This document shows, in pieces, positions 1 through 64,000 of a DNA stretch of 64,000 nucleotides. Each line of letters opens with the position of its first letter. The stretch's first letter is position 1. Source of the DNA: Paraburkholderia ginsengiterrae (lineage in GTDB: Bacteria; Pseudomonadota; Gammaproteobacteria; Burkholderiales; Burkholderiaceae). The translations under genes were made by a program, and so were the position numbers. A model generated the notes under the pieces. That model searched no databases, was not told the DNA's origin, and saw only the letters and a list, made by a program, of their open reading frames with translations. The stretch covers positions 37,137-101,136 of the forward strand of contig NZ_LXKA01000232.1 of the NCBI RefSeq assembly GCF_001645125.1, in the 5' to 3' direction.

Positions 1-396
1 GCGCTCTCAGGCCAGCAACCCTCGGCCACGTTCGATGCGAGCGCGGCCATGCTGCAGCGCGTGAAGGACTTCATCCTGCAGCACCTGCATGAGGAAGACC
101 TGAGTCCGACACGCATTGCCGAGGCCAACCACATTTCGTTGCGCTATCTGCATATGCTGTTCCAGCGCAGCGATATGACCGTCTCAGGATTTATTCTGAG
201 CAATCGTCTGCGTATCTGCCGGCAGGCGTTGGTCGATCCCGCCTTCCGGCGCCTGCAAATATCCGAAATCGCGTTCCGCTGGGGCTTCAATTCGGTCAGC
301 CATTTCTGCCGGACTTTCCGCGAGCGGTACGGCGCTTCACCTGGCGACGTGCGCCGCGCGGCGCTGAGCGGCACGGCAGGCGCGGACGTTATCTGA
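1..396 (+). CDS. AraC-family transcriptional regulator, C-terminal part (5' end outside the window)
   Basis: The frame is open from base 1, so the true start lies upstream of the window; the ATG at 49 is internal. The 131 visible residues are a typical AraC/XylS DNA-binding domain with two helix-turn-helix units. The first includes LSPTRIAEANHISLRYLHML. The second includes ISEIAFRWGFNSVSHFCRTF followed by the family signature RERYGASPGDVRR. The N-terminal effector-binding part is not visible, so the ligand and targets cannot be judged. The gene points toward a convergent VOC gene 40 bases away. The family call is very secure. Confidence 0.93.
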   Translation, partial: ALSGQQPSATFDASAAMLQRVKDFILQHLHEEDLSPTRIAEANHISLRYLHMLFQRSDMTVSGFILSNRLRICRQALVDPAFRRLQISEIAFRWGFNSVSHFCRTFRERYGASPGDVRRAALSGTAGADVI

Positions 397-436
397 CTAC
401 GCGGCGGTGGCGCGCCCGATGCGCCACTGCACCGCA

Positions 437-832
437 TCACACGTAATGCCCTGCGCGCTCCAGCACCTCGATCTTGTAGCCATCGGGGTCCTGAATGAAG
501 AAAAAACGCGCAAGCAATTCGTCGCCCCGTTTGAATTCCCTCACCACGGTCGGATCGATGCCGAGTGCCGCCATTCGCTCGCGCTCGGCTTCGACGCCGG
601 TGACGGCTACCGCAACGTGCCCGTAGCCATCGCCATGCGTGTAGGCCGGCTCGTGCCCCTTGTTCCACGTAAGCTCGATCTCGAAGTCGTTCTCTTCATT
701 GCGCAGATACACGAGCGAGAAGTCAGGGAAGTCCAGACGGTGGCTGGGCGAGAGTCCGAGCGCAGCCTTGTAGAACTGCAACGACCGGTCAAGGTCGTGA
801 ACGCGGATCATGGAGTGAATGATCTTGGCCAA
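437..832 (-). CDS. VOC-superfamily protein, lactoylglutathione lyase (glyoxalase I)-like
   Basis: The 131-residue product has the two-module vicinal-oxygen-chelate fold. It opens with AKIIHSMIRVHDLDRSLQFY and ends with FFIQDPDGYKIEVLERAGHY, the usual glyoxalase I termini. The metal-ligand candidates are the early His, the Glu in NDFEIELTWN, the His in YGHVAVAV and the late Glu in YKIEVLE. I chose a TTG start at 832 because GGAAG lies just upstream and AKIIHSMIRV is the normal family N-terminus. The frame stays open to 940, but that extra part looks non-coding. Glyoxalase I isomerises the glutathione-methylglyoxal hemithioacetal to lactoylglutathione. Other VOC enzymes remain possible. Confidence 0.87.
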   Translation of the reverse strand: MAKIIHSMIRVHDLDRSLQFYKAALGLSPSHRLDFPDFSLVYLRNEENDFEIELTWNKGHEPAYTHGDGYGHVAVAVTGVEAERERMAALGIDPTVVREFKRGDELLARFFFIQDPDGYKIEVLERAGHYV

Positions 833-869
833 TTTTTTCTTCCAGGTTAGGCGGATGCCGGCGTGGCGT

Positions 870-1226
870 TCAGCCGGAGACGGCGGTGAAAGTTTGGACA
901 ACGATCTTTCCTTCCCTAACGACAAGCGTATCGGTGGCAAGTGTTACCCAGGGCTTCGCCTCCCACGCCAGATAGGCGACATCGCCAGCCGTACTCTTGC
1001 TCGTGACCTTGAACGCCGGCCAGAAGGCGGGATCGGCGCTATCGATGAACGCCTTGAAGAAAGCACGGATTTCCGCAAGACCACGATAAGTCTTGTCCGG
1101 CGTGATGATCGTCGAGCTCTCGCCGTAGTCTTTCAGCAGTTCGTCCAGACCTTGAGCGAACGCGCCCAGATGATGGTCGAACACTTGCAGGGTGGCATCG
1201 TCGATCTGTGTTGAGGCATGGGTCAT
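870..1226 (-). CDS. SnoaL-like / NTF2-fold small protein (DUF4440 type)
   Basis: This 118-residue protein has the cone-shaped SnoaL/DUF4440 pattern. An N-terminal helix (FDHHLGAFAQGLDELLKDY) precedes the strand STIITPDKTYRG, then IRAFFKAFIDS, and it ends in the beta-strand pair DTLVVREGKIVVQTFTA. Such proteins are either small isomerases and cyclases or have no known activity. No catalytic residue can be named. It lies between the glyoxalase-like gene and a cupin gene, all on the minus strand, and the three could form a small detoxification operon. Confidence 0.78.
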   Translation of the reverse strand: MTHASTQIDDATLQVFDHHLGAFAQGLDELLKDYGESSTIITPDKTYRGLAEIRAFFKAFIDSADPAFWPAFKVTSKSTAGDVAYLAWEAKPWVTLATDTLVVREGKIVVQTFTAVSG

Positions 1227-1307
1227 GGTCTATCTCTCCAGGAACCGGTTGCGGAGCCCGCAAACACGCTGTTGCGGGCACGGTCTCAGGGTGGGCTCAG
1301 AGCGCAC

Positions 1308-1745
1308 TCAGCTCGCGTAGGCGCGTTGCGCTTCGTCCCACGACACGCTGACGATCGGCGTGCCGTCCTCCTTGATGAAGAGCAGCGGGCCGAGGAACGT
1401 CATGTAGAACTCGCTGTCGACCGGGAAAAACGTCTTGTCGTGCCGGGCGTTCGCGGATTCGTAGCCATAGGCGGGAGCGACGACGGTGTCGCCACCATGC
1501 TCGACACCGCCGCGCACATCCATGCGGCCTTTTGTCAGAAGATATTCGCCGGGCCCGACATGGAAGTGGGCATTGAAGGAGGAGCCGCCCGGGCACTCGA
1601 ACATGGCCGTCCAGGCACCCATCTCGGGCGACGCGTGCAGCATCTTCCAGCGGATGCCGCCATGGGAAAGCGCATCGGGGAACGCCTTCCAGGGGAGGTC
1701 GTTCAGGTGAACAGCTTCCTCAAGGACCTTCGGCTTGATTTCCAT
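1308..1745 (-). CDS. cupin-domain protein, acetylacetone-cleaving-enzyme / ChrR-like
   Basis: The product has 145 residues. The cupin signature HFHVGPGEYLLTKGRMDVRGG carries the His-x-His...Glu metal-ligand arrangement, and the second cupin motif continues with GDTVVAPAYGYESA. Family members bind iron or zinc and include diketone dioxygenases and anti-sigma ChrR-type domains. There is no separate anti-sigma zinc-binding region, so a small dioxygenase or isomerase is likelier. The start at 1745 is supported by AGGAGA nine bases upstream; the longer open frame to 2321 crosses an unrelated gene and is rejected. The substrate is unknown. Confidence 0.77.
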   Translation of the reverse strand: MEIKPKVLEEAVHLNDLPWKAFPDALSHGGIRWKMLHASPEMGAWTAMFECPGGSSFNAHFHVGPGEYLLTKGRMDVRGGVEHGGDTVVAPAYGYESANARHDKTFFPVDSEFYMTFLGPLLFIKEDGTPIVSVSWDEAQRAYAS

Positions 1746-1887
1746 CGTCGTCTCCTGGAATGTTGCCGCGCCTCGGAGGGGGCGGCAGGCTTTGCGGGGT
1801 GAGACAACGATATCGCCGACGGGCCGGCCGGCGCTTGCCCGACAGCGCAGATCCGCTTGCCTGCCAGTGCAAGGGGAGTGATGGGGG

Positions 1888-3255
1888 TTATTGCGGGGGC
1901 GCGATGGACCTGACCCGATTGCGTCCGGTCCTTTTCGCCTCGTAGAGTGCGGCGTCGGCCGCCTGCACGAGCGCGTCGGGCGTGCCCGGTGTGTTGTATT
2001 CGTTGGTTGCGCAACCCGCGCTGACGGTGACCTGACCGGCCTCGCTGGGCGAGTGCAGACCCAGATGCATGACGGCGAGCCGCGCCTGCTCGGCAATGGC
2101 CGATGCTTCGTCCGATTTCGTGTCCGGTAGTACCAGCACAAACTCTTCGCCACCGTAACGGGCGACGAAATCGCTCGACCGCCGCGCGACTCCGGCGAGC
2201 GCTTTGGCAATCGCGCCAAGGCAGGCATCGCCCCGAAGATGGCCAAAGGCGTCGTTGTAATCCTTGAATTTGTCGACATCGACCATGACGAGCGAGAGCG
2301 GCTGACCGTTGCGCGTCGCACGGTCGAACTCCTTGCGGAACTGTTCGTTGAAGTAGCTGCGGTTGTACACGCGCGTCAACGCATCGCGTGTGGACGTGCG
2401 CAACAGGGAAGCGTGCGCCACGGACAATTCGCGGTAGAGCACGGTCACTTCCCAGACCAGCAGGCAGACCAGCGTGCCGGGCGCCAGCATGCTGAAGACG
2501 CGCGCGACGTACCAGCCAAGCGTGAACGGGGCCGCCGTCAGCAGATTCAGGCTGGCGTCTGCAAACGACGCCAGCAGGGCGATCGTGACCCATAGATCGA
2601 GCACGGTCAGCAGCCGCCCTTTGATGAGGACCACGACGATGGCGAGCACATCGAGCGCGCAGATAACGAATCCGAGTCGGCCGCCTGGGAGCGCATCCAC
2701 GTCGGGTGCCGCGTAAAAAGGCGCTGCCAGGTTCGCCTGAATGACGAGGATGCCTAATGCCGCGGCAAGCATGGTTGGAAGACCGATCAGCGCCCACGTC
2801 CAGCGATCGATAGAGCGCAGCGTGACCGGCCTGCCCGGCAGGTGATCGCGTACGAGCGCGGCCACCATCACGAGCAGCGGAAATCCCGCGTGCCAGAAGA
2901 CCCACATCCACGCCGCACTGTGTGGCCCCGCGCCGAACAGACCCGTGCGCGTGAATACCCCTGGGAACATCAGCAGCTGCAAAGCGACGGTAATGGCAGT
3001 GAACGCGTAGGCGCCGCCGAGCGCGCCGAGCATCGGCTGTTGCGTGACGGTGAAGCGGGCGCCGAGCAGGAACGCGGCGATGCCCGAGGTGGTGAACACC
3101 GTGAGCGCACACATGGGCATGAAGGGCGCGACGGCCGGCAGCGTCTCGCGAGCGTGCTGGCCCGCGAGGGTCAACGCGAGCAGAACGAGTAACGCGCACG
3201 TGCTCGCAACGACGACCTGTTTGCGCGTAGCCGGCCCTATCAGCAAGCTGTCCAT
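1888..3255 (-). CDS. membrane diguanylate cyclase (MASE4-like sensor plus GGDEF domain)
   Basis: The 455-residue protein makes cyclic di-GMP from two GTP. Roughly residues 1-275 hold seven or eight hydrophobic segments that resemble a MASE4 membrane sensor. The C-terminal GGDEF domain begins near DALTRVYNRSYFNEQFR. Its active site is intact as RYGGEEFVLVLPD. An RSSD motif lies five residues before GGEEF, which matches a product-inhibition I-site (RxxD). There is no EAL domain. The gene is transcribed away from an AT-richer 250-base region upstream of the AhpD-like gene. The signal it senses is unknown. Confidence 0.93.
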   Translation of the reverse strand: MDSLLIGPATRKQVVVASTCALLVLLALTLAGQHARETLPAVAPFMPMCALTVFTTSGIAAFLLGARFTVTQQPMLGALGGAYAFTAITVALQLLMFPGVFTRTGLFGAGPHSAAWMWVFWHAGFPLLVMVAALVRDHLPGRPVTLRSIDRWTWALIGLPTMLAAALGILVIQANLAAPFYAAPDVDALPGGRLGFVICALDVLAIVVVLIKGRLLTVLDLWVTIALLASFADASLNLLTAAPFTLGWYVARVFSMLAPGTLVCLLVWEVTVLYRELSVAHASLLRTSTRDALTRVYNRSYFNEQFRKEFDRATRNGQPLSLVMVDVDKFKDYNDAFGHLRGDACLGAIAKALAGVARRSSDFVARYGGEEFVLVLPDTKSDEASAIAEQARLAVMHLGLHSPSEAGQVTVSAGCATNEYNTPGTPDALVQAADAALYEAKRTGRNRVRSIAPPQ

Positions 3256-3503
3256 TCTGCCCCGTTTGGTCGATGTTCGGTCGTCTGTCCCGTTCGGGCG
3301 TTGCGACCAGTCACGTTATATTGTCCTACAGATAGGCGGTCCGTCTACACCATATTTACCGATACGTTCTGCGAACGGAAATAGATGCCAGTCAACGAGG
3401 AAATGATACGAATGAGCATTTTATAGAGATTTTACGGCCTTATAAGGATCACATCTGCGGCTTAAAGTGGAGACTCCTACCCACCTGTTACAGGAGCAAC
3501 ACC

Positions 3504-4040
3504 ATGAGTCGTATCGCCATACCCGCTATTTCGACCGCCACCGGCGCCACCGCCGAAGTCTATGCCCAGGTCAGGAAGGCCGCTGGCAGCGTTCCCAATC
3601 TGTTTGCCGCGCTAGGCGCGCTGTCGCCCGACGTGCTCAAGACGTACCTGAGCGCCGAAGGCGTGCTGGCGGCGGGCACGCTGAGCAAGCAGGATGGGGA
3701 AACGATCAAGCTGCTGGTCAGCGAGCTCACCGGCTGTGACTACTGTGTGGCCGCGCATACGATGCTGGGCAAGATGACGGGTCTTTCGCTGGAGACACTC
3801 AAGCTGATCCGCGCGGGCCAGCCTACCGGGGATGCAAAGCGTGACGCGCTGGTGCGCTTCGTGAGAAACCTGCAGCAAACCAGCGGCACGATCACTGCGG
3901 TTGAGTTCGCGGCGATCAAGGCGGCCGGCTACACCGACGCGCAACTGGTCGAGATCACATTGGCTATCGCGTTGACGGTGTTCACGAACACCTTCAATCG
4001 CATCAACGATACCGACGTGGACTTCCCTCCGGTCAAGTAA
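3504..4040 (+). CDS. carboxymuconolactone decarboxylase / AhpD-like alkylhydroperoxidase-fold protein
   Basis: The 178-residue all-alpha protein contains the AhpD-type redox motif CDYCVAAH, with two cysteines separated by two residues and a following His, inside the typical helix KLLVSELTGCDYCVAAHTML. This favours a peroxidase or thiol-disulfide role over true carboxymuconolactone decarboxylase, which lacks the CxxC. AGGAG lies eight bases before the ATG. The preceding 250 bases are AT-richer than the flanks and hold no gene, so the promoter probably lies there. The gene converges on an AraC-type regulator that could act on it, although nothing in the sequence proves a link. Confidence 0.88.
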   Translation: MSRIAIPAISTATGATAEVYAQVRKAAGSVPNLFAALGALSPDVLKTYLSAEGVLAAGTLSKQDGETIKLLVSELTGCDYCVAAHTMLGKMTGLSLETLKLIRAGQPTGDAKRDALVRFVRNLQQTSGTITAVEFAAIKAAGYTDAQLVEITLAIALTVFTNTFNRINDTDVDFPPVK

Positions 4041-4133
4041 CGCGCGGCAGGGGCGGGCGTTGCCTGGCAGCGCCTGCTCCTTTCACCGCAGGTGTTCTGC
4101 ATGCCTGATTAATCGGGCGGCCGCCTCAACACC

Positions 4134-5087
4134 TCATTCCGATCCACGCGCGAGCCGGCGCCAGTCCCCCGGCGTCATGCCCATGCGCTGCGTGAACGCA
4201 CGCCGGAACGCCGCCAGCGATTGATAGCCCACGACTTCGGCCACGGTTTCGGTGGAAGTCGATGGCTTCTTCAATTCGTTGGCCGCGAGGGTCATCCGGA
4301 TATCGGTCAGCAAATCATTGGCCGAGCGCCCGACGCTGTCCTGAAACTGCCGGATCAACGTGGCGCGCGACATATTGCAGCGCTGCGCCAGCTCGGGGAG
4401 GGTCCAAGGATGCGCAGGATCGTCGAACATGGCCGTCAAAGCGGGCGCGAGGCGAGGGTTGGCGGCGAGTGCCAGCATGCCGGAGGGCACCGCATTCGAC
4501 TCGCTGGCCGTGCGCAAGGTCAGCGCGAACAGTGCGGCTGACAGCGCGTTGAGCATGGCGTGGCCGCCCAGGCTAATTGCAGTCGACTCCGCGCGAATCA
4601 ATCCGACGAGGCTTGCCAGTTGCGACGCGGTCGCCGGCTGCTTCGAGGCATCGTCTTGCGCGGCGGTTCGTACCACGAGTGCGGCGGGGAAATAGTCGCG
4701 CATCAGGCGATCGTGCGGAGGCGTGAGCACGAAGCGGCCGCAGAGCATGTCGAGGTGCTCGCCGGTTCCGCCGTTTTCCCTGATTTCCACGTTCAGGTCG
4801 TCACGCGTGCGCGTCGGCGAGGGCGCTGCGCCGCTGCCGTCGTGCAACACGTGCTCCGAGCCGTGAGACAGCAGCAGGATATCGCCTGCCACCAGATGCT
4901 GAGGGGCGCCCGCGCCAGGAATCTCCAGCAGAGCCGACCCGCTGACCACGACGTGATAGGGCATCTCTCCGGGATTGGAGCGTTCGTATGCGATGCGCCA
5001 TGGCGCGCCGAACGAGCAGCGGATTTCGAGCTGGCCGGTCACGGGCATCATGACCAGCAGGCGGCTAAGCCAATCGAGACGGGGCAT
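4134..5087 (-). CDS. AraC-family regulator with N-terminal cupin (AraC_binding_2/cupin_6 type)
   Basis: The 317-residue protein has an N-terminal cupin effector domain (EIPGAGAPQHLVAGDILLLS, then SEHVLHDGSG). Its C-terminal AraC helix-turn-helix pair includes TLPELAQRCNMSRATLIRQF and VAEVVGYQSLAAFRRAFTQR, then GMTPGDWRR. I placed the start at the ATG at 5087 because AAGGA precedes it and MPRLDWLSRLLVMMPVTG is the usual N-terminus of this subfamily. An upstream in-frame ATG at 5126 is less likely. It is transcribed divergently from the 2-oxo-acid dehydrogenase operon across about 225 bases, so it is a candidate regulator of that operon or of the AhpD-like gene. Confidence 0.92.
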   Translation of the reverse strand: MPRLDWLSRLLVMMPVTGQLEIRCSFGAPWRIAYERSNPGEMPYHVVVSGSALLEIPGAGAPQHLVAGDILLLSHGSEHVLHDGSGAAPSPTRTRDDLNVEIRENGGTGEHLDMLCGRFVLTPPHDRLMRDYFPAALVVRTAAQDDASKQPATASQLASLVGLIRAESTAISLGGHAMLNALSAALFALTLRTASESNAVPSGMLALAANPRLAPALTAMFDDPAHPWTLPELAQRCNMSRATLIRQFQDSVGRSANDLLTDIRMTLAANELKKPSTSTETVAEVVGYQSLAAFRRAFTQRMGMTPGDWRRLARGSE

Positions 5088-5313
5088 CAGGATCCTTGTG
5101 ACGACGTGAATGAGCACGCAATCCAACCGGGCATCCAGCCGGGCAGCCGGAACTGCACGCCGGCGCGCGACCCTTCATCCGGTGGTGCATCGCGTCAATC
5201 GCGCCTGCGGCCGGAATCGCATCATGCATGAGCGCGGCCATCTTCGTGCGGTAGCGCTCGTGCCCGCGAACTCCGGCGCGTATACGATATCTGAACGAAC
5301 ATGGAGGGTGGTC

Positions 5314-6402
5314 ATGACGACGGCTGCCAGTTTTCATATCGGCTGCACGCAATACCTCGGCCCCAACGGCGAACCGGTTCAGCCGTTGCCTGGCTTCGCG
5401 CGGGACCCGGCGGCGCTGCTTCCGCTGTATCGCGCGATGGTGCTGACACGCGCCTTCGACACGAAGGCCGTTGCACTGCAGCGTACCGGCAAGCTCGGCA
5501 CGTTCGCGTCATCGGTGGGGCAGGAGGCGATTGGTGTCGGTATCGCCAGTGCGATGCAGGCCGAAGACGTGCTGTTTCCTTCCTATCGCGATCACGCCGC
5601 TCAATTGCTGCGTGGCGTCACGATGACAGAGAGCCTGCTGTACTGGGGCGGCGACGAACGCGGCAGCGACTTCAGCGTGCCGCGCGACGACTTTCCGAAC
5701 TGCGTGCCGATCGGTACGCAGCTATGCCATGCAGCCGGCGCGGCCTATGCGTTCAAACTGCGTCAGGAGCCGCGCGTCGCGGTGGCGATCTGCGGCGACG
5801 GCAGCACGTCCAAAGGCGACTTCTACGAGGCCATGAACATGGCCGGTGTCTGGCAGGCGCCGCTCGTGATCGTGATCAACAACAACCAGTGGGCCATCTC
5901 CGTGCCGCGCAGCCGGCAGAGCGCCGCGCAAACGCTCGCACAGAAGGCGATCGCCGCGGGAATCGACGGGTTGCAAGTAGACGGCAACGATGTGATCGCG
6001 GTGCATCACGTGGTGCACGCGGCGCTCGCCAAAGCGCGCCGCGGCGATGGACCCACGCTGATCGAAGCGCTCAGCTATCGGCTGGGCGACCACACGACAG
6101 CCGACGACGCGACACGCTATCGTGAGTCCGAGGTCCTCACCCAGCAATGGCAAAACGAACCGTTGCTGCGCTTGCGCACGTACCTCACGCAGATGAACGT
6201 GTGGGACAAGGCGCAGGACGAGCAACTCGGCCGCGCCTGTCTGGCGCAAGTCGAGCAGGCCGTCGACGCCTATCTGGCGGTCGCGCCGCCGGACACCGCC
6301 GCGATGTTCGATCACCTGTACGAGAGCTTGCCGGTGGCGCTGCGCGAACAACTGGAGATGGCGCGGCGCTTCGCTTCGCCCGCGGGGAACCACCATGGCT
6401 GA
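5314..6402 (+). CDS. pdhA: 2-oxo acid (pyruvate-type) dehydrogenase E1 component, alpha subunit
   Basis: The 362-residue subunit carries the thiamine-diphosphate motif CGDGSTSKGDFYEAMNMAGV...NNNQWAIS, the GDG-x(n)-NN pattern. With the beta subunit it decarboxylates a 2-oxo acid and acylates the E2 lipoyl group. The start at 5314 has GGAGGG six bases upstream; the frame remains open to 5110 but without family similarity. The last eight bases overlap the E1 beta gene, so translation is probably coupled. Pyruvate and branched-chain 2-oxo acids cannot be told apart from sequence alone, so the symbol is provisional. Confidence 0.9.
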   Translation: MTTAASFHIGCTQYLGPNGEPVQPLPGFARDPAALLPLYRAMVLTRAFDTKAVALQRTGKLGTFASSVGQEAIGVGIASAMQAEDVLFPSYRDHAAQLLRGVTMTESLLYWGGDERGSDFSVPRDDFPNCVPIGTQLCHAAGAAYAFKLRQEPRVAVAICGDGSTSKGDFYEAMNMAGVWQAPLVIVINNNQWAISVPRSRQSAAQTLAQKAIAAGIDGLQVDGNDVIAVHHVVHAALAKARRGDGPTLIEALSYRLGDHTTADDATRYRESEVLTQQWQNEPLLRLRTYLTQMNVWDKAQDEQLGRACLAQVEQAVDAYLAVAPPDTAAMFDHLYESLPVALREQLEMARRFASPAGNHHG

Positions 6403-7375
6403 CCTCAACATGGTTGAAGCGCTCAATCATGCGCTCGCCTACGAACTGGAGCACGACCCGGCCGTTGTGCTGCTCGGCGAGGATATCGGCGTGAACGGCG
6501 GCGTGTTTCGCGCGACGGTCGGGTTGCAGACGCGCTTCGGCGCGCAGCGGGTGCTCGATACGCCGCTGGCGGAAACCGGCATTGCCGGCACGGCGATCGG
6601 CATGGCGGCCATGGGCCTGAAGCCGGTGGTGGAGATCCAGTTCAGCGGCTTCATTTATCCGGCCATCGACAACATTCTCAATCACGCGTCGCGTCTACGG
6701 CATCGAACGCGCGGACGGCTGACGTGCCCGCTCGTCATCCGTGCTCCGTCCGGCGCGGGGATTCACGCGCCCGAGCATCACTCCGAAAGCCCTGAAGCGC
6801 TGTTCACGCACATTCCTGGATTGCGCGTCGTGACGCCGTCGTCGCCGGCGCGCGCCTACGGGTTGCTGCTCGCGGCGATTCGCGACCCGGACCCGGTGAT
6901 CTTCTTCGAGCCGACGCGGCTATACCGGCTCTTCAGGCAGGCAGTCGAGGATAACGGCGAAGCGCTGCCGCTCGATACCTGCCTGACGTTGCGCGAGGGC
7001 GCTGACGTCACCCTCGTGAGCTGGGGCGGTGCCGTGCAGGACACGCTGGCCACGGCCGATCTGCTTGCCGAGGAAGGCGTGATGGCCGAGGTGATCGACG
7101 TGGCGACGCTCAAGCCGCTCGACATGAACACGATTCTCGCCTCGGTGGCGAAAACCGGGCGCTGCGTGATCGTGCACGAGGGGTCGCGCACCGGCGGGGT
7201 GGGCGCGGAGATTGCCGCCAACATCGCCGAGCACGGCCTGTACTCGCTGCTCGCCCCCGTGCAGCGTGTCACCGGTTATGACGTGGTGGTGCCGCTCTAC
7301 AGACTGGAGAGCCAATATATGCCCGGCACGGAGCGCATCGTCGCCGCCGTGAGGCAGACGCTGGAGGCGTCGTAA
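6395..7375 (+). CDS. pdhB: 2-oxo acid dehydrogenase E1 component, beta subunit
   Basis: The 326-residue transketolase-type beta subunit has the N-terminal block LNMVEALNHALAYELEHD, then VVLLGEDIGVNGGVF, and the family segment RVLDTPLAETGIAGTAIGMA. The C-terminal domain shows the expected EVIDVATLKPLDMNTI and VIVHEGSRTGGVGAEIAA. It completes the heterotetrameric E1 with the overlapping upstream gene. The stop lies four bases before the E2 start, so all three genes should be on one transcript. The family is certain; the exact 2-oxo acid is not. Confidence 0.92.
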   Translation: MADLNMVEALNHALAYELEHDPAVVLLGEDIGVNGGVFRATVGLQTRFGAQRVLDTPLAETGIAGTAIGMAAMGLKPVVEIQFSGFIYPAIDNILNHASRLRHRTRGRLTCPLVIRAPSGAGIHAPEHHSESPEALFTHIPGLRVVTPSSPARAYGLLLAAIRDPDPVIFFEPTRLYRLFRQAVEDNGEALPLDTCLTLREGADVTLVSWGGAVQDTLATADLLAEEGVMAEVIDVATLKPLDMNTILASVAKTGRCVIVHEGSRTGGVGAEIAANIAEHGLYSLLAPVQRVTGYDVVVPLYRLESQYMPGTERIVAAVRQTLEAS

Positions 7376-7379
7376 AACC

Positions 7380-8504
7380 ATGAAAGTCTTCAAGCTGCCC
7401 GATCTCGGGGAAGGTCTTCAGGAAGCGGAGATCGTCGAATGGCATGTCGCTAGCGGCGAAGAGGTGCGCGCCGATCAACCGCTCGTGTCCGTCGAAACGG
7501 CGAAGGCCATCGTCGAGATTCCGTCGCCGCAATCGGGCCGTATCGCGAAGCTGTTCGGCCAGAAGGGCGACGTCGTGCATCTCGGCGCGCCGCTCGCCGC
7601 CTTCGAAGGCGAGGGCGGCGAGGCCGATGCCGGCACCGTGGTCGGCCATATGGAGGTCGGCCAGCACGTCGTGCGGGAAACGCCGGCCGCGCCTGGTGGC
7701 GGCGCGAGCGGCAGCGGCGCGGCGCGCGGCGTGATCAAGGCGATTCCCGCGGCGCGGGCGCTCGCACGCAAGCTGGATGTCGATCTGACGATGGTCACGC
7801 CATCGGGGCCGGACGGCGTCATTACGGCGGCGGACGTGCAGCGCGTCGCGAAGGTCCTCGCCGAACTGGGGCCACCCGAAGTGCTGCGCGGCGTGCGGCG
7901 CGCGATGGCACAGAACATGGCGCGCGCGCAGAGCGAAGTGGCGGCGGCGACCGTGATCGACGATGCCGATATTCACGCGTGGCAGCCCCATACCGACGTC
8001 ACGATCCGGCTGATCCGCGCGCTGGTGGCGGGATGCCGCGCCGAACCGGGGCTCAACGCCTGGTTCGACGGACGCACGGAACGGCGCCACGTGCTCGAGA
8101 AAATCGACGTAGGCATCGCCGTCGATCTGCCGGATGGCCTATTCGTGCCAGTGTTGCGCAACGTTGCGCTGCGTGATCCGGCCGATCTGCGCGACGGCCT
8201 CGACCGCATGCGCGCCGACATCCGGGCGCGCAAGATTCCGCCGGAGGAAATGCGCGGCAATACGATCACGCTGTCGAATTTCGGCATGATCGCCGGCAAG
8301 TATGCGGCGCCGATCGTGGTGCCGCCCACGGTCGCGATTCTCGGCGCCGGGCGCATTCACGAGCAGGTCGTGGCGGAAGCCGGCGTGCCCGCCGTGCATC
8401 GCATCCTGCCGCTGAGCCTGACCTTCGATCACCGGGTCGTCACCGGCGGTGAGGCGGCGCGCTTTCTGGCGGCGGCGATAGCGGATCTGCGCATGGCGCG
8501 GTAG
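7380..8504 (+). CDS. 2-oxo acid dehydrogenase E2, dihydrolipoamide acyltransferase (short form)
   Basis: The 374-residue E2 has one lipoyl domain with the modified lysine in VETAKAIVEI (Lys42), then a Gly/Ala linker. A peripheral E3/E1-binding domain follows (IPAARALARKLDVDLTMV...GVITAADV), then a compact acyltransferase domain. The catalytic motif normally written DHRxxDG reads FDHRVVTGGEAARF here: the His is kept but the usual Asp is Thr. No E3 gene follows, so the complex must borrow lipoamide dehydrogenase from elsewhere. It begins four bases after the E1 beta stop. Confidence 0.9.
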   Translation: MKVFKLPDLGEGLQEAEIVEWHVASGEEVRADQPLVSVETAKAIVEIPSPQSGRIAKLFGQKGDVVHLGAPLAAFEGEGGEADAGTVVGHMEVGQHVVRETPAAPGGGASGSGAARGVIKAIPAARALARKLDVDLTMVTPSGPDGVITAADVQRVAKVLAELGPPEVLRGVRRAMAQNMARAQSEVAAATVIDDADIHAWQPHTDVTIRLIRALVAGCRAEPGLNAWFDGRTERRHVLEKIDVGIAVDLPDGLFVPVLRNVALRDPADLRDGLDRMRADIRARKIPPEEMRGNTITLSNFGMIAGKYAAPIVVPPTVAILGAGRIHEQVVAEAGVPAVHRILPLSLTFDHRVVTGGEAARFLAAAIADLRMAR

Positions 8505-8631
8505 CGGCTGCCTGCATCCGGCGTGCCCGGTCCGGCCGCGCGCCGCTTTTCCCACGCGAGCCAAAGCGACCTATCCTTAAGGAATCGCGCGCGATCCGCG
8601 CCGGTCTTGTTTCTTCCTGAGGAGGTGCGTC

Positions 8632-9117
8632 ATGGCAATGTCTGCCACTCTTGAAAACTGCCTGCGCAGCAAGGGCTCCCAGTACGAAATCGTGCATCAT
8701 CCGTATAGCCATTCCAGTGTCGAAAGCGCGGCGGCCGCGCATATTCCGGGTGACCGCCTTGCCAAAACCGTGCTGTTCGAGGACGAACACGGCTACGTGG
8801 CGGCCGTGCTGCCATCCACTTACGCCGTGCGGCTCTCAGAGCTGTGGGCCAAGACCGGGCGCAAGCTCGTGCTGGCCAAGGAAGTCGATCTGCGCGAACT
8901 GTTCAAGGATTGCGACGCGGGCGCGCTGCCGCCGGTCTGCACGGCCTATGGCATGCGCACCTATCTCGACGAAAGCCTTGCGCTGCAGCCGGACATCTAT
9001 TTCGAAGCCGGCGATCATGAAGAGCTGATTCATATGGGCACGGATCAATTCCTCGAATTGATGGATAGCGCCGAGCGGACCCGCTTTGCTCGCCGCATGC
9101 AGGGTATGCCGATGTGA
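8632..9117 (+). CDS. YbaK/EbsC-family aminoacyl-tRNA deacylase-like protein
   Basis: The 161-residue protein matches the YbaK/ProX editing fold. The N-terminus contains LRSKGSQYEIVHHPYSHSSV, the core lysine lies in DRLAKTVLFEDEHGYVAAVLP, and GALPPVCTAYGMRTYLDESL matches the family glycine-proline loop. These enzymes hydrolyse mischarged aminoacyl-tRNAs in trans. The start follows GAGGAGG closely; a second ATG two codons later is possible. It stands alone between the E2 gene and a BON-domain gene. Specificity (Cys-, Ala- or another tRNA) cannot be read from the sequence. Confidence 0.85.
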   Translation: MAMSATLENCLRSKGSQYEIVHHPYSHSSVESAAAAHIPGDRLAKTVLFEDEHGYVAAVLPSTYAVRLSELWAKTGRKLVLAKEVDLRELFKDCDAGALPPVCTAYGMRTYLDESLALQPDIYFEAGDHEELIHMGTDQFLELMDSAERTRFARRMQGMPM

Positions 9118-9199
9118 GCGTTGTCTCCTGAGGCGTCCAGCCACGGTGCGGTACGGCATCAAGGACGCCGAATCGTCCAACCATTGCGCGAGGCGGAAC

Positions 9200-9937
9200 A
9201 TGCAACGCAGCGATACGGTCCTGAAGCAGGTGATGGCTGACTTCGAACGCGAATCTCACGTGAAGCTCCAGCATCACCCTATTCATATGAGTTTCGACGA
9301 CGGCGCCTTGACCGTGGCAGGCGAGGTGCCGGACGTCGCATCGAAGAAGCGCCTTTTGCAACTGACCCGGTTGCACGGGGAGGGCAAACGTCTGGTCGAT
9401 CAGCTGCGTGTCGCCGTCAATCCGCCGGTCGGCGACGGCGAGTTGCGCACGCGTGTTTGCGAACGGCTGGCGCAGGCGGTGGAGTTCCGCAACTGCGTGA
9501 TCTGCGCGCGCGTCAAAGGTCAGCTCGAAGTCCTGCGCGGCACCATGGATCAGGCGGGCAATGACGGCAGCGGTGTGGTCGAAGTGACGGTCGACGATGG
9601 CGTGGTGACCTTGACGGGCCAGGTGATCAGCCTGTCGCACCGGCGCCTCGCGAGTGTGACCGCGTGGTGGGTCGGCGGCTGCGGTGACGTGGTGAATCTG
9701 CTGGAGTTGGCGCCCGCGGAAACGGACGGCGACGATGAGATCTCCGACGCCATGCAGCTCGTGCTCGAAACCGATCGGTTCGTGCGTGCCGAGCAGATCA
9801 CCATCAATGTGGAAAACCACCGGATTACGCTGGCGGGCTGGGTGGCGACCGAAGCCGAAAAGCGCCAGGCGGAGCAGGACGCCTGGTGTCTGGATGCCAT
9901 CGAGGGAGTGGTCAATCAGATCCGCGTGCGGGCCTGA
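9200..9937 (+). CDS. BON-domain protein (three BON-like repeats)
   Basis: The 245-residue protein holds three BON-like units, each an alpha-beta repeat with a GxVTLTGxV-type strand pair. The first runs around DTVLKQVMADFERES...GALTVAGEVPDVASKKRLLQL. The second has VEVTVDDGVVTLTGQVISLS. The third has ITINVENHRITLAGWVATEA followed by EGVVNQIRV. BON domains bind phospholipid membranes or other ligands and are common in osmotic-stress proteins such as OsmY. No signal peptide is visible with the start at 9200, which has AGGCGG upstream, so a cytoplasmic location is likelier than OsmY's periplasm. Confidence 0.85.
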   Translation: MQRSDTVLKQVMADFERESHVKLQHHPIHMSFDDGALTVAGEVPDVASKKRLLQLTRLHGEGKRLVDQLRVAVNPPVGDGELRTRVCERLAQAVEFRNCVICARVKGQLEVLRGTMDQAGNDGSGVVEVTVDDGVVTLTGQVISLSHRRLASVTAWWVGGCGDVVNLLELAPAETDGDDEISDAMQLVLETDRFVRAEQITINVENHRITLAGWVATEAEKRQAEQDAWCLDAIEGVVNQIRVRA

Positions 9938-9962
9938 TGGGCCTGATAGTGGCGCTTATGCC

Positions 9963-9980
9963 GGGCCCGGCAACGGGCCC
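9963..9980. terminator. short GC hairpin between convergent genes
   Basis: GGGCCC-GGCAAC-GGGCCC forms a 6-bp stem with a 6-base loop in the 67-base gap between the BON gene and the convergent patatin gene. There is no T-tract on either strand, so it is only a candidate bidirectional terminator. Confidence 0.4.
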
Positions 9981-10004
9981 AGCGACGACCCGCGATGGCG
10001 TGCG

Positions 10005-11171
10005 TTATTTCTCAGCGTCCGTGGAGGCCATCCGAAACACCGAGATACCCTCCATCGGGTCCAGGGTCTCGCGCCACGGTGCCCGCGCGAGCAGGCGGGT
10101 CGTGTCTTCATAGCCCGCGGCCCAGCGTTTCTCAATCCCCGCTGACGAAAAATCGATGTCCCGGTTCAGGTCGTCGTTATCGAATGCGGGCGCGTCGAGT
10201 TCCAGTACCTGCATGGTCGTGCCACAGCCCCAGCCGAGGAGCGCCTGCAGTTCCGGCGTCTTGCGCTGATCTTCCGGGATGTGCTGGCTGAGTTCGCGAA
10301 TCACGTGACGCAACCGGTGAATCTGCTTCTGCCGGTCGAGATGGCTTTCCGCGCGGCTCGAATACTGAATGTCGCGCTGGCGGCTCATGACCTGCAGGAT
10401 GGACTCGGGTTCGGGTCCGTTCGACGGCCACAACTGCACCGAAAAAATCACCGAGCTGCGGCGTGGGCGGTCGTCGAGCACGGCTTCCAGCGGCGTGTTC
10501 GAGTAGATGCCGCCGTCCCAGTACGATTCGCCTTCAAGACGCACCGAAGGAAAGCCAGGTGGAAACGCCGCGGATGCCATCACGTGCTCGACGTCCATGG
10601 GCGCATCGCGATTGGTGAAATAGCGCATTCGTCCGCTGCGGACATTGACGGTGCCCACCGTCAGCCGCGTTGCCTTGCTGTTCAGATAATCGAAATCGAC
10701 CAATGAAGACAAGGTTTCGCGCAACGGGTCGGTCGAATAGAACGCCGCGTTCTCCGAACCGACTCGCGTCTGAATCCCTGCCCATGACGACGGCCGGGGC
10801 GTGAAGAAAGACGGCACGCCTTGCGTGACGATCGCGAGGTCGCGCGACCAGTTGGCGAGCCCTGGCCACCACCCGCTCAATGCGTCAAAGCCATGCCGCG
10901 CCACGCCGTTCCAGAACTGCTTCAATCGCTCGATGCGGTGCTCGGGCAGATTGCCGGCTATGATCGCGCCGTTGATCGCGCCGATCGACGTGCCGATCAC
11001 CCAGTCGGGTTTGACCTTGCCGTCGTGCATGGCCTGATAGACGCCCGCCTGGTACGCGCCTAGGGCGCCGCCGCCCTGAAAGACAAGCACGACCTGTCCG
11101 GGAATGTCCGGCGCGCCCGCCGTTCGAGCGGACGTGTCAGCGTCGCGTTTGCCTTGCGTCTTGTTGCCCAT
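10005..11171 (-). CDS. patatin-like phospholipase (with DUF3734-type C-terminus)
   Basis: The 388-residue protein carries the complete patatin catalytic set. The oxyanion-hole glycine loop is FQGGGALGAYQAGVY, the nucleophile elbow is GTSIGAINGA (GxSxG) and the catalytic Asp lies in YWDGGIYSNTPLEAVLDD. The C-terminal part (MSRQRDIQYSSRAESHLDRQ and onward) fits the DUF3734 extension of bacterial patatins. Substrates are probably phospholipids or acyl-CoA esters; some homologues act in polyhydroxyalkanoate metabolism. The start at 11171 follows GGGAGA; an earlier in-frame ATG at 11243 lacks support. No signal peptide is seen, so it should be cytoplasmic or peripheral. Confidence 0.9.
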   Translation of the reverse strand: MGNKTQGKRDADTSARTAGAPDIPGQVVLVFQGGGALGAYQAGVYQAMHDGKVKPDWVIGTSIGAINGAIIAGNLPEHRIERLKQFWNGVARHGFDALSGWWPGLANWSRDLAIVTQGVPSFFTPRPSSWAGIQTRVGSENAAFYSTDPLRETLSSLVDFDYLNSKATRLTVGTVNVRSGRMRYFTNRDAPMDVEHVMASAAFPPGFPSVRLEGESYWDGGIYSNTPLEAVLDDRPRRSSVIFSVQLWPSNGPEPESILQVMSRQRDIQYSSRAESHLDRQKQIHRLRHVIRELSQHIPEDQRKTPELQALLGWGCGTTMQVLELDAPAFDNDDLNRDIDFSSAGIEKRWAAGYEDTTRLLARAPWRETLDPMEGISVFRMASTDAEK

Positions 11172-11312
11172 TGCAGGTCTCCCGGCTGAATGCCGCAGTG
11201 CCGGTGATTTTGCCACGTGTCGGGCCGGACCGGCGCGAGTCAAAGCGTGGACGAGCGCGCTTCTGCTGAATTGCGGCGAGACGGCCGCTGTGCCTGGCGG
11301 ACTTCATCCCGC

Positions 11313-12503
11313 TCAGACCATGGAGACAACGCTGTTGAGCAGCGTCTTCACGAGTACCGACTGGCGCGTCGCGCCGGTCTTAGCGAACACGCCGCGCAAG
11401 TGCGCGCGCGCGGTATTTTTGGTCATGCCGAGCGCGTCGGCGGCTTCGTCGAGCGTGAGGCCATCGACCAGCAGCAGCGCGACCTCGGTTTCGGTCGGCG
11501 TCAGGCGAAACAGTTTGCGCAGCATGGCGCGTGAGTTTTTCGGCGAGCCTGCGGGATCGCGAATAAAGACGGCGACGGCCGGCCGTCGCCGCTTGTCCTC
11601 GGCGCAATAGTTCAGCGGAATGGGACGGATCAGCACACTGAGCGGCATGTCGCCCGCCGGCCGCGACAAGGTGGTCGCCTCGACGCATGACGTAGCGGCG
11701 ATCAGGTGGTTGTTGATGCCCGACTGGATCGCCTTCTGGAATTTGCGGTTTTCCAGCGGACAGTGCGCGTGCAAGGCGTCCTGGCTGACATAGATGCCGT
11801 CGCGCTTCGCGAACAGGCGATCGGCCGCGCCATTGCTCTTCATGATCTTGCCGTGTTCGTCGAGGATCACGGAGCCCACCAGCATGCGATCGATCGTGCC
11901 CGCGTACAGCGTGCGCTCGGATTCGAGCACATCCAGTATGGAGTGCAGATCAACGGCGCGTTTCAGATGCGGCAGAACAATGGTGATCAATGCCTTGTCG
12001 GCCTCGTCATAGTCGCGGCCGCGATGGGCCCGGCTGACAAAGAACGCGCACTCCACGCCGTCGTCGGTATGGATGTTGGCCGCGAGGATGTAGCGCAGAT
12101 CGAGCGGCTTCAGGTATTGCAGATAGAAGTCGTGCTCACGCCAGGCGGCTTCGCCGAACAGTTCGTCCGCCGTGAGCACCTGACCCGCCGGGAGGCGGGT
12201 GAACGGACAGATCGCGTAGTAGTGTTCGCTGTACGAAGGCTCGCCCGGCAATAGCGTCCCGTACGAGGACGCATTGACGATCAGGCCGGGCCGCTCGCTT
12301 GCCGGATTGCGCAGCACCAGCGTGACAAAACTGGCGTCGAGCCGCTGCCGGATCCATTCCAGCAGGCTCGACCATGGCGTCGTCTCTGTCGGCCCCTGAT
12401 AGACGAGGCCGAGCAGCGCGCTCAGTTGCCGGGGGGCGAGCGCGGCGGCGTCGAAGCAATCGGAAGCGGTATTGCTGCAATCAGGCTGATGCTGCATCGA
12501 CAT
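11313..12503 (-). CDS. LuxR-type helix-turn-helix transcriptional regulator
   Basis: The 396-residue regulator has a C-terminal LuxR/FixJ-type DNA-binding domain: FRLTPTETEVALLLVDGLTL, then DEAADALGMTKNTARAHLRG and VFAKTGATRQSVLVK. The N-terminal 300 residues look like a GAF/PAS-type sensor and are not an acyl-homoserine-lactone domain. It is encoded beside the sulfate-activation genes on the same strand, but a strong terminator-like hairpin separates it from cysNC. I infer that it may read the repeated dyad found upstream of cysD and the sulfotransferase operon, whose centre near -43 is typical for LuxR-type activators. Direct proof is absent. Confidence 0.88.
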   Translation of the reverse strand: MSMQHQPDCSNTASDCFDAAALAPRQLSALLGLVYQGPTETTPWSSLLEWIRQRLDASFVTLVLRNPASERPGLIVNASSYGTLLPGEPSYSEHYYAICPFTRLPAGQVLTADELFGEAAWREHDFYLQYLKPLDLRYILAANIHTDDGVECAFFVSRAHRGRDYDEADKALITIVLPHLKRAVDLHSILDVLESERTLYAGTIDRMLVGSVILDEHGKIMKSNGAADRLFAKRDGIYVSQDALHAHCPLENRKFQKAIQSGINNHLIAATSCVEATTLSRPAGDMPLSVLIRPIPLNYCAEDKRRRPAVAVFIRDPAGSPKNSRAMLRKLFRLTPTETEVALLLVDGLTLDEAADALGMTKNTARAHLRGVFAKTGATRQSVLVKTLLNSVVSMV

Positions 12504-12529
12504 GTCCAGCGTCTCCCATGGAACATGGC

Positions 12530-12574
12530 CTCAGGTTCGTGTTGCTTGGTTCGCCTCAATCATACGAACCTGAG
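12530..12574. promoter_or_regulatory. perfect 11-bp inverted repeat upstream of the LuxR-type gene
   Basis: CTCAGGTTCGT (12530-12540) is repeated in perfect inversion as ACGAACCTGAG (12564-12574) with 23 bases between. It ends about 27 bases before the LuxR-type start codon. This position suits an operator for autoregulation or an mRNA hairpin in the leader. It is unlike the dyad at the cysD promoter. Confidence 0.55.
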
Positions 12575-12576
12575 TG

Positions 12577-12615
12577 CCGCCCGCGTCGTCCGTTTGATCT
12601 AGACGACGCGGGCGG
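12577..12615. terminator. 14-bp perfect stem-loop after cysNC
   Basis: CCGCCCGCGTCGTC at 12577-12590 pairs perfectly with GACGACGCGGGCGG at 12602-12615 around an 11-base loop. It begins 10 bases beyond the cysNC stop on the minus strand. The stem is extremely stable, but no T-tract follows, so it may work as a Rho-assisted terminator or 3' end stabiliser. It separates cysDNC from the LuxR-type gene. Confidence 0.72.
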
Positions 12616-12625
12616 GGTGGCCGTG

Positions 12626-14530
12626 CTAATCCGGCCGACCGCCGGCCAGCAGATGCGCGACGATGCGCCCGGCGGCCTGTTCCGGTGTGTCGGCCGTGGT
12701 GTCGATACGGATCTCCGGGTGTTGCGGCGGCTCATACGGCGAGTCGATGCCGGTGAAATTCCTCAGTTCGCCGCGCCGCGCTTTCTTGTACAGCCCCTTG
12801 GGGTCGCGCTGTTCGGCGACGTCGATGGGCGTGTCGACGAATATCTCGACGAACATGTCTGGGCCGGCCAGCGCGCGCGCCATGTTCCGTTCGGCGCGGA
12901 AGGGCGAGATAAAGGACACCAGCGTGATCAGACCGGCGTCGGCCATCAGACGCGCCACCTCGGCCACCCGACGGATATTCTCGACCCGGTCGGCCTCGGA
13001 GAAACCGAGGTCCTTGTTCAAACCGTGGCGCACGTTGTCGCCGTCGAGCAAGTAGGTGTGCTTGCCGAGCGCGTGCAGCTTCTTCTCGACCAGGTTGGCG
13101 ATGGTCGACTTGCCGGCGCCCGACAAGCCGGTGAACCACACAATGCGCGGCGTCTGATTCTTGAGCGCCGCATGGGCTTTGCAATCGACGTCGACGGCCT
13201 GCCAGTGCACGTTCTGCGAGCGCCGCAACGCGAAATGCAGCATGCCCGCGCCGACCGTATTGTTGGTCATCCGGTCGATGACGATAAAGCCGCCCGTATC
13301 GCGATTCTCCGTGTAGGGATCGAAGGCGATCGGCTGGTCGAGGCTGAGATTGCACACGCCGATCTCGTTGAGCTCGAGTGTGCGGGCCGCCATATGGTCG
13401 AGCGTGTTGACGTTGACCCGGTATTTCGGTTGCGCGCTCGTCGCGCCGACCAGCCGTGTGCCGATCTTCAGCAGATACGGACGGCCCGGCAGCATCGGTT
13501 CCTCGCTCATCCAGACGAGTGTCGCTTCAAACTGGTCGGCGACCGCCGGCGGCGCGTCGGCGCGCGCGATCACGTCGCCGCGGCTGATGTCGATTTCGTC
13601 TGCGAGGGTGAGCGTGACCGACTGGCCGCACGCTGCCGTATCGCATTCGCCCGCCGCGGTGATGATGGCCGTGATGCGGCTTTCCTTGCCGGACGGCAGC
13701 ACGCGGATGCGCTCGCCGCGGCGGATGTCGCCGGAGACGATGTTGCCCGCATAGCCGCGAAAGTTCAGGTTCGGCCGGTTGACCCACTGAACCGGCAGAC
13801 GGAATGGGGCGCTGCGTTGCGCGTCGTCTTCGATCGGCACGCTCTCCAGATACGTCATCAACGCGGGCCCGCGATACCACGGTGTGTTGGCGCTGGGTTC
13901 CGTGACGTTGTCGCCGCGCAGCGCGGACATGGCGATGCAGGTGATGTGCGCGAGGCCGATCTGGGCGGCGAACTCCCGATACTCCGCCTCGATCCTGTCG
14001 AACACCTCCTGCGCGTAGCCGACCATATCCAGCTTGTTGATCGCCACCACCACGCGCCGGATGCCGATCAGCGACACCAGGTAGCTATGACGGCGCGTCT
14101 GCGTCAGCACGCCCTTGCGTGCATCGATCAGGATGATCGCGACGTCGGCGGTGGAGGCGCCGGTCACCATATTGCGCGTGTACTGCTCGTGCCCCGGCGT
14201 ATCGGCGACGATGAACTTGCGCTTATCCGTCGAGAAGAAGCGGTAGGCGACGTCGATGGTGATGCCCTGTTCGCGCTCGGCGGCGAGGCCATCGACGAGC
14301 AGCGCGAAGTCGAGCTCGCCGCCTTGCGTGCCGGCTCTCTTCGAATCCGCTTCGAGCTGGCTCAACTGGTCTTCGAACAGCATCTTCGACTCGTACAACA
14401 GCCGGCCGATCAGCGTGCTCTTGCCGTCGTCGACGCTGCCGCAGGTGATGAAACGCAGCAGTCCTTTGGTTTGATGCACCGACAGATATTGCTCGATGTC
14501 GTCGGCAATCAGCGTGGAGACGTGTGCCAT
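12626..14530 (-). CDS. cysNC: bifunctional sulfate adenylyltransferase subunit 1 / adenylylsulfate kinase
   Basis: The 634-residue fusion makes PAPS in two steps. The N-terminal GTPase (CysN) has the P-loop [18 protein letters not shown], the switch motif [12 protein letters not shown] and NKLDMV; it drives APS formation by CysD. The C-terminal APS kinase (CysC) starts near residue 455 with its own P-loop [17 protein letters not shown] and [18 protein letters not shown]. This CysN-CysC fusion has the NodQ architecture, which suits dedicated PAPS supply for sulfotransferases. The start overlaps the cysD stop by one base (TGATG), so translation is coupled. Confidence 0.96.
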
Positions 14531-15426
14531 CAGAAGTAGCCCTCCTGTTTTTTCTTTTCCATCGAACCGGCCGAATCGCTGTCGATCAGCCGTCCTTGAC
14601 GTTCCGAGGTTTTCGCCAGCAGCATTTCCTGAATGATGCCGGTCAGCGTATCGGCTTCGCTCTCGATCGCGCCGGTGAGCGGATAGCAGCCCAGCGTGCG
14701 AAAGCGCACTTTCTTCATCTGCGGCACCTCATTTTTTCGCAGCGGCATGCGTTCGTCGTCGACCATGATGAGCGTGCCGTCACGTTCCACGACCGGGCGC
14801 TCCCTTGCGAAATAGAGCGGCACGATCGGAATCTGATTCAGGTAGATGTATTGCCAGATGTCCAGCTCGGTCCAGTTCGAAATCGGAAACACGCGGATGC
14901 TTTCGCCCTTGCGTTTGCGCGCGTTATACAGGCGCCAGAGTTCGGGGCGCTGCATCTTCGGGTCCCAGCGGTGCTGTTCGGAACGGATCGAAAAAATGCG
15001 TTCCTTGGCGCGCGATTTTTCTTCGTCGCGGCGTGCGCCGCCGAATGCCGCGTCGAATCCGTAGTGGTCGAGCGCCTGTTTCAGCCCCTGCGTTTTCCAG
15101 ATGTCCGTATGAACCGCGGAACCGTGGGTGAACGGATTGACGTTCTTTTCGATGCCTTCGGGATTGACGTGTACCCGCAAATCAAGGCCGAGCCGTTCGA
15201 CGGTCTGGTCGCGGAACGCGATCATCTCGCGGAATTTCCACGTCGTATCGACGTGCAGCAGCGTAAAAGGCGGCTTGGCCGGATAAAAGGCCTTGAGCGC
15301 GAGGTGCAGCATGACCGAACTGTCTTTGCCGATCGAGTACAGCATGACCGGGTTTTCGCATTCGGCCACCACCTCGCGCATGATGTGGATGCTCTCCGCC
15401 TCCAGCCGCTCCAAGTGAGTCAACAT
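14530..15426 (-). CDS. cysD: sulfate adenylyltransferase subunit 2
   Basis: The 298-residue PP-loop ATP pyrophosphatase carries the catalytic P-loop [20 protein letters not shown] and the family segments [14 protein letters not shown] and [17 protein letters not shown]. With CysN it adenylates sulfate to APS. It is the first gene of a two-gene operon with cysNC, and AAGGAG precedes the start. Upstream lies a dyad operator also found at the sulfotransferase operon. The pair corresponds to NodP/NodQ in organisation. No cysH, cysI or cysG gene is nearby, so this copy is probably not the assimilatory one. Confidence 0.96.
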
Positions 15427-15489
15427 CGTGAGTCTCCTTTGTCGTTTGCAGGACCCCGTGACGAAGAGCCAGGGCCGCGCATGAAGGAG

Positions 15490-15534
15490 ACAGTACCGGT
15501 CGGGCGGGTGTCGGTTCTTCGTCCGACCGGACTA
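15490..15534 (-). promoter_or_regulatory. cysD promoter with shared dyad operator
   Basis: Read on the minus strand, TAGTCCGGTCGGACGAAGA (15534 down to 15516) is identical over 19 bases to an element in front of the DUF1214-sulfotransferase operon. Its core is the dyad GTCC-N4-GGAC. Exactly 20 bases later lies the -10-like hexamer TACTGT (15495-15490), which puts the dyad centre near -43. A related half, CCGGTCGG, recurs at the downstream edge. The position fits a class II activator site that overlaps the -35 region. Confidence 0.75.
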
Positions 15535-15629
15535 AAAAAGACAAGGGGACGGCGTGATCTGCGATGGGTGAGCACGTTTTACGGGGGCGGGAGGCGATCA
15601 GGCAACGGCCGGTTCCGCGGCAAGCGCGG

Positions 15630-15848
15630 AAAGGTCAGGCCATCGTGGGCCACCGCCGCGTAAGCAGACTTGGTCATGGCGACACCGGCCGCGACGTTGC
15701 GGTGATACTTGACGAGCGCAATTGTGAGCCGGCCGGCGGGCGTCCTGTCTTCGTTGGCGCCGGACTTGATGAAGCGGTTGCGCAGCGCGAGTGGGTCGAT
15801 TTTTACGGGAGAGAACTGCGAGGCCGCCTCGGGATAGGCGTGTTGCAT
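15630..15848 (-). pseudogene. N-terminal remnant of an NADH:flavin oxidoreductase (old yellow enzyme family)
   Basis: On the minus strand this stretch reads QFSPVKIDPLALRNRFIKSG, then ANEDRTPAGRLTIALVKYHR and VAAGVAMTKSAYAAVAHDG. These are the first 60 or so residues of the old yellow enzyme TIM barrel, including the FMN-binding LRNRFIKSG strand. Homology stops after LTFPRL, and the remaining roughly 300 residues of the usual enzyme are absent. A glycine-loss variant (AAGVAM in place of the usual AAGGVAM) also suggests decay. It lies in a gene-poor stretch upstream of cysD next to the broken vgrG, so this is probably an old insertion or deletion site. Confidence 0.7.
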
Positions 15849-16080
15849 GCGTGGCTGCACTCGCCGTCGCCATCGGCTGCCTTCGCGCTTCTTCCCATGA
15901 CAACGCGTCGCTGGTTGAGCAGCTACGAACCGTTGCACGCGAAGCCGCGTCGAACCTCCAGTTCGAACTGGGCCAGTTACGGGGACTGTGCGATGTGTCG
16001 ATATCCGATCTGAAATTGCGTCAACCCCTCCAAGCCATCGACCTGTGTGCGGTCGGGCCGTCCATATTCACGAGGCATTA

Positions 16081-16234
16081 ACCCTGACTTTGGTATTCCA
16101 ATAAAACTTCGTAATGCTAAGTTAACGTGCTTGACAAAAATTGACCGAATTTTCGGTTCAATCCTATTTGATTCGACCCCAAAGTTCGCTACCGTTCTGC
16201 TGGGCTATTCAGTGAACGTCTAGCAGGAGGGGGC
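16081..16234 (+). promoter_or_regulatory. AT-rich leader with inverted repeat upstream of truncated vgrG
   Basis: This stretch is clearly more AT-rich than its surroundings. It contains TTGACA (16131), then a nearly perfect inverted repeat, TTGACCGAA-TT-TTCGGTTCAA (16141-16161), whose inner ACCGAA/TTCGGT arms match exactly. No convincing -10 is spaced correctly from either TTGAC box. A strong AGGAGG ribosome site at 16225 precedes the TTG start. The composition suggests that the vgrG leader came with the secretion gene. Confidence 0.45.
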
Positions 16235-16885
16235 TTGAGTCAGAAAAAAGATCTTACGCACCGGCACTACCATCTCGACATGCCACAGGCCAGCAGTGCC
16301 GAGCTGGCCGACATTTTTGCATTCGAGGGAGAACGGGCCATCGGGGAACCCGGTCGGTATGCGATCCGGTTCACGCATCCGCAACCGGACCTGTCACGCA
16401 CCGACTACCTGAACAAGCCTGCTGCGTTTGTGATCCAGCCCCCGTTCAATCCGCTCACGACGCTCAAGCCCGAAGCGGAACGGCGTGTGCAGGGGGTCAT
16501 CACAAGCTTCAGCCAGCGCGGCAGCAGTCGCGACGAAACGACCTATGAGGTGGTGCTGGAGTCGCGCCTGGCGCTATTGCGCAATACGCCCAAGTGCCGG
16601 TTCTTCCTTGACAAGAGTTTCCCGGAAATCATCGAGCAGATCCTGCGCGAACACGGTTTCGACAGGATCCACGGCAGCTTCGAGTTCAACCTGTACCGCA
16701 CCTATCGCAAGCGCGGTTTCGTGATGCAATGGGGCGAAGACGACCTGACCTTCATCACGCGACTGTGCCGCCGCTCCGGTATCTGGTTTGTTTGCGAGGA
16801 GGGCACCAGCGCGACGAGATCAGGAGAGAAGCATGGCGCTACTTGTCGCGGACCCTCTGGCGTATCTACCGCTGGCTGCTGCTGA
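16235..16885 (+). pseudogene. truncated type VI secretion VgrG (N-terminal fragment)
   Basis: The frame starts with TTG after AGGAGG and encodes about 190 residues of a VgrG/Rhs spike protein. Visible blocks include SRTDYLNKPAAFVIQPPFNP, VQGVITSFSQRGSSRDETTY and LVLESRLALLRNT-like DUF2345-preceding strands, then FVMQWGEDDLTFITRLCRRS and GIWFVCEEG. Full VgrG proteins run to 600-900 residues and include a gp5-like beta-helix, which is missing here. After EEG the frame continues for 25 unrelated residues and stops. Just past the break another frame encodes a membrane protein, so an internal deletion has probably joined vgrG to its downstream neighbour. Confidence 0.85.
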
Positions 16886-17250
16886 GCATGTTGTCTCCGG
16901 CGATCATGATCGCAATGGGGATGACTTTCGACGGGGAGCCCGGCAGTAAGGCTGTCGTCTGGATAGGGGGCGTCTTGCTGGCGTTCGTACCTTGCTGGGG
17001 CATCTGGATTTTCGTTCCAATCTGGCGTGACCATGTTGCCCAGCGACTGTATTTCGAGGACATCGCGGACGGCACCTGCCCGGATCGGGGCTGGCAGATT
17101 TCACGCGCGAACGGGTTGAAGTGGTACAGGAAACAGGGTTCGCCCTTGTGGATCAGTTCGAGGCGGGAACGCCCGTGGGCGCACCCTGCCGATGCGATTG
17201 CGCGCATGGAAGGCCGGGATCCACCGCCCCGGCAACGGACGAAGTGGTAG
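16843..17250 (+). CDS. small two-TM membrane protein, remnant of a vgrG-linked gene
   Basis: This frame encodes about 135 residues. It begins with LSRTLWRIYRWLLLSMLSPA and a first hydrophobic helix, then a loop GMTFDGEPGSKAVVW, a second helix IGGVLLAFVPCWGIWIFVPI and a soluble tail with YFEDIADGTCPDRGWQIS. The open frame extends upstream over the vgrG break (to 16729) without a clear start. TTG 16843 and ATG 16888 are both possible. A role as a secretion-linked immunity or accessory membrane protein is only inference from position. The protein is not recognised. Confidence 0.45.
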   Translation: MSRTLWRIYRWLLLSMLSPAIMIAMGMTFDGEPGSKAVVWIGGVLLAFVPCWGIWIFVPIWRDHVAQRLYFEDIADGTCPDRGWQISRANGLKWYRKQGSPLWISSRRERPWAHPADAIARMEGRDPPPRQRTKW

Positions 17251-17261
17251 GAGTGGCAGGC

Positions 17262-17747
17262 CTAACCCGCCTGCATCGCCCCTGCTGCGTGAAAAAGCGA
17301 CTCAGCCCGCACCTTCAAACTGCGCGCAACCGCATCGAAGCCCTGGCGCACCCATTCCCCATGCGTTGCCATCACGACAGGCGCCGTCGGCCCCAGGAAG
17401 AGGTCGGTCGAGTAATACGTGCAACTCGCCTCACCGGTGGCCTCGATCACCTGATCGCGGCGCGCCGCATCTGGATTGCCTGCTGAAGGCGTCATTTCCC
17501 AAGACAACAGCGCCGGGCGGTCGAACGCGGCCAGATGCTCGACCACATGAATCAGTTCGCCCGGCACCGCGGGATTCGGCAGGTAAAGGTTCACCGGGTC
17601 GCCCAGCTTGAGCGTGGATTCGACCTTGACCGTATAGGGATTCCATTGCGGATAGGCGGCAAGATCGGTCAACACGTCCCATACGAGCGACGCGGGAGCG
17701 TTGATCTCGACCTTGATCGAGGTAACCAGGTATTGCTCTGCGGACAT
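17262..17747 (-). CDS. SRPBCC-family (polyketide cyclase/START-like) protein
   Basis: The 161-residue protein has the SRPBCC opening IKVEINAPASLVWDVLTDLA, then YPQWNPYTVKVESTLKLGDP and the strand LIHVVEHLAAFDRPALLSWE. The fold forms a deep hydrophobic ligand pocket for lipids or polycyclic compounds. Start 17747 follows GGAGG. It is divergent from the DUF1214-sulfotransferase operon, and its promoter carries a copy of the same operator. It may therefore bind or process the hydrophobic acceptor of the pathway. No catalytic residue is evident. Confidence 0.85.
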   Translation of the reverse strand: MSAEQYLVTSIKVEINAPASLVWDVLTDLAAYPQWNPYTVKVESTLKLGDPVNLYLPNPAVPGELIHVVEHLAAFDRPALLSWEMTPSAGNPDAARRDQVIEATGEASCTYYSTDLFLGPTAPVVMATHGEWVRQGFDAVARSLKVRAESLFHAAGAMQAG

Positions 17748-17793
17748 GCAAGCCTCCATGGCAAGTGATGGTCGCGCGTCATAGCGCGCGGCC

Positions 17794-17838
17794 ATCATGT
17801 CAGGGACGCACTGTCACGTTCCTCGTCCGGATGGACTA
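17794..17838 (-). promoter_or_regulatory. SRPBCC-gene promoter with shared dyad operator
   Basis: On the minus strand TAGTCCATCCGGACGAGGA (17838 down to 17820) matches the cysD operator at 15 of 19 positions and keeps the GTCC-N4-GGAC dyad. Exactly 20 bases later comes CATGAT (17799-17794), a 4/6 match to the -10 consensus. The geometry equals that of the other two promoters. Confidence 0.7.
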
Positions 17839-17857
17839 AAAACGGGTAAACCCAGGC

Positions 17858-17902
17858 TAGTCCGGTCGGACGAAGATTGCCGGTTCGCACCACTTGTATC
17901 GT
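17858..17902 (+). promoter_or_regulatory. DUF1214-sulfotransferase operon promoter with shared dyad operator
   Basis: TAGTCCGGTCGGACGAAGA (17858-17876) is identical to the cysD element. After exactly 20 bases comes TATCGT (17897-17902), a 4/6 match to a -10 box; the start codon follows at 17933. The dyad centre falls near -43, as at cysD. Together with the divergent copy at 17820-17838, the two dyad centres are 35 bases apart. Confidence 0.75.
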
Positions 17903-17932
17903 GCGCTTTCAAGAACACGATGGAGGTCCGGC

Positions 17933-19042
17933 ATGGCAGCACAGTCCAGCGAAGCGCAACTCCTTTCCGGTCAGACGTGGGCCGATTTCTGCGACACGCT
18001 AAAGCGCAGCGGGCAGCAGATTCTCCGCGCGGAAGCGCCGGGTGATGCGCTGACCCGCACCGAGGGTTTCCGTTATCTGAGCCGGCTGTTGCGGATCGCG
18101 CTTGAAATGCACGTGGAATTCGCGGACGCGGATTTTCCCGGATTCTTTTCGCCGTCGCATGAAACCGCGAAGATCGGCGCGGATAACCCGGACAATCTCT
18201 ATCAGTACGCACGCCTGAACGGCGCGCATGACTATCGGGTATCCGGGCGGCGGGGCACGGTGGCGTATCTGAGTTTCGGCACGCAGAAGGGCGGCTACGA
18301 AACCGACGGCAAGATGATCCAGACCGGCTTCCTGGATGCGAAACATCTCGCGGTCGATGCACACGGCAACTTCGAAATCGTGCTAAGCCAGCAAGCGCAC
18401 GAAGGCAACTGGGTGCGCATGGAGCCTGGCACCAACGCGCTAGTGGTGCGGCAAACCTTTCTCGATCGCAAATCGGAGCAACCCGCTGAACTGAAGATCA
18501 CGCGTCTTGGCTCCACCGACAAACCGGCTCCGCTCGACCCCGTGACGCTGCACGACGGCCTGATGCGCGCGGCCGGCTTTGTCGAAAACACCGCGCGTCT
18601 TTTCGCGGATTGGGCGGGCGGCTATCAACGTCATGCCAACCAGCTGCCACCGGCGGACCAGGCGGTGTGCCAGGCAGTGGGCGGCGACCCCAACATTTTC
18701 TACTACCACTCGTACTGGGCGCTCGGTGACGACGAAGCGCTGGTGATCGACGTGGCTTCGGTTCCCGAGTGCGACTTCTGGAATCTGCAAATCAATAACT
18801 ACTGGATGGAATCGCTCGATTACCGGCACCACACCGTCTGCATCAACAAGCACTCCGCGCGCTATGACGCCAATGGCGGCGTCTCGCTGATGCTCAGTGC
18901 GCGCGATCCTGGCAAGCCCAATTGGCTCGATACGGCGGGGCATCGCAACGGCACGATGTGTCTGCGCTGGGTGGGCGCGAAGCAGCCTGTCCATCCCGTT
19001 GTGCGGGTCGTCAAATTCAACACGCTAGAGGAGGCTGCATGA
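17933..19042 (+). CDS. DUF1214-domain protein
   Basis: The 369-residue protein belongs to the DUF1214 family, with the C-terminal segment SVPECDFWNLQINNYWMESL, then YRHHTVCINKHSARYDANGG and RDPGKPNWLDTAGHRNGTMC. The N-terminal half is all-alpha. No enzyme activity is firmly assigned to the family, which often neighbours lipid or sterol genes. The start at 17933 follows GGAGG. Its last four bases (ATGA) overlap the sulfotransferase start, so the two are translationally coupled and probably act together. It is the first gene of a five-gene operon. Confidence 0.86.
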   Translation: MAAQSSEAQLLSGQTWADFCDTLKRSGQQILRAEAPGDALTRTEGFRYLSRLLRIALEMHVEFADADFPGFFSPSHETAKIGADNPDNLYQYARLNGAHDYRVSGRRGTVAYLSFGTQKGGYETDGKMIQTGFLDAKHLAVDAHGNFEIVLSQQAHEGNWVRMEPGTNALVVRQTFLDRKSEQPAELKITRLGSTDKPAPLDPVTLHDGLMRAAGFVENTARLFADWAGGYQRHANQLPPADQAVCQAVGGDPNIFYYHSYWALGDDEALVIDVASVPECDFWNLQINNYWMESLDYRHHTVCINKHSARYDANGGVSLMLSARDPGKPNWLDTAGHRNGTMCLRWVGAKQPVHPVVRVVKFNTLEEAA

Positions 19043-20268
19043 CAACCGGCGCTGCCATTGAACACAAGCTAGAGGTGGATCATCTGCTGGCGCTCGCGAT
19101 CGAACGCTCTGGAGGCCTGACCGATTTCGGAAGCGGCAATTACCGCGAGGCCCTGGACGTGCTGTTCGATTCGTTGAACCGCGAAGCCAACCTGTCGGCG
19201 CAAGGCGAAGCGCTGCTGCACGACAAGGTGCTGGCGCAACTGGTCAACCGGCTGGTGATCGAAGACTATTGCCGGCGCTACCCCGAGATTCTCGCGCAGT
19301 CGATCGACGATCCGCTTGTGATTGTCGGCTTGCCGCGCACCGGCACTACGCTGCTGCAACGCGTTCTGGCGGTCGACCCGCGCTTCCATTCGGCGGCGTG
19401 GTGGGAGACCCGCTACCCGGCGCCACGGCACGACGAAACACTCGAGAATCCGGCGTCGCGTATCGGCCTGGCGTGCGCGGAGGTCGATCTGATGATCCGC
19501 TATATTCCGCAGATTCTCGCGATACACCCGCTCGACGCGATGCAGCCCGACGAAGAGTTCATGCTGATGGAGCACTCGTTCATGTGCGCGATGGACTCGT
19601 ACGCGAACGTGCCCAGCTATACCGCGTGGCTGGCGCAGCAGGATCAGACATCCGTCTACGAATACCTGAAGAAGATGCTGCAATTCCTGCAATGGCAAAA
19701 GCGGCAGCGTGGCGTGCCGGCCGCGTCGCGCTGGATCCTGAAGACGCCGCAGCATCTGCACACGCTGGAACTGCTGTTCAAGGTTTTCCCGGGCGCGCAG
19801 GTGGTGCTGACTCACCGCGATCCGGCCATGACCATTCCGTCGATGGCCAGCATGGCGCACACGCTGTGGAAAATGTACGCCGATAACCCGGATGCCAGAG
19901 TTGTCGGTAATCAGTGGTCCTCGCAAATGCGGCGTGCGGTTCATCACGCCATGGAGGTGCGCGCCACGTTGCCTGACGAGCGCTTTCTCGACATCCGTTT
20001 CGAGGATACGGTGACCGATCCATTCGGCGTGATCGAGTCGGTGTACCGCTTTGCCGGCCTGCCGTTGACCAACGAGGTACGCGAAGCGATGGCCGCATGG
20101 CTCGCCGGGAACAGCCGGGACAAACGTGCCGCACACGGCTACACGCTGGCCGAGTTCGGACTCAGCGTGGAGCAACTCAGGCAGGACTTCGCGCCATACC
20201 GTCAGCGCCACATTCTGCCCGCGGCGGACGCAGCGGACCCGGCTGACGTGGCACACGTGGCGCATTAG
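19039..20268 (+). CDS. PAPS-dependent sulfotransferase (Sulfotransfer_3 family)
   Basis: The 409-residue enzyme has the 5'-phosphosulfate loop IVGLPRTGTTLLQRVLAVDP near residue 95 and a 3'-phosphate-binding region around FKVFPGAQVVLTHRDPAMTI. FLDIRFEDTVTDPFGVIESV is also typical for this family. It would transfer sulfate from PAPS to a hydroxyl or amine of an unknown small molecule. The start overlaps the DUF1214 stop. The cysD-cysNC operon about 3.6 kb upstream makes its donor and shares its promoter element, a strong functional hint. The acceptor cannot be deduced. Confidence 0.9.
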   Translation: MTTGAAIEHKLEVDHLLALAIERSGGLTDFGSGNYREALDVLFDSLNREANLSAQGEALLHDKVLAQLVNRLVIEDYCRRYPEILAQSIDDPLVIVGLPRTGTTLLQRVLAVDPRFHSAAWWETRYPAPRHDETLENPASRIGLACAEVDLMIRYIPQILAIHPLDAMQPDEEFMLMEHSFMCAMDSYANVPSYTAWLAQQDQTSVYEYLKKMLQFLQWQKRQRGVPAASRWILKTPQHLHTLELLFKVFPGAQVVLTHRDPAMTIPSMASMAHTLWKMYADNPDARVVGNQWSSQMRRAVHHAMEVRATLPDERFLDIRFEDTVTDPFGVIESVYRFAGLPLTNEVREAMAAWLAGNSRDKRAAHGYTLAEFGLSVEQLRQDFAPYRQRHILPAADAADPADVAHVAH

Positions 20269-20332
20269 CCCATCGCTCGGCGCGACGCGCCTGCGTAGAA
20301 CCCTCCATTCAACGTCAGTACAGAGGAAAGCC

Positions 20333-20773
20333 ATGCCGCGCGATCTGCAGTACCTGCTCGATAAAACCGACATCTCCGATCTGCTGATCGACTACGGCAC
20401 CGCGATTGATTCGCGCGATTTCGCCGCGCTGGATCGCATCTTCACCGCGGATGCCGTGATCGACTACCGCGCCACCGGCGGCCCGCGCTGCACGCTGGAA
20501 GAGGCCCGGCGGTTTCTGGCCGAGGCCTTGCCCCAGTTCCCGCGCAGCCAGCACATGATGGGCAACATCAGCATCAGGCTGCAAGGCGCGACGGCGACCG
20601 CCCGCACGCTGTGCCACAACCCGATGGTGATGCGCAAACCGGACGGCGGGGAGGAGGTGGTGTACTTCGGCATCTGGTATGCGGACGAACTGCTGCGGAC
20701 TGGCGACGGCTGGCGCATCCGCAGCCGGTCGCTCGAATTCTGCTATTCGGACAACTATCAAAGGAGTCTTTGA
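20333..20773 (+). CDS. SnoaL-like / NTF2-fold protein (SnoaL_4 type)
   Basis: The 146-residue protein has the SnoaL_4 pattern: KTDISDLLIDYGTAIDSRDF, AALDRIFTADAVIDYRATGG, SQHMMGNISIRLQG and the closing GWRIRSRSLEFCYSDNY. Relatives include scytalone-dehydratase-like and ring-hydroxylating-dioxygenase-beta-like proteins. Asp and His residues in such pockets (for example in SQHMMGN) can be catalytic, but this is not shown. GAGGAAAG precedes the start. The stop is one base before the SDR start, so it is cotranscribed with the sulfotransferase and the reductase. Confidence 0.86.
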   Translation: MPRDLQYLLDKTDISDLLIDYGTAIDSRDFAALDRIFTADAVIDYRATGGPRCTLEEARRFLAEALPQFPRSQHMMGNISIRLQGATATARTLCHNPMVMRKPDGGEEVVYFGIWYADELLRTGDGWRIRSRSLEFCYSDNYQRSL

Positions 20774-20774
20774 C

Positions 20775-21566
20775 ATGCTCATGCGAAACAAGGTGGTCGT
20801 GGTGTCGGGTATCGGTCCGGGCCTCGGTGTCAAGCTGGCGATCGAAGCGGCGCGCGAGGGCGCGCACGCCGTGGTGATCGCCGCACGCACCGCGGCGAAA
20901 CTCGACGAGGCGGAACAGCGGATCCGCGAACTGGAGGTGGACTGCCAGGTGCTGAAGGTGACGGCCGACATTACCGACAAGCAGCAGTGCAAGCATCTGG
21001 CCGAGCGCGCAATCGGCCAATTCGGCCGGATCGATGCGCTGGTGAACAGCGCTTTCGTGCACGGCAAATTTCCCGAACCGATCGAAGACGCCGATCTGGA
21101 CGGCTGGCGCGAGGTGTTCGACACGAATGTGTTCGGCACCATGAACCTGACGCAGGAAATCGTGCCGCACATGAAAAAACGCGGCAGCGGCGCGATCGTT
21201 ATGATCAACACGCAGGCCGCGCGCAAACCGTTTCCGGGCGAAGCCGGCTACGCGGCGTCCAAAGGCGCGCTGGCCGTAGCGGTCAAATATCTGGCGAGAG
21301 AACTCGGGCCGCACGGGATCCGGGCCAACAGCATCCACATGGGGTGGATGTGGGGCGCGCCGGTGCAGGGCTATGTCCGGCAGGCCGCGGCTCAGTACAA
21401 TATCCCCGAGGAGCAGATCATCGAGCCCATTGCAGCGAACATCGCGCTCGGCCACATTCCGACCGATGACGACTGCGCGAGGGCTGCGTTATTTCTGGTG
21501 TCCGATTACGCGAAAGTCATTACCGGTGCGACACTCGACGCCAACGGCGGCGATTTCATGGCATGA
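20775..21566 (+). CDS. short-chain dehydrogenase/reductase
   Basis: The 263-residue SDR has a modified nucleotide loop SGIGPGLGVKLAIEAAREGA in place of the classical TGxxxGxG. The active-site block is GYAASKGALAVAVKYLAREL (YxxxK), with the strand MINTQAAR giving the Ser/Thr position: the usual catalytic Ser appears as Thr or shifted. ALVNSAFVHGKF replaces the usual NNAG motif. Such variants occur in SDRs of steroid and lipid metabolism. AAGGAG lies eight bases before the ATG at 20775. Fourth gene of the operon; it probably oxidises or reduces the sulfation substrate. Confidence 0.9.
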   Translation: MLMRNKVVVVSGIGPGLGVKLAIEAAREGAHAVVIAARTAAKLDEAEQRIRELEVDCQVLKVTADITDKQQCKHLAERAIGQFGRIDALVNSAFVHGKFPEPIEDADLDGWREVFDTNVFGTMNLTQEIVPHMKKRGSGAIVMINTQAARKPFPGEAGYAASKGALAVAVKYLARELGPHGIRANSIHMGWMWGAPVQGYVRQAAAQYNIPEEQIIEPIAANIALGHIPTDDDCARAALFLVSDYAKVITGATLDANGGDFMA

Positions 21567-21591
21567 CCGGACCGATCGGAAGACACACACC

Positions 21592-22695
21592 GTGACCGAG
21601 AACAGTATGGCAGGCAAGCATCAACACACCGGCGAGCACACCGGCGAGTACACCGGCGAGTACACCCGCGCCGCCGGCGTGGACAACCCGGGCGGCACGC
21701 GCAACGCCGGCAATGCCGGCATTGCAACGGGGGCGGCCCACGTCTTCGCCTTCAACGGTGACGCGGACGGACTCTGCGCGCTACAACAATTGCGCCTCGC
21801 GGAGGCGCCGCAGGCGGCGCTCGTCACCGGCGTCAAGCGCGACATTCAGTTGTTGCGGCGAATCGAGGCCGGTTCCGGCGACCGGGTCACCGTGCTCGAC
21901 GTCTCGCACGAACAGAATTGCGTGGATGTGCAGCGTCTGTTGGAGGCCGGTGTGCAGGTCCGCTATTTCGACCATCATTTCGCCGGCGATCTGTGCGCGC
22001 ATCCTTGCTTCGACGCGCATATCAACACCGCGCCCGACGTGTGCACGAGTTCGCTCGTCAACGGCTACCTCGGCGGACGCTATGTGCGCTGGGCCATCGT
22101 GGCGGCGTTCGGCGACGAGCTGCCGCAGCTCGGCGAGGCGCTGGCGCGCGCGCACGGACTCGCGCCGCGGACCATCGCATCGTTCGCCGAGCTTGGGCGC
22201 CATCTGAACTACAACGCGTACGGCGAATGCGTCGACGACCTGCACTTCGACCCGGCCGCGCTGGCCGAGGCGATGCTGCCGTTCGCCGACCCGGTCGATT
22301 TCATGCAGGACACGAACGTGCTGGCGGCGCTGTGCGAAGGCTATCGCGAGGATATGGGCAAGGCGCGGGCGCTGTGTCCCGAGCGGGCGTGCAACGGCGC
22401 CACGCTGGTCACGCTGCCGCACGAGGCATGGGCGCGCCGCGCCACGGGCGTGCTTGCCAACGAACTGATGCAGAGCCGGCCGGACCACGCATTGGCGGTG
22501 CTGACGCCAAAATCCGGCGGCGGTTTTGTCGTGAGCGTGCGGGTGCCAACGGGCAGGCCGCTCGGCGCCGACGATTTTTGCCGCACCTTCGAGACCGGCG
22601 GCGGCAGAAAGCGGGCAGGGGGCATCAATCATCTGCCGGAGACGGAGGTCGAGCGGTTCGTCGCGCGTTTCGAAACGGCATTTGGCGTGGCGTGA
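21592..22695 (+). CDS. DHH-superfamily phosphoesterase-like protein
   Basis: The roughly 367-residue protein has the DHH signatures VFAFNGDADGLCALQQLRLA and VRYFDHHFAGDLCAH; the C-terminal GGGRKRAGGINHLP resembles the DHHA1 glycine motif. DHH enzymes use Mn to cleave phosphodiesters in nucleotides or oligonucleotides. GTG 21592 has GGAAG upstream; ATG 21607 is the alternative. The N-terminus carries a threefold THxGE-type repeat and a Gly/Ala-rich linker not seen in the core family. It follows the SDR gene by 25 bases and may belong to the sulfotransferase operon. A link to PAP (3',5'-bisphosphate) removal is only a thought. Confidence 0.8.
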   Translation: MTENSMAGKHQHTGEHTGEYTGEYTRAAGVDNPGGTRNAGNAGIATGAAHVFAFNGDADGLCALQQLRLAEAPQAALVTGVKRDIQLLRRIEAGSGDRVTVLDVSHEQNCVDVQRLLEAGVQVRYFDHHFAGDLCAHPCFDAHINTAPDVCTSSLVNGYLGGRYVRWAIVAAFGDELPQLGEALARAHGLAPRTIASFAELGRHLNYNAYGECVDDLHFDPAALAEAMLPFADPVDFMQDTNVLAALCEGYREDMGKARALCPERACNGATLVTLPHEAWARRATGVLANELMQSRPDHALAVLTPKSGGGFVVSVRVPTGRPLGADDFCRTFETGGGRKRAGGINHLPETEVERFVARFETAFGVA

Positions 22696-22900
22696 CAGGC
22701 GTGACGGGCGTATGCGGCCATTGCGCGACCTGACCCCGTAACGACGCGGGCGGCTGGCACCATCGAATGGTCGTGACTGGCACTACGCGCAGGCGCCCAA
22801 AGCTGCGACGATTCGGCCCCTCTCCTGAAGATGTCGTCGTGCGCATACGGTAGCAATCGATTTGACCTTCGATTCACCGTTTTCTGCGTACCCGCGACTC

Positions 22901-23650
22901 ATGAACTTCGCCGACTTTGCCGATCTGACCGGCAATCCCGCCATCCTGGGATGTCTTGCCCTGATTACGATCGTCGCCGGCATGGCAAAGGGTCTTACCG
23001 GATTTGGTGGCGCGCTCGTCATGGCGCCGTTGTTCGGGCTGCTGATTCCCGCGCCTGAGGCCGGTGTGCTGATCGTGCTGATTCACTTTACGACCTCGCT
23101 GCAAGGCGTGCGAAGCTGGGCGGGCGCGGCGCGCTGGCGCAAGGTGATACCGCTGGCGCTCGTCGCCATGGGCTGCACCGCCGTGACGACGCACTGGATG
23201 GCCAGCGAGAGCGCCGCCGATATTCGCCGGCTTGTGGCGGTCGCGGTCCTCGCTTCCACCGTGATGCATATAAGAGGGTGGCGCTGGCTGCACGATAGCG
23301 GCTGGCGTCCCACCTTCACCGCCGGCGCGATGAGCGGCGCACTGACCGCGCTGGGCGGCATCGGCGGGCCGCCCGCCGTCTACTATCTCAACCGCATTGG
23401 CCAGGGCGCCGCGCTGCGGGCCAATCTGCTCGCGTATTTCGCGGTGCTCTATGTGGGCGTGGTGGCGCTGCTGGTCGGTGAGCATCAGGTTCATGCACCG
23501 CAGCTCTCGTCCACGGCGTTGCTCGTGCCGGTCTTCGCACTCGGCGTCGCCGCCGGCGAGCGGCTGGGCAAGCGCCTGCCGCTGCGCGGGCTGGAGCGCC
23601 TCGTGAGCGGCTTGCTGCTGTGTTCCGGGCTGGTCGCGCTGTTGACGTGA
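22901..23650 (+). CDS. TauE/SafE-type (TSUP) membrane exporter
   Basis: The roughly 249-residue integral membrane protein shows the TSUP repeats LITIVAGMAKGLTGFGGALV and AGAMSGALTALGGIGGPPAV, each with the family GxGG/GGxGGPP motif, and about seven to eight hydrophobic helices. Family members export sulfite, sulfoacetate or other small anions. It lies after the sulfur operon but with a 205-base gap, so it may have its own promoter. The start is uncertain: ATG 22901 and TTG 22862 are in frame and neither has a good ribosome site. Confidence 0.85.
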   Translation: MNFADFADLTGNPAILGCLALITIVAGMAKGLTGFGGALVMAPLFGLLIPAPEAGVLIVLIHFTTSLQGVRSWAGAARWRKVIPLALVAMGCTAVTTHWMASESAADIRRLVAVAVLASTVMHIRGWRWLHDSGWRPTFTAGAMSGALTALGGIGGPPAVYYLNRIGQGAALRANLLAYFAVLYVGVVALLVGEHQVHAPQLSSTALLVPVFALGVAAGERLGKRLPLRGLERLVSGLLLCSGLVALLT

Positions 23651-23670
23651 CTTGTGCCGTGAAATCAGGC

Positions 23671-23693
23671 CGCCTGGCCATGTGGACCAGGCG
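23671..23693. terminator. hairpin after the TSUP gene
   Basis: CGCCTGG (23671-23677) pairs with CCAGGCG (23687-23693) across a 9-base loop, 21 bases beyond the TSUP stop. A pyrimidine-rich run follows, but without a clean T-tract. Confidence 0.5.
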
Positions 23694-23842
23694 ATTCCTC
23701 CTGGCTGGTACTACACATGCTTAATTTCGGCCACCGATACTGAAAGCGTCTGCTGTGGCCCCCGTTCCTCGCCGCTATGGCCATGTGCATGGCTCACGCC
23801 ACGGAAGACGCAGGCAGATACGCACATATCCATCACGCAGCG

Positions 23843-23941
23843 CGCTTTGCGTGGGACCAGAGTAAGGTGCTTTGCACCAACTCTGGTCGACCGCTTTGCA
23901 TGGGACCAGAGTAAGGCGCTAAAGCGCCAACTCTGGTCGAC
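23843..23941 (+). repeat. two tandem 49/50-base units, each folding into a double stem-loop
   Basis: Unit one (23843-23891) and unit two (23892-23941) both begin CGCTTTGC and end CCAACTCTGGTCGAC. Each contains GACCAGAGT and its exact complement ACTCTGGTC around an inner hairpin. The inner arms differ but stay paired: GGTGC/GCACC in unit one, GGCGCT/AGCGCC in unit two. Unit two ends directly in front of the AGGAGA ribosome site of the DUF3311 gene. The element is a candidate REP-like repeat or leader attenuator. Confidence 0.85.
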
Positions 23942-23951
23942 AGGAGACATC

Positions 23952-24161
23952 ATGCTCAAGCTCTTCATCGGAATTGGCATTCCCTACATCGGCGTGATTG
24001 GCCTGCTGCCCTGGGTCGCTTCAGTCGACCGGTACGTGTTCGGTGTGCCATTCATCTATGCGTGGATCTTCACGTGGTTCGTGCTGACCTCGGGTTGCCT
24101 GCTGCTCTGCTGGCGCCTGTTCGACCGCCATTTCGACGACGCTCACCCGCAAAACAACTGA
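23952..24161 (+). CDS. DUF3311 small membrane protein (symporter partner)
   Basis: The 69-residue protein has two hydrophobic helices, LFIGIGIPYIGVIGLLPWVA and PFIYAWIFTWFVLTSGCLLL, and a short charged tail. This is the usual DUF3311 shape. DUF3311 genes are regularly found directly before a sodium/solute symporter gene, as here (18 bases). It is probably a small subunit or assembly factor of that transporter. AGGAGA lies nine bases before the ATG, just downstream of two hairpin repeats that could tune its expression. Confidence 0.87.
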   Translation: MLKLFIGIGIPYIGVIGLLPWVASVDRYVFGVPFIYAWIFTWFVLTSGCLLLCWRLFDRHFDDAHPQNN

Positions 24162-24179
24162 AGCCGCAGGAGAACCCGG

Positions 24180-25565
24180 ATGTCCACTGCCGTATTTCTC
24201 GGTTTGATTCTGTTCTCCCTGTATCTGGCGATACGCTCGAAGAAAGGACATGGCGCGCAGAGCGTGCACGATTTCTTCGTCGCGTCCCGGCAGTTCGGCG
24301 CTTATCTGGTCTTTTTTCTCGCCGCCGGCGAAATCTACAGCATCGGCACGATGGTCGGCTTTCCGGGCGGCATCTATGCCAAGGGGCCGACCTATGGCGT
24401 CTGGTTTCTCGGCTATATCCTGCTCGCGTATCCCGTCGGCTATTTCATCGGGCCCAAAATCTGGCAGGCGGGCAAGCGCTATAACGCCATTACGCTGCCG
24501 GACCTGTTCAAAGGTCACTTTGGCAGCCGCACGCTGGAACTCGTCGTGGCCGCCTCGGCAATCCTGTTTCTGCTGCCGTGGGGCGAGCTGCAGTTCACCG
24601 GTCTCGTCGCCGCGTTCAAAGGGCTCGGCTGGAATTTTCAGCCGCTGTATCTGATCCTCATCTCCGCGGTGATGGCGTTCACGTATATCGCCATCTCGGG
24701 GGTGCGTGCCTCGGCCTATATATCCATCCTCAAAGACGTGCTGATGGTCGTGGCGATCGTGATTACGGGGATCGCCGTCGCGTGGGAATCCGGTGTCACG
24801 GAGGTCTTTCACGCAGCCAGCCTGCACGTCAGCAACAGCATGAACTCCAGTCAGCTGACGTTCTCGATGAGCACCATGCTGTTCCAGTCGATGGGCTTCT
24901 ACGTGATGCCGTTCGCGGTGCAGGTCTTTTTCACGGCCACGAGCCCGAATACGATCCGGCGCACCCAGATTGCCATGCCGCTGTACATGCTGATGTATCC
25001 GTTCCTCGTGATTGCGTCGTACTACGCGATCAGTCAGAACCTGCATCTGGCGTCGCCGAACGAAGCCTTCTTCGCGGCGGCGATCCGTCTGCTGCCGGGC
25101 TGGCTGCTGGGGTTGGTGGCGGCCGGCGCGTCGCTCTCGGGTTTGCTGGTCCTGACCGGCATCTGCCTTGCCATCGGCCCGATCGTCACGCGCAATCTGC
25201 TGCCGAGCATGCCTGAGAACCGGCAGAAAGCCAGCGCGAAAGTGGTGATCGTGGTCTATCTGCTGGCATCGATCGTAATGACATTGCTGACGCCGAATCT
25301 GATGCTCACGCTGATCAACACCGCGTACTATGGCGTGACTCAGTTCTTCCCGGGCGTGATGGTCATTCTGTTCTCGCTGCGCGTCAAGCCGTCTGCCGTT
25401 GCGGCGGGGATTCTGACCGGCCAGATACTGGCGATCATTCTCTACCTGCTGCATATCGATCTTGGTGGTTTCAATCTGGGGCTGTTTTGCCTCGCCATCA
25501 ATATCGCGGTCACGGTGGTGCTGAACCTCGGCTCGAAGCGCAAGCCGGTGCATGCGTTGTCCTAA
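24180..25565 (+). CDS. sodium:solute symporter family (SSS) transporter
   Basis: The 461-residue protein has about 13 hydrophobic helices and the SSS pattern, for example SVHDFFVASRQFGAYLVFFL, FLGYILLAYPVGYFIGPKIW and LPSYLK-less helix LVAAGASLSGLLVLTGICLA. SSS carriers couple Na+ entry to uptake of sugars, carboxylates or vitamins. The closest theme (DUF3311 partner, next to an amidohydrolase) suggests an organic acid or amide substrate, but none can be named. AGGAGAA precedes the ATG. The next gene starts 51 bases later on the same strand. Confidence 0.92.
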   Translation: MSTAVFLGLILFSLYLAIRSKKGHGAQSVHDFFVASRQFGAYLVFFLAAGEIYSIGTMVGFPGGIYAKGPTYGVWFLGYILLAYPVGYFIGPKIWQAGKRYNAITLPDLFKGHFGSRTLELVVAASAILFLLPWGELQFTGLVAAFKGLGWNFQPLYLILISAVMAFTYIAISGVRASAYISILKDVLMVVAIVITGIAVAWESGVTEVFHAASLHVSNSMNSSQLTFSMSTMLFQSMGFYVMPFAVQVFFTATSPNTIRRTQIAMPLYMLMYPFLVIASYYAISQNLHLASPNEAFFAAAIRLLPGWLLGLVAAGASLSGLLVLTGICLAIGPIVTRNLLPSMPENRQKASAKVVIVVYLLASIVMTLLTPNLMLTLINTAYYGVTQFFPGVMVILFSLRVKPSAVAAGILTGQILAIILYLLHIDLGGFNLGLFCLAINIAVTVVLNLGSKRKPVHALS

Positions 25566-25616
25566 GTGTTTGGTGTCAAGCTTCAGGATCTGATCTCACT
25601 CTAACCGCGCCCATTC

Positions 25617-27272
25617 ATGACTGTGCCTGAACGTAGTCCCGTGACCGTATTCGTCGCCAGAAAAATCCTGACGATGAATCCCGCCCAGCCGCACGCCACG
25701 CATGTCGCGGTTCGCGACGGACGGATTCTGTCCGTCGGCAGCCTCGACGACGTGAGCCAGTGGGGAAGCGTTGAAATCGTCGATACGTTCCGCGACAAGG
25801 TGCTGATGCCCGGCCTCGTGGAAGGGCATTGCCACCTGATGGAAGGCGCGATGTGGGACGCCGTGTATCTGGGCTACTACGACCGGCGCGGTCCTGACGG
25901 CAAGCTGTGGCCGGGCCTGAAAACGCTCGATGAAGTGATCGCCCGCCTGAGCGAAGCGCAACGCACCATGACGGATGCGGCCGCGCCGCTTCTCGCCTGG
26001 GGCTTCGATCCAATTTTCTTCGGCACGAGCCGTTTGTCGGTCAAGGAACTCGATACCGTGTCGTCGAGCCGGCCGATCGTGGTGCTGCATGCGAGCGTGC
26101 ACCTGATGAACGTCAACAGCGCGATGCTTGCGCTCGCCGGTATCGACGAAGACACCGACATCGACGGTATCGACCGCGATCGGCACGGCCAGCCGAGCGG
26201 CGAGCTACAGGAATTCGCCGCCATGTTCCCGGTGTATCAGGTGATCGGCAGCCAACTTTCCATCGCGGCGAGCGAGAAGCCGGAGGCCATCTGGAACTTC
26301 GGCAGAGTGGCGCAGTTGGCCGGCGTCACGACTGCGACGGATCTGGTCAACGATCTGTCGGCGCTGGGCAATCGCAACCTGCGCGAAGTCACGGCCGACC
26401 CGCAGTATCCCGTGAGGATCGTGCCCGCGTTCGCGCCGCAGCGAAGCCCGGAAAACGGGGTCGAAAAAGTGCTGGCCGCGCTTCGCGACAGTACCGACAA
26501 ACTCAGATTCGGCCCGGTCAAGTTTATCGTCGACGGCTCGATTCAGGGCTTTACGGCGCGCCTGAAATGGCCGGGCTATTTCAACGGGCAGCCTAACGGC
26601 TTGTGGCTCATTCCACCTGGCCAACTCGAAGAGGTGTTCACGCCGTTTCATCGCGCGGGGCTGCAACTGCACATCCACACCAATGGCGACGAAGCCACCG
26701 AGGTGGTGCTCGACGCGCTCGAGCGCATGCTCGACGCGTTTCCGCGCGGCGATCACCGGCATACCTTGCAGCATTGCCAGATGGCCGACGCGAGCCAGTT
26801 GGCGCGAGCCGCGAAACTGGGCCTGTGCATCAACTTTTTCTCCAACCATATCTACTACTGGGGCGACGCCCACTACACCCAGACCATGGGTCCCGACCGG
26901 GCGAACCGGATGGACGCGGCGGGCTCGGCGCGGCGGCTGGGGATTCCTTTTGCGTTTCATTCGGATGCGCCGATCACGCAGTTAAGCCCGCTCTTCACCG
27001 CATGGTGCGCGGTTCAGCGCAAGACGGCATCGGGCCGCGTGCTGGGCGCGAGCGAGTGCATTCCCGTGGCGGACGCGTTGCGCGCCATTACGCTCGGCGC
27101 CGCCTATACGCTGAAGATGGACCATCTGATCGGCAGCATCGAAGTGGGCAAATTCGCGGACTTCGCCGTGCTGGCGGACGACCCCAGCGAGATCGCGGCG
27201 GAGCGATTGAAAGACGTCGAAGTGTGGGGAACGGTGCTGGGCGGCCGTGTTTTTCAGTCGCCGGCAAAATGA
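25617..27272 (+). CDS. amidohydrolase family protein (YtcJ-like, Amidohydro_3)
   Basis: The 551-residue metallo-hydrolase has the amidohydrolase N-terminal metal motif LVEGHCHLMEG (HxH). Later come a second His cluster in GLQLHIHTNGDEATEVVLDA and HRHTLQHCQMADASQLARAA, and the Asp ligand segment FAFHSDAPITQLSPLFTAW. YtcJ-type enzymes hydrolyse imides or N-substituted formamides; the substrate here is unknown. The stop overlaps the G3E GTPase start (ATGA), so the two proteins are made together. The SSS transporter upstream may import the substrate. Confidence 0.9.
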   Translation: MTVPERSPVTVFVARKILTMNPAQPHATHVAVRDGRILSVGSLDDVSQWGSVEIVDTFRDKVLMPGLVEGHCHLMEGAMWDAVYLGYYDRRGPDGKLWPGLKTLDEVIARLSEAQRTMTDAAAPLLAWGFDPIFFGTSRLSVKELDTVSSSRPIVVLHASVHLMNVNSAMLALAGIDEDTDIDGIDRDRHGQPSGELQEFAAMFPVYQVIGSQLSIAASEKPEAIWNFGRVAQLAGVTTATDLVNDLSALGNRNLREVTADPQYPVRIVPAFAPQRSPENGVEKVLAALRDSTDKLRFGPVKFIVDGSIQGFTARLKWPGYFNGQPNGLWLIPPGQLEEVFTPFHRAGLQLHIHTNGDEATEVVLDALERMLDAFPRGDHRHTLQHCQMADASQLARAAKLGLCINFFSNHIYYWGDAHYTQTMGPDRANRMDAAGSARRLGIPFAFHSDAPITQLSPLFTAWCAVQRKTASGRVLGASECIPVADALRAITLGAAYTLKMDHLIGSIEVGKFADFAVLADDPSEIAAERLKDVEVWGTVLGGRVFQSPAK

Positions 27273-28228
27273 ACGACGCCGCGCCACCCATCGCGCTGGT
27301 GGTGCTCGGCGGCTATCTCGGCGCGGGCAAGACGACGCTGCTCAATCATGTGCTGCTCAACGCGGGGCAGCGCCGGGTGGCGGTGCTCGTCAATGATTTC
27401 GGCGATATCAATATCGACGCGTCGCTGATCCGCGAACGAACCGACGACGTCATCAATCTGGAAAACGGCTGCATCTGCTGCTCGGTCGGCGGGCGGCTCG
27501 TCGACGCATTAGTAAAAATCGGCGCCCGGCCCGAGCGTCCCGAGTTGTTGATTATCGAAGCGAGCGGGGTGTCCGATCCGGTGAAGATCGCGCAAATCGG
27601 TCTGCTCGACCGGGCGTTCAGATTGTGCGGGATCATCGTTGCCGTCGACGCCGAACGTATCGGGCAGACGTTGCAAGACCCGTACGTCGGCGATATCGTG
27701 CGTCGCCAGATCGCGGGCGCTACCGCGCTGGTGTTGAACAAAACGGACCTCGTCAGCGAGAACGAAAAGACGGCCGCGAAAGAAGCGGTGGCCGCGCAGG
27801 CGAGCACCGCCATCCTGCTCGAATCGAACAACGGCGCTATACCGCTGGAACTCATCTTCGACGCCAGCGTGGTGCCGCGTCAGCGCACTGGCGGCGCCGG
27901 CCTCACGAACGCTGCCGGTCAGTTGAGCAATCATTCTGGTATCACCAGCTTTTCCTATCGCTCGGACTTTCGCCTCGACAAAAAGAAGCTTAAAGACGCG
28001 TTCCGCAACATGTCCGTTGCGCTATTGAGAGCTAAGGGCATTGTCTGGCTGGATCAAACGGCCTCGCCTCAGGAACTCCACGTGGTGGGCGGCCGCATTC
28101 TGATTACACCGTTTACAGGCCATGCATCCGCTGAATCGACAATCGTCCTGATCGGACGTTTCACCGATGAAGACGAGCGTGCTGTGAAGCGCTGCCTCGA
28201 CAACGCGCGTGCAGTGAACCAGCACTAA
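27269..28228 (+). CDS. G3E-family GTPase (CobW/COG0523 metallochaperone type)
   Basis: The 319-residue GTPase has the P-loop LGGYLGAGKTTLLNHVLLNA, the diagnostic metal-binding motif ENGCICCSVGGRLVDALVKI (CxCC), a switch II-like LLIIEASGVSDPVKI and the guanine motif VLNKTDLV. G3E proteins deliver Zn, Ni or Co to client enzymes by GTP hydrolysis. Translational overlap with the amidohydrolase gene suggests that this enzyme is its client. The C-terminal CobW_C domain ends with HASAESTIVLIGRFTDEDER. Cobalamin genes are absent nearby. Confidence 0.92.
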   Translation: MNDAAPPIALVVLGGYLGAGKTTLLNHVLLNAGQRRVAVLVNDFGDINIDASLIRERTDDVINLENGCICCSVGGRLVDALVKIGARPERPELLIIEASGVSDPVKIAQIGLLDRAFRLCGIIVAVDAERIGQTLQDPYVGDIVRRQIAGATALVLNKTDLVSENEKTAAKEAVAAQASTAILLESNNGAIPLELIFDASVVPRQRTGGAGLTNAAGQLSNHSGITSFSYRSDFRLDKKKLKDAFRNMSVALLRAKGIVWLDQTASPQELHVVGGRILITPFTGHASAESTIVLIGRFTDEDERAVKRCLDNARAVNQH

Positions 28229-28385
28229 CGCATCGCGCTATCCGCCCCGCACAGGCGGTGCGCTTCAATCCGCATTCCAATCCACATCCCTCCGTTGCCC
28301 TGCATTGGAGCAACGCTGCACCAGGCGAAAGCGCCGCACTGGCCCTACCGTCGATCGCACGTAAAACCTACACTTTTCTCGAAAG

Positions 28386-28405
28386 GTCGCCGCTTGGGCG
28401 GCGAC
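28386..28405 (+). promoter_or_regulatory. 8-bp hairpin in the leader of the NTF2-like gene
   Basis: GTCGCCGC-TTGG-GCGGCGAC is a perfect 8-bp stem with a 4-base loop, 37 bases before the next start codon. It could end the upstream transcript or structure the leader. There is no T-tract. The rest of the 213-base gap shows nothing. Confidence 0.45.
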
Positions 28406-28441
28406 ACGGATCGAACCAAAATCACTGAGCAGGAGACATGC

Positions 28442-28846
28442 ATGACCACAACAGAAACGTCCGCCCCCACGGTCACCGCGGACACGCTCGCGGCATTCTC
28501 AGACGCGTTCAACCGTCATGACGCAACCGCGCTGATGACCTTCATGACCGAGGACTGCGTGTTCGACGCAGCAGGCGGACCCGAGGTCCACGGTACGCGC
28601 TTCGTGGGGCGCGACGCGGTGCGCGCGGCGTTCGAAGCGGTCTTCAAGACCTTTCCGGATGCGCATTGGGGCAAGGGCCGTCACTACGTGATCGGTGAGC
28701 GTGGGGTGTCCGAATGGGTGTTCTCCGGCACGCACGCGGAAGGCTGGCGCATCGAGGCGGAAGGTTGCGATCTTTTCGAGTTTCGCGACGGCCTGATCGC
28801 CGTGAAGCGCGCGTTCCGCAAGGAACGTCCGAAGCAGAACGTTTGA
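28442..28846 (+). CDS. SnoaL-like nuclear-transport-factor-2 family protein
   Basis: The 134-residue protein has a clean SnoaL_2 layout: TADTLAAFSDAFNRHDATAL, MTFMTEDCVFDAAGGPEVHG, FVGRDAVRAAFEAVFKTFPD and WVFSGTHAEGWRIEAEGCDL. It is typical of small hydrolase or isomerase-like proteins. It shares a strand with the FAD oxidoreductase that starts 19 bases later, so the two are probably cotranscribed. AGGAGA precedes the ATG at 28442. The ligand is unknown. Confidence 0.85.
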   Translation: MTTTETSAPTVTADTLAAFSDAFNRHDATALMTFMTEDCVFDAAGGPEVHGTRFVGRDAVRAAFEAVFKTFPDAHWGKGRHYVIGERGVSEWVFSGTHAEGWRIEAEGCDLFEFRDGLIAVKRAFRKERPKQNV

Positions 28847-28865
28847 TGCCGACGAGGAGCGTCTC

Positions 28866-30281
28866 ATGGTGCAAAGCGTAATCACACGGGTCGGCGAAGG
28901 GCTGTCGGGGGCACGGGACAGCGCCACGCAATACGACCCGACCTACGACCCGCTGGTGTCGCCAGGACCGGGGCAGGGCAAACAGTACGCACCGACCTAC
29001 TGGGTCGCGACGGCCGGCACGCCGCCGCCCGACGACGGACCGATCACGAAAGACATCGACGTGGACGTCGCAATCATCGGCGCGGGATATACGGGACTCG
29101 CCACCGCGCTGTGTCTGGCGCGCGAGCACGGCATCAAGGCCGTGGTGCTCGAAGCCAACCGCACGAGCTGGGGTTGCAGCAGCCGCAATGGCGGGCAAGG
29201 CCAGAACGCGTCGGGACGTCTGTCGCGCTCGCAATGGGTCGAACGATGGGGCAAGGACGTCGCGCTGAAAATGCACGACGAGATTCAGGAAGGCTTCGAC
29301 AATTTCAAGAAGCTGGTGGCCGAGATCGATTGCGATCCGCAGCCCGGCGGGCACTTTCTGATTGCGCATCGGCCGCGCCTGATGGCGAAACTCGCCGCCG
29401 AGTCAAAAGTCTGGAAAGACGTGTTCGGCTATCCGTCCGAACTCATCGACCAGGCCACGTTCCGCCGCGAATATGTGAACGATAGCGAGGCGGCCGGCGC
29501 GCTGCATGAGCCCGAGGGCATCGGCATCCACGCGCTGAAGCTCGCCTTCGGCTATCTGCGGCTCGCGCGCGAAGCAGGCGCGAAAGTGCATCCGGCGAGC
29601 CCGGTGATTGGCTGGGAGACCATCAACGGCATTCATCATCTGCGCACGCCGGGCGGCATCGTGCGGGCGCGGTCGGTGGGCATCGCGACGGGCGCTTACA
29701 CGGCGCAAAATCTTCATCCGTCACTGACGAGCCGCGTGATGCCGATCCTGTCGAATTCGATGGTGACGCGCCCGCTGACATCGCAGGAAATTGCCGCGTG
29801 CAATTTCCGCACGACGCAGGTGCTCACCGACACGCGCACCTTGCGCTTCTACTATCGCTTCCTGCCGGACAACCGTCTGCAGATTGGCAGCCGCAGCGCG
29901 ATCACCGGTGCCGATGCGCCGAACTCGAAGCATTTCGAACTGCTCGTCGAAGGCATGGGCCGCAAGTTTCCGGCGCTGCGCGGCGTCGCGATCGACTACT
30001 CGTGGTGGGGCTGGGTGGACGTGAGCCACGACATGATGCCGCGCGTCTGTCAGCCGGACCCGAAGCAACAGGTTTTTTACGCGCTCGGCTACGGCGGCAA
30101 TGGCGTGTCGTATTCGCAGCAGGCGGGGCGGCGCCTCGCCGAACGGATCGCCGGCAAAGCTGAGAAGCAGACGCTGCCGATCTTTACGTCGCCGTTGCCG
30201 GGCCACCCGTTCGCACCGTTCCGCCGGATCGGGCAGCGGATGCTCTACCAGATGTACTTCCGACGCGACGAGAAGCCTTGA
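28866..30281 (+). CDS. FAD-dependent oxidoreductase (DAO family, gamma-glutamylputrescine oxidase-like)
   Basis: The 471-residue flavoprotein has the dinucleotide-binding motif DVAIIGAGYTGLATALCLAR near residue 65 and the DAO-type block SSRNGGQGQNASGRLSRSQW. The C-terminal FAD segment is VFYALGYGGNGVSYSQQAGR. PuuB-like enzymes oxidise gamma-glutamylputrescine or related amines and make H2O2; GbuO-like relatives are also possible. An APC permease follows 275 bases later. A role in amine or polyamine use is therefore likely, but PuuA, PuuC and PuuD are absent from the window. Confidence 0.87.
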   Translation: MVQSVITRVGEGLSGARDSATQYDPTYDPLVSPGPGQGKQYAPTYWVATAGTPPPDDGPITKDIDVDVAIIGAGYTGLATALCLAREHGIKAVVLEANRTSWGCSSRNGGQGQNASGRLSRSQWVERWGKDVALKMHDEIQEGFDNFKKLVAEIDCDPQPGGHFLIAHRPRLMAKLAAESKVWKDVFGYPSELIDQATFRREYVNDSEAAGALHEPEGIGIHALKLAFGYLRLAREAGAKVHPASPVIGWETINGIHHLRTPGGIVRARSVGIATGAYTAQNLHPSLTSRVMPILSNSMVTRPLTSQEIAACNFRTTQVLTDTRTLRFYYRFLPDNRLQIGSRSAITGADAPNSKHFELLVEGMGRKFPALRGVAIDYSWWGWVDVSHDMMPRVCQPDPKQQVFYALGYGGNGVSYSQQAGRRLAERIAGKAEKQTLPIFTSPLPGHPFAPFRRIGQRMLYQMYFRRDEKP

Positions 30282-30556
30282 GCGCGGCCGCCGAGCCCAT
30301 CCGGCTCGGGGCCTCGCGCGCCAATCGCGGTGCCGCATGCAACCCGCAGCGCACCGCGCCAAACCGCCTGCATAGAGTGGGCAAAATCAAGCGGACAAAT
30401 CAGTGCGGTTAAGCTGCACGCCTGGTCCGCAACTTGAGTCGAAAGAACACAATATTCCGCGGCGAGGCGCGCAAGCGCCTTCGCTCGATCCGTCATAGAC
30501 GGCGCCTGCGCGCAGCAGCGGAGCCGGCGCCGGAATAAACAGGATGTGGAGGTGAC

Positions 30557-31987
30557 ATGCAACCATCGATGAACAAGAGTGAATTGAAGACGGGTCTCAA
30601 GCAGCGCCACATGACCATGATCGCGCTGGGAGGCGTGATCGGCGCGGGCCTTTTTGTCGGCAGCGGCGTCGTGGTCCGGCAGGCCGGTCCCGCCGCGGTG
30701 CTGTCGTTTCTGATTACCGGGGGCCTGATCGTGCTGGTCATGCGCATGCTTGGCGAAATGGCGTGCGCGATGCCGGCGGTCGGCTCGTTTTATGAGTACG
30801 CGCGTCTGGCCTTTTCCGGCAAACGCGGCCCCGGCAAGCTGGCCGGCTTTCTGACCGGCTGGATGTACTGGTATTTCTGGGTGATCGTGGTGGCCGTGGA
30901 GGCAGTGGCCGGTGCGAAGCTCGTGCAGTTCTGGTTGCCGGATACCCCTGCATGGGCGATCAGTCTCGTGTTGCTGGTCGTGCTGACCGCGACCAATCTG
31001 ATCTCGGTCGGCAGCTACGGGGAATTCGAGTTCTGGTTTGCATCCATCAAGGTCGCGGCGATCATCGTGTTTCTGTTCCTCGGCGGTTTGTATGTGCTGG
31101 GTTTGTGGCCCGCTTCGATGCACACCGCGTCCGTCATACCGACGCTGCTTTCGCACGGTGGCTTGATGCCGAAGGGGATCGGACCGGTTCTGAGCGGGGC
31201 GGTGGCGGCAACCGGTTTTTACTTCGGTGCGGAAATCGTCACCATCGCAGCCGCCGAAGCGCATGAACCGGTCAAGGCGGTCGCCAAGGCCACCAACTCG
31301 GTCATTACCCGCGTGCTGTTTTTCTATGTCGGCTCGATTCTGCTGGTGGTTGCGCTGGTGCCGTGGGATTCGCCGAAGATGGCCACGCCGTATGTCAGCG
31401 CGCTCGAAGCAATGGGTATTCCGGCCGCCGCCAACGTGATGAACGCGATCGTGCTGACCGCGGTGCTGTCGGCGCTCAATTCCGGCCTCTATGCCGCGTC
31501 GCGGATGATTTTTGCACTGACCCGCCATGGCGACGCACCCGCATCGCTCGCGAAGGTCAATCGCCGTGGCGTACCCGTTCGCGCGATCCTGATCGGCACC
31601 TTGTTCGGCTACGTATCGGTGGTTATGTCGTACGTATCGCCCGATACGGTGTTCGCCTTCCTCGTCAATTCGTATGGCACGGTGGCGATCTTCGTCTATG
31701 TGCTGATCGCGCTGTCGCAACTGAAGCTGCGTGCCCGGCTCGAACGGGAGTCGCCGCAAACGCTGCGCGTGCGGATGTGGTGCTACCCGTATCTGACGTG
31801 GTTCGCGATTGCCGGCATGGTCGGGATTCTGGTGGCGATGGCCTTCATACCGGATCAGCGCACGCCGCTGTGGCTCGGCGTGGTGAGCCTTGGCGTGCTG
31901 CTCGTCGCATATGCGTGGCGTGCGCGGAAGAGCCCGGCCAGCGCCGAAGAAGCGGAACTCGCAGAGTATCGCCCGCGCGTTCAATGA
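30557..31987 (+). CDS. amino acid permease (APC superfamily, AAT/GabP-like)
   Basis: The 476-residue protein has 12 hydrophobic helices. It opens with the AAT signature LKQRHMTMIALGGVIGAGLF and VGSGVVVRQAGPAAVLSFL. Further family blocks are GFLTGWMYWYFWVIVVAVEA and ATGFYFGAEIVTIAAAEAHE followed by PVKAVAKATNSVITRVLFFY. Close relatives import GABA, aromatic amino acids or proline. It probably serves the FAD amine oxidase upstream. The 275-base gap before it holds no gene; GGAGGTG lies just before the ATG. Confidence 0.92.
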   Translation: MQPSMNKSELKTGLKQRHMTMIALGGVIGAGLFVGSGVVVRQAGPAAVLSFLITGGLIVLVMRMLGEMACAMPAVGSFYEYARLAFSGKRGPGKLAGFLTGWMYWYFWVIVVAVEAVAGAKLVQFWLPDTPAWAISLVLLVVLTATNLISVGSYGEFEFWFASIKVAAIIVFLFLGGLYVLGLWPASMHTASVIPTLLSHGGLMPKGIGPVLSGAVAATGFYFGAEIVTIAAAEAHEPVKAVAKATNSVITRVLFFYVGSILLVVALVPWDSPKMATPYVSALEAMGIPAAANVMNAIVLTAVLSALNSGLYAASRMIFALTRHGDAPASLAKVNRRGVPVRAILIGTLFGYVSVVMSYVSPDTVFAFLVNSYGTVAIFVYVLIALSQLKLRARLERESPQTLRVRMWCYPYLTWFAIAGMVGILVAMAFIPDQRTPLWLGVVSLGVLLVAYAWRARKSPASAEEAELAEYRPRVQ

Positions 31988-32017
31988 GGGTGGGGTAACG
32001 AACGTGCTTTGTGCAGC

Positions 32018-32052
32018 GCGGCGGTTCTCACGGAACGAATGAGAACCGCCGC
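32018..32052. terminator. 12-bp perfect bidirectional terminator
   Basis: GCGGCGGTTCTC (32018-32029) and GAGAACCGCCGC (32041-32052) pair perfectly around an 11-base loop. It lies between the permease stop (31987) and the convergent IclR-gene stop (32060), so it can serve both genes. No strong T-run follows on either strand. Confidence 0.75.
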
Positions 32053-32059
32053 ATTCCTG

Positions 32060-32890
32060 CTACTTCGACGCCACCGATGCCGCAACGGCCGGATGCAATA
32101 AAGGCCCAATGCGCACGGCGGTTTCCTTCAGCTTCGGCACCGCCTTCAGCAGATCTTCGAGACTCGCGCGCGCGGTCGGTGCGTGAACCGCGAGCGCCGC
32201 GAGCACGCGATTGTCGTCGACGCTGCGCACCGGCACGGCGATCGCCACCATCCCGCGCACGAATTCTTCGTTGTCCACGCCAATGCCTCGCGCGGCGAGC
32301 CGGTCGAGTTCCGCTTCGAGCAGGTCCACATCGGTCAGGGTCCGGTAAGTCATCTGCTTGAGGTGCAGGCGGCGGATCGCGAGGCTGCGCTCGGCGGGCA
32401 CCATCTGGGACAGAAAGAGCTTGCCGCTCGCGGTGCAGTGCAGCGGCACGCGCATGCCGGGTTGCATGTGCAGGCGCAACGGTTCGGTGGTTTCGACGCG
32501 TTCGACGTAGAGCACCGTATCGCCGTCGAGCACGGTGAGGTTGCAGGTCTCGCCGAGCGCATCCACGAGCGTGCGCAGCAGCGAACGGCAGGCGCGCGTG
32601 AAGGTGCTGTTTGCGAGCGTGCTCAACGCGAGCTGGGCGGCACGCGGGCCGAGTGCGATGCCGCGATCCGCGCCGCGCGAATCCGGCATGTGCGTGACGT
32701 AACCCCGCGCTTCGAGCGATTCGATCAGACGCATCAGCGTCGCCTTGGGAATCTGCAGACGCGAGGACAACTGCGACAGCGAAAACGGCTGTCCCGCAAC
32801 CGCCAGCTGTTCGAGCACGTTGAGCGCGCGCAGGACGCGGGTGTCGTCGCCGGGTTCTTGAGGTGAGTTGGGACGCGTGGTGTCTGTCAT
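32060..32890 (-). CDS. iseR: IclR-family regulator, probable isethionate regulator
   Basis: The 276-residue regulator has an N-terminal winged helix-turn-helix (LNVLEQLAVAGQPFSLSQLS, then SRLQIPKATLMRLIESLEAR). The C-terminal IclR effector domain has LGETCNLTVLDGDTVLYVER and VPLHCTASGKLFLSQMVPAE. It is divergent from the GMC dehydrogenase across a 240-base AT-rich control region. Known isethionate clusters of Cupriavidus contain an IclR gene with iseJ and iseU in this arrangement, which is the basis for the symbol. The protein closely resembles two other IclR regulators in the window near 51-52.7 kb. Confidence 0.78.
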   Translation of the reverse strand: MTDTTRPNSPQEPGDDTRVLRALNVLEQLAVAGQPFSLSQLSSRLQIPKATLMRLIESLEARGYVTHMPDSRGADRGIALGPRAAQLALSTLANSTFTRACRSLLRTLVDALGETCNLTVLDGDTVLYVERVETTEPLRLHMQPGMRVPLHCTASGKLFLSQMVPAERSLAIRRLHLKQMTYRTLTDVDLLEAELDRLAARGIGVDNEEFVRGMVAIAVPVRSVDDNRVLAALAVHAPTARASLEDLLKAVPKLKETAVRIGPLLHPAVAASVASK

Positions 32891-32964
32891 TGACCTTCCC
32901 GAGGCGGAACAGCGTGAATGCGGCGCGGCCGGATCGGTGACAACCCGGATGAGCGCGTAAGTGC

Positions 32965-33085
32965 ATCACTGAAAATGAAACAAAAAAGTCGGTTTTTGTA
33001 CCGGTTTGCTCGATCGTAACCGGATTATCTTGAAGCGGAAATAGCGATCCAATAAATTTGAACGAAACCTACCGGTTTTTAGAAA
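32965..33085 (+). promoter_or_regulatory. iseR-iseJ control region with candidate operators
   Basis: TGAAAATGAAACAAAAA (32970-32986) matches an element in the xsc promoter at 16 of 17 bases. TACCGGTTT occurs at 32999 and again just after the promoter in CCTACCGGTTTTTAG. A plausible sigma-70 promoter for iseJ is TTGAAG (33030) with 17 bases to TAAATT (33053). The motif GAAATAGCGAT in its spacer also occurs near soeA. IclR-type repression is inferred. Confidence 0.55.
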
Positions 33086-33130
33086 GAAAGAAGCAGCGGC
33101 AACAACAGCAATAGCGCGGAGACATCATTC

Positions 33131-34792
33131 ATGACACGGAGTTTCGACTACGTCGTCGTCGGCGCGGGATCGGCCGGCTGCGTACTGGCCAACCGTCTCT
33201 CGGAGAACGGCCGCTACTCGGTGTGCCTGCTCGAAGCCGGTCCGCCCGACCGCTTTCTGTGGATCCATATCCCGATCGGTTACGGCAAGACGATGTTTCA
33301 TCCGGTCTACAACTGGGGCTTTTACACCGACCCCGATCCGAACATGCTCGACCGCAAGCTCTACTGGCCGCGCGGGCGTACGCTGGGCGGCAGCAGTTCG
33401 ATCAATGGGCTCATCTATATTCGCGGCCAGAAAGAGGACTACGACCGCTGGGCAGCGCTCGGCAATCGCGGCTGGAGCTGGCAGGAGTGCCTGCCGTACT
33501 TCCGGAAGCTCGAACATAACGAACTGGGTGAGTCGCCGACACGCGGCGTCGACGGACCTTTGTGGGCTTCCACCATCAAGCAGCGCCACGAACTCGTGGA
33601 TGCGTTCATTGCGGCGTCGAATCGCCTGGGGGTCCCAACAGTCGAGGATTTCAATCAGGGCGATCAGGAAGGCGTCGGCTACTATCAGCTGACCACCCGG
33701 CACGGCTGGCGCTGCTCGACCGCGGTGGCTTATCTGAAACCCGCGCGCCGCCGCCCGAATCTGCATATCGAAACCGATGCGCTGGCGTCGAAGATTCTCT
33801 TCGAAGGCACGCGCGCGGTGGGCATCCGTTACGTGCAGCATGGCCGGACGCATGAGGTGCGCGCGCAGCGCGAAGTCGTGCTGACGGCGGGCGCGCTGCA
33901 GTCGCCGCAATTGCTGCAGGTCTCCGGCGTCGGCCCGGCGGGGCTGCTTAATGAATTCGGCATTCCGGTGGTCGCCGACCGGGCCGGTGTCGGCGACAAT
34001 CTGCAGGACCATTTGCAGGTGCGCCTGACCTACGAAGTGACCCGGCCGATCACGACCAACGACCTGCTGCATTCTTGGACCGGGCGCGCGAAGATGGGCC
34101 TGCAATGGGCCCTCTTTCGCGAAGGGCCGCTGTCGGTCGGCATCAATCAGGGCGGCATGTTTTGCCGCGCGCTGCCGGACGAAGCGGCAACGCCCGATAT
34201 CCAGTTTCACTTCTCGACGCTCTCGGCCGACACCGCCGGCGGCGACGTCCATGGGTTTCCCGGCTGCACCTATTCGATCTGCCAGTTGCGCCCGGAGTCG
34301 CGCGGCACGGTGCGCATCCGCACGAACGATATGCGCGATGCGCCGTCCATCCAGCCGAACTATCTCGCGACCGATCTCGACCGCCGCACGACGGTGGCGG
34401 GCGTGCGCTTTGCGCGCCGGGTCGCCGCCGCCGAACCGATGGCTTCACTCATGAAGCGCGAAGTCCGCCCGGGTCCGCAGGCGCAAACCGACGACGAGCT
34501 GCTGCACTTTAGCCGCGAGTACGGTCAGACGATTTTTCATCCGTCCGGCACCGCGAAGATGGGCGTGGCGAGCGATTCGCGCGCGGTGGTCGATGAACGA
34601 TTGCGCGTGTACGGCACGCACGGATTGCGTGTGGTCGATTGCTCGATCATGCCGACGCTGGTGTCGGGCAATACCAACGTGCCGATCGTGATGGTCGCGG
34701 AAAAAGCGTCCGCGATGATTCTCGAGGACGCCCGTGCCGAGGCGATGCAGGTCACAGAAGTCGAGCCGCTGAGCATGGCGGCCCATCACTGA
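33131..34792 (+). CDS. iseJ: GMC-family FAD dehydrogenase, probable isethionate dehydrogenase
   Basis: The 553-residue flavoenzyme starts with the FAD motif FDYVVVGAGSAGCVLANRLS. It has both GMC signatures, PRGRTLGGSSSINGLIYIRG and LTAGALQSPQLLQVSGVGPA, and the active-site His and Asn in IFHPSGTAKMG and MPTLVSGNTNVPIVMVAEKA. IseJ of Cupriavidus necator is a membrane-bound enzyme of this class that oxidises isethionate to sulfoacetaldehyde. The IclR gene and MFS gene beside it match that cluster, and Xsc, which uses the product, lies 8 kb downstream. Other primary alcohols remain possible substrates. Confidence 0.8.
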   Translation: MTRSFDYVVVGAGSAGCVLANRLSENGRYSVCLLEAGPPDRFLWIHIPIGYGKTMFHPVYNWGFYTDPDPNMLDRKLYWPRGRTLGGSSSINGLIYIRGQKEDYDRWAALGNRGWSWQECLPYFRKLEHNELGESPTRGVDGPLWASTIKQRHELVDAFIAASNRLGVPTVEDFNQGDQEGVGYYQLTTRHGWRCSTAVAYLKPARRRPNLHIETDALASKILFEGTRAVGIRYVQHGRTHEVRAQREVVLTAGALQSPQLLQVSGVGPAGLLNEFGIPVVADRAGVGDNLQDHLQVRLTYEVTRPITTNDLLHSWTGRAKMGLQWALFREGPLSVGINQGGMFCRALPDEAATPDIQFHFSTLSADTAGGDVHGFPGCTYSICQLRPESRGTVRIRTNDMRDAPSIQPNYLATDLDRRTTVAGVRFARRVAAAEPMASLMKREVRPGPQAQTDDELLHFSREYGQTIFHPSGTAKMGVASDSRAVVDERLRVYGTHGLRVVDCSIMPTLVSGNTNVPIVMVAEKASAMILEDARAEAMQVTEVEPLSMAAHH

Positions 34793-34925
34793 GCAGGAAA
34801 AGTAAGAAGAGAAAAAGAGGCAGGCAGCGAAATTCGCGCCCCGGAGGAGACAAACAGGGGCTTCGGTACGTATGGCGCCGTGAGCATAGTGAGGTTTGGG
34901 CACGGCCATCATCGGAGGAGGCGTT

Positions 34926-36230
34926 ATGGCAATCGATAAGCGGGTGGTGCGTCGGGTTGCGTTCGCGAGTGTGATTGGCGCTACCGTCGAGTGGTACGAC
35001 TTTTTTCTGTATGGCGTCGTGGCGGGCATTGTATTCAACAAGCTGTATTTTCCGTCGCACGATGCGCTCGTTTCTACGATGCTGGCCTACGGCACGTTCG
35101 CGGTCGGCTTTATCACGCGGCCGCTTGGCGGCGTGATCTTCGGTCACTTCGGCGACCGGGTCGGGCGCAAGTCCGCGCTGATCTGCACGCTCGTCATCAT
35201 GGGGATCTCGACGGCGGGCGTCGCCTTCGTGCCCACGTTCGAGCAGATCGGCATCTGGGCGCCGATTCTGCTGCTCTCGCTGCGCGTGCTGCAGGGTATC
35301 GGCCTTGGCGGCGAATGGGGCGGCGCGGTGCTGATGGCCTACGAATATGCGCCGCCCGAGCGGCGCGGCCTGTACGCGAGCCTGCCGCAGATCGGCCTGT
35401 CGATCGGTTTGTGCCTCGCGTCGGGCATTGTTGCGGGCATTTCGCGGCTGTTGCCGGAAGCGGCGTTCCTCGCGTGGGGCTGGCGGCTCGCGTTTGCCGG
35501 GTCGCTGCTGCTCGTGGTGCTGGGCCTGTACATCCGCCTCAAGGTCATGGAGACGCCCGAGTTTCTCGCGCTCAAGCGCAGCCGGCGCGACGTGAAGATC
35601 CCGTTTGTCGACATGATCACGCGCTATCGCGGCTCGGTGCTGCTGGGCATGGGTGCGCGCTGGATCGACGGCGTGTTCTTCAATATCTTCGCCGTGTTCA
35701 TGATCGGCTACCTCACGCAGCGCCTGTCGATGAGTCGCACCGAAGCGCTCACCGGCGTCATGATTGCGGCGATGGTGATGTGTTTCTTCATACCGGTGTT
35801 CGGCCGGATGTCGGATGCGCTGGGACGCGCGCGCGTGTACCGCTGGGGCTCGCTGATCTGCGGCCTGTCGGTGCTGCCGGCGTTCTGGCTGATGGAGACC
35901 CAGGCGGGCAATACGATGGCGGTGTGGCTCGCTATCGTGATTCCGTTCGGGATCTTCTACGCAATGGTTTATGGCCCCGAAGCGGCGCTCTTCGCCGAAC
36001 TCTTCGATGCCGAAGTGCGCTACACCGGCATCTCGTTCGTGTACCAGTTCTCGGGCATCTTCGCGAGCGGCCTCACGCCGATCATCGCGACGGCACTCCT
36101 GCGCGTCGACGGCGGCAAGCCGTGGTACGTGTGCGCGTACGTGGTGTTATCGGCGCTGCTGTCGGCGTGGGCGGCCTGGGCCATGGAGCGGCGCAGTAAA
36201 AACTTTGCGGCGGTGGCGGCCGTGCGTTGA
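34926..36230 (+). CDS. iseU: MFS transporter (metabolite:H+ symporter type), probable isethionate uptake
   Basis: The 434-residue carrier has 12 hydrophobic helices. It starts with the SHS/ProP-type VEWYDFFLYGVVAGIVFNKL, and the loop 2-3 motif is GHFGDRVGRKSALICTLVIM. LRVLQGIGLGGEWGGAVLMA is also diagnostic for this MFS branch. GGAGGAGG lies immediately before the ATG at 34926; an earlier ATG at 34896 lacks one. It follows iseJ by 133 bases. In Cupriavidus the isethionate cluster uses an MFS carrier (IseU), so this is the likely role; the substrate is inferred from context. Confidence 0.8.
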   Translation: MAIDKRVVRRVAFASVIGATVEWYDFFLYGVVAGIVFNKLYFPSHDALVSTMLAYGTFAVGFITRPLGGVIFGHFGDRVGRKSALICTLVIMGISTAGVAFVPTFEQIGIWAPILLLSLRVLQGIGLGGEWGGAVLMAYEYAPPERRGLYASLPQIGLSIGLCLASGIVAGISRLLPEAAFLAWGWRLAFAGSLLLVVLGLYIRLKVMETPEFLALKRSRRDVKIPFVDMITRYRGSVLLGMGARWIDGVFFNIFAVFMIGYLTQRLSMSRTEALTGVMIAAMVMCFFIPVFGRMSDALGRARVYRWGSLICGLSVLPAFWLMETQAGNTMAVWLAIVIPFGIFYAMVYGPEAALFAELFDAEVRYTGISFVYQFSGIFASGLTPIIATALLRVDGGKPWYVCAYVVLSALLSAWAAWAMERRSKNFAAVAAVR

Positions 36231-36264
36231 CGGCGCGCACCGAAAAGGCACTGGTAGTGGAGCA

Positions 36265-37287
36265 ATGATGAGACGAGACGGAGAGGATGACAAAGTGACG
36301 GATATCGTGACTGGCAAACCCGACAGGATGGTCGCGGTACGCAGTGTTTTCGGCATTGACTCGAACCTGATGGTGCCGGCTTTCAGCGAGCGTGACGACC
36401 ACGTGCCGGAGATCGACGAGGTCTACCGCTTCAATCCGGAGGTGACGCTCGCGATCCTGGCGGGCTTTAGCCGCGACCGCCGGGTGATGGTGCAAGGGAT
36501 GCACGGCACCGGAAAGTCGACGCATATCGAGCAGGTCGCCGCGCGCCTGAACTGGCCGTGCGTGCGCGTCAATCTCGATGGCCATATCAGCCGTCTGGAC
36601 CTGGTCGGCAAGGACGCGATCGTCGTGCGCGACGACCTGCAGGTGACCGAGTTTCAGGAGGGGATCGTGCCTTGGGCCTTGCAGCGCCCGGTCGCGTTGA
36701 TCTTCGACGAATACGACGCGGGGCGGCCGGACGTGATGTTCGTGATCCAGCGCATTCTGGAGCGCGACGGCAAGTTCACGCTGCTCGACCAGAATCGCGT
36801 GATTCATCCGCATCCGTATTTCCGCATGTTCGCCACCACCAACACGGTGGGCCTCGGCAACCTGAACGGCCTGTATCACGGCACCCAGGTGCTGAATCAC
36901 GCGCAGATGGACCGCTGGAACGTGGTGGCCACGCTCAATTATCTGCCGCGCGCGGAAGAGGCCGGCATCGTGCTCGCGCGCGTGCCCGAGCTGGCCGACG
37001 ACGCGGGGCGCGCGCTGATCGAATCGATGGTGAGCGTGGCCGAACTCACGCGCAAGGGTTTCGCGAGCGGCGACCTGTCGACGCTGATGTCGCCGCGCAC
37101 GGTGATCAACTGGGCGGAGAACTGCCAGATCTTCCGCGATCCCGCGATGGCGTTTCGTCTGACGTTCCTCAACAAGTGCGACGAAGCCGAGCGGTCGATC
37201 GTGGCGGAGTATTTTCAGCGCTGCTTTGGCCGCGAACTGGACGCTTCGGCGAGTGGCGCAGACCTCGCCACGGAATCGCTCCGATGA
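36265..37287 (+). CDS. CobS/MoxR-like AAA+ ATPase, no cobalamin context
   Basis: The 340-residue AAA+ protein starts like CobS (VRSVFGIDSNLMVPAFSERD). It carries Walker A MVQGMHGTGKSTHIEQVAAR, Walker B RPVALIFDEYDAGRPDVMFV and a sensor-1-like FRMFATTNTVGLGNL. CobS with CobT powers cobalt insertion by CobN, but no CobN or B12 gene is near. It lies 34 bases after iseU and overlaps the next gene (ATGA). GTG 36295 with AGAGGA upstream is a good alternative start. I infer that the pair activates or loads metal into a partner enzyme of this operon. Confidence 0.86.
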   Translation: MMRRDGEDDKVTDIVTGKPDRMVAVRSVFGIDSNLMVPAFSERDDHVPEIDEVYRFNPEVTLAILAGFSRDRRVMVQGMHGTGKSTHIEQVAARLNWPCVRVNLDGHISRLDLVGKDAIVVRDDLQVTEFQEGIVPWALQRPVALIFDEYDAGRPDVMFVIQRILERDGKFTLLDQNRVIHPHPYFRMFATTNTVGLGNLNGLYHGTQVLNHAQMDRWNVVATLNYLPRAEEAGIVLARVPELADDAGRALIESMVSVAELTRKGFASGDLSTLMSPRTVINWAENCQIFRDPAMAFRLTFLNKCDEAERSIVAEYFQRCFGRELDASASGADLATESLR

Positions 37288-39002
37288 AGGCCGACCGCCA
37301 GGCCGCGCGCCGTGCCGAGCGGCGCGAGGCGCTGTGCGCCGCGGCCGTGCGCGCACTCACGGGCGACGCAGCGCTGCATTACCGTGACGGCCGCTTGTGC
37401 CGCGACACGCGGCCACTGCCGTTGCACGCGCCGCATCTGCGCACCCATCCGCAACTGGACGACTTCGCCTCGCTGCGTGGCGCAGCCGATGGCGCGGCCT
37501 TGCGCCTGCTGCACTCCGACGCGCAGCTGCATGGCCGCCTATGTCCGCTGGACCCGGTCGAGCGGATGGTGTTCGAACTGCTCGAGCAATTGCGTTGCGA
37601 AACGCAGCTGCCGCCCGGCATGCCGGGCCTCGCCCGGAATCTGCGCGGGCGTTTCGAGGGCTGGTCGCGGGCCGTCCATCGCACCGGGTTGACTGAGGAT
37701 CATCTGGGCATTCTGCTCTACACGGTGGCGCAGATCGCATGGTCGCGTCTGACGGGTTGGCCCGTGCTGGAAGAGACCGAGGACCTGATCGAGGCGACCC
37801 GCGCGGCCATCGTGCCGGCGCTGGGTGTGTCACTGGCCGGCTTGCGCCGGCATCGTGCGGAGCAGGGCGCGTTCGCGGTGCATGCGCTTGAACTGGCGCG
37901 GTTGGTCGGCGACATGATCCGCACCGCCCGCGCGGAACAGGCGCAGGACGATCCGCAGGAATCGGAAGACGACAAGGCGCGCACGGCGTTCTCGCTCTGG
38001 TTCGATGTCGAGGACAACGAACCAGAGGACATGGCCGTGGCGCTGACCGGTGACAGCCGCGTGCTGGGTGCCTCGGACCAGGGCTATCGTGCCTACACCA
38101 CACGCTACGACAGCGAAATCCATCCCGGCACGCGGGTCCGCAAGGCTTTGCTCGACGAATTTCGCACGCGTCTCGACGAGCGCATCGCCGCCCTGGGTGT
38201 GAACGTCGCGCGGCTCGCGCACGCGCTCAAGGTGGCGCTTGCGACAACTCAACGCGACGGCTGGTCATTCGGCGAAGAGCATGGCCGGATCGACGGGCGG
38301 CGCCTCGCGCAACTGGTCAGTTCGCCAGCCGAGCGGCGCCTGTTCCGGCTGGAGCGGTACACGCCGCTCGCGGATTGCGCGGTCAGTTTTCTGATCGACT
38401 GCTCGGGGTCGATGAAAGCGCATATCGAGCCGGTCGCCATCATGGTGGACATTCTCACGCGCGCGCTCGACCAGGCCGGCGTGGCCACCGAGGTATTGGG
38501 CTTTACCACGGGCGCGTGGAACGGCGGCCGTGCCCGGCTCGACTGGCTGGCGCAGGGAAAGCCGCGCCATCCGGGCCGGCTCAATGAAATCTCGCACCTG
38601 GTGTTCAAGGACGCGTCGACGAACTGGCGGCGCGCCCGCGCGGAGATTGCCGCGCTCTTCAAGGCCGATCTGTTTCGCGAAGGGGTGGACGGTGAAGCGG
38701 TCGACTGGGCCTGCGCGCGTCTTGCCGCCGGCGCGCAGGCAAGGCGGATCCTGATCGTGATCTCGGACGGCAGCCCGATGGACAGCGCGACCGGCCAGGC
38801 CAACGATGCCTACTATCTCGACAATCATCTGAAGGAAGTAGTGGCGCGGCACGAGGCCTTGCGCGACGTGGAGGTGCTGGGTCTTGGCGTTGGACTCGAT
38901 CTCAGTCCGTATTACCGACGCTGCCTTGCCGTGGATCTGTCGGTGCCGCCCGATATGAAGCTGTTTGGTGAGATCGTGGGGTGGATTGGGGCGCGCAGGT
39001 AG
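37284..39002 (+). CDS. CobT-like VWA-domain protein, partner of the AAA+ ATPase
   Basis: The 572-residue protein has an N-terminal alpha-rich half like CobT (PGMPGLARNLRGRFEGWSRA). The middle is shortened: CobT's long acidic stretch is reduced to EQAQDDPQESEDDK. The C-terminal VWA domain is intact, with the MIDAS residues in CAVSFLIDCSGSMKAHIEPV, the second Ser/Thr loop at VLGFTTGAWNGGRARLDWLA and the Asp in IVISDGSPMDSATGQANDAY. MoxR-VWA pairs activate metalloenzymes (CoxDE, NorQD) or insert metals. Coupled to the ATPase gene by a 4-base overlap; last gene of the ise transcription unit. Confidence 0.86.
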   Translation: MKADRQAARRAERREALCAAAVRALTGDAALHYRDGRLCRDTRPLPLHAPHLRTHPQLDDFASLRGAADGAALRLLHSDAQLHGRLCPLDPVERMVFELLEQLRCETQLPPGMPGLARNLRGRFEGWSRAVHRTGLTEDHLGILLYTVAQIAWSRLTGWPVLEETEDLIEATRAAIVPALGVSLAGLRRHRAEQGAFAVHALELARLVGDMIRTARAEQAQDDPQESEDDKARTAFSLWFDVEDNEPEDMAVALTGDSRVLGASDQGYRAYTTRYDSEIHPGTRVRKALLDEFRTRLDERIAALGVNVARLAHALKVALATTQRDGWSFGEEHGRIDGRRLAQLVSSPAERRLFRLERYTPLADCAVSFLIDCSGSMKAHIEPVAIMVDILTRALDQAGVATEVLGFTTGAWNGGRARLDWLAQGKPRHPGRLNEISHLVFKDASTNWRRARAEIAALFKADLFREGVDGEAVDWACARLAAGAQARRILIVISDGSPMDSATGQANDAYYLDNHLKEVVARHEALRDVEVLGLGVGLDLSPYYRRCLAVDLSVPPDMKLFGEIVGWIGARR

Positions 39003-39028
39003 GTGAGGGGGCAGCGGATTCTCATATG

Positions 39029-39062
39029 AGCGGCCATCGGCGTCTCGAGGAGCGTGGCCGCT
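39029..39062 (+). terminator. hairpin after the CobT-like gene
   Basis: AGCGGCCA (39029-39036) pairs perfectly with TGGCCGCT (39055-39062) across an 18-base loop, 26 bases beyond the CobT-like stop. It is a candidate terminator of the ise operon; no T-tract follows. Confidence 0.5.
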
Positions 39063-39506
39063 GTATCAACGGACGTTCCACGTCGCGGCAGGTTTCGATG
39101 GACATTGCCGTCGGGCGGTCACACACTTAACCTTGTTGGCAACGCGTCGCGTGATTTCCCCGCGGCGCTTCGATTGCATTCTCTTCAATTTTTTCCGGTT
39201 TGACCCCCGCTTCCCTTGGCGCAGATCCGTGTTGGGTCGTACATGCCCATGCCGTATGCACCATCTCACAACTCAGTTGGGGGCCGCCCTGACAGGCACA
39301 GAGAATGCTGGTTATCCAACAGTTCTGGCAGTGTCTGTTACGAGCGTGTTCAAGACCCAAATCTCACGATAGAAAACCACGCAGAACGGTCACACGAAAT
39401 CGCACGCCGACCGGTGCTTCACTTGCCAGGTGGTTCCGGCGGCTTCACACATTGGGTTCGGGATCCCGTCGCTTATTTCGATGAGCACTCCGCAAGGGGA
39501 CAGCAC
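39063..39506. other. gene-free, AT-richer stretch between the ise operon and the Gly-rich protein gene
   Basis: About 440 bases with lower GC than the neighbours. The frame of the downstream gene stays open from a TTG at 39216, but its translation shows no pattern, and AAGGGGAC precedes the ATG at 39507. I see no tRNA, repeat or clear promoter box; the base composition fits a long intergenic control region or foreign DNA. Confidence 0.4.
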
Positions 39507-40418
39507 ATGAAAGTCGTGAATGGAAGGATGAGACGAAACGATCCGAAGCGTGTTTTAGTGTTCAGACAGGCTGAGCTTGCGCATTCGGGTGCAGGCAACC
39601 CCGATGCACGCATCAAGGCCGCATCGTCTGCAAGGGGCAGACACTTTGCGCTTTGGGCTGCGTCGGCAGGCGCATTGGCTGTCGGGGTCATGGGTCTCGT
39701 CGCGTATGGCGATCGGTTCGACTTTGATCAGGCGCTCGGGACCATCGGACACACGTCGCCGGCGCAACCCACGTCCTGGTCCGGTCATGTCGCGCCGCCA
39801 CCGTCGCCTCCCGCTCGCGCAACGGCGGGTGCCAGTGCGGAGCTTGCCCCACCTGTGTCTTCCGCTCCGTCCGAGCACCGTACTGAACCTGCTCTGGATT
39901 CTGTTGCGCCGCAGTCGGTTGCACCGCAGTCGGTTACACCAGGGCCTGGTCAAGCAAGCCATGCCGCCACACAGAATCGCCACCATTCGGCACCGCACGT
40001 GAGGGCAGTCGCGCGGCATGAGCCCGGGATTTCCCAACCCACGTCGCCGACGCAACAGGCGCTTTCGTCCGGTGATGTCGCGCGATCATCGTCACCGCCT
40101 GCTCAGGAAACTGCAATTGACAGTGCTGAGCTGGCGTTGCCGGTGTCGTCCGCTTCGTCCGCTTCGTCCGATCACCGCGATGTACCTTCAGCGGATTCTG
40201 CTTCACTGCGAATGGCTCAAGGCCAAACTGCAGGCGTTCACGGCGGAGGTGGTTCGGGCGCGGGTGCAGGCGGTTCGGGCGCAGGAAGTTCGGGTGCGGG
40301 CGGTTCAGGCTCAGGTAGTTCGGGCGCGGGTGGTTCGAGCGCAGGCGGTCACGGCGCGGGCAGTTCAGGCGCAGGGGGTCACGGCGGAGGCGGGAACGGC
40401 GGGAACGGGTCACGATAA
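39507..40418 (+). CDS. single-TM Pro/Ser-rich protein with internal duplication and Gly-rich tail, function unknown
   Basis: The 303-residue protein is not recognised. A short basic N-terminus precedes one hydrophobic helix (about residues 47-67, FALWAASAGALAVGVMGLVA). Then comes a Pro/Ala/Ser-rich region with two related copies of about 55 residues: TSPAQPTSWSG...SAELAPPVSSAPSEHR (83-125) and TSPTQQALSSG...SAELALPVSSASSASSDHR (179-224). Residues 246-301 are nearly pure Gly/Ser/Ala with GSGAG and GAGSS repeats. The layout suggests a type II membrane protein with an extended periplasmic or surface domain. The low-complexity tail makes its length prone to slippage. Confidence 0.6.
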   Translation: MKVVNGRMRRNDPKRVLVFRQAELAHSGAGNPDARIKAASSARGRHFALWAASAGALAVGVMGLVAYGDRFDFDQALGTIGHTSPAQPTSWSGHVAPPPSPPARATAGASAELAPPVSSAPSEHRTEPALDSVAPQSVAPQSVTPGPGQASHAATQNRHHSAPHVRAVARHEPGISQPTSPTQQALSSGDVARSSSPPAQETAIDSAELALPVSSASSASSDHRDVPSADSASLRMAQGQTAGVHGGGGSGAGAGGSGAGSSGAGGSGSGSSGAGGSSAGGHGAGSSGAGGHGGGGNGGNGSR

Positions 40419-40619
40419 TCGGCCGGGTTCGTTTCAGCCGCTCTTTCGTGCAAGAGACGAAGCTTATGGCGGCTACCCCACGGGCAATCACTATTTGCTC
40501 GGCACATGAAGCGTGCAATCCCTTGCGCATGTCCAATTCGAAGGAATATGCCGCGCGCTCGCGAACGCCATATCGCTCGTGTAAATTGGGGCGTTACCCA
40601 CTGGAGCGAGTTCACCGCC

Positions 40620-41162
40620 ATGACACCATTCGATCAAGCCAGAGCCAGCAAGTCGCCGTCCAGCCACGAGAACTGGCCTCATTTGCGGTTCCATCTGCCT
40701 TACAACCACGTGACGACAACCTTCGGCGATAACTGGTTCGCCCTCAAGGCTGAATCGTTCGCGCGCTTTTTCGGCACACCGACGTTTCTTATCGGCCAGA
40801 CGCTGGTTGTCGCGATCTGGATCGTCGTCAACATGGCGGGTTGGACGAAATTCGACGTCTATCCTTTCATTCTGTTGAATCTCGCATTCAGTCTGCAGGC
40901 CGCGTACGCGGCGCCGTTGATCCTGCTGGCGCAAACGCGTCAGGCAGACCGCGACAAGGCACTCGCCGACGCGGACGCACGCCATCGCGAAGATATCGCG
41001 AAGTCCGCCGAACAGCGACAGCTGCAAATGGCCGAACACACCGCGCAGATGACCGCGCTGCTGCAGCAAAACACTGAGCTTACCGAAATGACGCGGCAAC
41101 TGAGCGCGCGCATCGAAACACTGACTCTGGAGATGCATGCGAAGGTGCTGTCGGCGACGTGA
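40620..41162 (+). CDS. DUF1003 membrane protein
   Basis: The 180-residue protein has the DUF1003 core: DNWFALKAESFARFFGTPTF, then FLIGQTLVVAIWIVVNMAGW, FDVYPFILLNLAFSLQAAYA and APLILLAQTRQADRDK. These give two transmembrane helices and a conserved NxxQxxxD-type exit. The C-terminal 70 residues form a charged coiled coil (AEQRQLQMAEHTAQMTALLQ onward). ATG 40620 has GGAG upstream. Function is unknown for the family; the coiled coil suggests oligomer formation. Confidence 0.87.
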   Translation: MTPFDQARASKSPSSHENWPHLRFHLPYNHVTTTFGDNWFALKAESFARFFGTPTFLIGQTLVVAIWIVVNMAGWTKFDVYPFILLNLAFSLQAAYAAPLILLAQTRQADRDKALADADARHREDIAKSAEQRQLQMAEHTAQMTALLQQNTELTEMTRQLSARIETLTLEMHAKVLSAT

Positions 41163-41354
41163 ACGCAGCGCGCGCCACGCGGCGGCTCGCACGGCCGCGC
41201 GTCATGACGGTTTCCGATTGAAGCGGGAGATTCGACGAGGCGTGGTCGGCAGCAGCCGGCCGGACTCCATGCTGCACAACGCTTGCGCACCCTCGCGCCA
41301 CACGCTACGCACCATCAGGGTAACGGTCCACAAGGGTCGATTAATCGGCTATGC

Positions 41355-42404
41355 CTACGGCTGCACGGCCGTTTTTGTGGCTGCCGGTGCCTCGGCTTCT
41401 CGCTGCGTCGCGTTCAATGCCTGCACACACGTCACCGCGATCACGTAGTAAATATCGTCCGCGCTGCAGCCGCGGGAGAGATCGTTAGCCGGCTTGTTCA
41501 ACCCCTGCAGCATGGGCCCAATCGCCTTTGCACCGCCGATCCGCTCGGCCAGCTTGTAGCCGATGTTGCCCGCTTCGAGGCTCGGGAAAATCAGCGTGTT
41601 CGCGTGTCCTTCCACCTGCGAGTGATGGACCTTGCGCATCGCGATCTCGGCGACGATCGCCGCATCGAGCTGCACGTCGCCGTCGATGCACAGATGCGGA
41701 CGCGCCTCGCGCACGAGTTCGGTCGCGGCGATCACCTTGTCGACGGCCGCGTGATGCGCGCTGTGACTGGTCGAGAACGACAGCATCGCGACCTTGGGCT
41801 CCTGCATCAGGAGGCTCTGCGCGCTGTCCGCGGCCGCCATCGCGATCTCGGACAACTGCTGGGCGTCAGGTTCGACAACGAGCGCGCAATCGGAGAAGAT
41901 CAAACCGCCTTTCATGGTATGGAAAGGCTCGCACAGCATCATCAGGAAGAAGCTCGATACCAGCTTGAACGACGGGTGCAGACCGATGATCTGGATCGCC
42001 GTGCGCACCACGTCGGCGGTGGTGTGCACCGCGCCGGCCACCGAGCCGTCAGCATGACCGAGCCGCACCATCAGATTGGCGAAACACAGAGGGTCGAGGA
42101 TGGCCTGTTGCGCCTCGTCGCGCGTCATGCCTTTTTTGCTACGCAGAGCGAACAGTTCGTCCGCAAACGAGGCAGCGAGCGGCGAGGTGGCCGGGTCCAC
42201 CAGTTCCATCCCGGACAGGTCGACTCCTTCACTGGCAGCGGCCTCGCGGATGCGCGCGGCCGAGCCCACCAGTACGATTCGCGCAATGCCTTCACGCGTG
42301 GCGCGCTGCGCCGCCTGCAACATGCGCGGCTCTTCTGCCTCACATAGCACGATGCGCCGCGGCGAGCTGCGTGCGTGTTCGATGATGCGATTGATTGCTT
42401 TCAT
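41355..42404 (-). CDS. pta: phosphate acetyltransferase (short form)
   Basis: The 349-residue enzyme moves the acetyl group of acetyl phosphate to CoA. The family blocks are VGAVHTTADVVRTAIQIIGL, SSFFLMMLCEPFHTMKGGLI and SFSTSHSAHHAAVDKVIAAT, then NTLIFPSLEAGNIGYKLAER. It is the short, catalytic-only Pta found beside xsc in sulfonate degraders. There it converts the acetyl phosphate released by Xsc to acetyl-CoA. It lies downstream of xsc on the same strand, but two hairpins separate the genes. Confidence 0.94.
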   Translation of the reverse strand: MKAINRIIEHARSSPRRIVLCEAEEPRMLQAAQRATREGIARIVLVGSAARIREAAASEGVDLSGMELVDPATSPLAASFADELFALRSKKGMTRDEAQQAILDPLCFANLMVRLGHADGSVAGAVHTTADVVRTAIQIIGLHPSFKLVSSFFLMMLCEPFHTMKGGLIFSDCALVVEPDAQQLSEIAMAAADSAQSLLMQEPKVAMLSFSTSHSAHHAAVDKVIAATELVREARPHLCIDGDVQLDAAIVAEIAMRKVHHSQVEGHANTLIFPSLEAGNIGYKLAERIGGAKAIGPMLQGLNKPANDLSRGCSADDIYYVIAVTCVQALNATQREAEAPAATKTAVQP

Positions 42405-42449
42405 GGGATAGGCGCGGCCAATGTTGCGGAGCTAAGAGAGCAAACAAAA

Positions 42450-42531
42450 CAGGCCGGAGACGGGGCACCCCCCGGTGGGGCAATCCCGATTCCGGCCTGC
42501 CGGGTCCCAGCAGACTTCTTGCGGGACCCGG
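42450..42531 (-). terminator. two strong hairpins between xsc and pta
   Basis: CCGGGTCCC (42500-42508) pairs with GGGACCCGG (42523-42531) across a 14-base loop, 20 bases beyond the xsc stop. A second stem, CAGGCCGGA (42450-42458) with TCCGGCCTG (42491-42499), lies directly next to it. There is no T-tract. They may partly end transcription or protect the xsc message, which would set a lower Pta level. Confidence 0.65.
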
Positions 42532-42551
42532 ACCCTTGCACAACTCACGAC

Positions 42552-44354
42552 TCAGACATAGTCCTTGTACTTGTCGAGCAGGCGCACCGGCTTGGCGAGC
42601 GCGTCGCGGCGGAACGGATCGCCGAGCTCACGGGTACACATGATCTCGATGATGGTCGTCTTGCCCTCGTTCATCTGCATGTCGATGGCACGCTTGAGCG
42701 CGGGGCCGACGTCCTCGAGGCGGTCCACCACGATGCCTTCCGCACCCATCGCGCGGGCGATCTGCGCGAAGCTCTGGTTGTCGAGCTCGCCGGCGACGAA
42801 GCGGCGGTTGTAGAAGTCCACCTGGTTCTTCTTCTCGGCGCCCCACTGGCGGTTATGGAAGACCACTGCGGTGACCGGAATGTTGTGCCGCACGCAGGTC
42901 ATGGTTTCCATCAGGCTCATGCCCCAGGCGCCGTCGCCGGCGTAAGAGACGGCCGGACGGTGCGGTGCCGCGACCTTCGCGCCGACGATGGTGGGGAACG
43001 CGTAACCGCAGTTGCCCCAGCTCATCGCGGCGAAGAAGCTGCGCGGCTTGTTGAACCGCAGGTAGCTGTTGGCCACGGAGTTGATGTTGCCGATGTCGGT
43101 GGAGACCATCACGTCGTCCGGCATGGCCTTTTCCAGTTCGCGCAGCACCTGGCGCGGGTGCAGATAGGTGCCGCCGTTGAAGGTGCGCTCGTCCTTCTGC
43201 TCCTCGATCATGTCGAGGCTGTAGGCGTCGCGCTCGTGGGTCCAGCCGTCCAGCTCTTTCTCCCAGGCGGCCTTTTCAGCGGCGATCTCGCCGGCGCGTG
43301 CTTCGAGCGTGGCGTCGCAGGCGAGAGTGCGGCCGGCGAGGCGCTGGGTGAGGGCGATGGCGGCGGCCTTGGCGTCACCGCAGATGCCCACCGATATCTT
43401 CTTCACGAGCCCCAGCATCTTGTGATCGGCGTCGATCTGGATGATCTTCGCCTCCTTCGGCCAGTAGTCCATACCATGCTGCGGCAGCGTGCCGAACGGT
43501 CCCAGCCGCGAGCCAAGGGCGATCACGACGTCGGCGCGGGAGATCAGCTTCATCGCCGCCTTCGAGCCCTGGTAGCCGAGCGGGCCGCACCACAGCGGGT
43601 GGTTGGCGGGGAACGAGTCGTTGTGCAGGTAGCTGTTGACCACCGGTGCGCCGAGGCGCTCGGCGAGCGCCTTGCACTCCTCGATGGCGTCGCCCATGAC
43701 CACGCCGCCGCCCGAGATGATGACGGGGAACTTGGCTTGCGCGAGCAGTTCGGCGGCTTCGTTCAGACGTTGGTCGCCGCCGGGGCCGCGGTCCAGACGC
43801 TGCGGCTGCGGAATCTCGGCCTTGATCTGGCCGTAGAAGTAATCGCGCGGGATGTTGAGCTGGGTGGGGCCCATTTCGGCGAGCGCGCGGTCGAAGCAGC
43901 GGCCGGTGAACTCGGCCATCCGCGCCGGATGGGTGACGTGGCCCTGGTACTTGGTGAACTCCTGGAACATGGGCAGCTGCTTCGCTTCCTGAAAGCCGCC
44001 GAGGCCAATGCCCATGGTGCCCGCTTCGGGCGTGATCATGACCACCGGGCTGTGCGCCCAGTAGGCCGCGGCGATGGCGGTCACGCAGTTGCTGATGCCA
44101 GGGCCGTTCTGGCCGATCACCACCCCATGGCGGCCGGATACGCGCGCATAGCCGTCGGCCATGTGACCGGCGCCTTGCTCGTGCACCACCGGGATGAGAC
44201 GGATGCCGGCGGGCGCGAAGATGTCCATGGCGTCCATGAAGGCGGAGCCCATGATGCCGAACATGTCGGTCACGCCGTTGGCGGCGAGCGTCTCGACGAA
44301 CGCTTCCGAGGGGGTCATGGCCTGCGGGCCGCTGATGGGGGTGTGGTCGCTCAT
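42552..44354 (-). CDS. xsc: sulfoacetaldehyde acetyltransferase
   Basis: The 600-residue thiamine-diphosphate enzyme turns sulfoacetaldehyde and phosphate into acetyl phosphate and sulfite. It shows the Xsc N-terminus MTPSEAFVETLAANGVTDMF with GIMGSAFMDAMDIFAPAGIR and the cofactor-activating Glu in VVHEQGAGHMADGYARVSGR. The ThDP motif is GDGAWGMSLMETMTCVRHNI...FHNRQWGAEKKNQ. IMGSAFMDAMD separates it from acetolactate synthases. Its promoter carries a palindrome and shares an element with the ise promoter. This is the central enzyme of the sulfonate island. Confidence 0.96.
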   Translation of the reverse strand: MSDHTPISGPQAMTPSEAFVETLAANGVTDMFGIMGSAFMDAMDIFAPAGIRLIPVVHEQGAGHMADGYARVSGRHGVVIGQNGPGISNCVTAIAAAYWAHSPVVMITPEAGTMGIGLGGFQEAKQLPMFQEFTKYQGHVTHPARMAEFTGRCFDRALAEMGPTQLNIPRDYFYGQIKAEIPQPQRLDRGPGGDQRLNEAAELLAQAKFPVIISGGGVVMGDAIEECKALAERLGAPVVNSYLHNDSFPANHPLWCGPLGYQGSKAAMKLISRADVVIALGSRLGPFGTLPQHGMDYWPKEAKIIQIDADHKMLGLVKKISVGICGDAKAAAIALTQRLAGRTLACDATLEARAGEIAAEKAAWEKELDGWTHERDAYSLDMIEEQKDERTFNGGTYLHPRQVLRELEKAMPDDVMVSTDIGNINSVANSYLRFNKPRSFFAAMSWGNCGYAFPTIVGAKVAAPHRPAVSYAGDGAWGMSLMETMTCVRHNIPVTAVVFHNRQWGAEKKNQVDFYNRRFVAGELDNQSFAQIARAMGAEGIVVDRLEDVGPALKRAIDMQMNEGKTTIIEIMCTRELGDPFRRDALAKPVRLLDKYKDYV

Positions 44355-44375
44355 GAGGTTGTCTCCGGGTTCTGA

Positions 44376-44448
44376 TGAAAATGGAACAAAAAGTTCCGAA
44401 AAACAAATCTGTAAATGAAATTTAGACCAAGTCAGGCTCAGGGGTCAA
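44376..44448 (-). promoter_or_regulatory. xsc promoter with GGAAC-N5-GTTCC operator
   Basis: On the minus strand TTGACC (44448-44443), a 17-base spacer and CTAAAT (44425-44420) form a weak sigma-70 promoter. The perfect inverted repeat GGAAC-AAAAA-GTTCC (44383-44397) would lie just downstream of the start site, a repressor-like position. TGAAAATGGAACAAAAA (44376-44392, plus strand) recurs with one change at the iseJ promoter. Confidence 0.6.
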
Positions 44449-44535
44449 TAGGGGTAACAAAATAAACGGGATGATTTGTACATAAAAATGTCATTGCTCC
44501 GGCCGGGCCGCGCCAGGCCGCGACGGCGGGCGCCG

Positions 44536-46005
44536 TCAGGTCCACGGCAGCGAATACGTCTTCACATTGGTGAAGCTCTTCATCGCTTCCTGGACGCCTT
44601 CCTTGTAGCCAAGCCCCGAATCCTTGATGCCGCCGAACGGCGTCAGCTCGAGCCGGTAGCCCGGCACCTCGCGCACGTTCACGCTGCCCACCTCCAGTTC
44701 GGCGATAAAGCGCGTGATGTAGTCGAGGCGATTGGTGCAGACCGAGGACGACAGCCCGTAGTCGGTCGAATTCGAAATACGAATGGCGTCGTCGATATCG
44801 CGGAAGCGGATCACCGGCGAGACCGGCCCGAACGTCTCGTATTTGACGAGCGGCATGTCGGGGAGTACGTGGTCGAGCACGGTCGGCGAATACAGCGCGC
44901 CCTGACGGATATTCCCGTAGAGCAGCTTGGCGCCCCGGCTCACCGCGTCGTTCACCTGCGCCTCGAAGAACATCGCGGCGGCTTCGTCGATAACCGTGCC
45001 CATATCGGTCTGCGGATCGGCCGGGTCGCCGTAGCGGATCGCGCGGGTCTTTTCCACGAGCAGTTCGACGAAACGGTCGGCGACCGCCTGATGCACGAGA
45101 ATCCGCTTGATCGCCGTGCAGCGCTGCCCCGAATTTTTATAGGATCCCGAAACGGCCAGCGTGCTCGCTTCGTCCAGGTCGGCGTCTTCCATCACGATGA
45201 TCGGATCGTTGCCGCCGAGTTCGAGCACGGCGCGCCGGTAGCCCATTCTGGCGGCGATGTATTTGCCGATCGGCACGCCGCCCGTGAACGTGATCAGATC
45301 GACGTGCGGGTTGGTGATCAGTTCGTCGGCGATTTCTTTCGGGTCGCCGGTGATGACCTGCAGCATCTGCGGCGGCAGGCCGGCCTCGTAAAGAATGTCC
45401 GCGAGCAGGCAGGTCGAGAGCGGCACCTTCTCGGACGGCTTGACGACGATCCGGTTGTTGGTCGCGATCGAGGGCACGATCTTGTGCGCGACCTGATTCA
45501 TCGGATGGTTGAACGGCGTGATCGCGGAGATGACCCCGAGCAACGGGTCGCGCTGCGTGTAGACGCGGCGTTGCTTGCCGTGCGGGGTGAGGTCGCAGGA
45601 AAACACCTGGCCGTCGTCTTTCAGCGCTTCGTTGGCGCCGAACGTCAGCACGTCGGCGACGCGGCCGGCTTCATACAGCGAGTCCTTTTTGCACAGCCCG
45701 GACTCGGCCGTGATCAGACTGGCAATTTCTTCCGTGCGTTCGCGGACGATGTCCGCGGCGCGCCGCAGAATCTGCGCGCGCTCGTAGCGCGTGAGCCGCG
45801 CACGATAGGCGTGGGCCCAGGCGAACGCGTATTGCACGTCGGCGAGCGTGGCTTTGGGCACCGTGCCGACCAGTTCGCCGTTGTACGGATTGAATACTTC
45901 GATGGTCTCCGCGCGCCGGATTTTTTCTCCGCCGATACGCAGCGATTCATGACGAACCTGATGACGAACCTGCGACGGCGGCTGCGTTTCCACGATGGCG
46001 TTCAT
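44536..46005 (-). CDS. NAD(P)-dependent aldehyde dehydrogenase, phosphonoacetaldehyde dehydrogenase (PhnY)-like
   Basis: The 489-residue enzyme has the ALDH catalytic Cys in SYKNSGQRCTAIKRILVHQA and Glu in AVLELGGNDPIIVMEDADLD. The NAD loop is DLITFTGGVPIGKYIAARMG, and FNPYNGELVGTVPKATLADV is typical for the PhnY group. Since no phosphonate genes are near and sulfoacetaldehyde is the sulfonate analogue of phosphonoacetaldehyde, I infer a sulfoacetaldehyde dehydrogenase (SafD-like role) that yields sulfoacetate. Start 46005 follows TGGAG. It lies directly upstream of xsc on the same strand, with a separate xsc promoter between. Confidence 0.8.
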   Translation of the reverse strand: MNAIVETQPPSQVRHQVRHESLRIGGEKIRRAETIEVFNPYNGELVGTVPKATLADVQYAFAWAHAYRARLTRYERAQILRRAADIVRERTEEIASLITAESGLCKKDSLYEAGRVADVLTFGANEALKDDGQVFSCDLTPHGKQRRVYTQRDPLLGVISAITPFNHPMNQVAHKIVPSIATNNRIVVKPSEKVPLSTCLLADILYEAGLPPQMLQVITGDPKEIADELITNPHVDLITFTGGVPIGKYIAARMGYRRAVLELGGNDPIIVMEDADLDEASTLAVSGSYKNSGQRCTAIKRILVHQAVADRFVELLVEKTRAIRYGDPADPQTDMGTVIDEAAAMFFEAQVNDAVSRGAKLLYGNIRQGALYSPTVLDHVLPDMPLVKYETFGPVSPVIRFRDIDDAIRISNSTDYGLSSSVCTNRLDYITRFIAELEVGSVNVREVPGYRLELTPFGGIKDSGLGYKEGVQEAMKSFTNVKTYSLPWT

Positions 46006-46147
46006 GCTGACTCCAGCGATAACTGATGACTGAAGTATTGCCGGTGGAGGGGCGGGGGAGTAGTGCCAGCTTGAATCAATCGCTGAGTCCACGCGGGTCG
46101 GCGGGTGCTTGCCGGGCGTTCGGTACGCGTGGTTTAACAGTGGAAAT

Positions 46148-46217
46148 TCAGCGGCGACGGTTCAGCGGCAGCAGATCAGCGGCGGTGACTCAGCTGCGAG
46201 GAATCAGTGGCGCAAGC
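46148..46217. repeat. five degenerate 14-bp tandem repeats
   Basis: Units begin TCAGCGGC at 46148, 46162 and 46176, then TCAGCTGC at 46190 and TCAGTGGC at 46204: a strict 14-base period with decay toward the end. The array lies between the aldehyde dehydrogenase start and the tauC stop. It may be a relic minisatellite or a row of protein sites upstream of the dehydrogenase gene. Confidence 0.75.
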
Positions 46218-46221
46218 GCGC

Positions 46222-46270
46222 GCCGTGCCGCAATGCCTCTGCCTCTATGGGCAGGACAGTGCGGCACGGC
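46222..46270 (-). terminator. 11-bp perfect stem after tauC
   Basis: GCCGTGCCGCA (46222-46232) and TGCGGCACGGC (46260-46270) pair perfectly around a 27-base loop, 29 bases beyond the tauC stop. It is probably the end of the tauABC transcript. Confidence 0.65.
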
Positions 46271-46298
46271 GGCTAAGGTGCGAACGAACGGTGAGCGC

Positions 46299-47219
46299 TT
46301 AGACTTTGCCCTTCCAGGGCACGAGCACGCGCTCCAGATGACGCATCAGCATGTCAAAGCAGAGGGCGAAGAAACCAATCACGATAATGCCCATGATCAC
46401 CACATCGCTGGCGAGGAACTCGGCGGCATTGAGCACCATGAAACCAAGACCGCTCGTCGATGCCACCATTTCCGCGGCCACCAGCGTCGTCCAGCCGACA
46501 CCGATGCCGATCCGCATGCCGGTGAAAATTTCCGGCAGCGCCGACTTCAATATCACGTAGAGCACCACCTGCGTGCGCGAGGCCCCCATCGAATAGGCCG
46601 CATGAATCTGCTCGATCGACACGGAGCGCACACCGGAGCGCGCGGCGATCGCCAGCGCCGCGAAGATGGCCAGATAGATCAGGAAGATCTTGGAAAACTC
46701 GCCGATGCCGAACCAGATAATGATGAGCGGCAAATACGCGAGCGGCGGCAGCGGCCGGTAGAACTCGATGGGCGGATCGAACACGCCGCGTGCGAAGCGC
46801 GAGACGCCCATCATGACCCCGATCGGAATCGCGGTCACACAGGCGAGCGCGAAGGCACCGAACACACGCAGCAAGCTGATGCCGGTATGCTGGGCGAGCG
46901 TCGAATTGGCGAAGCCTTCTGTCGCGACCAGAATGAACTTCGCATACACCGCCTGTGGCGAGGGCAGAAAGAGCGGCTTGATCCAGTGGAGGTTGGTCGC
47001 AGCAAACCACAAGCCGAGCAACGCGGCCACCGTAATCAGGCTGGTGACGGCGCTGCTGCCGTGGCCCGGCACACCGAACGTGTCGCCGGGTTTCGCGGGA
47101 CGCTTGGCAAAAAGCCGTGGGCCGCGGCCCGGCGTGCGTGGCGGCTCGATCTGCGTATCGGATCCCAACTGCGCGTGATGGCCGTTGGCCAATGCGTGAG
47201 CCCGTTTTGAATTAAACAT
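46299..47219 (-). CDS. tauC: ABC transporter permease, taurine/sulfonate (TauC/SsuC) type
   Basis: The 306-residue permease has about six hydrophobic helices and the binding-protein-dependent EAA loop [20 protein letters not shown] followed by [20 protein letters not shown]. The family block [20 protein letters not shown] and [20 protein letters not shown] is typical for taurine, nitrate and sulfonate permeases. Eight bases overlap the ATPase gene. With TauA and TauB it would form the inner-membrane importer. The exact substrate (taurine or another C2 sulfonate) is inferred from the island. Confidence 0.88.
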
Positions 47220-48027
47220 GCGTCACCTCGGCTTCGGCAGCGTGCATTTTCTCGTCGCCGTAAATAATGCTGAGCACGCGCTCGCGCATTTCGATGAAAT
47301 CGGGACTCGACTTGATCGCACGCGCGTCGCGTGTTTCAAGAAAACGTCGATTGAAATCGAGTTCATAGGTGTGCGTAATGCGTCCGGGGCGGGGCGACAT
47401 CACGATCAGGCGGCTCGCCAGAAAGAGCGCTTCCTCGACGCTGTGCGTGATGAAGAAGAACATCTTGTTGGTCTTGACCCAGACATCGAGCAACAGCTCC
47501 TGGATCGTCTCGCGGGTCAGCGCGTCGAGGGCGGCCATCGGTTCGTCCATCAGCAGCATGGCCGGGTCGCAGGTGAGCGCGCGGGCAATGCCCACCCGCT
47601 GCTGCATCCCGCCGGAGAGCTGATAGATCATGTGCTGATGGAAGTCCTGCAAGCCCACCAGCGCCAGATTGCGCACCGCGATCTCGCGGCGCTGCGCCTT
47701 CGGCACGCCCTGCAGTTTCAGGCCGAACTCGGCGTTGTCGATCACGTTGAGCCACGGCAGCAGCGCGTGCTTCTGGAACACCACGCCGCGGTCGGCGCCC
47801 GGTCCCGCGATCGGCGCGCCGCCCAGCAGCAGCTCGCCGCTGGTCGGCGCGATGAAGCCCGCCATCAGCGAGAGCAGTGTGGTCTTGCCGCAGCCCGAGG
47901 CGCCAAGGGCGACGACGAAGTCACCGGAATTGATCGTCAGATTGATGTTGTCGAGCGCGTGCACCGTCTGGCCCGCGCTGCGCCCGGGAAACACGACCTG
48001 CACATTCTTGACCCGCATGCTTTCCAT
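47212..48027 (-). CDS. tauB: ABC transporter ATP-binding protein, taurine/sulfonate (TauB/SsuB) type
   Basis: The 271-residue ATPase has Walker [21 protein letters not shown], the signature [17 protein letters not shown] and Walker [21 protein letters not shown], then the switch His in [20 protein letters not shown]. It resembles TauB and SsuB most among ABC subfamilies. It sits between the binding protein (33 bases upstream) and the permease (overlapping). The C-terminal tail after [18 protein letters not shown] is normal for the group. Confidence 0.9.
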
Positions 48028-48059
48028 ACTGCCTCCTGATTCGACGGTACCGGCCTACG

Positions 48060-49118
48060 TCATTTGAGTTTCATGGCGGCTTCTGCATACGCCGGAGTCA
48101 CGAATTTCGAGTAATCCGGCAGCACCGCGCTGATCTGTTTCTGGTCCTTCAGGAACATGGCCGTGTCCTTCAGCGCGAAGGTGGCGCGCCCGGCACTGCC
48201 GCCGCCCAGCCATTGCGAGGAGGCCTGCTCCTGGATCGTCGGGAACGCGTAGAGCGACAGCGATTCCGGGACATCGGCCGGGGTGCCGCCGATCATCTTC
48301 GCGATGGCCGCGGCTTGCGGCGAGCTCGCGCTCCACTGCGCGGTATTTTTGCGGTATTGGTCGTCGGCGTCGGAGATGGCCTTGACCAGTTTTGCCATGA
48401 AGTCCTTATGATCCTCGCCCCATTTGCGATCGACCGCAATCCCGTCAAACGTGGGCTTGCCGAGCTTCGACAGATCGCCGGAGGTGATCAGCACCTTGCC
48501 GCTTTTCTTCAGCTGGGCGAGCGCCGGATCCCACACGTAGGCGGCGTCGATGTCGCCGCGCTCCCACGCCGCCACCAGCTGATTGGGCTGCATGTTGAGG
48601 ATCTTCACGTCGGACGGATTGATGCCCCAATGCTGCAGCGCGAACATCGTGTGATAGTGCGTGGTCGAGACGAACGGCACGCCGATCGTCTTGCCCTTCA
48701 GGTCCGCCGGCTTGGTGATGCCCGAGCCGTTGCGCACCACCATCGCTTCAGCCTGGTTGATGTTGTCGAGAATCCAGAAGAGCTGCAGATCGACGCCCTG
48801 GCTCACCGCCGCCGCGAGCGGGCTCGAACCGATCACGCCGACCTTCACGTCGCCTGAGGCCATCGCGGTGGCGACCTTCGCGCCGGACTCGAATTGCCGC
48901 CAGTTGATCTTGTAGCCGGTTTCTTTCTCGATCGAGCCGTTGGCGATCGCCACGACCCATGGGTCGACGATCTGCTGGTAGGCGATCGTGACTTCCTTGT
49001 CCTGCGCGTAGGAAGGCTGCGCCGCGAGGCAGGTGAGCGCGGCGAGCGCCGTGGCCGTGATACAACGCGTCAGACGGCCGAACCAGCGGGGCAAGGTCGA
49101 GGGTTTATCGCTTTTCAT
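48060..49118 (-). CDS. tauA: periplasmic substrate-binding protein, taurine/sulfonate (TauA) type
   Basis: The 352-residue precursor has a signal peptide (basic MKSDKPSTLPRWFGRLTR, hydrophobic CITATALAALTCLAA, cleavage near QPSYA-QDK). The mature part matches TauA: EVTIAYQQIVDPWVVAIANG, YKINWRQFESGAKVATAMAS and GDVKVGVIGSSPLAAAVSQG. VDLQLFWILDN is a hallmark of the taurine-binding group and differs from SsuA. It would capture taurine or a related C2 sulfonate in the periplasm. First gene of tauABC, divergent from the MocR-type regulator. Confidence 0.9.
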   Translation of the reverse strand: MKSDKPSTLPRWFGRLTRCITATALAALTCLAAQPSYAQDKEVTIAYQQIVDPWVVAIANGSIEKETGYKINWRQFESGAKVATAMASGDVKVGVIGSSPLAAAVSQGVDLQLFWILDNINQAEAMVVRNGSGITKPADLKGKTIGVPFVSTTHYHTMFALQHWGINPSDVKILNMQPNQLVAAWERGDIDAAYVWDPALAQLKKSGKVLITSGDLSKLGKPTFDGIAVDRKWGEDHKDFMAKLVKAISDADDQYRKNTAQWSASSPQAAAIAKMIGGTPADVPESLSLYAFPTIQEQASSQWLGGGSAGRATFALKDTAMFLKDQKQISAVLPDYSKFVTPAYAEAAMKLK

Positions 49119-49464
49119 CGTAGGTCTCCAGAATCGCTGTAATGGACTACACGCTAACCTCGGGTACGCCGACGGGGGCTTGCCCCAATCGTCGGGAAAG
49201 GGTTGATGCGAGTATCGTCATTAAAAAATAGTGCAGGTTAGGGCCAGACGAAGCCGATCGTTGAGTCCACATCGGCAATTTTGAATCGGGCAGACTGGCC
49301 CCATCAGGCGGCGGCAGGCCCCAGAATGGTCCCGGTTGGTTCCGAGGGGTCCCGCCGCCGACGACGAGCCGTGTTGTGCGGGGTCCTCCTCATCTTGCGC
49401 GCCCATGCCCCCGGCGTGCGTCCTTGCGCGAAATGACGCCCGCCCTCATCAATAAGGAGAAAGC
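49119..49464. promoter_or_regulatory. tauA-tauR divergent control region (346 bases)
   Basis: No gene is seen. CCGACGGGGGCTTGCCCC (49169-49186) with following CGTCGG can fold into a hairpin in the tauA leader. GGCCCCA occurs at 49297 and 49317, a direct repeat with a 20-base (two-turn) period, the kind of arrangement MocR/TauR proteins bind. An AT-rich patch with TTAAAAAATA lies near 49220. Promoter boxes cannot be fixed with confidence. Confidence 0.4.
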
Positions 49465-50991
49465 ATGTCCAGTCGTACCTCGGTAGCTCTTTGGACCCAG
49501 CGGTTCCAGCGCTCACCCGAGTCGAACATGAGCCTGCAAGGCCAGATTCGCCAGATGTTGGTGGCCGCGATTCTCGACGGCCAGTTATTGCCGGACCACG
49601 CGTTGCCGTCGAGCCGCGAGCTGGCCGACCAGTTGAGCGTGGCGCGCAATACGGTCGTGCTGGCGTATCAGCAGCTGGTGGAAGAGGGGTATCTGATTTC
49701 GCGCGAGCGCAGCGGGCATTTCGTCAATCCCACCATCCTCGAAGGGCGGCACGCCTTCACGCCGCCGCAGGCGGGCGTGGACGAGGCGGCCAATGAAGCG
49801 CTCGAGCGGCCGGACTGGGGCCAGCGCCTGCGCCGGCGCCCCTCCGCGCAACGCAACATCGTCAAGCCGGGCAACTGGCTGAGCTACGAGTATCCGTTCA
49901 TTTACGGGCAGTTCGATCAGTCGCTGTTTCCGACCAACGACTGGCGCGAATGCTGTATGAAGGCGCTGTCGGTCATGGAGATCCGCAACTGGGCGCCGGA
50001 TCTGATCGAGCGCGACGACGATACGCTGATCCAGCAGATCCGCACGCGCGTGCTGCCGCGGCGCGGCGTGTTTGCGATGCCCGACGAGATCGTCGTGACG
50101 ATTGGCTGCCAGCAAGCGCTGTACCTCGTGGCGGATCTGCTGGCGAGCGAGCGGACCACGATCGGCTTCGAGAATCCAGGTTATCCGGATGCCCGCAATA
50201 TCTTCGAGAACCGCAATGCGCGGCTTCAGCCGTTGCCGGTGGATGGCGGCGGGGTGCGTCCGGTCGAGGACGCCGAGCTGCTCGCGCAATGCGACTACGT
50301 CTACGTGACGCCGAGCCACCAGTGCCCCACCACGGCGACCATGCCGATCGAGCGCCGCCATGCGTTGCTGGAGCTCGCGCAGAAGCACGACTTCGTGCTG
50401 ATCGAAGACGACTACGAGAGCGAGAACAACTTCTCCGGCACGCCGCATCCGGCGCTCAAGAGCCTGGATACCGCCGACCGGGTGATCTATATCGGCAGCC
50501 TGTCGAAGACATTCGCGCCGGGCTTGCGCCTCGGCTATATCGTCGGGCCGCGCGAACTCGTGCGCGAACTGCGCGCGGCGCGGCGGCTGATGGTGCGCCA
50601 CCCGGCAGCCTATATCCAGCGCGCCTTTGCCACCTTTCTGGCGCTCGGGCATCACGACGCGCTGCTGCGGCGGCTCGCTCTGGCGTACCGCGAGCGCGCG
50701 CAGGCGCTGATGACCGCGCTCGACACGCATCTGCCCGAAGCGCGCTATCTGCCGATGGCGGGCGGGGCGTCGTGCTGGGTCGAAGGGCCGCCCTGGCTCG
50801 ACGCGACCCGCCTTGCCGCGGACGCGGAAGAGCACGGACTCCTGATCGAGCTGGGGCGGGTGTTTTTCATGACCGGCCTCGAGCAGAACCACTGCTTCCG
50901 CATGGGCTTTTCGGCCATCAAGCTCGAAAAGATCGACGCCGGTGTGCGTTTGCTCGCGCAACTGGTGCGCGAGCAGGCGCCCAAGGCCTAA
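49465..50991 (+). CDS. tauR: MocR-type (GntR plus aminotransferase-like) regulator, TauR-like
   Basis: The 508-residue regulator has an N-terminal GntR winged helix (LPSSRELADQLSVARNTVVL, then AYQQLVEEGYLISRERSGHF). The fold-type I aminotransferase domain has the PLP-binding Lys in VIYIGSLSKTFAPGLRLGYI and the Asp/Tyr region FVLIEDDYESENNFSGTPHP. TauR proteins of this family sense taurine and control taurine genes. It is divergent from tauABC, which supports the name. GGAG lies before the ATG at 49465. No taurine:pyruvate aminotransferase gene, its usual target, is in the window. Confidence 0.87.
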   Translation: MSSRTSVALWTQRFQRSPESNMSLQGQIRQMLVAAILDGQLLPDHALPSSRELADQLSVARNTVVLAYQQLVEEGYLISRERSGHFVNPTILEGRHAFTPPQAGVDEAANEALERPDWGQRLRRRPSAQRNIVKPGNWLSYEYPFIYGQFDQSLFPTNDWRECCMKALSVMEIRNWAPDLIERDDDTLIQQIRTRVLPRRGVFAMPDEIVVTIGCQQALYLVADLLASERTTIGFENPGYPDARNIFENRNARLQPLPVDGGGVRPVEDAELLAQCDYVYVTPSHQCPTTATMPIERRHALLELAQKHDFVLIEDDYESENNFSGTPHPALKSLDTADRVIYIGSLSKTFAPGLRLGYIVGPRELVRELRAARRLMVRHPAAYIQRAFATFLALGHHDALLRRLALAYRERAQALMTALDTHLPEARYLPMAGGASCWVEGPPWLDATRLAADAEEHGLLIELGRVFFMTGLEQNHCFRMGFSAIKLEKIDAGVRLLAQLVREQAPKA

Positions 50992-51018
50992 GCGGGCAGC
51001 GCCTGCGGCGCTAGCGCG

Positions 51019-51771
51019 CTAGAACGTTCTGGCGAGTTCCCGCGCCGCTTCCTGCAGGCGCGGCACGAATTCGAGCGCGCGCGACAGCGGCGCGCGCGAA
51101 ACCGGCGCATGCACGGCGATCGCCGCGATGCAGGTGTTGTTCGCATCCATGACCGGGGCGGCCACGCAGGCAATGCCGGCGACAAACTCCTCGTTATCGA
51201 TCGCAATGCGCTTGTGCGCGGTGCGGTCGAGTTCGGCTTCGAGCAGTTCGGGGTCGGTAATCGTGTTTGGCGTGAAGCGTTCGAGCTTCAGCATGCGCAC
51301 AAGCGGCGCGCGTTGCTCGCGCGGCAGCATGGCCAGCAGCAGCTTGCCGCTCGCGCTGCAATGCGCGGGCACGTGCGAGCCGGGCTTGAGATCGAGCCGC
51401 AGCGGCCACGGCGCTTCCATCCGGTCGAGATAGAGCACTTCCGTTTCGTGCAGCATGGTGAGATTGCAGGTCTCGCCGACGTCGGCAACGAGGTGCGAGA
51501 GGATGGCGTGCCGCAGTCGGCGCGCGCCGGAATGCATCATGACGCCCAGACCGAGTTGCGCGAGGCGCGGCCCGATCACGTACGCGTTTTTCTGGCCAGG
51601 CTCACGGATCACCAGACCCCCGGCCTCCAGCGACGCCAGCATGCGGTGCAGCGAGGCCTTCGGCAGATCAACGTCCTGCACGATGTCGGCGAGCGACACC
51701 GGACCTTCGGCGTTGACCAGGTGCTCGAGCAGCGCGAACGCGCGCAGGGTGGGAGTATCCGCTTTAGTCAT
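51019..51771 (-). CDS. IclR-family regulator
   Basis: The 250-residue protein has the winged helix LLEHLVNAEGPVSLADIVQD, then VDLPKASLHRMLASLEAGGL. The effector domain contains VGETCNLTMLHETEVLYLDR and VPAHCSASGKLLLAMLPREQ. It is a close paralogue of the two other IclR proteins here. Its stop is 28 bases from the convergent MocR-gene stop, and its upstream region holds TTTCCGGAA-type sequences and a GAAATAGCG motif. It may control xsc, tau or sau genes; the target is not fixed. Confidence 0.87.
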   Translation of the reverse strand: MTKADTPTLRAFALLEHLVNAEGPVSLADIVQDVDLPKASLHRMLASLEAGGLVIREPGQKNAYVIGPRLAQLGLGVMMHSGARRLRHAILSHLVADVGETCNLTMLHETEVLYLDRMEAPWPLRLDLKPGSHVPAHCSASGKLLLAMLPREQRAPLVRMLKLERFTPNTITDPELLEAELDRTAHKRIAIDNEEFVAGIACVAAPVMDANNTCIAAIAVHAPVSRAPLSRALEFVPRLQEAARELARTF

Positions 51772-51921
51772 GTCCGCCGTTCCGGAAAATGGATCGGCTT
51801 CATTGTACCGCGAGCCTTGCCGGAAGCGGGTTTTCGTGAGCGCGGCGTGGTTCGTGCACGCTATTTCCGGCTAAATCGTTCCGATTTCCGGAATGGGGCG
51901 TAACGCGCCCCGATAGCCTTG

Positions 51922-52728
51922 TTACGCGCGGAATGTCTTCGCGGTTTCCTCGGCGGCGAGCCGCAGATCGGGCAGGAAGGCCAGCAGGTCGTCGAGCACG
52001 ACCCGTCCGACCGGCGCCTGCACGGCGATGGCCGCGCACGCGCGATTGCGGTCCAGCATGACCGGCACGGCAATCGCGATCAGGCCTTGCAGATGCTCCT
52101 GATTGTTGATCGCCAGCTGGCGCCGCCGCGTGGTGATCAATTCCTTGCGCAGCGCCTCGCGGTCGGTGATCGTTCGTTCCGAATAGGCGCGCAGCGGCAG
52201 CGTTTCGATCACCCGGTCGCGCCGTTCCTTCGGCAGAAAGCTGAGCAACAGCTTGCCGCTCGCCGAGCAGTGCAGCGGCACATGCGAGCCCGGTTGCAGA
52301 TGCATGCGCAGCGGCCACTCGGTTTCCACCCGGTCCACGTAGACCACGTCGTTGCCGGAGAGCATCGTCAGATTGCAGGTCTCGCCGATTTTCGCCACCA
52401 GCTGTTCGAGCAGCACGTGGCGCGCGGCGGCCGGCCCCGCATGCATCAGCACGTTGACGGCCAGCATGCGCACGCGCGGCGAGCATTCGTAGAGACGGTC
52501 GCCCGCGCTGCGCGTTACGAGCCACGCATCCATCAATTGCACGAGGATCCGGTGCACGGTCTGCTTCGGCAGTGCGAGCGCGTGCACGAGATCCGTCATT
52601 GAGAGCGGAGCGCCAGCCGCAGCCAGTGTTTCGAGTACGCGAAACGCACGCACTGCCGCCGCGTTCGATTGATTCGAAGTCGACACGCCGTTTTCCTTGC
52701 CGTCGTATGAACAGGTTTGATTGTGCAT
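51922..52728 (-). CDS. sauR: IclR-family regulator, probable sulfoacetate regulator
   Basis: The 268-residue protein has the winged helix VLETLAAAGAPLSMTDLVHA, then LALPKQTVHRILVQLMDAWL. The effector domain has IGETCNLTMLSGNDVVYVDR and VPLHCSASGKLLLSFLPKER. It is divergent from the sauS-sauT-sauU operon, as the IclR-type SauR is in Cupriavidus necator, and a perfect palindrome lies between the two genes. It is more like IseR than like unrelated IclR proteins, so the regulators may have arisen by duplication. Confidence 0.82.
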   Translation of the reverse strand: MHNQTCSYDGKENGVSTSNQSNAAAVRAFRVLETLAAAGAPLSMTDLVHALALPKQTVHRILVQLMDAWLVTRSAGDRLYECSPRVRMLAVNVLMHAGPAAARHVLLEQLVAKIGETCNLTMLSGNDVVYVDRVETEWPLRMHLQPGSHVPLHCSASGKLLLSFLPKERRDRVIETLPLRAYSERTITDREALRKELITTRRRQLAINNQEHLQGLIAIAVPVMLDRNRACAAIAVQAPVGRVVLDDLLAFLPDLRLAAEETAKTFRA

Positions 52729-52741
52729 CGGCCGGATCGAT

Positions 52742-52767
52742 TTTCGGGACTATGGAAAGTCCCGAAA
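52742..52767. promoter_or_regulatory. perfect 10-bp inverted repeat between sauR and sauS
   Basis: TTTCGGGACT (52742-52751) and AGTCCCGAAA (52758-52767) are exact inverted copies with six bases between. The site starts 14 bases upstream of the sauR start codon and lies about 120 bases before sauS. A partly related GTTCGAAAAACGGGACT follows at 52809. It is a good candidate for the SauR operator that controls both directions. Confidence 0.65.
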
Positions 52768-52889
52768 TTTGCAGTTTTCGATGCTGGCGAACGCGGCGCT
52801 CGGGATAGTTCGAAAAACGGGACTCCGGAACGGGCAGGGCTCAGTAGATTGGTACTACTGCCAATCTGCTACCACCCGGAGTGAATCGT

Positions 52890-54344
52890 ATGAACGTCAG
52901 GGCTACAGAAGCCGAAGCCGCGCGCGAGCGCCCCGATAGCGACGCCGGCGACGCCGGACGCAGCGTCGCGGCACTGATCGCACGTGCCCGCGCCGCGCAG
53001 CGCGTGTTCGAATTCGCGGGACAGGACGCGCTAGACACCGCCGCGGCCGCCGCCGCGTGGGCCGTCATGGAGCCCGCGCGCAACCGGCAGCTTGCCGAAC
53101 TGTCGGTGCGCGACACCGGCCTCGGCAACGCGGACGACAAATTTCGCAAGAACTTTCGCAAGACGCTCGGGCTGCTGCGCGATCTGCACGGACAGAAGAC
53201 CTGTGGCGTGATCGCACGCGATGCGGCAACCGGCATCGTCGAGATCGCGCGGGCGGTCGGCGTGGTCGCCGCCGTCACGCCATCCACGAATCCGGCGGCG
53301 ACGCCGCTCAACAAGATCGTCAACGCCCTCAAATGCGGCAATGCGGTCATCGTCGCGCCGTCGCCCAAGGGATTTTCGTCCTGTGCGCTGCTGATCGAGT
53401 TCATTCACGAGCAGTTCGCCAAGGCCGGCGTGCCCAGGGACCTCGTGCAGATGCTGCCGGCGCCGATCAGCAAGGCCGCCACGGCCGAGCTGATGCGCCA
53501 GGCCGATCTGGTCGTGGCGACCGGCTCGCAGGCCAACGTCCGCATGGCTTACGCCAGCGGCACGCCCGCGTTCGGCGTGGGGGCGGGCAACGTCGCCTCG
53601 ATCGTCACGGCTAGCGCGGATCTTCACGATGCGGCGCACAAGATCGCCCGCTCGAAGACCTTCGACAATGCGACGAGCTGCTCGTCCGAGAACAGCGTCG
53701 TGATCGAAGATGCGGTGTACACACCCATGCTGGCCGAACTGGCCGCTTGCGGCGGCGTGCTGCTCGACGCCGCGCAAAAAGCGCGGTTACAGGCCGCGAT
53801 GTGGGTGAACGGCAAGCTCTCCGATGCGTGCACCGCGAAATCCGCCGCGGCGATTGCGCGGGTAGCGGGCCTCGACGAGATTGCCGCGCGCGAGCCGGCC
53901 TTTCTGATGGTGGAGGAGTCGGGCTTCGGTTCCGACTACCCGTTCTCCGGCGAGAAGCTCGCGCCGGTGCTGACCGTGTATCGGGCGGCCAGCTTCGACG
54001 CCGCCTGCGACCTCGTGCGCGGTGTGTACGCGTACATGGGCGCGGGGCACTCGGTGGGCCTGCATTCGACCGATCCCGACCAGGCGGTGCTGGCGGGCTC
54101 GACGCTGCCGGTGGCGCGCGTGATCGTGAATCAGGCGCATTGCCTTGCGACCGGAGGCAACTTCGACAACGGCTTGCCGTTCTCGCTCTCGATGGGCTGC
54201 GGCACCTGGGGCCGCAACAACTTCTCCGGCAACCTCAACTTTCATCAATACCTGAATATCACGCGCGTCGCCTATCCGGTTGAAGAGCGCGTCCCCGAAC
54301 TCGACGACGTGCTGGGCGATTTCTTCAGGAGATACGGTCGATGA
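52890..54344 (+). CDS. sauS: sulfoacetaldehyde dehydrogenase (acylating)
   Basis: The 484-residue CoA-acylating ALDH has the catalytic Cys in SKTFDNATSCSSENSVVIED, the N-terminal NAD segment GVVAAVTPSTNPAATPLNKI and KCGNAVIVAPSPKGFSSCAL, and the glycine-rich GTPAFGVGAGNVASIVTASA. This is the acetaldehyde-dehydrogenase (AdhE-N) class to which SauS belongs. It reduces sulfoacetyl-CoA to sulfoacetaldehyde for Xsc. The next two genes match SauT and SauU, which fixes the assignment. GGAG precedes the ATG at 52890; GTG 52881 is an alternative. The 3' end overlaps sauT (ATGA). Confidence 0.9.
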   Translation: MNVRATEAEAARERPDSDAGDAGRSVAALIARARAAQRVFEFAGQDALDTAAAAAAWAVMEPARNRQLAELSVRDTGLGNADDKFRKNFRKTLGLLRDLHGQKTCGVIARDAATGIVEIARAVGVVAAVTPSTNPAATPLNKIVNALKCGNAVIVAPSPKGFSSCALLIEFIHEQFAKAGVPRDLVQMLPAPISKAATAELMRQADLVVATGSQANVRMAYASGTPAFGVGAGNVASIVTASADLHDAAHKIARSKTFDNATSCSSENSVVIEDAVYTPMLAELAACGGVLLDAAQKARLQAAMWVNGKLSDACTAKSAAAIARVAGLDEIAAREPAFLMVEESGFGSDYPFSGEKLAPVLTVYRAASFDAACDLVRGVYAYMGAGHSVGLHSTDPDQAVLAGSTLPVARVIVNQAHCLATGGNFDNGLPFSLSMGCGTWGRNNFSGNLNFHQYLNITRVAYPVEERVPELDDVLGDFFRRYGR

Positions 54345-56008
54345 ACGCGCCTCTGACAATTCGTGTGCTCATCGACGAGCGCGCCGGGCAGTATCCGGAC
54401 AAGCCGTTCCTGCTGGCGGCGCCTGAAGACGCTGACGATGTTGCCGTCGCGGCACACGGCGGCATGCTGACTTTCGCCGGACTGCGCGACGACTGCCGGG
54501 CATTCGAAACGTACTTTCACGAAGCGGGTCTGCGGCCCGGCGATGTCGTCTCGGTGTATATGGGCAACGGCATCCACACCGCGCGGCTGTTGCTCGCGGC
54601 GATGTACAGCGGGCTCGTCGCCAATCCGCTCAACCTGTTGTGCCAGCCGTCGCAGTTGCGCTATATCGTCGAGCATTCGGACACGCGCATGATCTTCGTC
54701 TGCGGCGAGACGCACGCGGCCATGTCGAGCGCGCTGGCTGGCCTGCGCGAGCAGGGCGTGACGCGCGATATCGCGCTGGTGTGCACCGAGCCCGATGCCG
54801 CCCTCGTGGTGGTGCCGGCGCCGCTCGAGCATGCGTGTGTTGAAACCGTGGGCGCCGGCGCCGTGCAGCCGGCGTCCGCAACACGCGCGGCCGCGTGGGA
54901 TGGCGAGGTGGCCGGGAGTGGCAGCGCGGGCCCGGACAACATCGCGCTGCTGATGTACACCTCCGGCACGACGGGCGCGCCGAAGGGCGTGCTGCTGAGC
55001 GGGCGCAACCTGCTCGCCAACGGGCGCAACATCACCCGCGAGCACCGGCTTGGACCTGAAGACCGGGTGCTGGCCGCGCTGCCGCTTTATCACATCAATG
55101 GCCTCGTCGTGACGCTGCTCGCGCCGCTCTTTCATGGCGGCTCGGTGGTGATGGCGTCGCGTTTTTCCACGCGGACCTTCTGGCGCGACGTCGCGCGCCA
55201 TGGCTGCACGTGGATCAACGTGGTGCCGACCATCGTCGCCTATCTGCTCAACAACGCGGAACCGTGCGCGTTCGATCTGTCGGCGCTGAAGTTTTGCCGC
55301 AGCGCGTCGGCGGCGCTGCCAGCCGATCATCATCGTGCTTTCGAGGCGCGTTTTGGTATCGGCATTATCGAAACGATGGGGATGACCGAAACGGCCGCGC
55401 CAGTGTTCAGTAATCCGTATGACTCGTCGTGCAGAAAGATCGGCAGCATCGGCCTGCCTTCGGGCGGCGAAGCGAAGGTCATCAACCGGGACGGCGGCGA
55501 GTGCGGGGCCAACGAGTGCGGCGAGCTCGTGTTGCGCGGCGAACAGGTGATGGGCGGCTACTACAAGCGGCCCGAGGAAACCCGCGCGGCCTTCACCGAC
55601 GACGGTTGGCTGCGCACCGGCGACCTCGGTTATCGCGACGAGGACGGTTACTTCTACATCAACGGCCGCGCGAAGGAACTGATCATCAAGGGCGGCGAAA
55701 ACATCGCGCCGCGCGAAATCGACGAAGCGCTGCTCAGACACCCCGGCGTGCTGGATGCGGCGGTGGTCGGTGTGCCGGATGCGGCCTATGGCCAGGAGAT
55801 CGTCGCGTTCATCGTGCCGCGCGTCGCGCAGGGCGCCGACGGAGTTTGTGCGGCGGACGGGCAGGGCACGCCTGACGTTGCCGATCTGCGCGAACACTGC
55901 CTGCGCGAACTGGGCCGCTATAAGACGCCGAAGGAGTTCCGTTTCGTCACCGAATTGCCGCGCGGACCGTCGGGCAAGGTGCAGCGCCTGAAGCTCGTAC
56001 CAGGGTGA
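54341..56008 (+). CDS. sauT: sulfoacetate-CoA ligase
   Basis: The 555-residue adenylate-forming ligase has the P-loop LLMYTSGTTGAPKGVLLSGR, the A5 motif IIETMGMTETAAPVFSNPYD, the A7 block TGDLGYRDEDGYFYINGRAK, A8 ELIIKGGENIAPREIDEALL and the catalytic A10 Lys in LPRGPSGKVQRLKL. By analogy with SauT of Cupriavidus it activates sulfoacetate to sulfoacetyl-CoA. It overlaps sauS by four bases. Oxalate- or acyl-CoA ligases look similar, so the substrate rests on the operon. Confidence 0.87.
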   Translation: MNAPLTIRVLIDERAGQYPDKPFLLAAPEDADDVAVAAHGGMLTFAGLRDDCRAFETYFHEAGLRPGDVVSVYMGNGIHTARLLLAAMYSGLVANPLNLLCQPSQLRYIVEHSDTRMIFVCGETHAAMSSALAGLREQGVTRDIALVCTEPDAALVVVPAPLEHACVETVGAGAVQPASATRAAAWDGEVAGSGSAGPDNIALLMYTSGTTGAPKGVLLSGRNLLANGRNITREHRLGPEDRVLAALPLYHINGLVVTLLAPLFHGGSVVMASRFSTRTFWRDVARHGCTWINVVPTIVAYLLNNAEPCAFDLSALKFCRSASAALPADHHRAFEARFGIGIIETMGMTETAAPVFSNPYDSSCRKIGSIGLPSGGEAKVINRDGGECGANECGELVLRGEQVMGGYYKRPEETRAAFTDDGWLRTGDLGYRDEDGYFYINGRAKELIIKGGENIAPREIDEALLRHPGVLDAAVVGVPDAAYGQEIVAFIVPRVAQGADGVCAADGQGTPDVADLREHCLRELGRYKTPKEFRFVTELPRGPSGKVQRLKLVPG

Positions 56009-56139
56009 GCGGGCTGAATCGAGGCCAATCGCCGCCGTGCTCACGCTGACGCGGATGCGGACGCGCCAGACCCGCCCAACAGTACAGATCGACCTATCGC
56101 GGACGTCGCAGACGTCCTATAAGAGAGACAGGAGACAAC

Positions 56140-57522
56140 ATGCAAACGCACAAGCGGCGCGTGAAGACGCGCCACATCATCCTTGCCGTCATGTGCCTGA
56201 TGTATTTCATCTCGTACATCGATCGTGTGAACATTGCCGTGGCCGGCCCGATGATTCGCCACGAAATGGGGCTGTCGACGGTCCAGCTCGGCCTCGTGTT
56301 CTCGGCGTTCGCGTATCCGTATGCGTTCATGCAGGTACTCGGCGGATGGCTGGCGGACAAGTACGGGCCGAAGCTCGTGCTGGCGGTGCTGTCGCTGATC
56401 TGGGGTGTCGCGACGCTAGCCACCGGCTTCGCCGGCAGCGTGGCGATGCTCGTCGCGCTGAGGTTCGCGCTGGGGATCGGTGAAGGCGGGGCCTTCCCGA
56501 CCGCCACGCGGGCGTTCACCTACTGGATGCCGGTGGCCGAGCGCGGTTTCGCGCAAGGCATCACGCATAGCTTCGCGCGGCTGGGCGGCGCGGTCACGCC
56601 GCCGCTGGTGCTGGCGGTGGTCGTGGCGGGCGGCTGGCGCGACGCGTTCATCCTGCTCGGCGTGGCCAGCCTCGCATGGACCGTGCTGTATCTGTGCGTG
56701 TTCACGAATTCGCCGGAACAGAACCGGCGCGTGACGCCCGAGGAAACCGCGGAGATCGGCTATCGCGCGGGCGATTGCGATCGCGCGAAACATGCGGCGA
56801 CGCCGTGGCGCAAGCTGATCCGGCGCATGTGGCTCGTCACGTTCGTCGACTTCTGCTACGGCTGGCTGCTGTGGGTCTATCTGACCTGGCTGCCTTCGTA
56901 TCTGAAGGAGTCGCGCGGCTTCGATCTCAAGCAGTTGGCGCTCTTTACCGCGCTGCCGCTGCTCGCGGGGGTGATCGGCGACACGTTGGGCGGGGTGGTG
57001 TCGGACCGGCTTTACAAGGCTACCGGACGGCTGCGCTTCGCGCGTTGCGCCGTGCTGGTGACAGGCATGGGCGGCTCGCTTGCGTTCCTGCTGCCGATGG
57101 TCTCCGCCACCAATCCGCTGATGGCGGTGCTGTTCCTGTCGGCGTCGTTCTTTTTCCTCGAGATCACGAATCCCGTGCTGTGGACCTTGCCGCTCGACAT
57201 CGCCGGCAAATACGCGGGGACCGCGGGCGGCATGATGAATACCGGCTTCGGCGTGGCGGGCATGGTCTCGCCGGTGGTGTTCGGCTACCTGATCGAGACG
57301 ACCGGCAGCTACAACGTGCCGTTCACGATTTCCGCGTGCCTGCTGGCGGTGGGGATTGTCGCGGCGCTGTTCATCGACACGTCCAAGACGGTCGAGGCCG
57401 ACGAGGAGCGCGAGCGGCGCGAGGAGGGCCAGCTGGGCGGCTTGCCGGCGTTTGCTCACGCGGGTTCGACGGTGCGGCTGGAGCGGCATCATCTGCGCCG
57501 GCCGTTGCGGTGGTGGAAATGA
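56140..57522 (+). CDS. sauU: MFS transporter (anion:cation symporter family), probable sulfoacetate uptake
   Basis: The 460-residue carrier has 12 helices and the ACS-family opening MCLMYFISYIDRVNIAVAGP. The motif GGWLADKYGPKLVLAVLSLI, then FALGIGEGGAFPTATRAFTY, also fits. SauU of Cupriavidus belongs to this family and imports sulfoacetate. It follows sauT by 131 bases. A terminator-like repeat lies after its stop. Glucarate or phthalate carriers of the same family cannot be excluded by sequence, but the operon makes sulfoacetate the best guess. Confidence 0.85.
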   Translation: MQTHKRRVKTRHIILAVMCLMYFISYIDRVNIAVAGPMIRHEMGLSTVQLGLVFSAFAYPYAFMQVLGGWLADKYGPKLVLAVLSLIWGVATLATGFAGSVAMLVALRFALGIGEGGAFPTATRAFTYWMPVAERGFAQGITHSFARLGGAVTPPLVLAVVVAGGWRDAFILLGVASLAWTVLYLCVFTNSPEQNRRVTPEETAEIGYRAGDCDRAKHAATPWRKLIRRMWLVTFVDFCYGWLLWVYLTWLPSYLKESRGFDLKQLALFTALPLLAGVIGDTLGGVVSDRLYKATGRLRFARCAVLVTGMGGSLAFLLPMVSATNPLMAVLFLSASFFFLEITNPVLWTLPLDIAGKYAGTAGGMMNTGFGVAGMVSPVVFGYLIETTGSYNVPFTISACLLAVGIVAALFIDTSKTVEADEERERREEGQLGGLPAFAHAGSTVRLERHHLRRPLRWWK

Positions 57523-57540
57523 GCCGCAGATGAGGTGCTA

Positions 57541-57580
57541 ATGAGCCGCGGCCGAGGTGATGAGGCGAAGCGCGGCTCAT
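57541..57580. terminator. 10-bp perfect inverted repeat between convergent genes
   Basis: ATGAGCCGCG (57541-57550) and CGCGGCTCAT (57571-57580) pair exactly with a 20-base loop. It lies between the sauU stop (57522) and the convergent dehydrogenase stop (57641), and may end both transcripts. No T-tract is present. Confidence 0.6.
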
Positions 57581-57640
57581 GGCCTGCTCATATCCGGACG
57601 AGCCAGGCCACGCGCACAGCCGGCAAGCGCCGGCCAAACG

Positions 57641-58582
57641 TCAGCGGCCCGCCTTGAGCTGGCGCAATCGCCAGATGAGACTGGACGTGTCGTAACGGTT
57701 GCCGCCCAGGGCCTGAACGTCGCCATAGAACTGGTCGACGAGGGCGGTGACCGGCAGCGACGCGCCATTGCGCTTCGCTTCCTCGAGGCAGATGCCGAGG
57801 TCCTTGCGCATCCAGTCGACCGCGAAGCCGTAGTCGAACTTGCCGTCGATCATCGTCTTGCCGCGGTTTTCCATCTGCCAGCTGGCGGCCGCGCCTTTGC
57901 CGATCACCTCCAGCACGAGCCGCATGTCGAGCCCGGCCTGTTCGCCGAAATTGATGGCTTCGGCGAGTCCCTGCACCATGCCGGCAACGCAGATCTGATT
58001 GACCATTTTCGCCAACTGCCCGGCGCCTGCCGCGCCGATCCGCGTGACGGCCGCCGCGTAGTGCTCGAGCGTGAGCGCGGCGCGTTCGAACGCGGCAGCC
58101 TCGCCGCCGCACATGATCGTCAGCGCTCCTTTCTGCGCGCCGGCCTCGCCGCCGGACACCGGCGCGTCGATGAACTGGATGCCCTGCGTGTCGGCGAGCG
58201 CCGCCAGTTCGCGGGCGACATTGGCCGAGGCCGTCGTGTGGTCGACGAACACCGCGCCGCGCGCCATGCCCGCGAACGCGCCGTGTTCGCCCAGCGCGAT
58301 GCTGCGCAGGTCGTCGTCGTTGCCCACGCAGGCCATGACCAGATCGGCGCCGCCAGCGGCCTCGCGCGGCGTGCGGGCGGCGCGGCCGCCGTATTCGGCC
58401 ACCCATTGTTCGGCCTTGGGCGAGGAACGGTTGTACACCGTCACCTCGAGGCCGGCTTTCGCCAGATGCCCGGCCATGGGATAACCCATGACGCCGAGGC
58501 CTAGAAAGGCGACGCGACGTACGGCGTCACTCGAAGACGGGGCGGTTGAATTGCTGACTGCGTCATTCACTGCGCTGTTCAC
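57641..58582 (-). CDS. beta-hydroxyacid dehydrogenase (3-hydroxyisobutyrate dehydrogenase / GarR / YihU family)
   Basis: The 313-residue NAD(P) enzyme has the Rossmann motif VAFLGLGVMGYPMAGHLAKA, the substrate-binding FIDAPVSGGEAGAQKGALTI and the catalytic Lys in GAAGAGQLAKMVNQICVAGM. The family covers 3-hydroxyisobutyrate, tartronate semialdehyde and sulfolactaldehyde reductases. Between sau and soe genes it could act on a sulfonated aldehyde or alcohol, but this is inference from place. GTG 58582 has GAAGGAG five bases upstream; an ATG at 58630 is the alternative. Confidence 0.87.
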   Translation of the reverse strand: MNSAVNDAVSNSTAPSSSDAVRRVAFLGLGVMGYPMAGHLAKAGLEVTVYNRSSPKAEQWVAEYGGRAARTPREAAGGADLVMACVGNDDDLRSIALGEHGAFAGMARGAVFVDHTTASANVARELAALADTQGIQFIDAPVSGGEAGAQKGALTIMCGGEAAAFERAALTLEHYAAAVTRIGAAGAGQLAKMVNQICVAGMVQGLAEAINFGEQAGLDMRLVLEVIGKGAAASWQMENRGKTMIDGKFDYGFAVDWMRKDLGICLEEAKRNGASLPVTALVDQFYGDVQALGGNRYDTSSLIWRLRQLKAGR

Positions 58583-58708
58583 TGCGGCTCCTTCGCAAGG
58601 GCGGGATGGTTGGAATCGGCGGAAATCCATTATGTCAGCGATACGGCTCAGGCGTGAACCGGACCCCGGGCGGCCACCGGCGCGGCTAACTATCGGCGCA
58701 CGCGATGT

Positions 58709-58728
58709 TTTCGATACGAAATAGCGAT
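58709..58728. promoter_or_regulatory. palindrome and shared motif upstream of soeA
   Basis: TTTCG-ATA-CGAAA (58709-58721) is a perfect palindrome of the IclR-operator kind. It overlaps GAAATAGCGAT (58718-58728), which occurs unchanged in the iseJ promoter. It lies in the divergent gap between the hydroxyacid dehydrogenase and soeA. Confidence 0.5.
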
Positions 58729-58816
58729 TTTTCTTTTGCGAGCATCACTCTTACGATGCCATAAGCGGCCGCCCGGCTCCGGCGCGGCCGCCGCGGAGCT
58801 CTCAAGGGAGGCAAAC

Positions 58817-61741
58817 ATGGAACACCACGCGCGCACGCAGAACGAAAAGCTCGAGGTGAAAACAACGACGTGTTACATGTGCGCGTGCCGCTGCGGCATT
58901 CGCGTGCATCTGCGCGACGGCGAAGTGCGCTACATCGACGGTAACCCGGAGCATCCGCTGAATCAGGGGGTGATCTGCGCGAAGGGGTCGTCGGGGATCA
59001 TGAAGCAGTACTCGCCGGCGCGGCTGACCCAGCCGCTCATGCGCAAAGCGGGCGCGGAGCGCGGCACCGCCCAGTTCGAACCGGTGTCGTGGGAAGTCGC
59101 GTTCGCCACGCTCGAAAAGCGCCTCGCCCACCTGCGCGCGACCGACCCGAAGAAGTTCGCGCTCTTCACCGGGCGCGACCAGATGCAGGCCTTGACGGGC
59201 CTGTTCGCCAAGCAGTTCGGCACGCCGAACTACGCGGCGCACGGCGGGTTCTGTTCGGCCAATATGGCGGCCGGCATGATCTACACGATGGGCGGTTCGT
59301 TCTGGGAGTTCGGCGGTCCGGACCTCGACAGCGCGAAGCTGTTCTTCATGATCGGCACCGCGGAGGATCACCATTCGAATCCGCTGAAAATCGCGCTGTC
59401 GAAGTTCAAGCGCGCCGGCGGCCGCTTCATTGCGATCAATCCGATCCGCACCGGCTACGCCGCGATCGCCGACGAATGGGTGCCGATCCGTCCGGGCACC
59501 GACGGAGCGCTTTTCATGGCGCTGATCCGCGAGCTGATCGAAAGCGGCGCCTACGACCATGAGTTTGTCGCGCGCTATACGAATGCCGGCGAGCTGCTCG
59601 ACATGAACGCGGAGGCCGATACGTTCGGCCTGTTCGTGCGCGACCCCGATGCGCCCGAAGCCAATCCGCTGTTTCCGCAAGACCACCTGTGGTGGGACCA
59701 GAACACGCAACGCCCGGTGCTGCATCACACACCGGGCGCGGAGCCGGCCCTCTCCGGACGATACACACTCGACAACGGCACACCGGTCGCGCCGTCGTTC
59801 GCGCTGCTGCGCGAGCGCGTGGCCGAGTGCACGCCGCAGTGGGCGTCAGAGATCACCGGCATTCCCGCCGACACGATCCAACGGCTCGCGCGCGAGATGG
59901 CGCAGACCGCGCGCGATCACAAGATCACGTTGCCGATCTCATGGACCGACGCATGGGGCCAGCAGCACGACTCCGTCACCGGCAGCCCGATTGCCTTTCA
60001 CGCCATGCGCGGACTGGCCGCGCATTCGAACGGCTTCCAGTCGATCCGCGCGCTGGCCGTGCTGATGTCGCTGATGGGCACGATCGACACGCCGGGCGGC
60101 TTCCGGCACAAAGCGCCGTATCCGCGCGCCGTGCCGCCGTCGGCCAAACCGCCTAACAGCCCCGATGCAGTCAAGCCGAACACGCCGCTCGCGACCGGGC
60201 CGCTCGGCTGGCCGGCCGCGCCCGAGGACCTCTTTATCGACGCCGCCGGCGAGCCGGTGCGCATCGACAAGGCCTTCTCGTGGGAATACCCGCTCGCCGT
60301 GCATGGCCTGATGCACAGCGTGATTACCAATGCCTGGCGCGGCGACCCGTACCCGATCGACACGCTGCTGATTTTCATGGCCAACATGGCGTGGAATTCG
60401 TCGATGAATACGGTCGAAGTCCGCAAGATGCTCGTCGACAAGCAGGACAACGGCGAGTACAAGATTCCGTTCCTGGTGGTGTGCGACGCGTTCCAGTCGG
60501 AGATGACCGCGTTCGCCGATCTGATCCTGCCCGACACGACCTACCTCGAGCGGCATGACGCGATGTCGGTGCTCGACCGGCCCATTTCGGAGTTCGACGG
60601 TCCGGTGGATTCGGTGCGCGTGCCGGTCGTGCCGCCCACCGGCGAATGCAAGCCGTTCCAGGAGGTGCTGATCGAACTGGCGAGCCGTCTGAAGCTGCCG
60701 GCGTTCACGACCGCCGAGGGCACGCGCAAGTATCGCGACTATCCGGATTTCATTGTCAATTTCCAGACCGCGCCGAATTCGGGCGTGGGCTTCCTGATCG
60801 GCTGGCGCGGCGAGAACGGCGACAAGGCGCTGGTGGGCGAGCCGAATCCGAAGCAGTGGGAGCAGTACGCGAACAACAACTGCGTGTTCCACTACACGCT
60901 GCCCGAGACGCTGCAATACATGCGCGGCGTCAATGGCCCCTATCTGAAATGGGCGGTGGAGAACGGCTTCCGCAAGTTCGACACGCCGATCCTGATCCAG
61001 CTCTACTCGGACGTGATGCAGAAGTTCCGCCTCGCGGCGCAGGGCAAGACGGCGGGCCGCCAGCCGCCCGACCACCTGCGCGCGCGCGTCGAACGCTATT
61101 TCGATCCGCTGCCGTTCTGGTATGCGCCGCTCGAACTCGGCGCCACCGATCTCGAGCGCTACCCGCTTGCCGCCGTCACGCAACGGCCGATGGCGATGTA
61201 TCACTCGTGGGACTCGCAGAACGCGTGGCTGCGGCAGATTCACGGCGAGAACTACCTGTTCATGAATCCGCTGATGGCGCGCGCCAACGGCATCGAAGAC
61301 GGCGGGTGGATCTACGTCGAATCGCAGTGGGGCAAGGTGCGCTGCATGGCACGCTATAGCGAGGCGGTGGAACCGGGCACCGTGTGGACGTGGAATGCGA
61401 TCGGCAAGGCGGCCGGCGCCTGGAACCTCGGCCCCGACGCCAACGAATCGCAACGCGGCTTCCTGCTCAACCACCTGATCACCGACGAGCTGCCGGCCAC
61501 CGCGCAGCACGCGGCACGGACCTCGAATTCCGATCCGATCACCGGGCAGGCGGCATGGTACGACGTGCGCGTGCGGATCTATCCGGCTGAGGCCGACGCC
61601 GACCACACGCTGCCGCAGTTCGCGCCGATGCAGCCGCTGCCCGGCTCGACCGGCGTGCTGCAGCGCGTCGTGCAGACCTATTTTGCCGGCAGCGGCGAGT
61701 TCGCCGCACGCCTGCGCGGCACCCTGAAGCGCAACGGATAA
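58817..61741 (+). CDS. soeA: molybdopterin oxidoreductase, probable sulfite dehydrogenase catalytic subunit
   Basis: The 974-residue protein belongs to the DMSO-reductase superfamily. An N-terminal [4Fe-4S] motif TTTCYMCACRCGIRVHLRDG (CxxCxxxC) precedes NPEHPLNQGVICAKGSSGIM. Molybdopterin-binding blocks follow, such as SAKLFFMIGTAEDHHSNPLK and the C-terminal LFMNPLMARANGIEDGGWIY. There is no twin-arginine signal, so it faces the cytoplasm, unlike periplasmic DMSO reductases but like SoeA. In an island that releases sulfite from Xsc, cytoplasmic sulfite oxidation is the natural role. AGGGAGG precedes the ATG at 58817. Thiosulfate- or polysulfide-type relatives are less likely. Confidence 0.85.
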   Translation: MEHHARTQNEKLEVKTTTCYMCACRCGIRVHLRDGEVRYIDGNPEHPLNQGVICAKGSSGIMKQYSPARLTQPLMRKAGAERGTAQFEPVSWEVAFATLEKRLAHLRATDPKKFALFTGRDQMQALTGLFAKQFGTPNYAAHGGFCSANMAAGMIYTMGGSFWEFGGPDLDSAKLFFMIGTAEDHHSNPLKIALSKFKRAGGRFIAINPIRTGYAAIADEWVPIRPGTDGALFMALIRELIESGAYDHEFVARYTNAGELLDMNAEADTFGLFVRDPDAPEANPLFPQDHLWWDQNTQRPVLHHTPGAEPALSGRYTLDNGTPVAPSFALLRERVAECTPQWASEITGIPADTIQRLAREMAQTARDHKITLPISWTDAWGQQHDSVTGSPIAFHAMRGLAAHSNGFQSIRALAVLMSLMGTIDTPGGFRHKAPYPRAVPPSAKPPNSPDAVKPNTPLATGPLGWPAAPEDLFIDAAGEPVRIDKAFSWEYPLAVHGLMHSVITNAWRGDPYPIDTLLIFMANMAWNSSMNTVEVRKMLVDKQDNGEYKIPFLVVCDAFQSEMTAFADLILPDTTYLERHDAMSVLDRPISEFDGPVDSVRVPVVPPTGECKPFQEVLIELASRLKLPAFTTAEGTRKYRDYPDFIVNFQTAPNSGVGFLIGWRGENGDKALVGEPNPKQWEQYANNNCVFHYTLPETLQYMRGVNGPYLKWAVENGFRKFDTPILIQLYSDVMQKFRLAAQGKTAGRQPPDHLRARVERYFDPLPFWYAPLELGATDLERYPLAAVTQRPMAMYHSWDSQNAWLRQIHGENYLFMNPLMARANGIEDGGWIYVESQWGKVRCMARYSEAVEPGTVWTWNAIGKAAGAWNLGPDANESQRGFLLNHLITDELPATAQHAARTSNSDPITGQAAWYDVRVRIYPAEADADHTLPQFAPMQPLPGSTGVLQRVVQTYFAGSGEFAARLRGTLKRNG

Positions 61742-61751
61742 GGGGCATGTC

Positions 61752-62564
61752 ATGACCCAGATGGCACTCGTAATCGATCTGAACGTCTGCGTGGGATGCC
61801 ATGCGTGCGTGACAAGCTGCAAGGAATGGAATACGTCCGGCGAGGCGGGCAGCCTCTCGGATATCCGGCCGTACGACGCCGATCCGTCGGGCACGTTTTT
61901 CAACCGCGTGCAGACCTACGAAGCCGGCGAGTTTCCGCTCACCGACACGATTCACTTTCCGAAATCGTGTCTGCACTGCGAGGATCCGCCGTGCGTGCCG
62001 GTGTGTCCGACCGGCGCGAGCTTCAAGCGCAAGGAAGACGGTCTGGTGCTGGTGGACTACGACAAGTGCATCGGCTGCAAGTACTGCTCGTGGGCGTGTC
62101 CTTACGGCGCGCGCGAACTCGACGAAGAACGCAAGGAGATGACCAAGTGCACGCTATGCGCCGACCGCATCCATAACGAAGCGCTGCCCGAACGTGACCG
62201 CAAACCGGCCTGCGTGCTGGCGTGCCCGACTTCCGCGCGCCTGTTCGGCGACATTCACGACCCGGAGTCTGTCGTATCGCAGGCGATTCGCGAGCGCGGC
62301 GGCTATCAGCTCATGCCGGAGTGGGGCACGAAGCCGTCCAATCACTATTTGCCGCGTCAGAAGACGGGTTCGTGTGGCGGCGAGTCGTGTTCGTGCAAAT
62401 CGGGCAATGCGGAGGCTGAAGTCGCAGGCGAGCCGGCGGCCGCTGTTTCGGTCTCTGCCGGTAGCGCGCGCGAACAAGGTCAGTTGCACGCGGAAAAACC
62501 GCGCGCGGAGCCGGGCATGATGACGCGCATGTTCAATATTCTGGGGCTCGGGAGGCAGGCATGA
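61752..62564 (+). CDS. soeB: 4Fe-4S ferredoxin-type electron-transfer subunit
   Basis: The 270-residue DmsB/NrfC-like protein has four cysteine clusters: DLNVCVGCHACVTSCKEWNT, KSCLHCEDPPCVPVCPTGAS, YDKCIGCKYCSWACPYGARE and KCTLCADR with ACVLACPTSAR. They can hold four [4Fe-4S] centres that carry electrons from SoeA to the membrane subunit. A Cys/Gly-rich stretch (TGSCGGESCSCKSGNA) near residue 205 and an Ala-rich tail extend it beyond the core. It starts 11 bases after soeA and overlaps soeC by four bases. Confidence 0.9.
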   Translation: MTQMALVIDLNVCVGCHACVTSCKEWNTSGEAGSLSDIRPYDADPSGTFFNRVQTYEAGEFPLTDTIHFPKSCLHCEDPPCVPVCPTGASFKRKEDGLVLVDYDKCIGCKYCSWACPYGARELDEERKEMTKCTLCADRIHNEALPERDRKPACVLACPTSARLFGDIHDPESVVSQAIRERGGYQLMPEWGTKPSNHYLPRQKTGSCGGESCSCKSGNAEAEVAGEPAAAVSVSAGSAREQGQLHAEKPRAEPGMMTRMFNILGLGRQA

Positions 62565-63529
62565 ATCCGGCATTTTCGGTGGTGTTCCTGACCACGCTGA
62601 GCGGCGCTGCGCAGGGTCTGTTGATCGCGCTGTTCGGTGTCGAGCTTGCAGAGCGTCTTGGGCTGGTTGCGGCAAGCTCGGCACCGTCGCCGATGTTCTT
62701 TGTAGTGGGTGCGGCGGTGGCTGTCGTGCTCGGCGGATTGGGCTTGCTGGCTTCGTTCTTCCATCTCGGCCATCCGGAGCGCGCGTGGCGTGCCATCGCG
62801 ATGTGGCGTACGTCCTGGCTGTCGCGCGAGTGTCTGGCGCTTCCCGTGTTCCTTGCCTGCGCATTTGCCTTTGGCGTTGCACATTGGCTGGGTTCCCCGT
62901 GGTCGCTGGCTATCGGCGCGTTGGGCGCGCTCGCGAGCGTCGCGCTGTTCGTGTGTACCGCAATGATTTACGCGTGCATCCGTTTTCTGCAGGAATGGGC
63001 CACGCCGCTCACCATGGCGAACTTCATGCTGCTCGGCTGCGCGTCGGGCTTCACGCTCGCCACCACTTGCGCGGCGTGGCTCGCGCCGTCGCTGGTGGGT
63101 GCGCTGGCGGTGTGTGCCTGTGTGCTGACGCTCGGCGGTGCGGCGACGCGGGTCGCGTCGCTCGTGCGCAATGCGCGCTTGCGGCCGAAATCGACGGTGC
63201 AAAGCGCAACGGGCATCAAGTCGCCGAAGCTCGTGCAGAAATCGCGGGGCTTCACGGCGGGCGCATTCAATCTGCGCGAGTTTTTCCACGGGCAGACGGC
63301 CGGCACGCTGAGAAACGTCAAGTGGGCCTTTCTGGTTGCCGCATTCGCCGTGCCGTTCGTGCTCGTTGCGCTGGTTGCTCTGGGTGGAGGCCTCGCCTCG
63401 GTAGCGGCGTCGGTCTGGTTGCTGTGCGCCGCTTGCACTATTCAGTATGCGGGGCTCGTGGCAGAGCGCTGGTTCTTTTTCGCGGAGGCCCGGCATCCGC
63501 AGAATCTGTATTACCAGCAGATTGCTTGA
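62561..63529 (+). CDS. soeC: membrane anchor subunit (DmsC-type), quinone-interacting
   Basis: The 322-residue protein has eight to nine hydrophobic helices and the DmsC pattern AFSVVFLTTLSGAAQGLLIA, LASFFHLGHPERAWRAIAMW and RTSWLSRECLALPVFLACAF. LGHPERAW...SWLSRE is the diagnostic block of this anchor family. It should pass electrons from the iron-sulfur subunit to the quinone pool. DmsC anchors occur with DMSO reductase and with SoeAB, and the absent Tat signal on SoeA favours the latter. No further soe gene follows. Confidence 0.9.
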   Translation: MNPAFSVVFLTTLSGAAQGLLIALFGVELAERLGLVAASSAPSPMFFVVGAAVAVVLGGLGLLASFFHLGHPERAWRAIAMWRTSWLSRECLALPVFLACAFAFGVAHWLGSPWSLAIGALGALASVALFVCTAMIYACIRFLQEWATPLTMANFMLLGCASGFTLATTCAAWLAPSLVGALAVCACVLTLGGAATRVASLVRNARLRPKSTVQSATGIKSPKLVQKSRGFTAGAFNLREFFHGQTAGTLRNVKWAFLVAAFAVPFVLVALVALGGGLASVAASVWLLCAACTIQYAGLVAERWFFFAEARHPQNLYYQQIA

Positions 63530-63631
63530 GTGTCAGATGAGTGGCCGGCCTGCGCGACAGCTTGCGTAGCGCAGGCCGGCGTTGCGGCGATGGCCGGCAG
63601 TCGTCGGGGCCCGATCGGTATCGCGGGTCCG

Positions 63632-64000
63632 CTATTGTCCGTTGATGGCAGTTTGAGTGGCCGCTTCGTCAATGAATGCGGCGACTTCGGCAGGCTTCGA
63701 TGCCAGCGACGCATGGCTTGCCGCAAGCGTGATCACCTTCCTCGCGTTGAGCCGCGCCGACATCTTCTGCTGGTTTTCCGGCGCGATCATCCGGTCCTCG
63801 CTCGAGATCTGATACCAGGACGGTTTCTTCTCCCAGGCGGGCGCCGTAATGGTGTCGCTAAACGTCGTGGCGAGGGGGGCCTTTTGCGTGACGGCCATCA
63901 CTAGCGCTTCGTCCGCTGTCAGGTCCTGGCAGAAGCCTTCGTGGAATTTGTCGCCCTTGAGCCACCGGTAACCGTCACTGTCGGGCCCCAGACTGGGGTC
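63632..64000 (-). CDS. alpha/beta-hydrolase, C-terminal part (5' end outside the window)
   Basis: The frame is open to the window edge, so the start lies beyond base 64000. The 122 visible residues end with PSWYQISSEDRMIAPENQQK, then MSARLNARKVITLAASHASL and ASKPAEVAAFIDEAATQT. They include the late Asp of the triad (SSEDRMI) and the catalytic His (SHASL) of haloperoxidase-type alpha/beta hydrolases. The nucleophile region is not visible. It is convergent with soeC and has no visible link to sulfonate use. Confidence 0.85.
   Translation of the reverse strand, partial: DPSLGPDSDGYRWLKGDKFHEGFCQDLTADEALVMAVTQKAPLATTFSDTITAPAWEKKPSWYQISSEDRMIAPENQQKMSARLNARKVITLAASHASLASKPAEVAAFIDEAATQTAINGQ

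Follow-up and report, generated by a model that had tools for sequence, protein, structure and literature searches.

A conserved putative operator recurs with PAPS-making and PAPS-using genes and a nearby LuxR-type regulator gene in several genera of soil bacteria

Class II activation by LuxR-family proteins proceeds from a lux-box-like dyad near −42.5. TeiR/TesR of Comamonas testosteroni, a LuxR-type activator of steroid degradation, is a positive regulator encoded among genes thought to be under its control, and the available portions of the papers on it describe no operator (PMC6678751, PMC8700777, PMC13101464, PMC6895838). PAP phosphatases of the DHH family are also a known system, represented by structure 8a8k (PMC8268124, PMC10322725). 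The mycobacterial genes Rv3529c–Rv3531c are listed among cholesterol-catabolic genes in a further source, where Rv3529c is a conserved hypothetical and an oxidoreductase is also listed, beside steroid-ring genes (PMC6429209). Our literature search, outside which most subscription papers lay, found no operator described for LuxR-type regulators encoded at steroid genes, and PMC6429209 was its sole relevant source on LuxR together with sulfotransferases, on bacterial steroid sulfation, on Rv3529c, or on DUF1214.

The locus described here lies in a window of 64,000 nucleotides of Paraburkholderia ginsengiterrae DNA, and its LuxR-type regulator differs from TeiR/TesR in sitting with PAPS and sulfotransferase genes. 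On the minus strand are cysD (ATP sulfurylase small subunit, 14530..15426; NF009214, 571 bits, over cut-off), cysNC (ATP sulfurylase large subunit fused to APS kinase, 12626..14530; NF004035, 1078 bits, over cut-off), the regulator gene (11313..12503), and an SRPBCC gene (polyketide cyclase/dehydrase-like, Polyketide_cyc2, 17262..17750; PF10604, E = 1.1e-10). The plus-strand operon comprises a DUF1214-like gene (17933..19042; PF06742, 34.6 bits against a cut-off of 25, no single stretch passing), a PAPS-dependent sulfotransferase gene (Sulfotransfer_3, 19039..20268; PF13469, E = 4.1e-43, 148.6 bits against a cut-off of 27), a SnoaL_4-like gene (20333..20773; PF13577, E = 2.9e-27), a short-chain dehydrogenase/reductase (SDR) gene (20775..21566; NF005909, 353 bits, over cut-off), and a gene for a DHH-family phosphoesterase (21607..22695, start codon inferred). 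The DUF1214 assignment thus rests on a partial match, and the gene was missing from the results when the PF06742 profile was run against the genome in six frames. When the genome was searched for cysNC, the window copy was the only full-length match; the others were a CysN standing by itself and two matches to APS kinase alone.

We propose that the last gene of the operon encodes a PAP phosphatase. Its match to Pfam DHH/DHHA1 is weak (E = 0.016, below the cut-offs), and its product carries the DHH and GGGRKRA[AG]GI motifs. A structural model of 21700–22695 (pLDDT of 90) has PAP phosphatase 8a8k as its best PDB match in Foldseek (E = 1.2e-12; TM 0.70/0.73); the two differ in that they share 12 per cent identity and that the activity of the window protein is predicted from the model. 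The small regulon around activated sulfate that had been envisaged in the original prediction is supported, and it also includes the SnoaL, SDR, and PAP-phosphatase-like DHH genes, so that it looks like a complete set for making, using, and recycling PAPS. A TauE gene beside the operon had no match in the 11 stretches compared and was therefore left out of the regulon.

Three copies of a 19-base element stand ahead of these genes: TAGTCCGGTCGGACGAAGA before cysD-cysNC-luxR (15516–15534, minus strand), the identical TAGTCCGGTCGGACGAAGA before the DUF1214-sulfotransferase operon (17858–17876, plus strand), and TAGTCCATCCGGACGAGGA, with four differences (15/19), before the SRPBCC gene (17820–17838, minus strand). 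All three are oriented toward their own gene and are followed, after a gap of exactly 20 nt, by a −10-like hexamer, which is TACTGT at the cysD promoter (15490–15495, minus strand), TATCGT at the DUF1214 promoter (17897–17902, plus strand), and a weak CATGAT at the SRPBCC promoter (17794–17799, minus strand). The identity of the two 19-mers, the third copy, the common orientation, and the spacing had been claimed from a first inspection, and all were exact when the window was re-checked. Apart from this pair, the window repeats a 19-mer exactly only in a self-complementary stretch near 11570 and at 51461/52370. An RNA element was rejected, as the window scored below the gathering threshold of every Rfam family.

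With up to three mismatches, the pattern has five matches at three places in the window (shuffle mean of 1.65; 3/100 shuffles reach five). Across the 8,533,041-base genome, TAGTCCN4GGACGARGA has three exact matches, all at the sulfation locus, and its reversed control has none. Looser versions show no numerical excess, either at up to two mismatches (27 genome-wide matches versus 87 for the control) or as the 16-mer TMGTCCN4GGACKA (6 genome places versus 12); it is the location of the matches that is informative.

The identity of two copies across 19 bases could point to a chance repeat or to recent duplication of a segment. However, the flanks of the two copies are unlike each other, and the exact dyad GTCC-N4-GGAC is kept in five genera of two orders with a variable N4 core (the Pandoraea copy has one mismatch). 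Moreover, three relatives (G027, G087, and G124) retain a cysD copy with one change and with the spacing and TACTGT unaltered. Conservation of the dyad refutes this explanation, to which we attach almost no probability.

Within the genus, 7/145 genomes have at least two operator sites, and these are the same seven that have a LuxR ortholog (at least 74 per cent) and a sulfotransferase ortholog (at least 76 per cent). In the order sample, multiple sites occur in just one additional genome, G428, which has the cluster and a LuxR gene 3 kb off. Single exact sites without the cluster occur in one genome of the genus (G119) and in 12/14 order genomes; single sites are therefore background. A cross-genus survey, in which matches to proteins other than LuxR were counted only at 38 per cent identity or more, covered 53 loci from six genera. 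Since nearly all of these were picked through their LuxR protein, LuxR linkage in this set exists by construction. An exact dyad lies ahead of cysD, DUF1214, or SRPBCC in 47 of the 52 loci that were testable for it, and a one-mismatch copy does so in the other five. Independent tests of the link between LuxR and the operator are the seven-of-seven result in the genus and the order sample.

Exact dyads are found in 89/143 core upstream regions versus 11/693 upstream of other called genes, whereas with up to one mismatch 70/693 upstream regions of other genes match too (upstream stretches under 120 nt were skipped here and in the hexamer-offset count below). Among all 256 N4 dyads, GTCC ranks first (89 versus 9 for the runner-up). 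A search of related genomes, suggested along with the original prediction, finds the element, as predicted, still ahead of the cysDNC, DUF1214-sulfotransferase, and SRPBCC genes. We observe that the element, conserved in sequence and spacing, recurs with PAPS-making and PAPS-using genes and a nearby LuxR gene in several soil-bacterial genera.

Promoters were compared using gene starts accepted only if the alignment began within residue 25 at 45 per cent identity or more; loci L035 (the same contig stretch as L099), L038, and L040 were omitted, and L119 was without a usable start. A T1A2T6 hexamer starts 25 nt past GGAC in 47/94 distinct promoters and 24 nt past it in 10/94; none of the remaining offsets between 8 and 37 has it in more than one promoter. 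At the offset seen in the window, the hexamer is present in 24 of the 26 distinct cysD promoters. TATCGT is present there in 13/42 distinct DUF1214 promoters, a hexamer count depressed where the gene's own dyad is degenerate and the nearest exact dyad is that of the divergent gene. Distinct SRPBCC promoters have CANGAT at the window offset in 7/26 cases and a T1A2T6 hexamer in none (0/26). The dyad-to-hexamer spacing behind the predicted dyad center near −43, which had been proposed for all three promoters, holds across genera for cysD and DUF1214; for SRPBCC it is not conserved as a T1A2T6 hexamer. With a predicted center at about −43.5 and no recognizable −35 element, the window dyad resembles that of class II LuxR activation, although the dyad itself differs and the window regulator has a GAF-PAS sensor, not an acyl-homoserine-lactone domain.

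The fixed distance to the −10-like hexamer would also suit a −35 region in an alternative sigma factor promoter. Yet the conserved palindrome ends 25 nt before the hexamer, which is too distant for a −35 element, and its four-base core varies. We dropped this very improbable reading on account of the excessive spacing.

The candidate reader of the operator is the LuxR-type protein, which combines GAF-like and PAS-like sensor parts with a GerE helix-turn-helix (HTH; PF00196 at 334–385, E = 3.1e-5, 23.9 bits against a cut-off of 23.5). Its AF2 model (pLDDT of 77, pTM of 0.50) has helices at 322–394, and its Foldseek matches, to phytochrome GAF/PAS, VqmA, and El222, are weak. No autoinducer-binding domain was matched in Pfam at E = 0.001, and the model is GAF/PAS-like; an AHL quorum-sensing LuxR was therefore dropped. 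The earlier suggestion that this neighbor may read the operator is strengthened by paralogous LuxR genes, which have the same dyad alongside (37 dyads in 20/23 loci, about 1.5 expected). More distant relatives lack it: no dyad lies beside L070 (47 per cent), L073 (36 per cent), or L072 (32 per cent), nor does one adjoin the gene in G237 and G389 (about 40 per cent), with one about 9 kb away in G389, and extension of the operator to the latter two was dropped. A 17-kb stretch of Novosphingobium pNL2 also has no dyad; its LuxR-like gene (28 per cent) adjoins a steroid Delta-isomerase gene. Because the HTH is equally conserved in some dyad-less relatives, helix conservation is no proof of the site.

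Alternatively, a different regulator could read a genuine operator, the LuxR gene being a mere neighbor: the pairing is drawn from sequence comparison, and in some relatives luxR does not adjoin cysNC. Against this stand the dyads beside paralogous LuxR genes and the phyletic match in seven of seven genomes. In addition, nine gene families recur in at least 17 of 55 compared loci, and LuxR is the sole regulator in this group; nearly all of the loci were LuxR-chosen, and their genes are undercounted by a crude gene caller. We regard this alternative as unlikely.

We think it probable that the 19-mers are sites of the neighboring GAF-PAS-LuxR activator and that the regulon makes PAPS, transfers its sulfate to an acceptor, most likely of steroid type, and removes PAP. 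The regulator is predicted to bind the 19-mers, from which it would activate the three promoters. CysDN and CysC would make PAPS, the sulfotransferase would move its sulfate to the acceptor, the DUF1214-like, SRPBCC, SnoaL, and SDR partners would modify or hold the acceptor, and the predicted DHH phosphatase would clear the product PAP. Since luxR lies downstream of cysNC in the window, it is probably co-transcribed with it and self-activating. For several genera, this yields a predicted operator together with its regulator and its targets.

The solved chains nearest to the sulfotransferase are 2zq5 and 2z6v, which we take to be mycobacterial Stf1 and Stf9, with Stf1 presumably being Rv3529c. 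These relatives belong to another phylum with other regulators, and we know of no CysDNC operon linked by a LuxR operator at the mycobacterial sulfotransferase locus. The DUF1214 and Sulfotransfer_3 profiles match two each of 14 control genomes, none a mycobacterium.

The steroid assignment comes from the relatives of the regulator. Its paralogs sit at steroid-degradation-like genes with the same dyad, a likeness to TeiR/TesR by description and gene context. Outside sulfotransferase operons, 14 promoters have a T1A2T6 hexamer 24–25 nt past the dyad, one of them ahead of a KshA_C Rieske gene; at an HsaA-like operon, the hexamer lies across the dyad from the operon, on the side of the glyoxalase-fold gene. 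In G079, a single gene run behind the dyad comprises SDR, HsaD/E/G/F-like, DUF1214, sulfotransferase, and SRPBCC genes (LuxR, 41–43 per cent). The HsaD-, HsaA-, and KstD-like proteins score under the NCBIfam cut-offs. Because the paralogs and a diverged operon copy sit among steroid-degradation-like genes, the acceptor is most likely a steroid or related polycyclic alcohol. The locus is best read as a branch devoted to sulfation within a steroid-type family of LuxR regulators. More speculatively, a steroid would be both substrate and inducer.

The product could instead be a sulfated metabolite or signal with no relation to steroids, the regulator's steroid kinship being historical. This would accord with G087, where the cluster is present but an HsaA-like gene is lacking at threshold, and with the MFS-transporter and lactonase-like gene that follow luxR in 11 cluster loci (Burkholderia where checked). 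Conversely, an HsaA-like gene is present in 7/8 cluster genomes of the genus versus 21/137 others (Fisher P-value = 3.6e-5, overstated because a single genus does not supply independent genomes), and in Ralstonia and Cupriavidus (L116, L118, L121, and L124) the cluster lies next to members of gene families to which the HsaD/E/G-like genes of G079 also belong. We judge the non-steroid product somewhat improbable and retain the steroid-type acceptor. A wider proposal, which we advance only tentatively, is that the GAF-PAS-LuxR family reads TAGTCC-N4-GGACGA at steroid genes and that in one clade it runs a dedicated sulfation cycle forming a genuine part of steroid metabolism, with the sulfotransferase-oxidoreductase genes of the mycobacterial cholesterol locus as its counterpart. 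If so, sulfation might make a hydroxyl a leaving group or shield a toxic intermediate. These readings offer a testable role for unexplained sulfotransferase genes among bacterial steroid-degradation genes and a candidate operator for the LuxR-type regulators encoded there. In the genome from which the window derives, steroid-like genes are found on contigs other than that of the sulfation locus.

The original prediction placed copies of a 19-mer operator, built around the dyad GTCC-N4-GGAC, before cysD-cysNC, the SRPBCC gene, and the DUF1214-sulfotransferase operon; the window sequence confirms all three sites exactly, orientation and spacing included. Across the 8.53-Mb genome, the pattern TAGTCCN4GGACGARGA has three exact matches, all at the window locus, and its reversed control has none. 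Relaxed genome-wide to two or fewer mismatches, the pattern is not enriched by count (27 matches vs 87 for the control). A 16-mer form of the pattern occurs in six places (12 for its control): three at the window locus, one flanked by KshA_C Rieske and MMPL genes, and one immediately upstream of a paralog of the window LuxR gene. The sixth copy (TAGTCCAACCGGACGA, position 3681 of locus L044, G000:C334:3679) lies beside Tad-like pilus genes.

Related genomes, both within the genus and in other genera, keep the element before cysD, DUF1214-sulfotransferase, and SRPBCC, as predicted. The exact pattern is present in 8 of 145 genus genomes, seven of which carry the block of LuxR, cysD-cysNC, SRPBCC, and DUF1214-sulfotransferase-SnoaL-SDR-DHH genes in varying order; the eighth (G119) has a single site and no cluster. 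Orthologs of LuxR (at least 74 per cent) and of the sulfotransferase (at least 76 per cent) are found in exactly these seven of the 145 genomes, the next-best sulfotransferase being at 51 per cent (genome G079) and the remaining listed ones at 34 per cent or less. All seven have sites upstream of DUF1214 and SRPBCC, and among them the window genome and G019 have the exact site before cysD (the G062 block is split across contig ends, with its cysDNC outside the stretches examined). In G027, G087, and G124, cysD lies close behind SRPBCC, and its copy of the site has one dyad change, with the 20-nt spacing and TACTGT kept; therefore, the extra DNA between SRPBCC and cysD in the window is not the origin of the cysD site. 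In the window, these two genes are separated by ORFs that include a VgrG-like (Phage_GPD) fragment (16235–16885); in three relatives the gap is only ~150 bp. Directly after the operon is a TauE/SafE family (sulfite-exporter-like) gene (22862–23650), with no match in the stretches of 11 relatives, and a patatin-like phospholipase gene (Patatin + DUF3734; 10005–11243), outside the conserved block, adjoins luxR.

Among 399 genomes drawn across the order, the exact 18-mer occurs in 14, and more than one copy is found only in the window genome and G428, each of which has the cluster with a LuxR gene close by. The other 12 have a single site and no cluster genes in the surrounding stretch (~1.5 kb on each side, two shorter), the sole match being a partial cysNC at 27 per cent (L215); these single sites are background. 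A scan of named genomes with a LuxR alignment yielded at least 80 loci. Among the matches listed, loci with LuxR at 59–88 per cent (L097–L144 and L157) nearly all have the block, some contig-cut or rearranged, and block genera are Paraburkholderia, Burkholderia, Cupriavidus, Ralstonia, Pandoraea, and Pseudomonas. These loci, G027, G085, G124, and the window make up a 53-locus set, 52 with a usable start; 47 of the 52 have an exact dyad in the 150 nt preceding DUF1214, cysD, or SRPBCC, and the other five, Pandoraea included, have a one-mismatch dyad. Exact dyads were found in 89 of 143 upstream regions of these core genes vs 11 of 693 for other called genes (within one mismatch, 128 of 143 vs 70 of 693). 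GTCC ranks first among the 256 dyads of N4 form (89; runner-up 9). Where L097–L144 have two divergent exact dyads, their distance is genus-specific (26–27 in Pseudomonas, 35 in window-type Paraburkholderia, 44–45 in Cupriavidus, and 48–60 in Burkholderia); because it differs by genus, each dyad seems to serve its own promoter.

Promoter geometry was compared in the 94 distinct sequences that follow the gene-proximal dyad. A −10-like hexamer with T at position 1, A at 2, and T at 6 (T1A2T6) begins 25 nt past GGAC in 47 sequences and 24 nt past it in another 10, with at most one at every other offset from 8 to 37. The 25-nt offset holds for 24 of 26 cysD promoters and 23 of 42 DUF1214 promoters (plus 10 at 24 nt); T1A2T6 is seen in none of the 26 SRPBCC promoters, where CANGAT (7) and AGNATC (13) predominate. 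From these offsets, the dyad centre would lie near −43.5 of the predicted starts in cysD and DUF1214 promoters, the place of a LuxR-type activator. No −35 box is recognisable in either promoter group.

CysD and CysNC together produce PAPS. Elsewhere, the window genome has a separate CysN and lone APS-kinase matches, so the window CysD-CysNC set looks dedicated. The DHH protein model (pLDDT 90) has a PAP phosphatase as its best PDB match (12 per cent identity), and PAP is described as able to inhibit sulfotransferase (PMC8268124). With PAPS-making genes, a sulfotransferase, and this PAP-phosphatase-like protein, the set would cover making, using, and clearing activated sulfate, the last by a putative PAP phosphatase. 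Two more pairs of sulfotransferase-like and APS-kinase matches lie side by side in the genome (G000:C339:238790–240168 and G000:C24:62641–63477, the C24 sulfotransferase match being below cut-off).

The window LuxR has a GerE HTH by profile match; its model (pTM 0.50) comprises GAF-like (~59–159), PAS-like (~210–315), and HTH (322–394) parts, and its PDB neighbours, all with low TM-scores, are phytochrome GAF/PAS proteins and PAS-HTH regulators, including VqmA and El222. Among 23 LuxR relatives at 32–53 per cent identity (19 at 49–53 per cent), 20 loci hold 37 dyads, where base counting would give ~1.5; two or more of these dyads fall inside the LuxR gene, and the 23 loci are mutually related. 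More distant relatives have no dyad adjoining the gene, and the HTH is strongly conserved throughout the family, dyad-less members included. In a 44-row tree, the 22 LuxR proteins linked to sulfotransferases group in a single branch (support 100/100); the G079 LuxR, from the diverged cluster, falls outside it. In Pseudomonas clusters L130, L133, and L135–L137, a second LuxR gene (40–42 per cent) directly follows the first and adjoins AMP-ligase, SDR, and FAD-oxidoreductase genes.

The paralog locus L082 of the window genome has 3-oxosteroid-dehydrogenase-like, HsaA-like, Fer2-reductase, and luciferase-like genes (the HsaA and steroid-dehydrogenase scores are below curated cut-offs), and the HsaA-like family is present in six of the mapped paralog loci. 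TeiR/TesR is described as belonging to the LuxR type and activating steroid degradation (PMC6678751, PMC8700777, PMC6895838, PMC13101464). A LuxR-type gene in a progesterone cluster is compared with TesR in PMC12239570, and PMC6895838 cites a report that restricts tesR-like genes to C. testosteroni. Our paralogs suggest that the family may be wider than this. The literature searched yielded no operator for TeiR/TesR-type LuxR regulators.

In G079, the diverged copy (DUF1214 53 per cent, sulfotransferase 51 per cent, SRPBCC 55 per cent, SDR 57 per cent) and HsaD/E/G/F-like genes form one gene series behind TAGTCCAAAAGGACGATG; members of these gene families also border clusters L116, L118, L121, and L124 in Ralstonia and Cupriavidus. 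An HsaA-like gene is found in 7 of 8 cluster genomes (G087 being the exception) vs 21 of 137 others. The solved structures nearest to the window sulfotransferase are 2zq5 and 2z6v, both mycobacterial sulfotransferases. Rv3529c–Rv3531c are counted among cholesterol-catabolic genes in PMC6429209. In a separate comparison, 29 dyads have a T1A2T6 hexamer 24–25 nt on: 14 belong to Cupriavidus sulfotransferase-cluster promoters, one to the G079 operon, and the other 14 include that of the KshA_C Rieske gene. The dyad at the HsaA-like operon has its hexamer on the side of the divergent glyoxalase-fold gene. A degenerate copy, TTAATCCAAA(C/T)AGACGATG, seen by eye ~90–105 nt from the dyad on the HsaA-operon side (L082 16575–16685; same place in L088 and L159), may be the operator of the HsaA-like operon.
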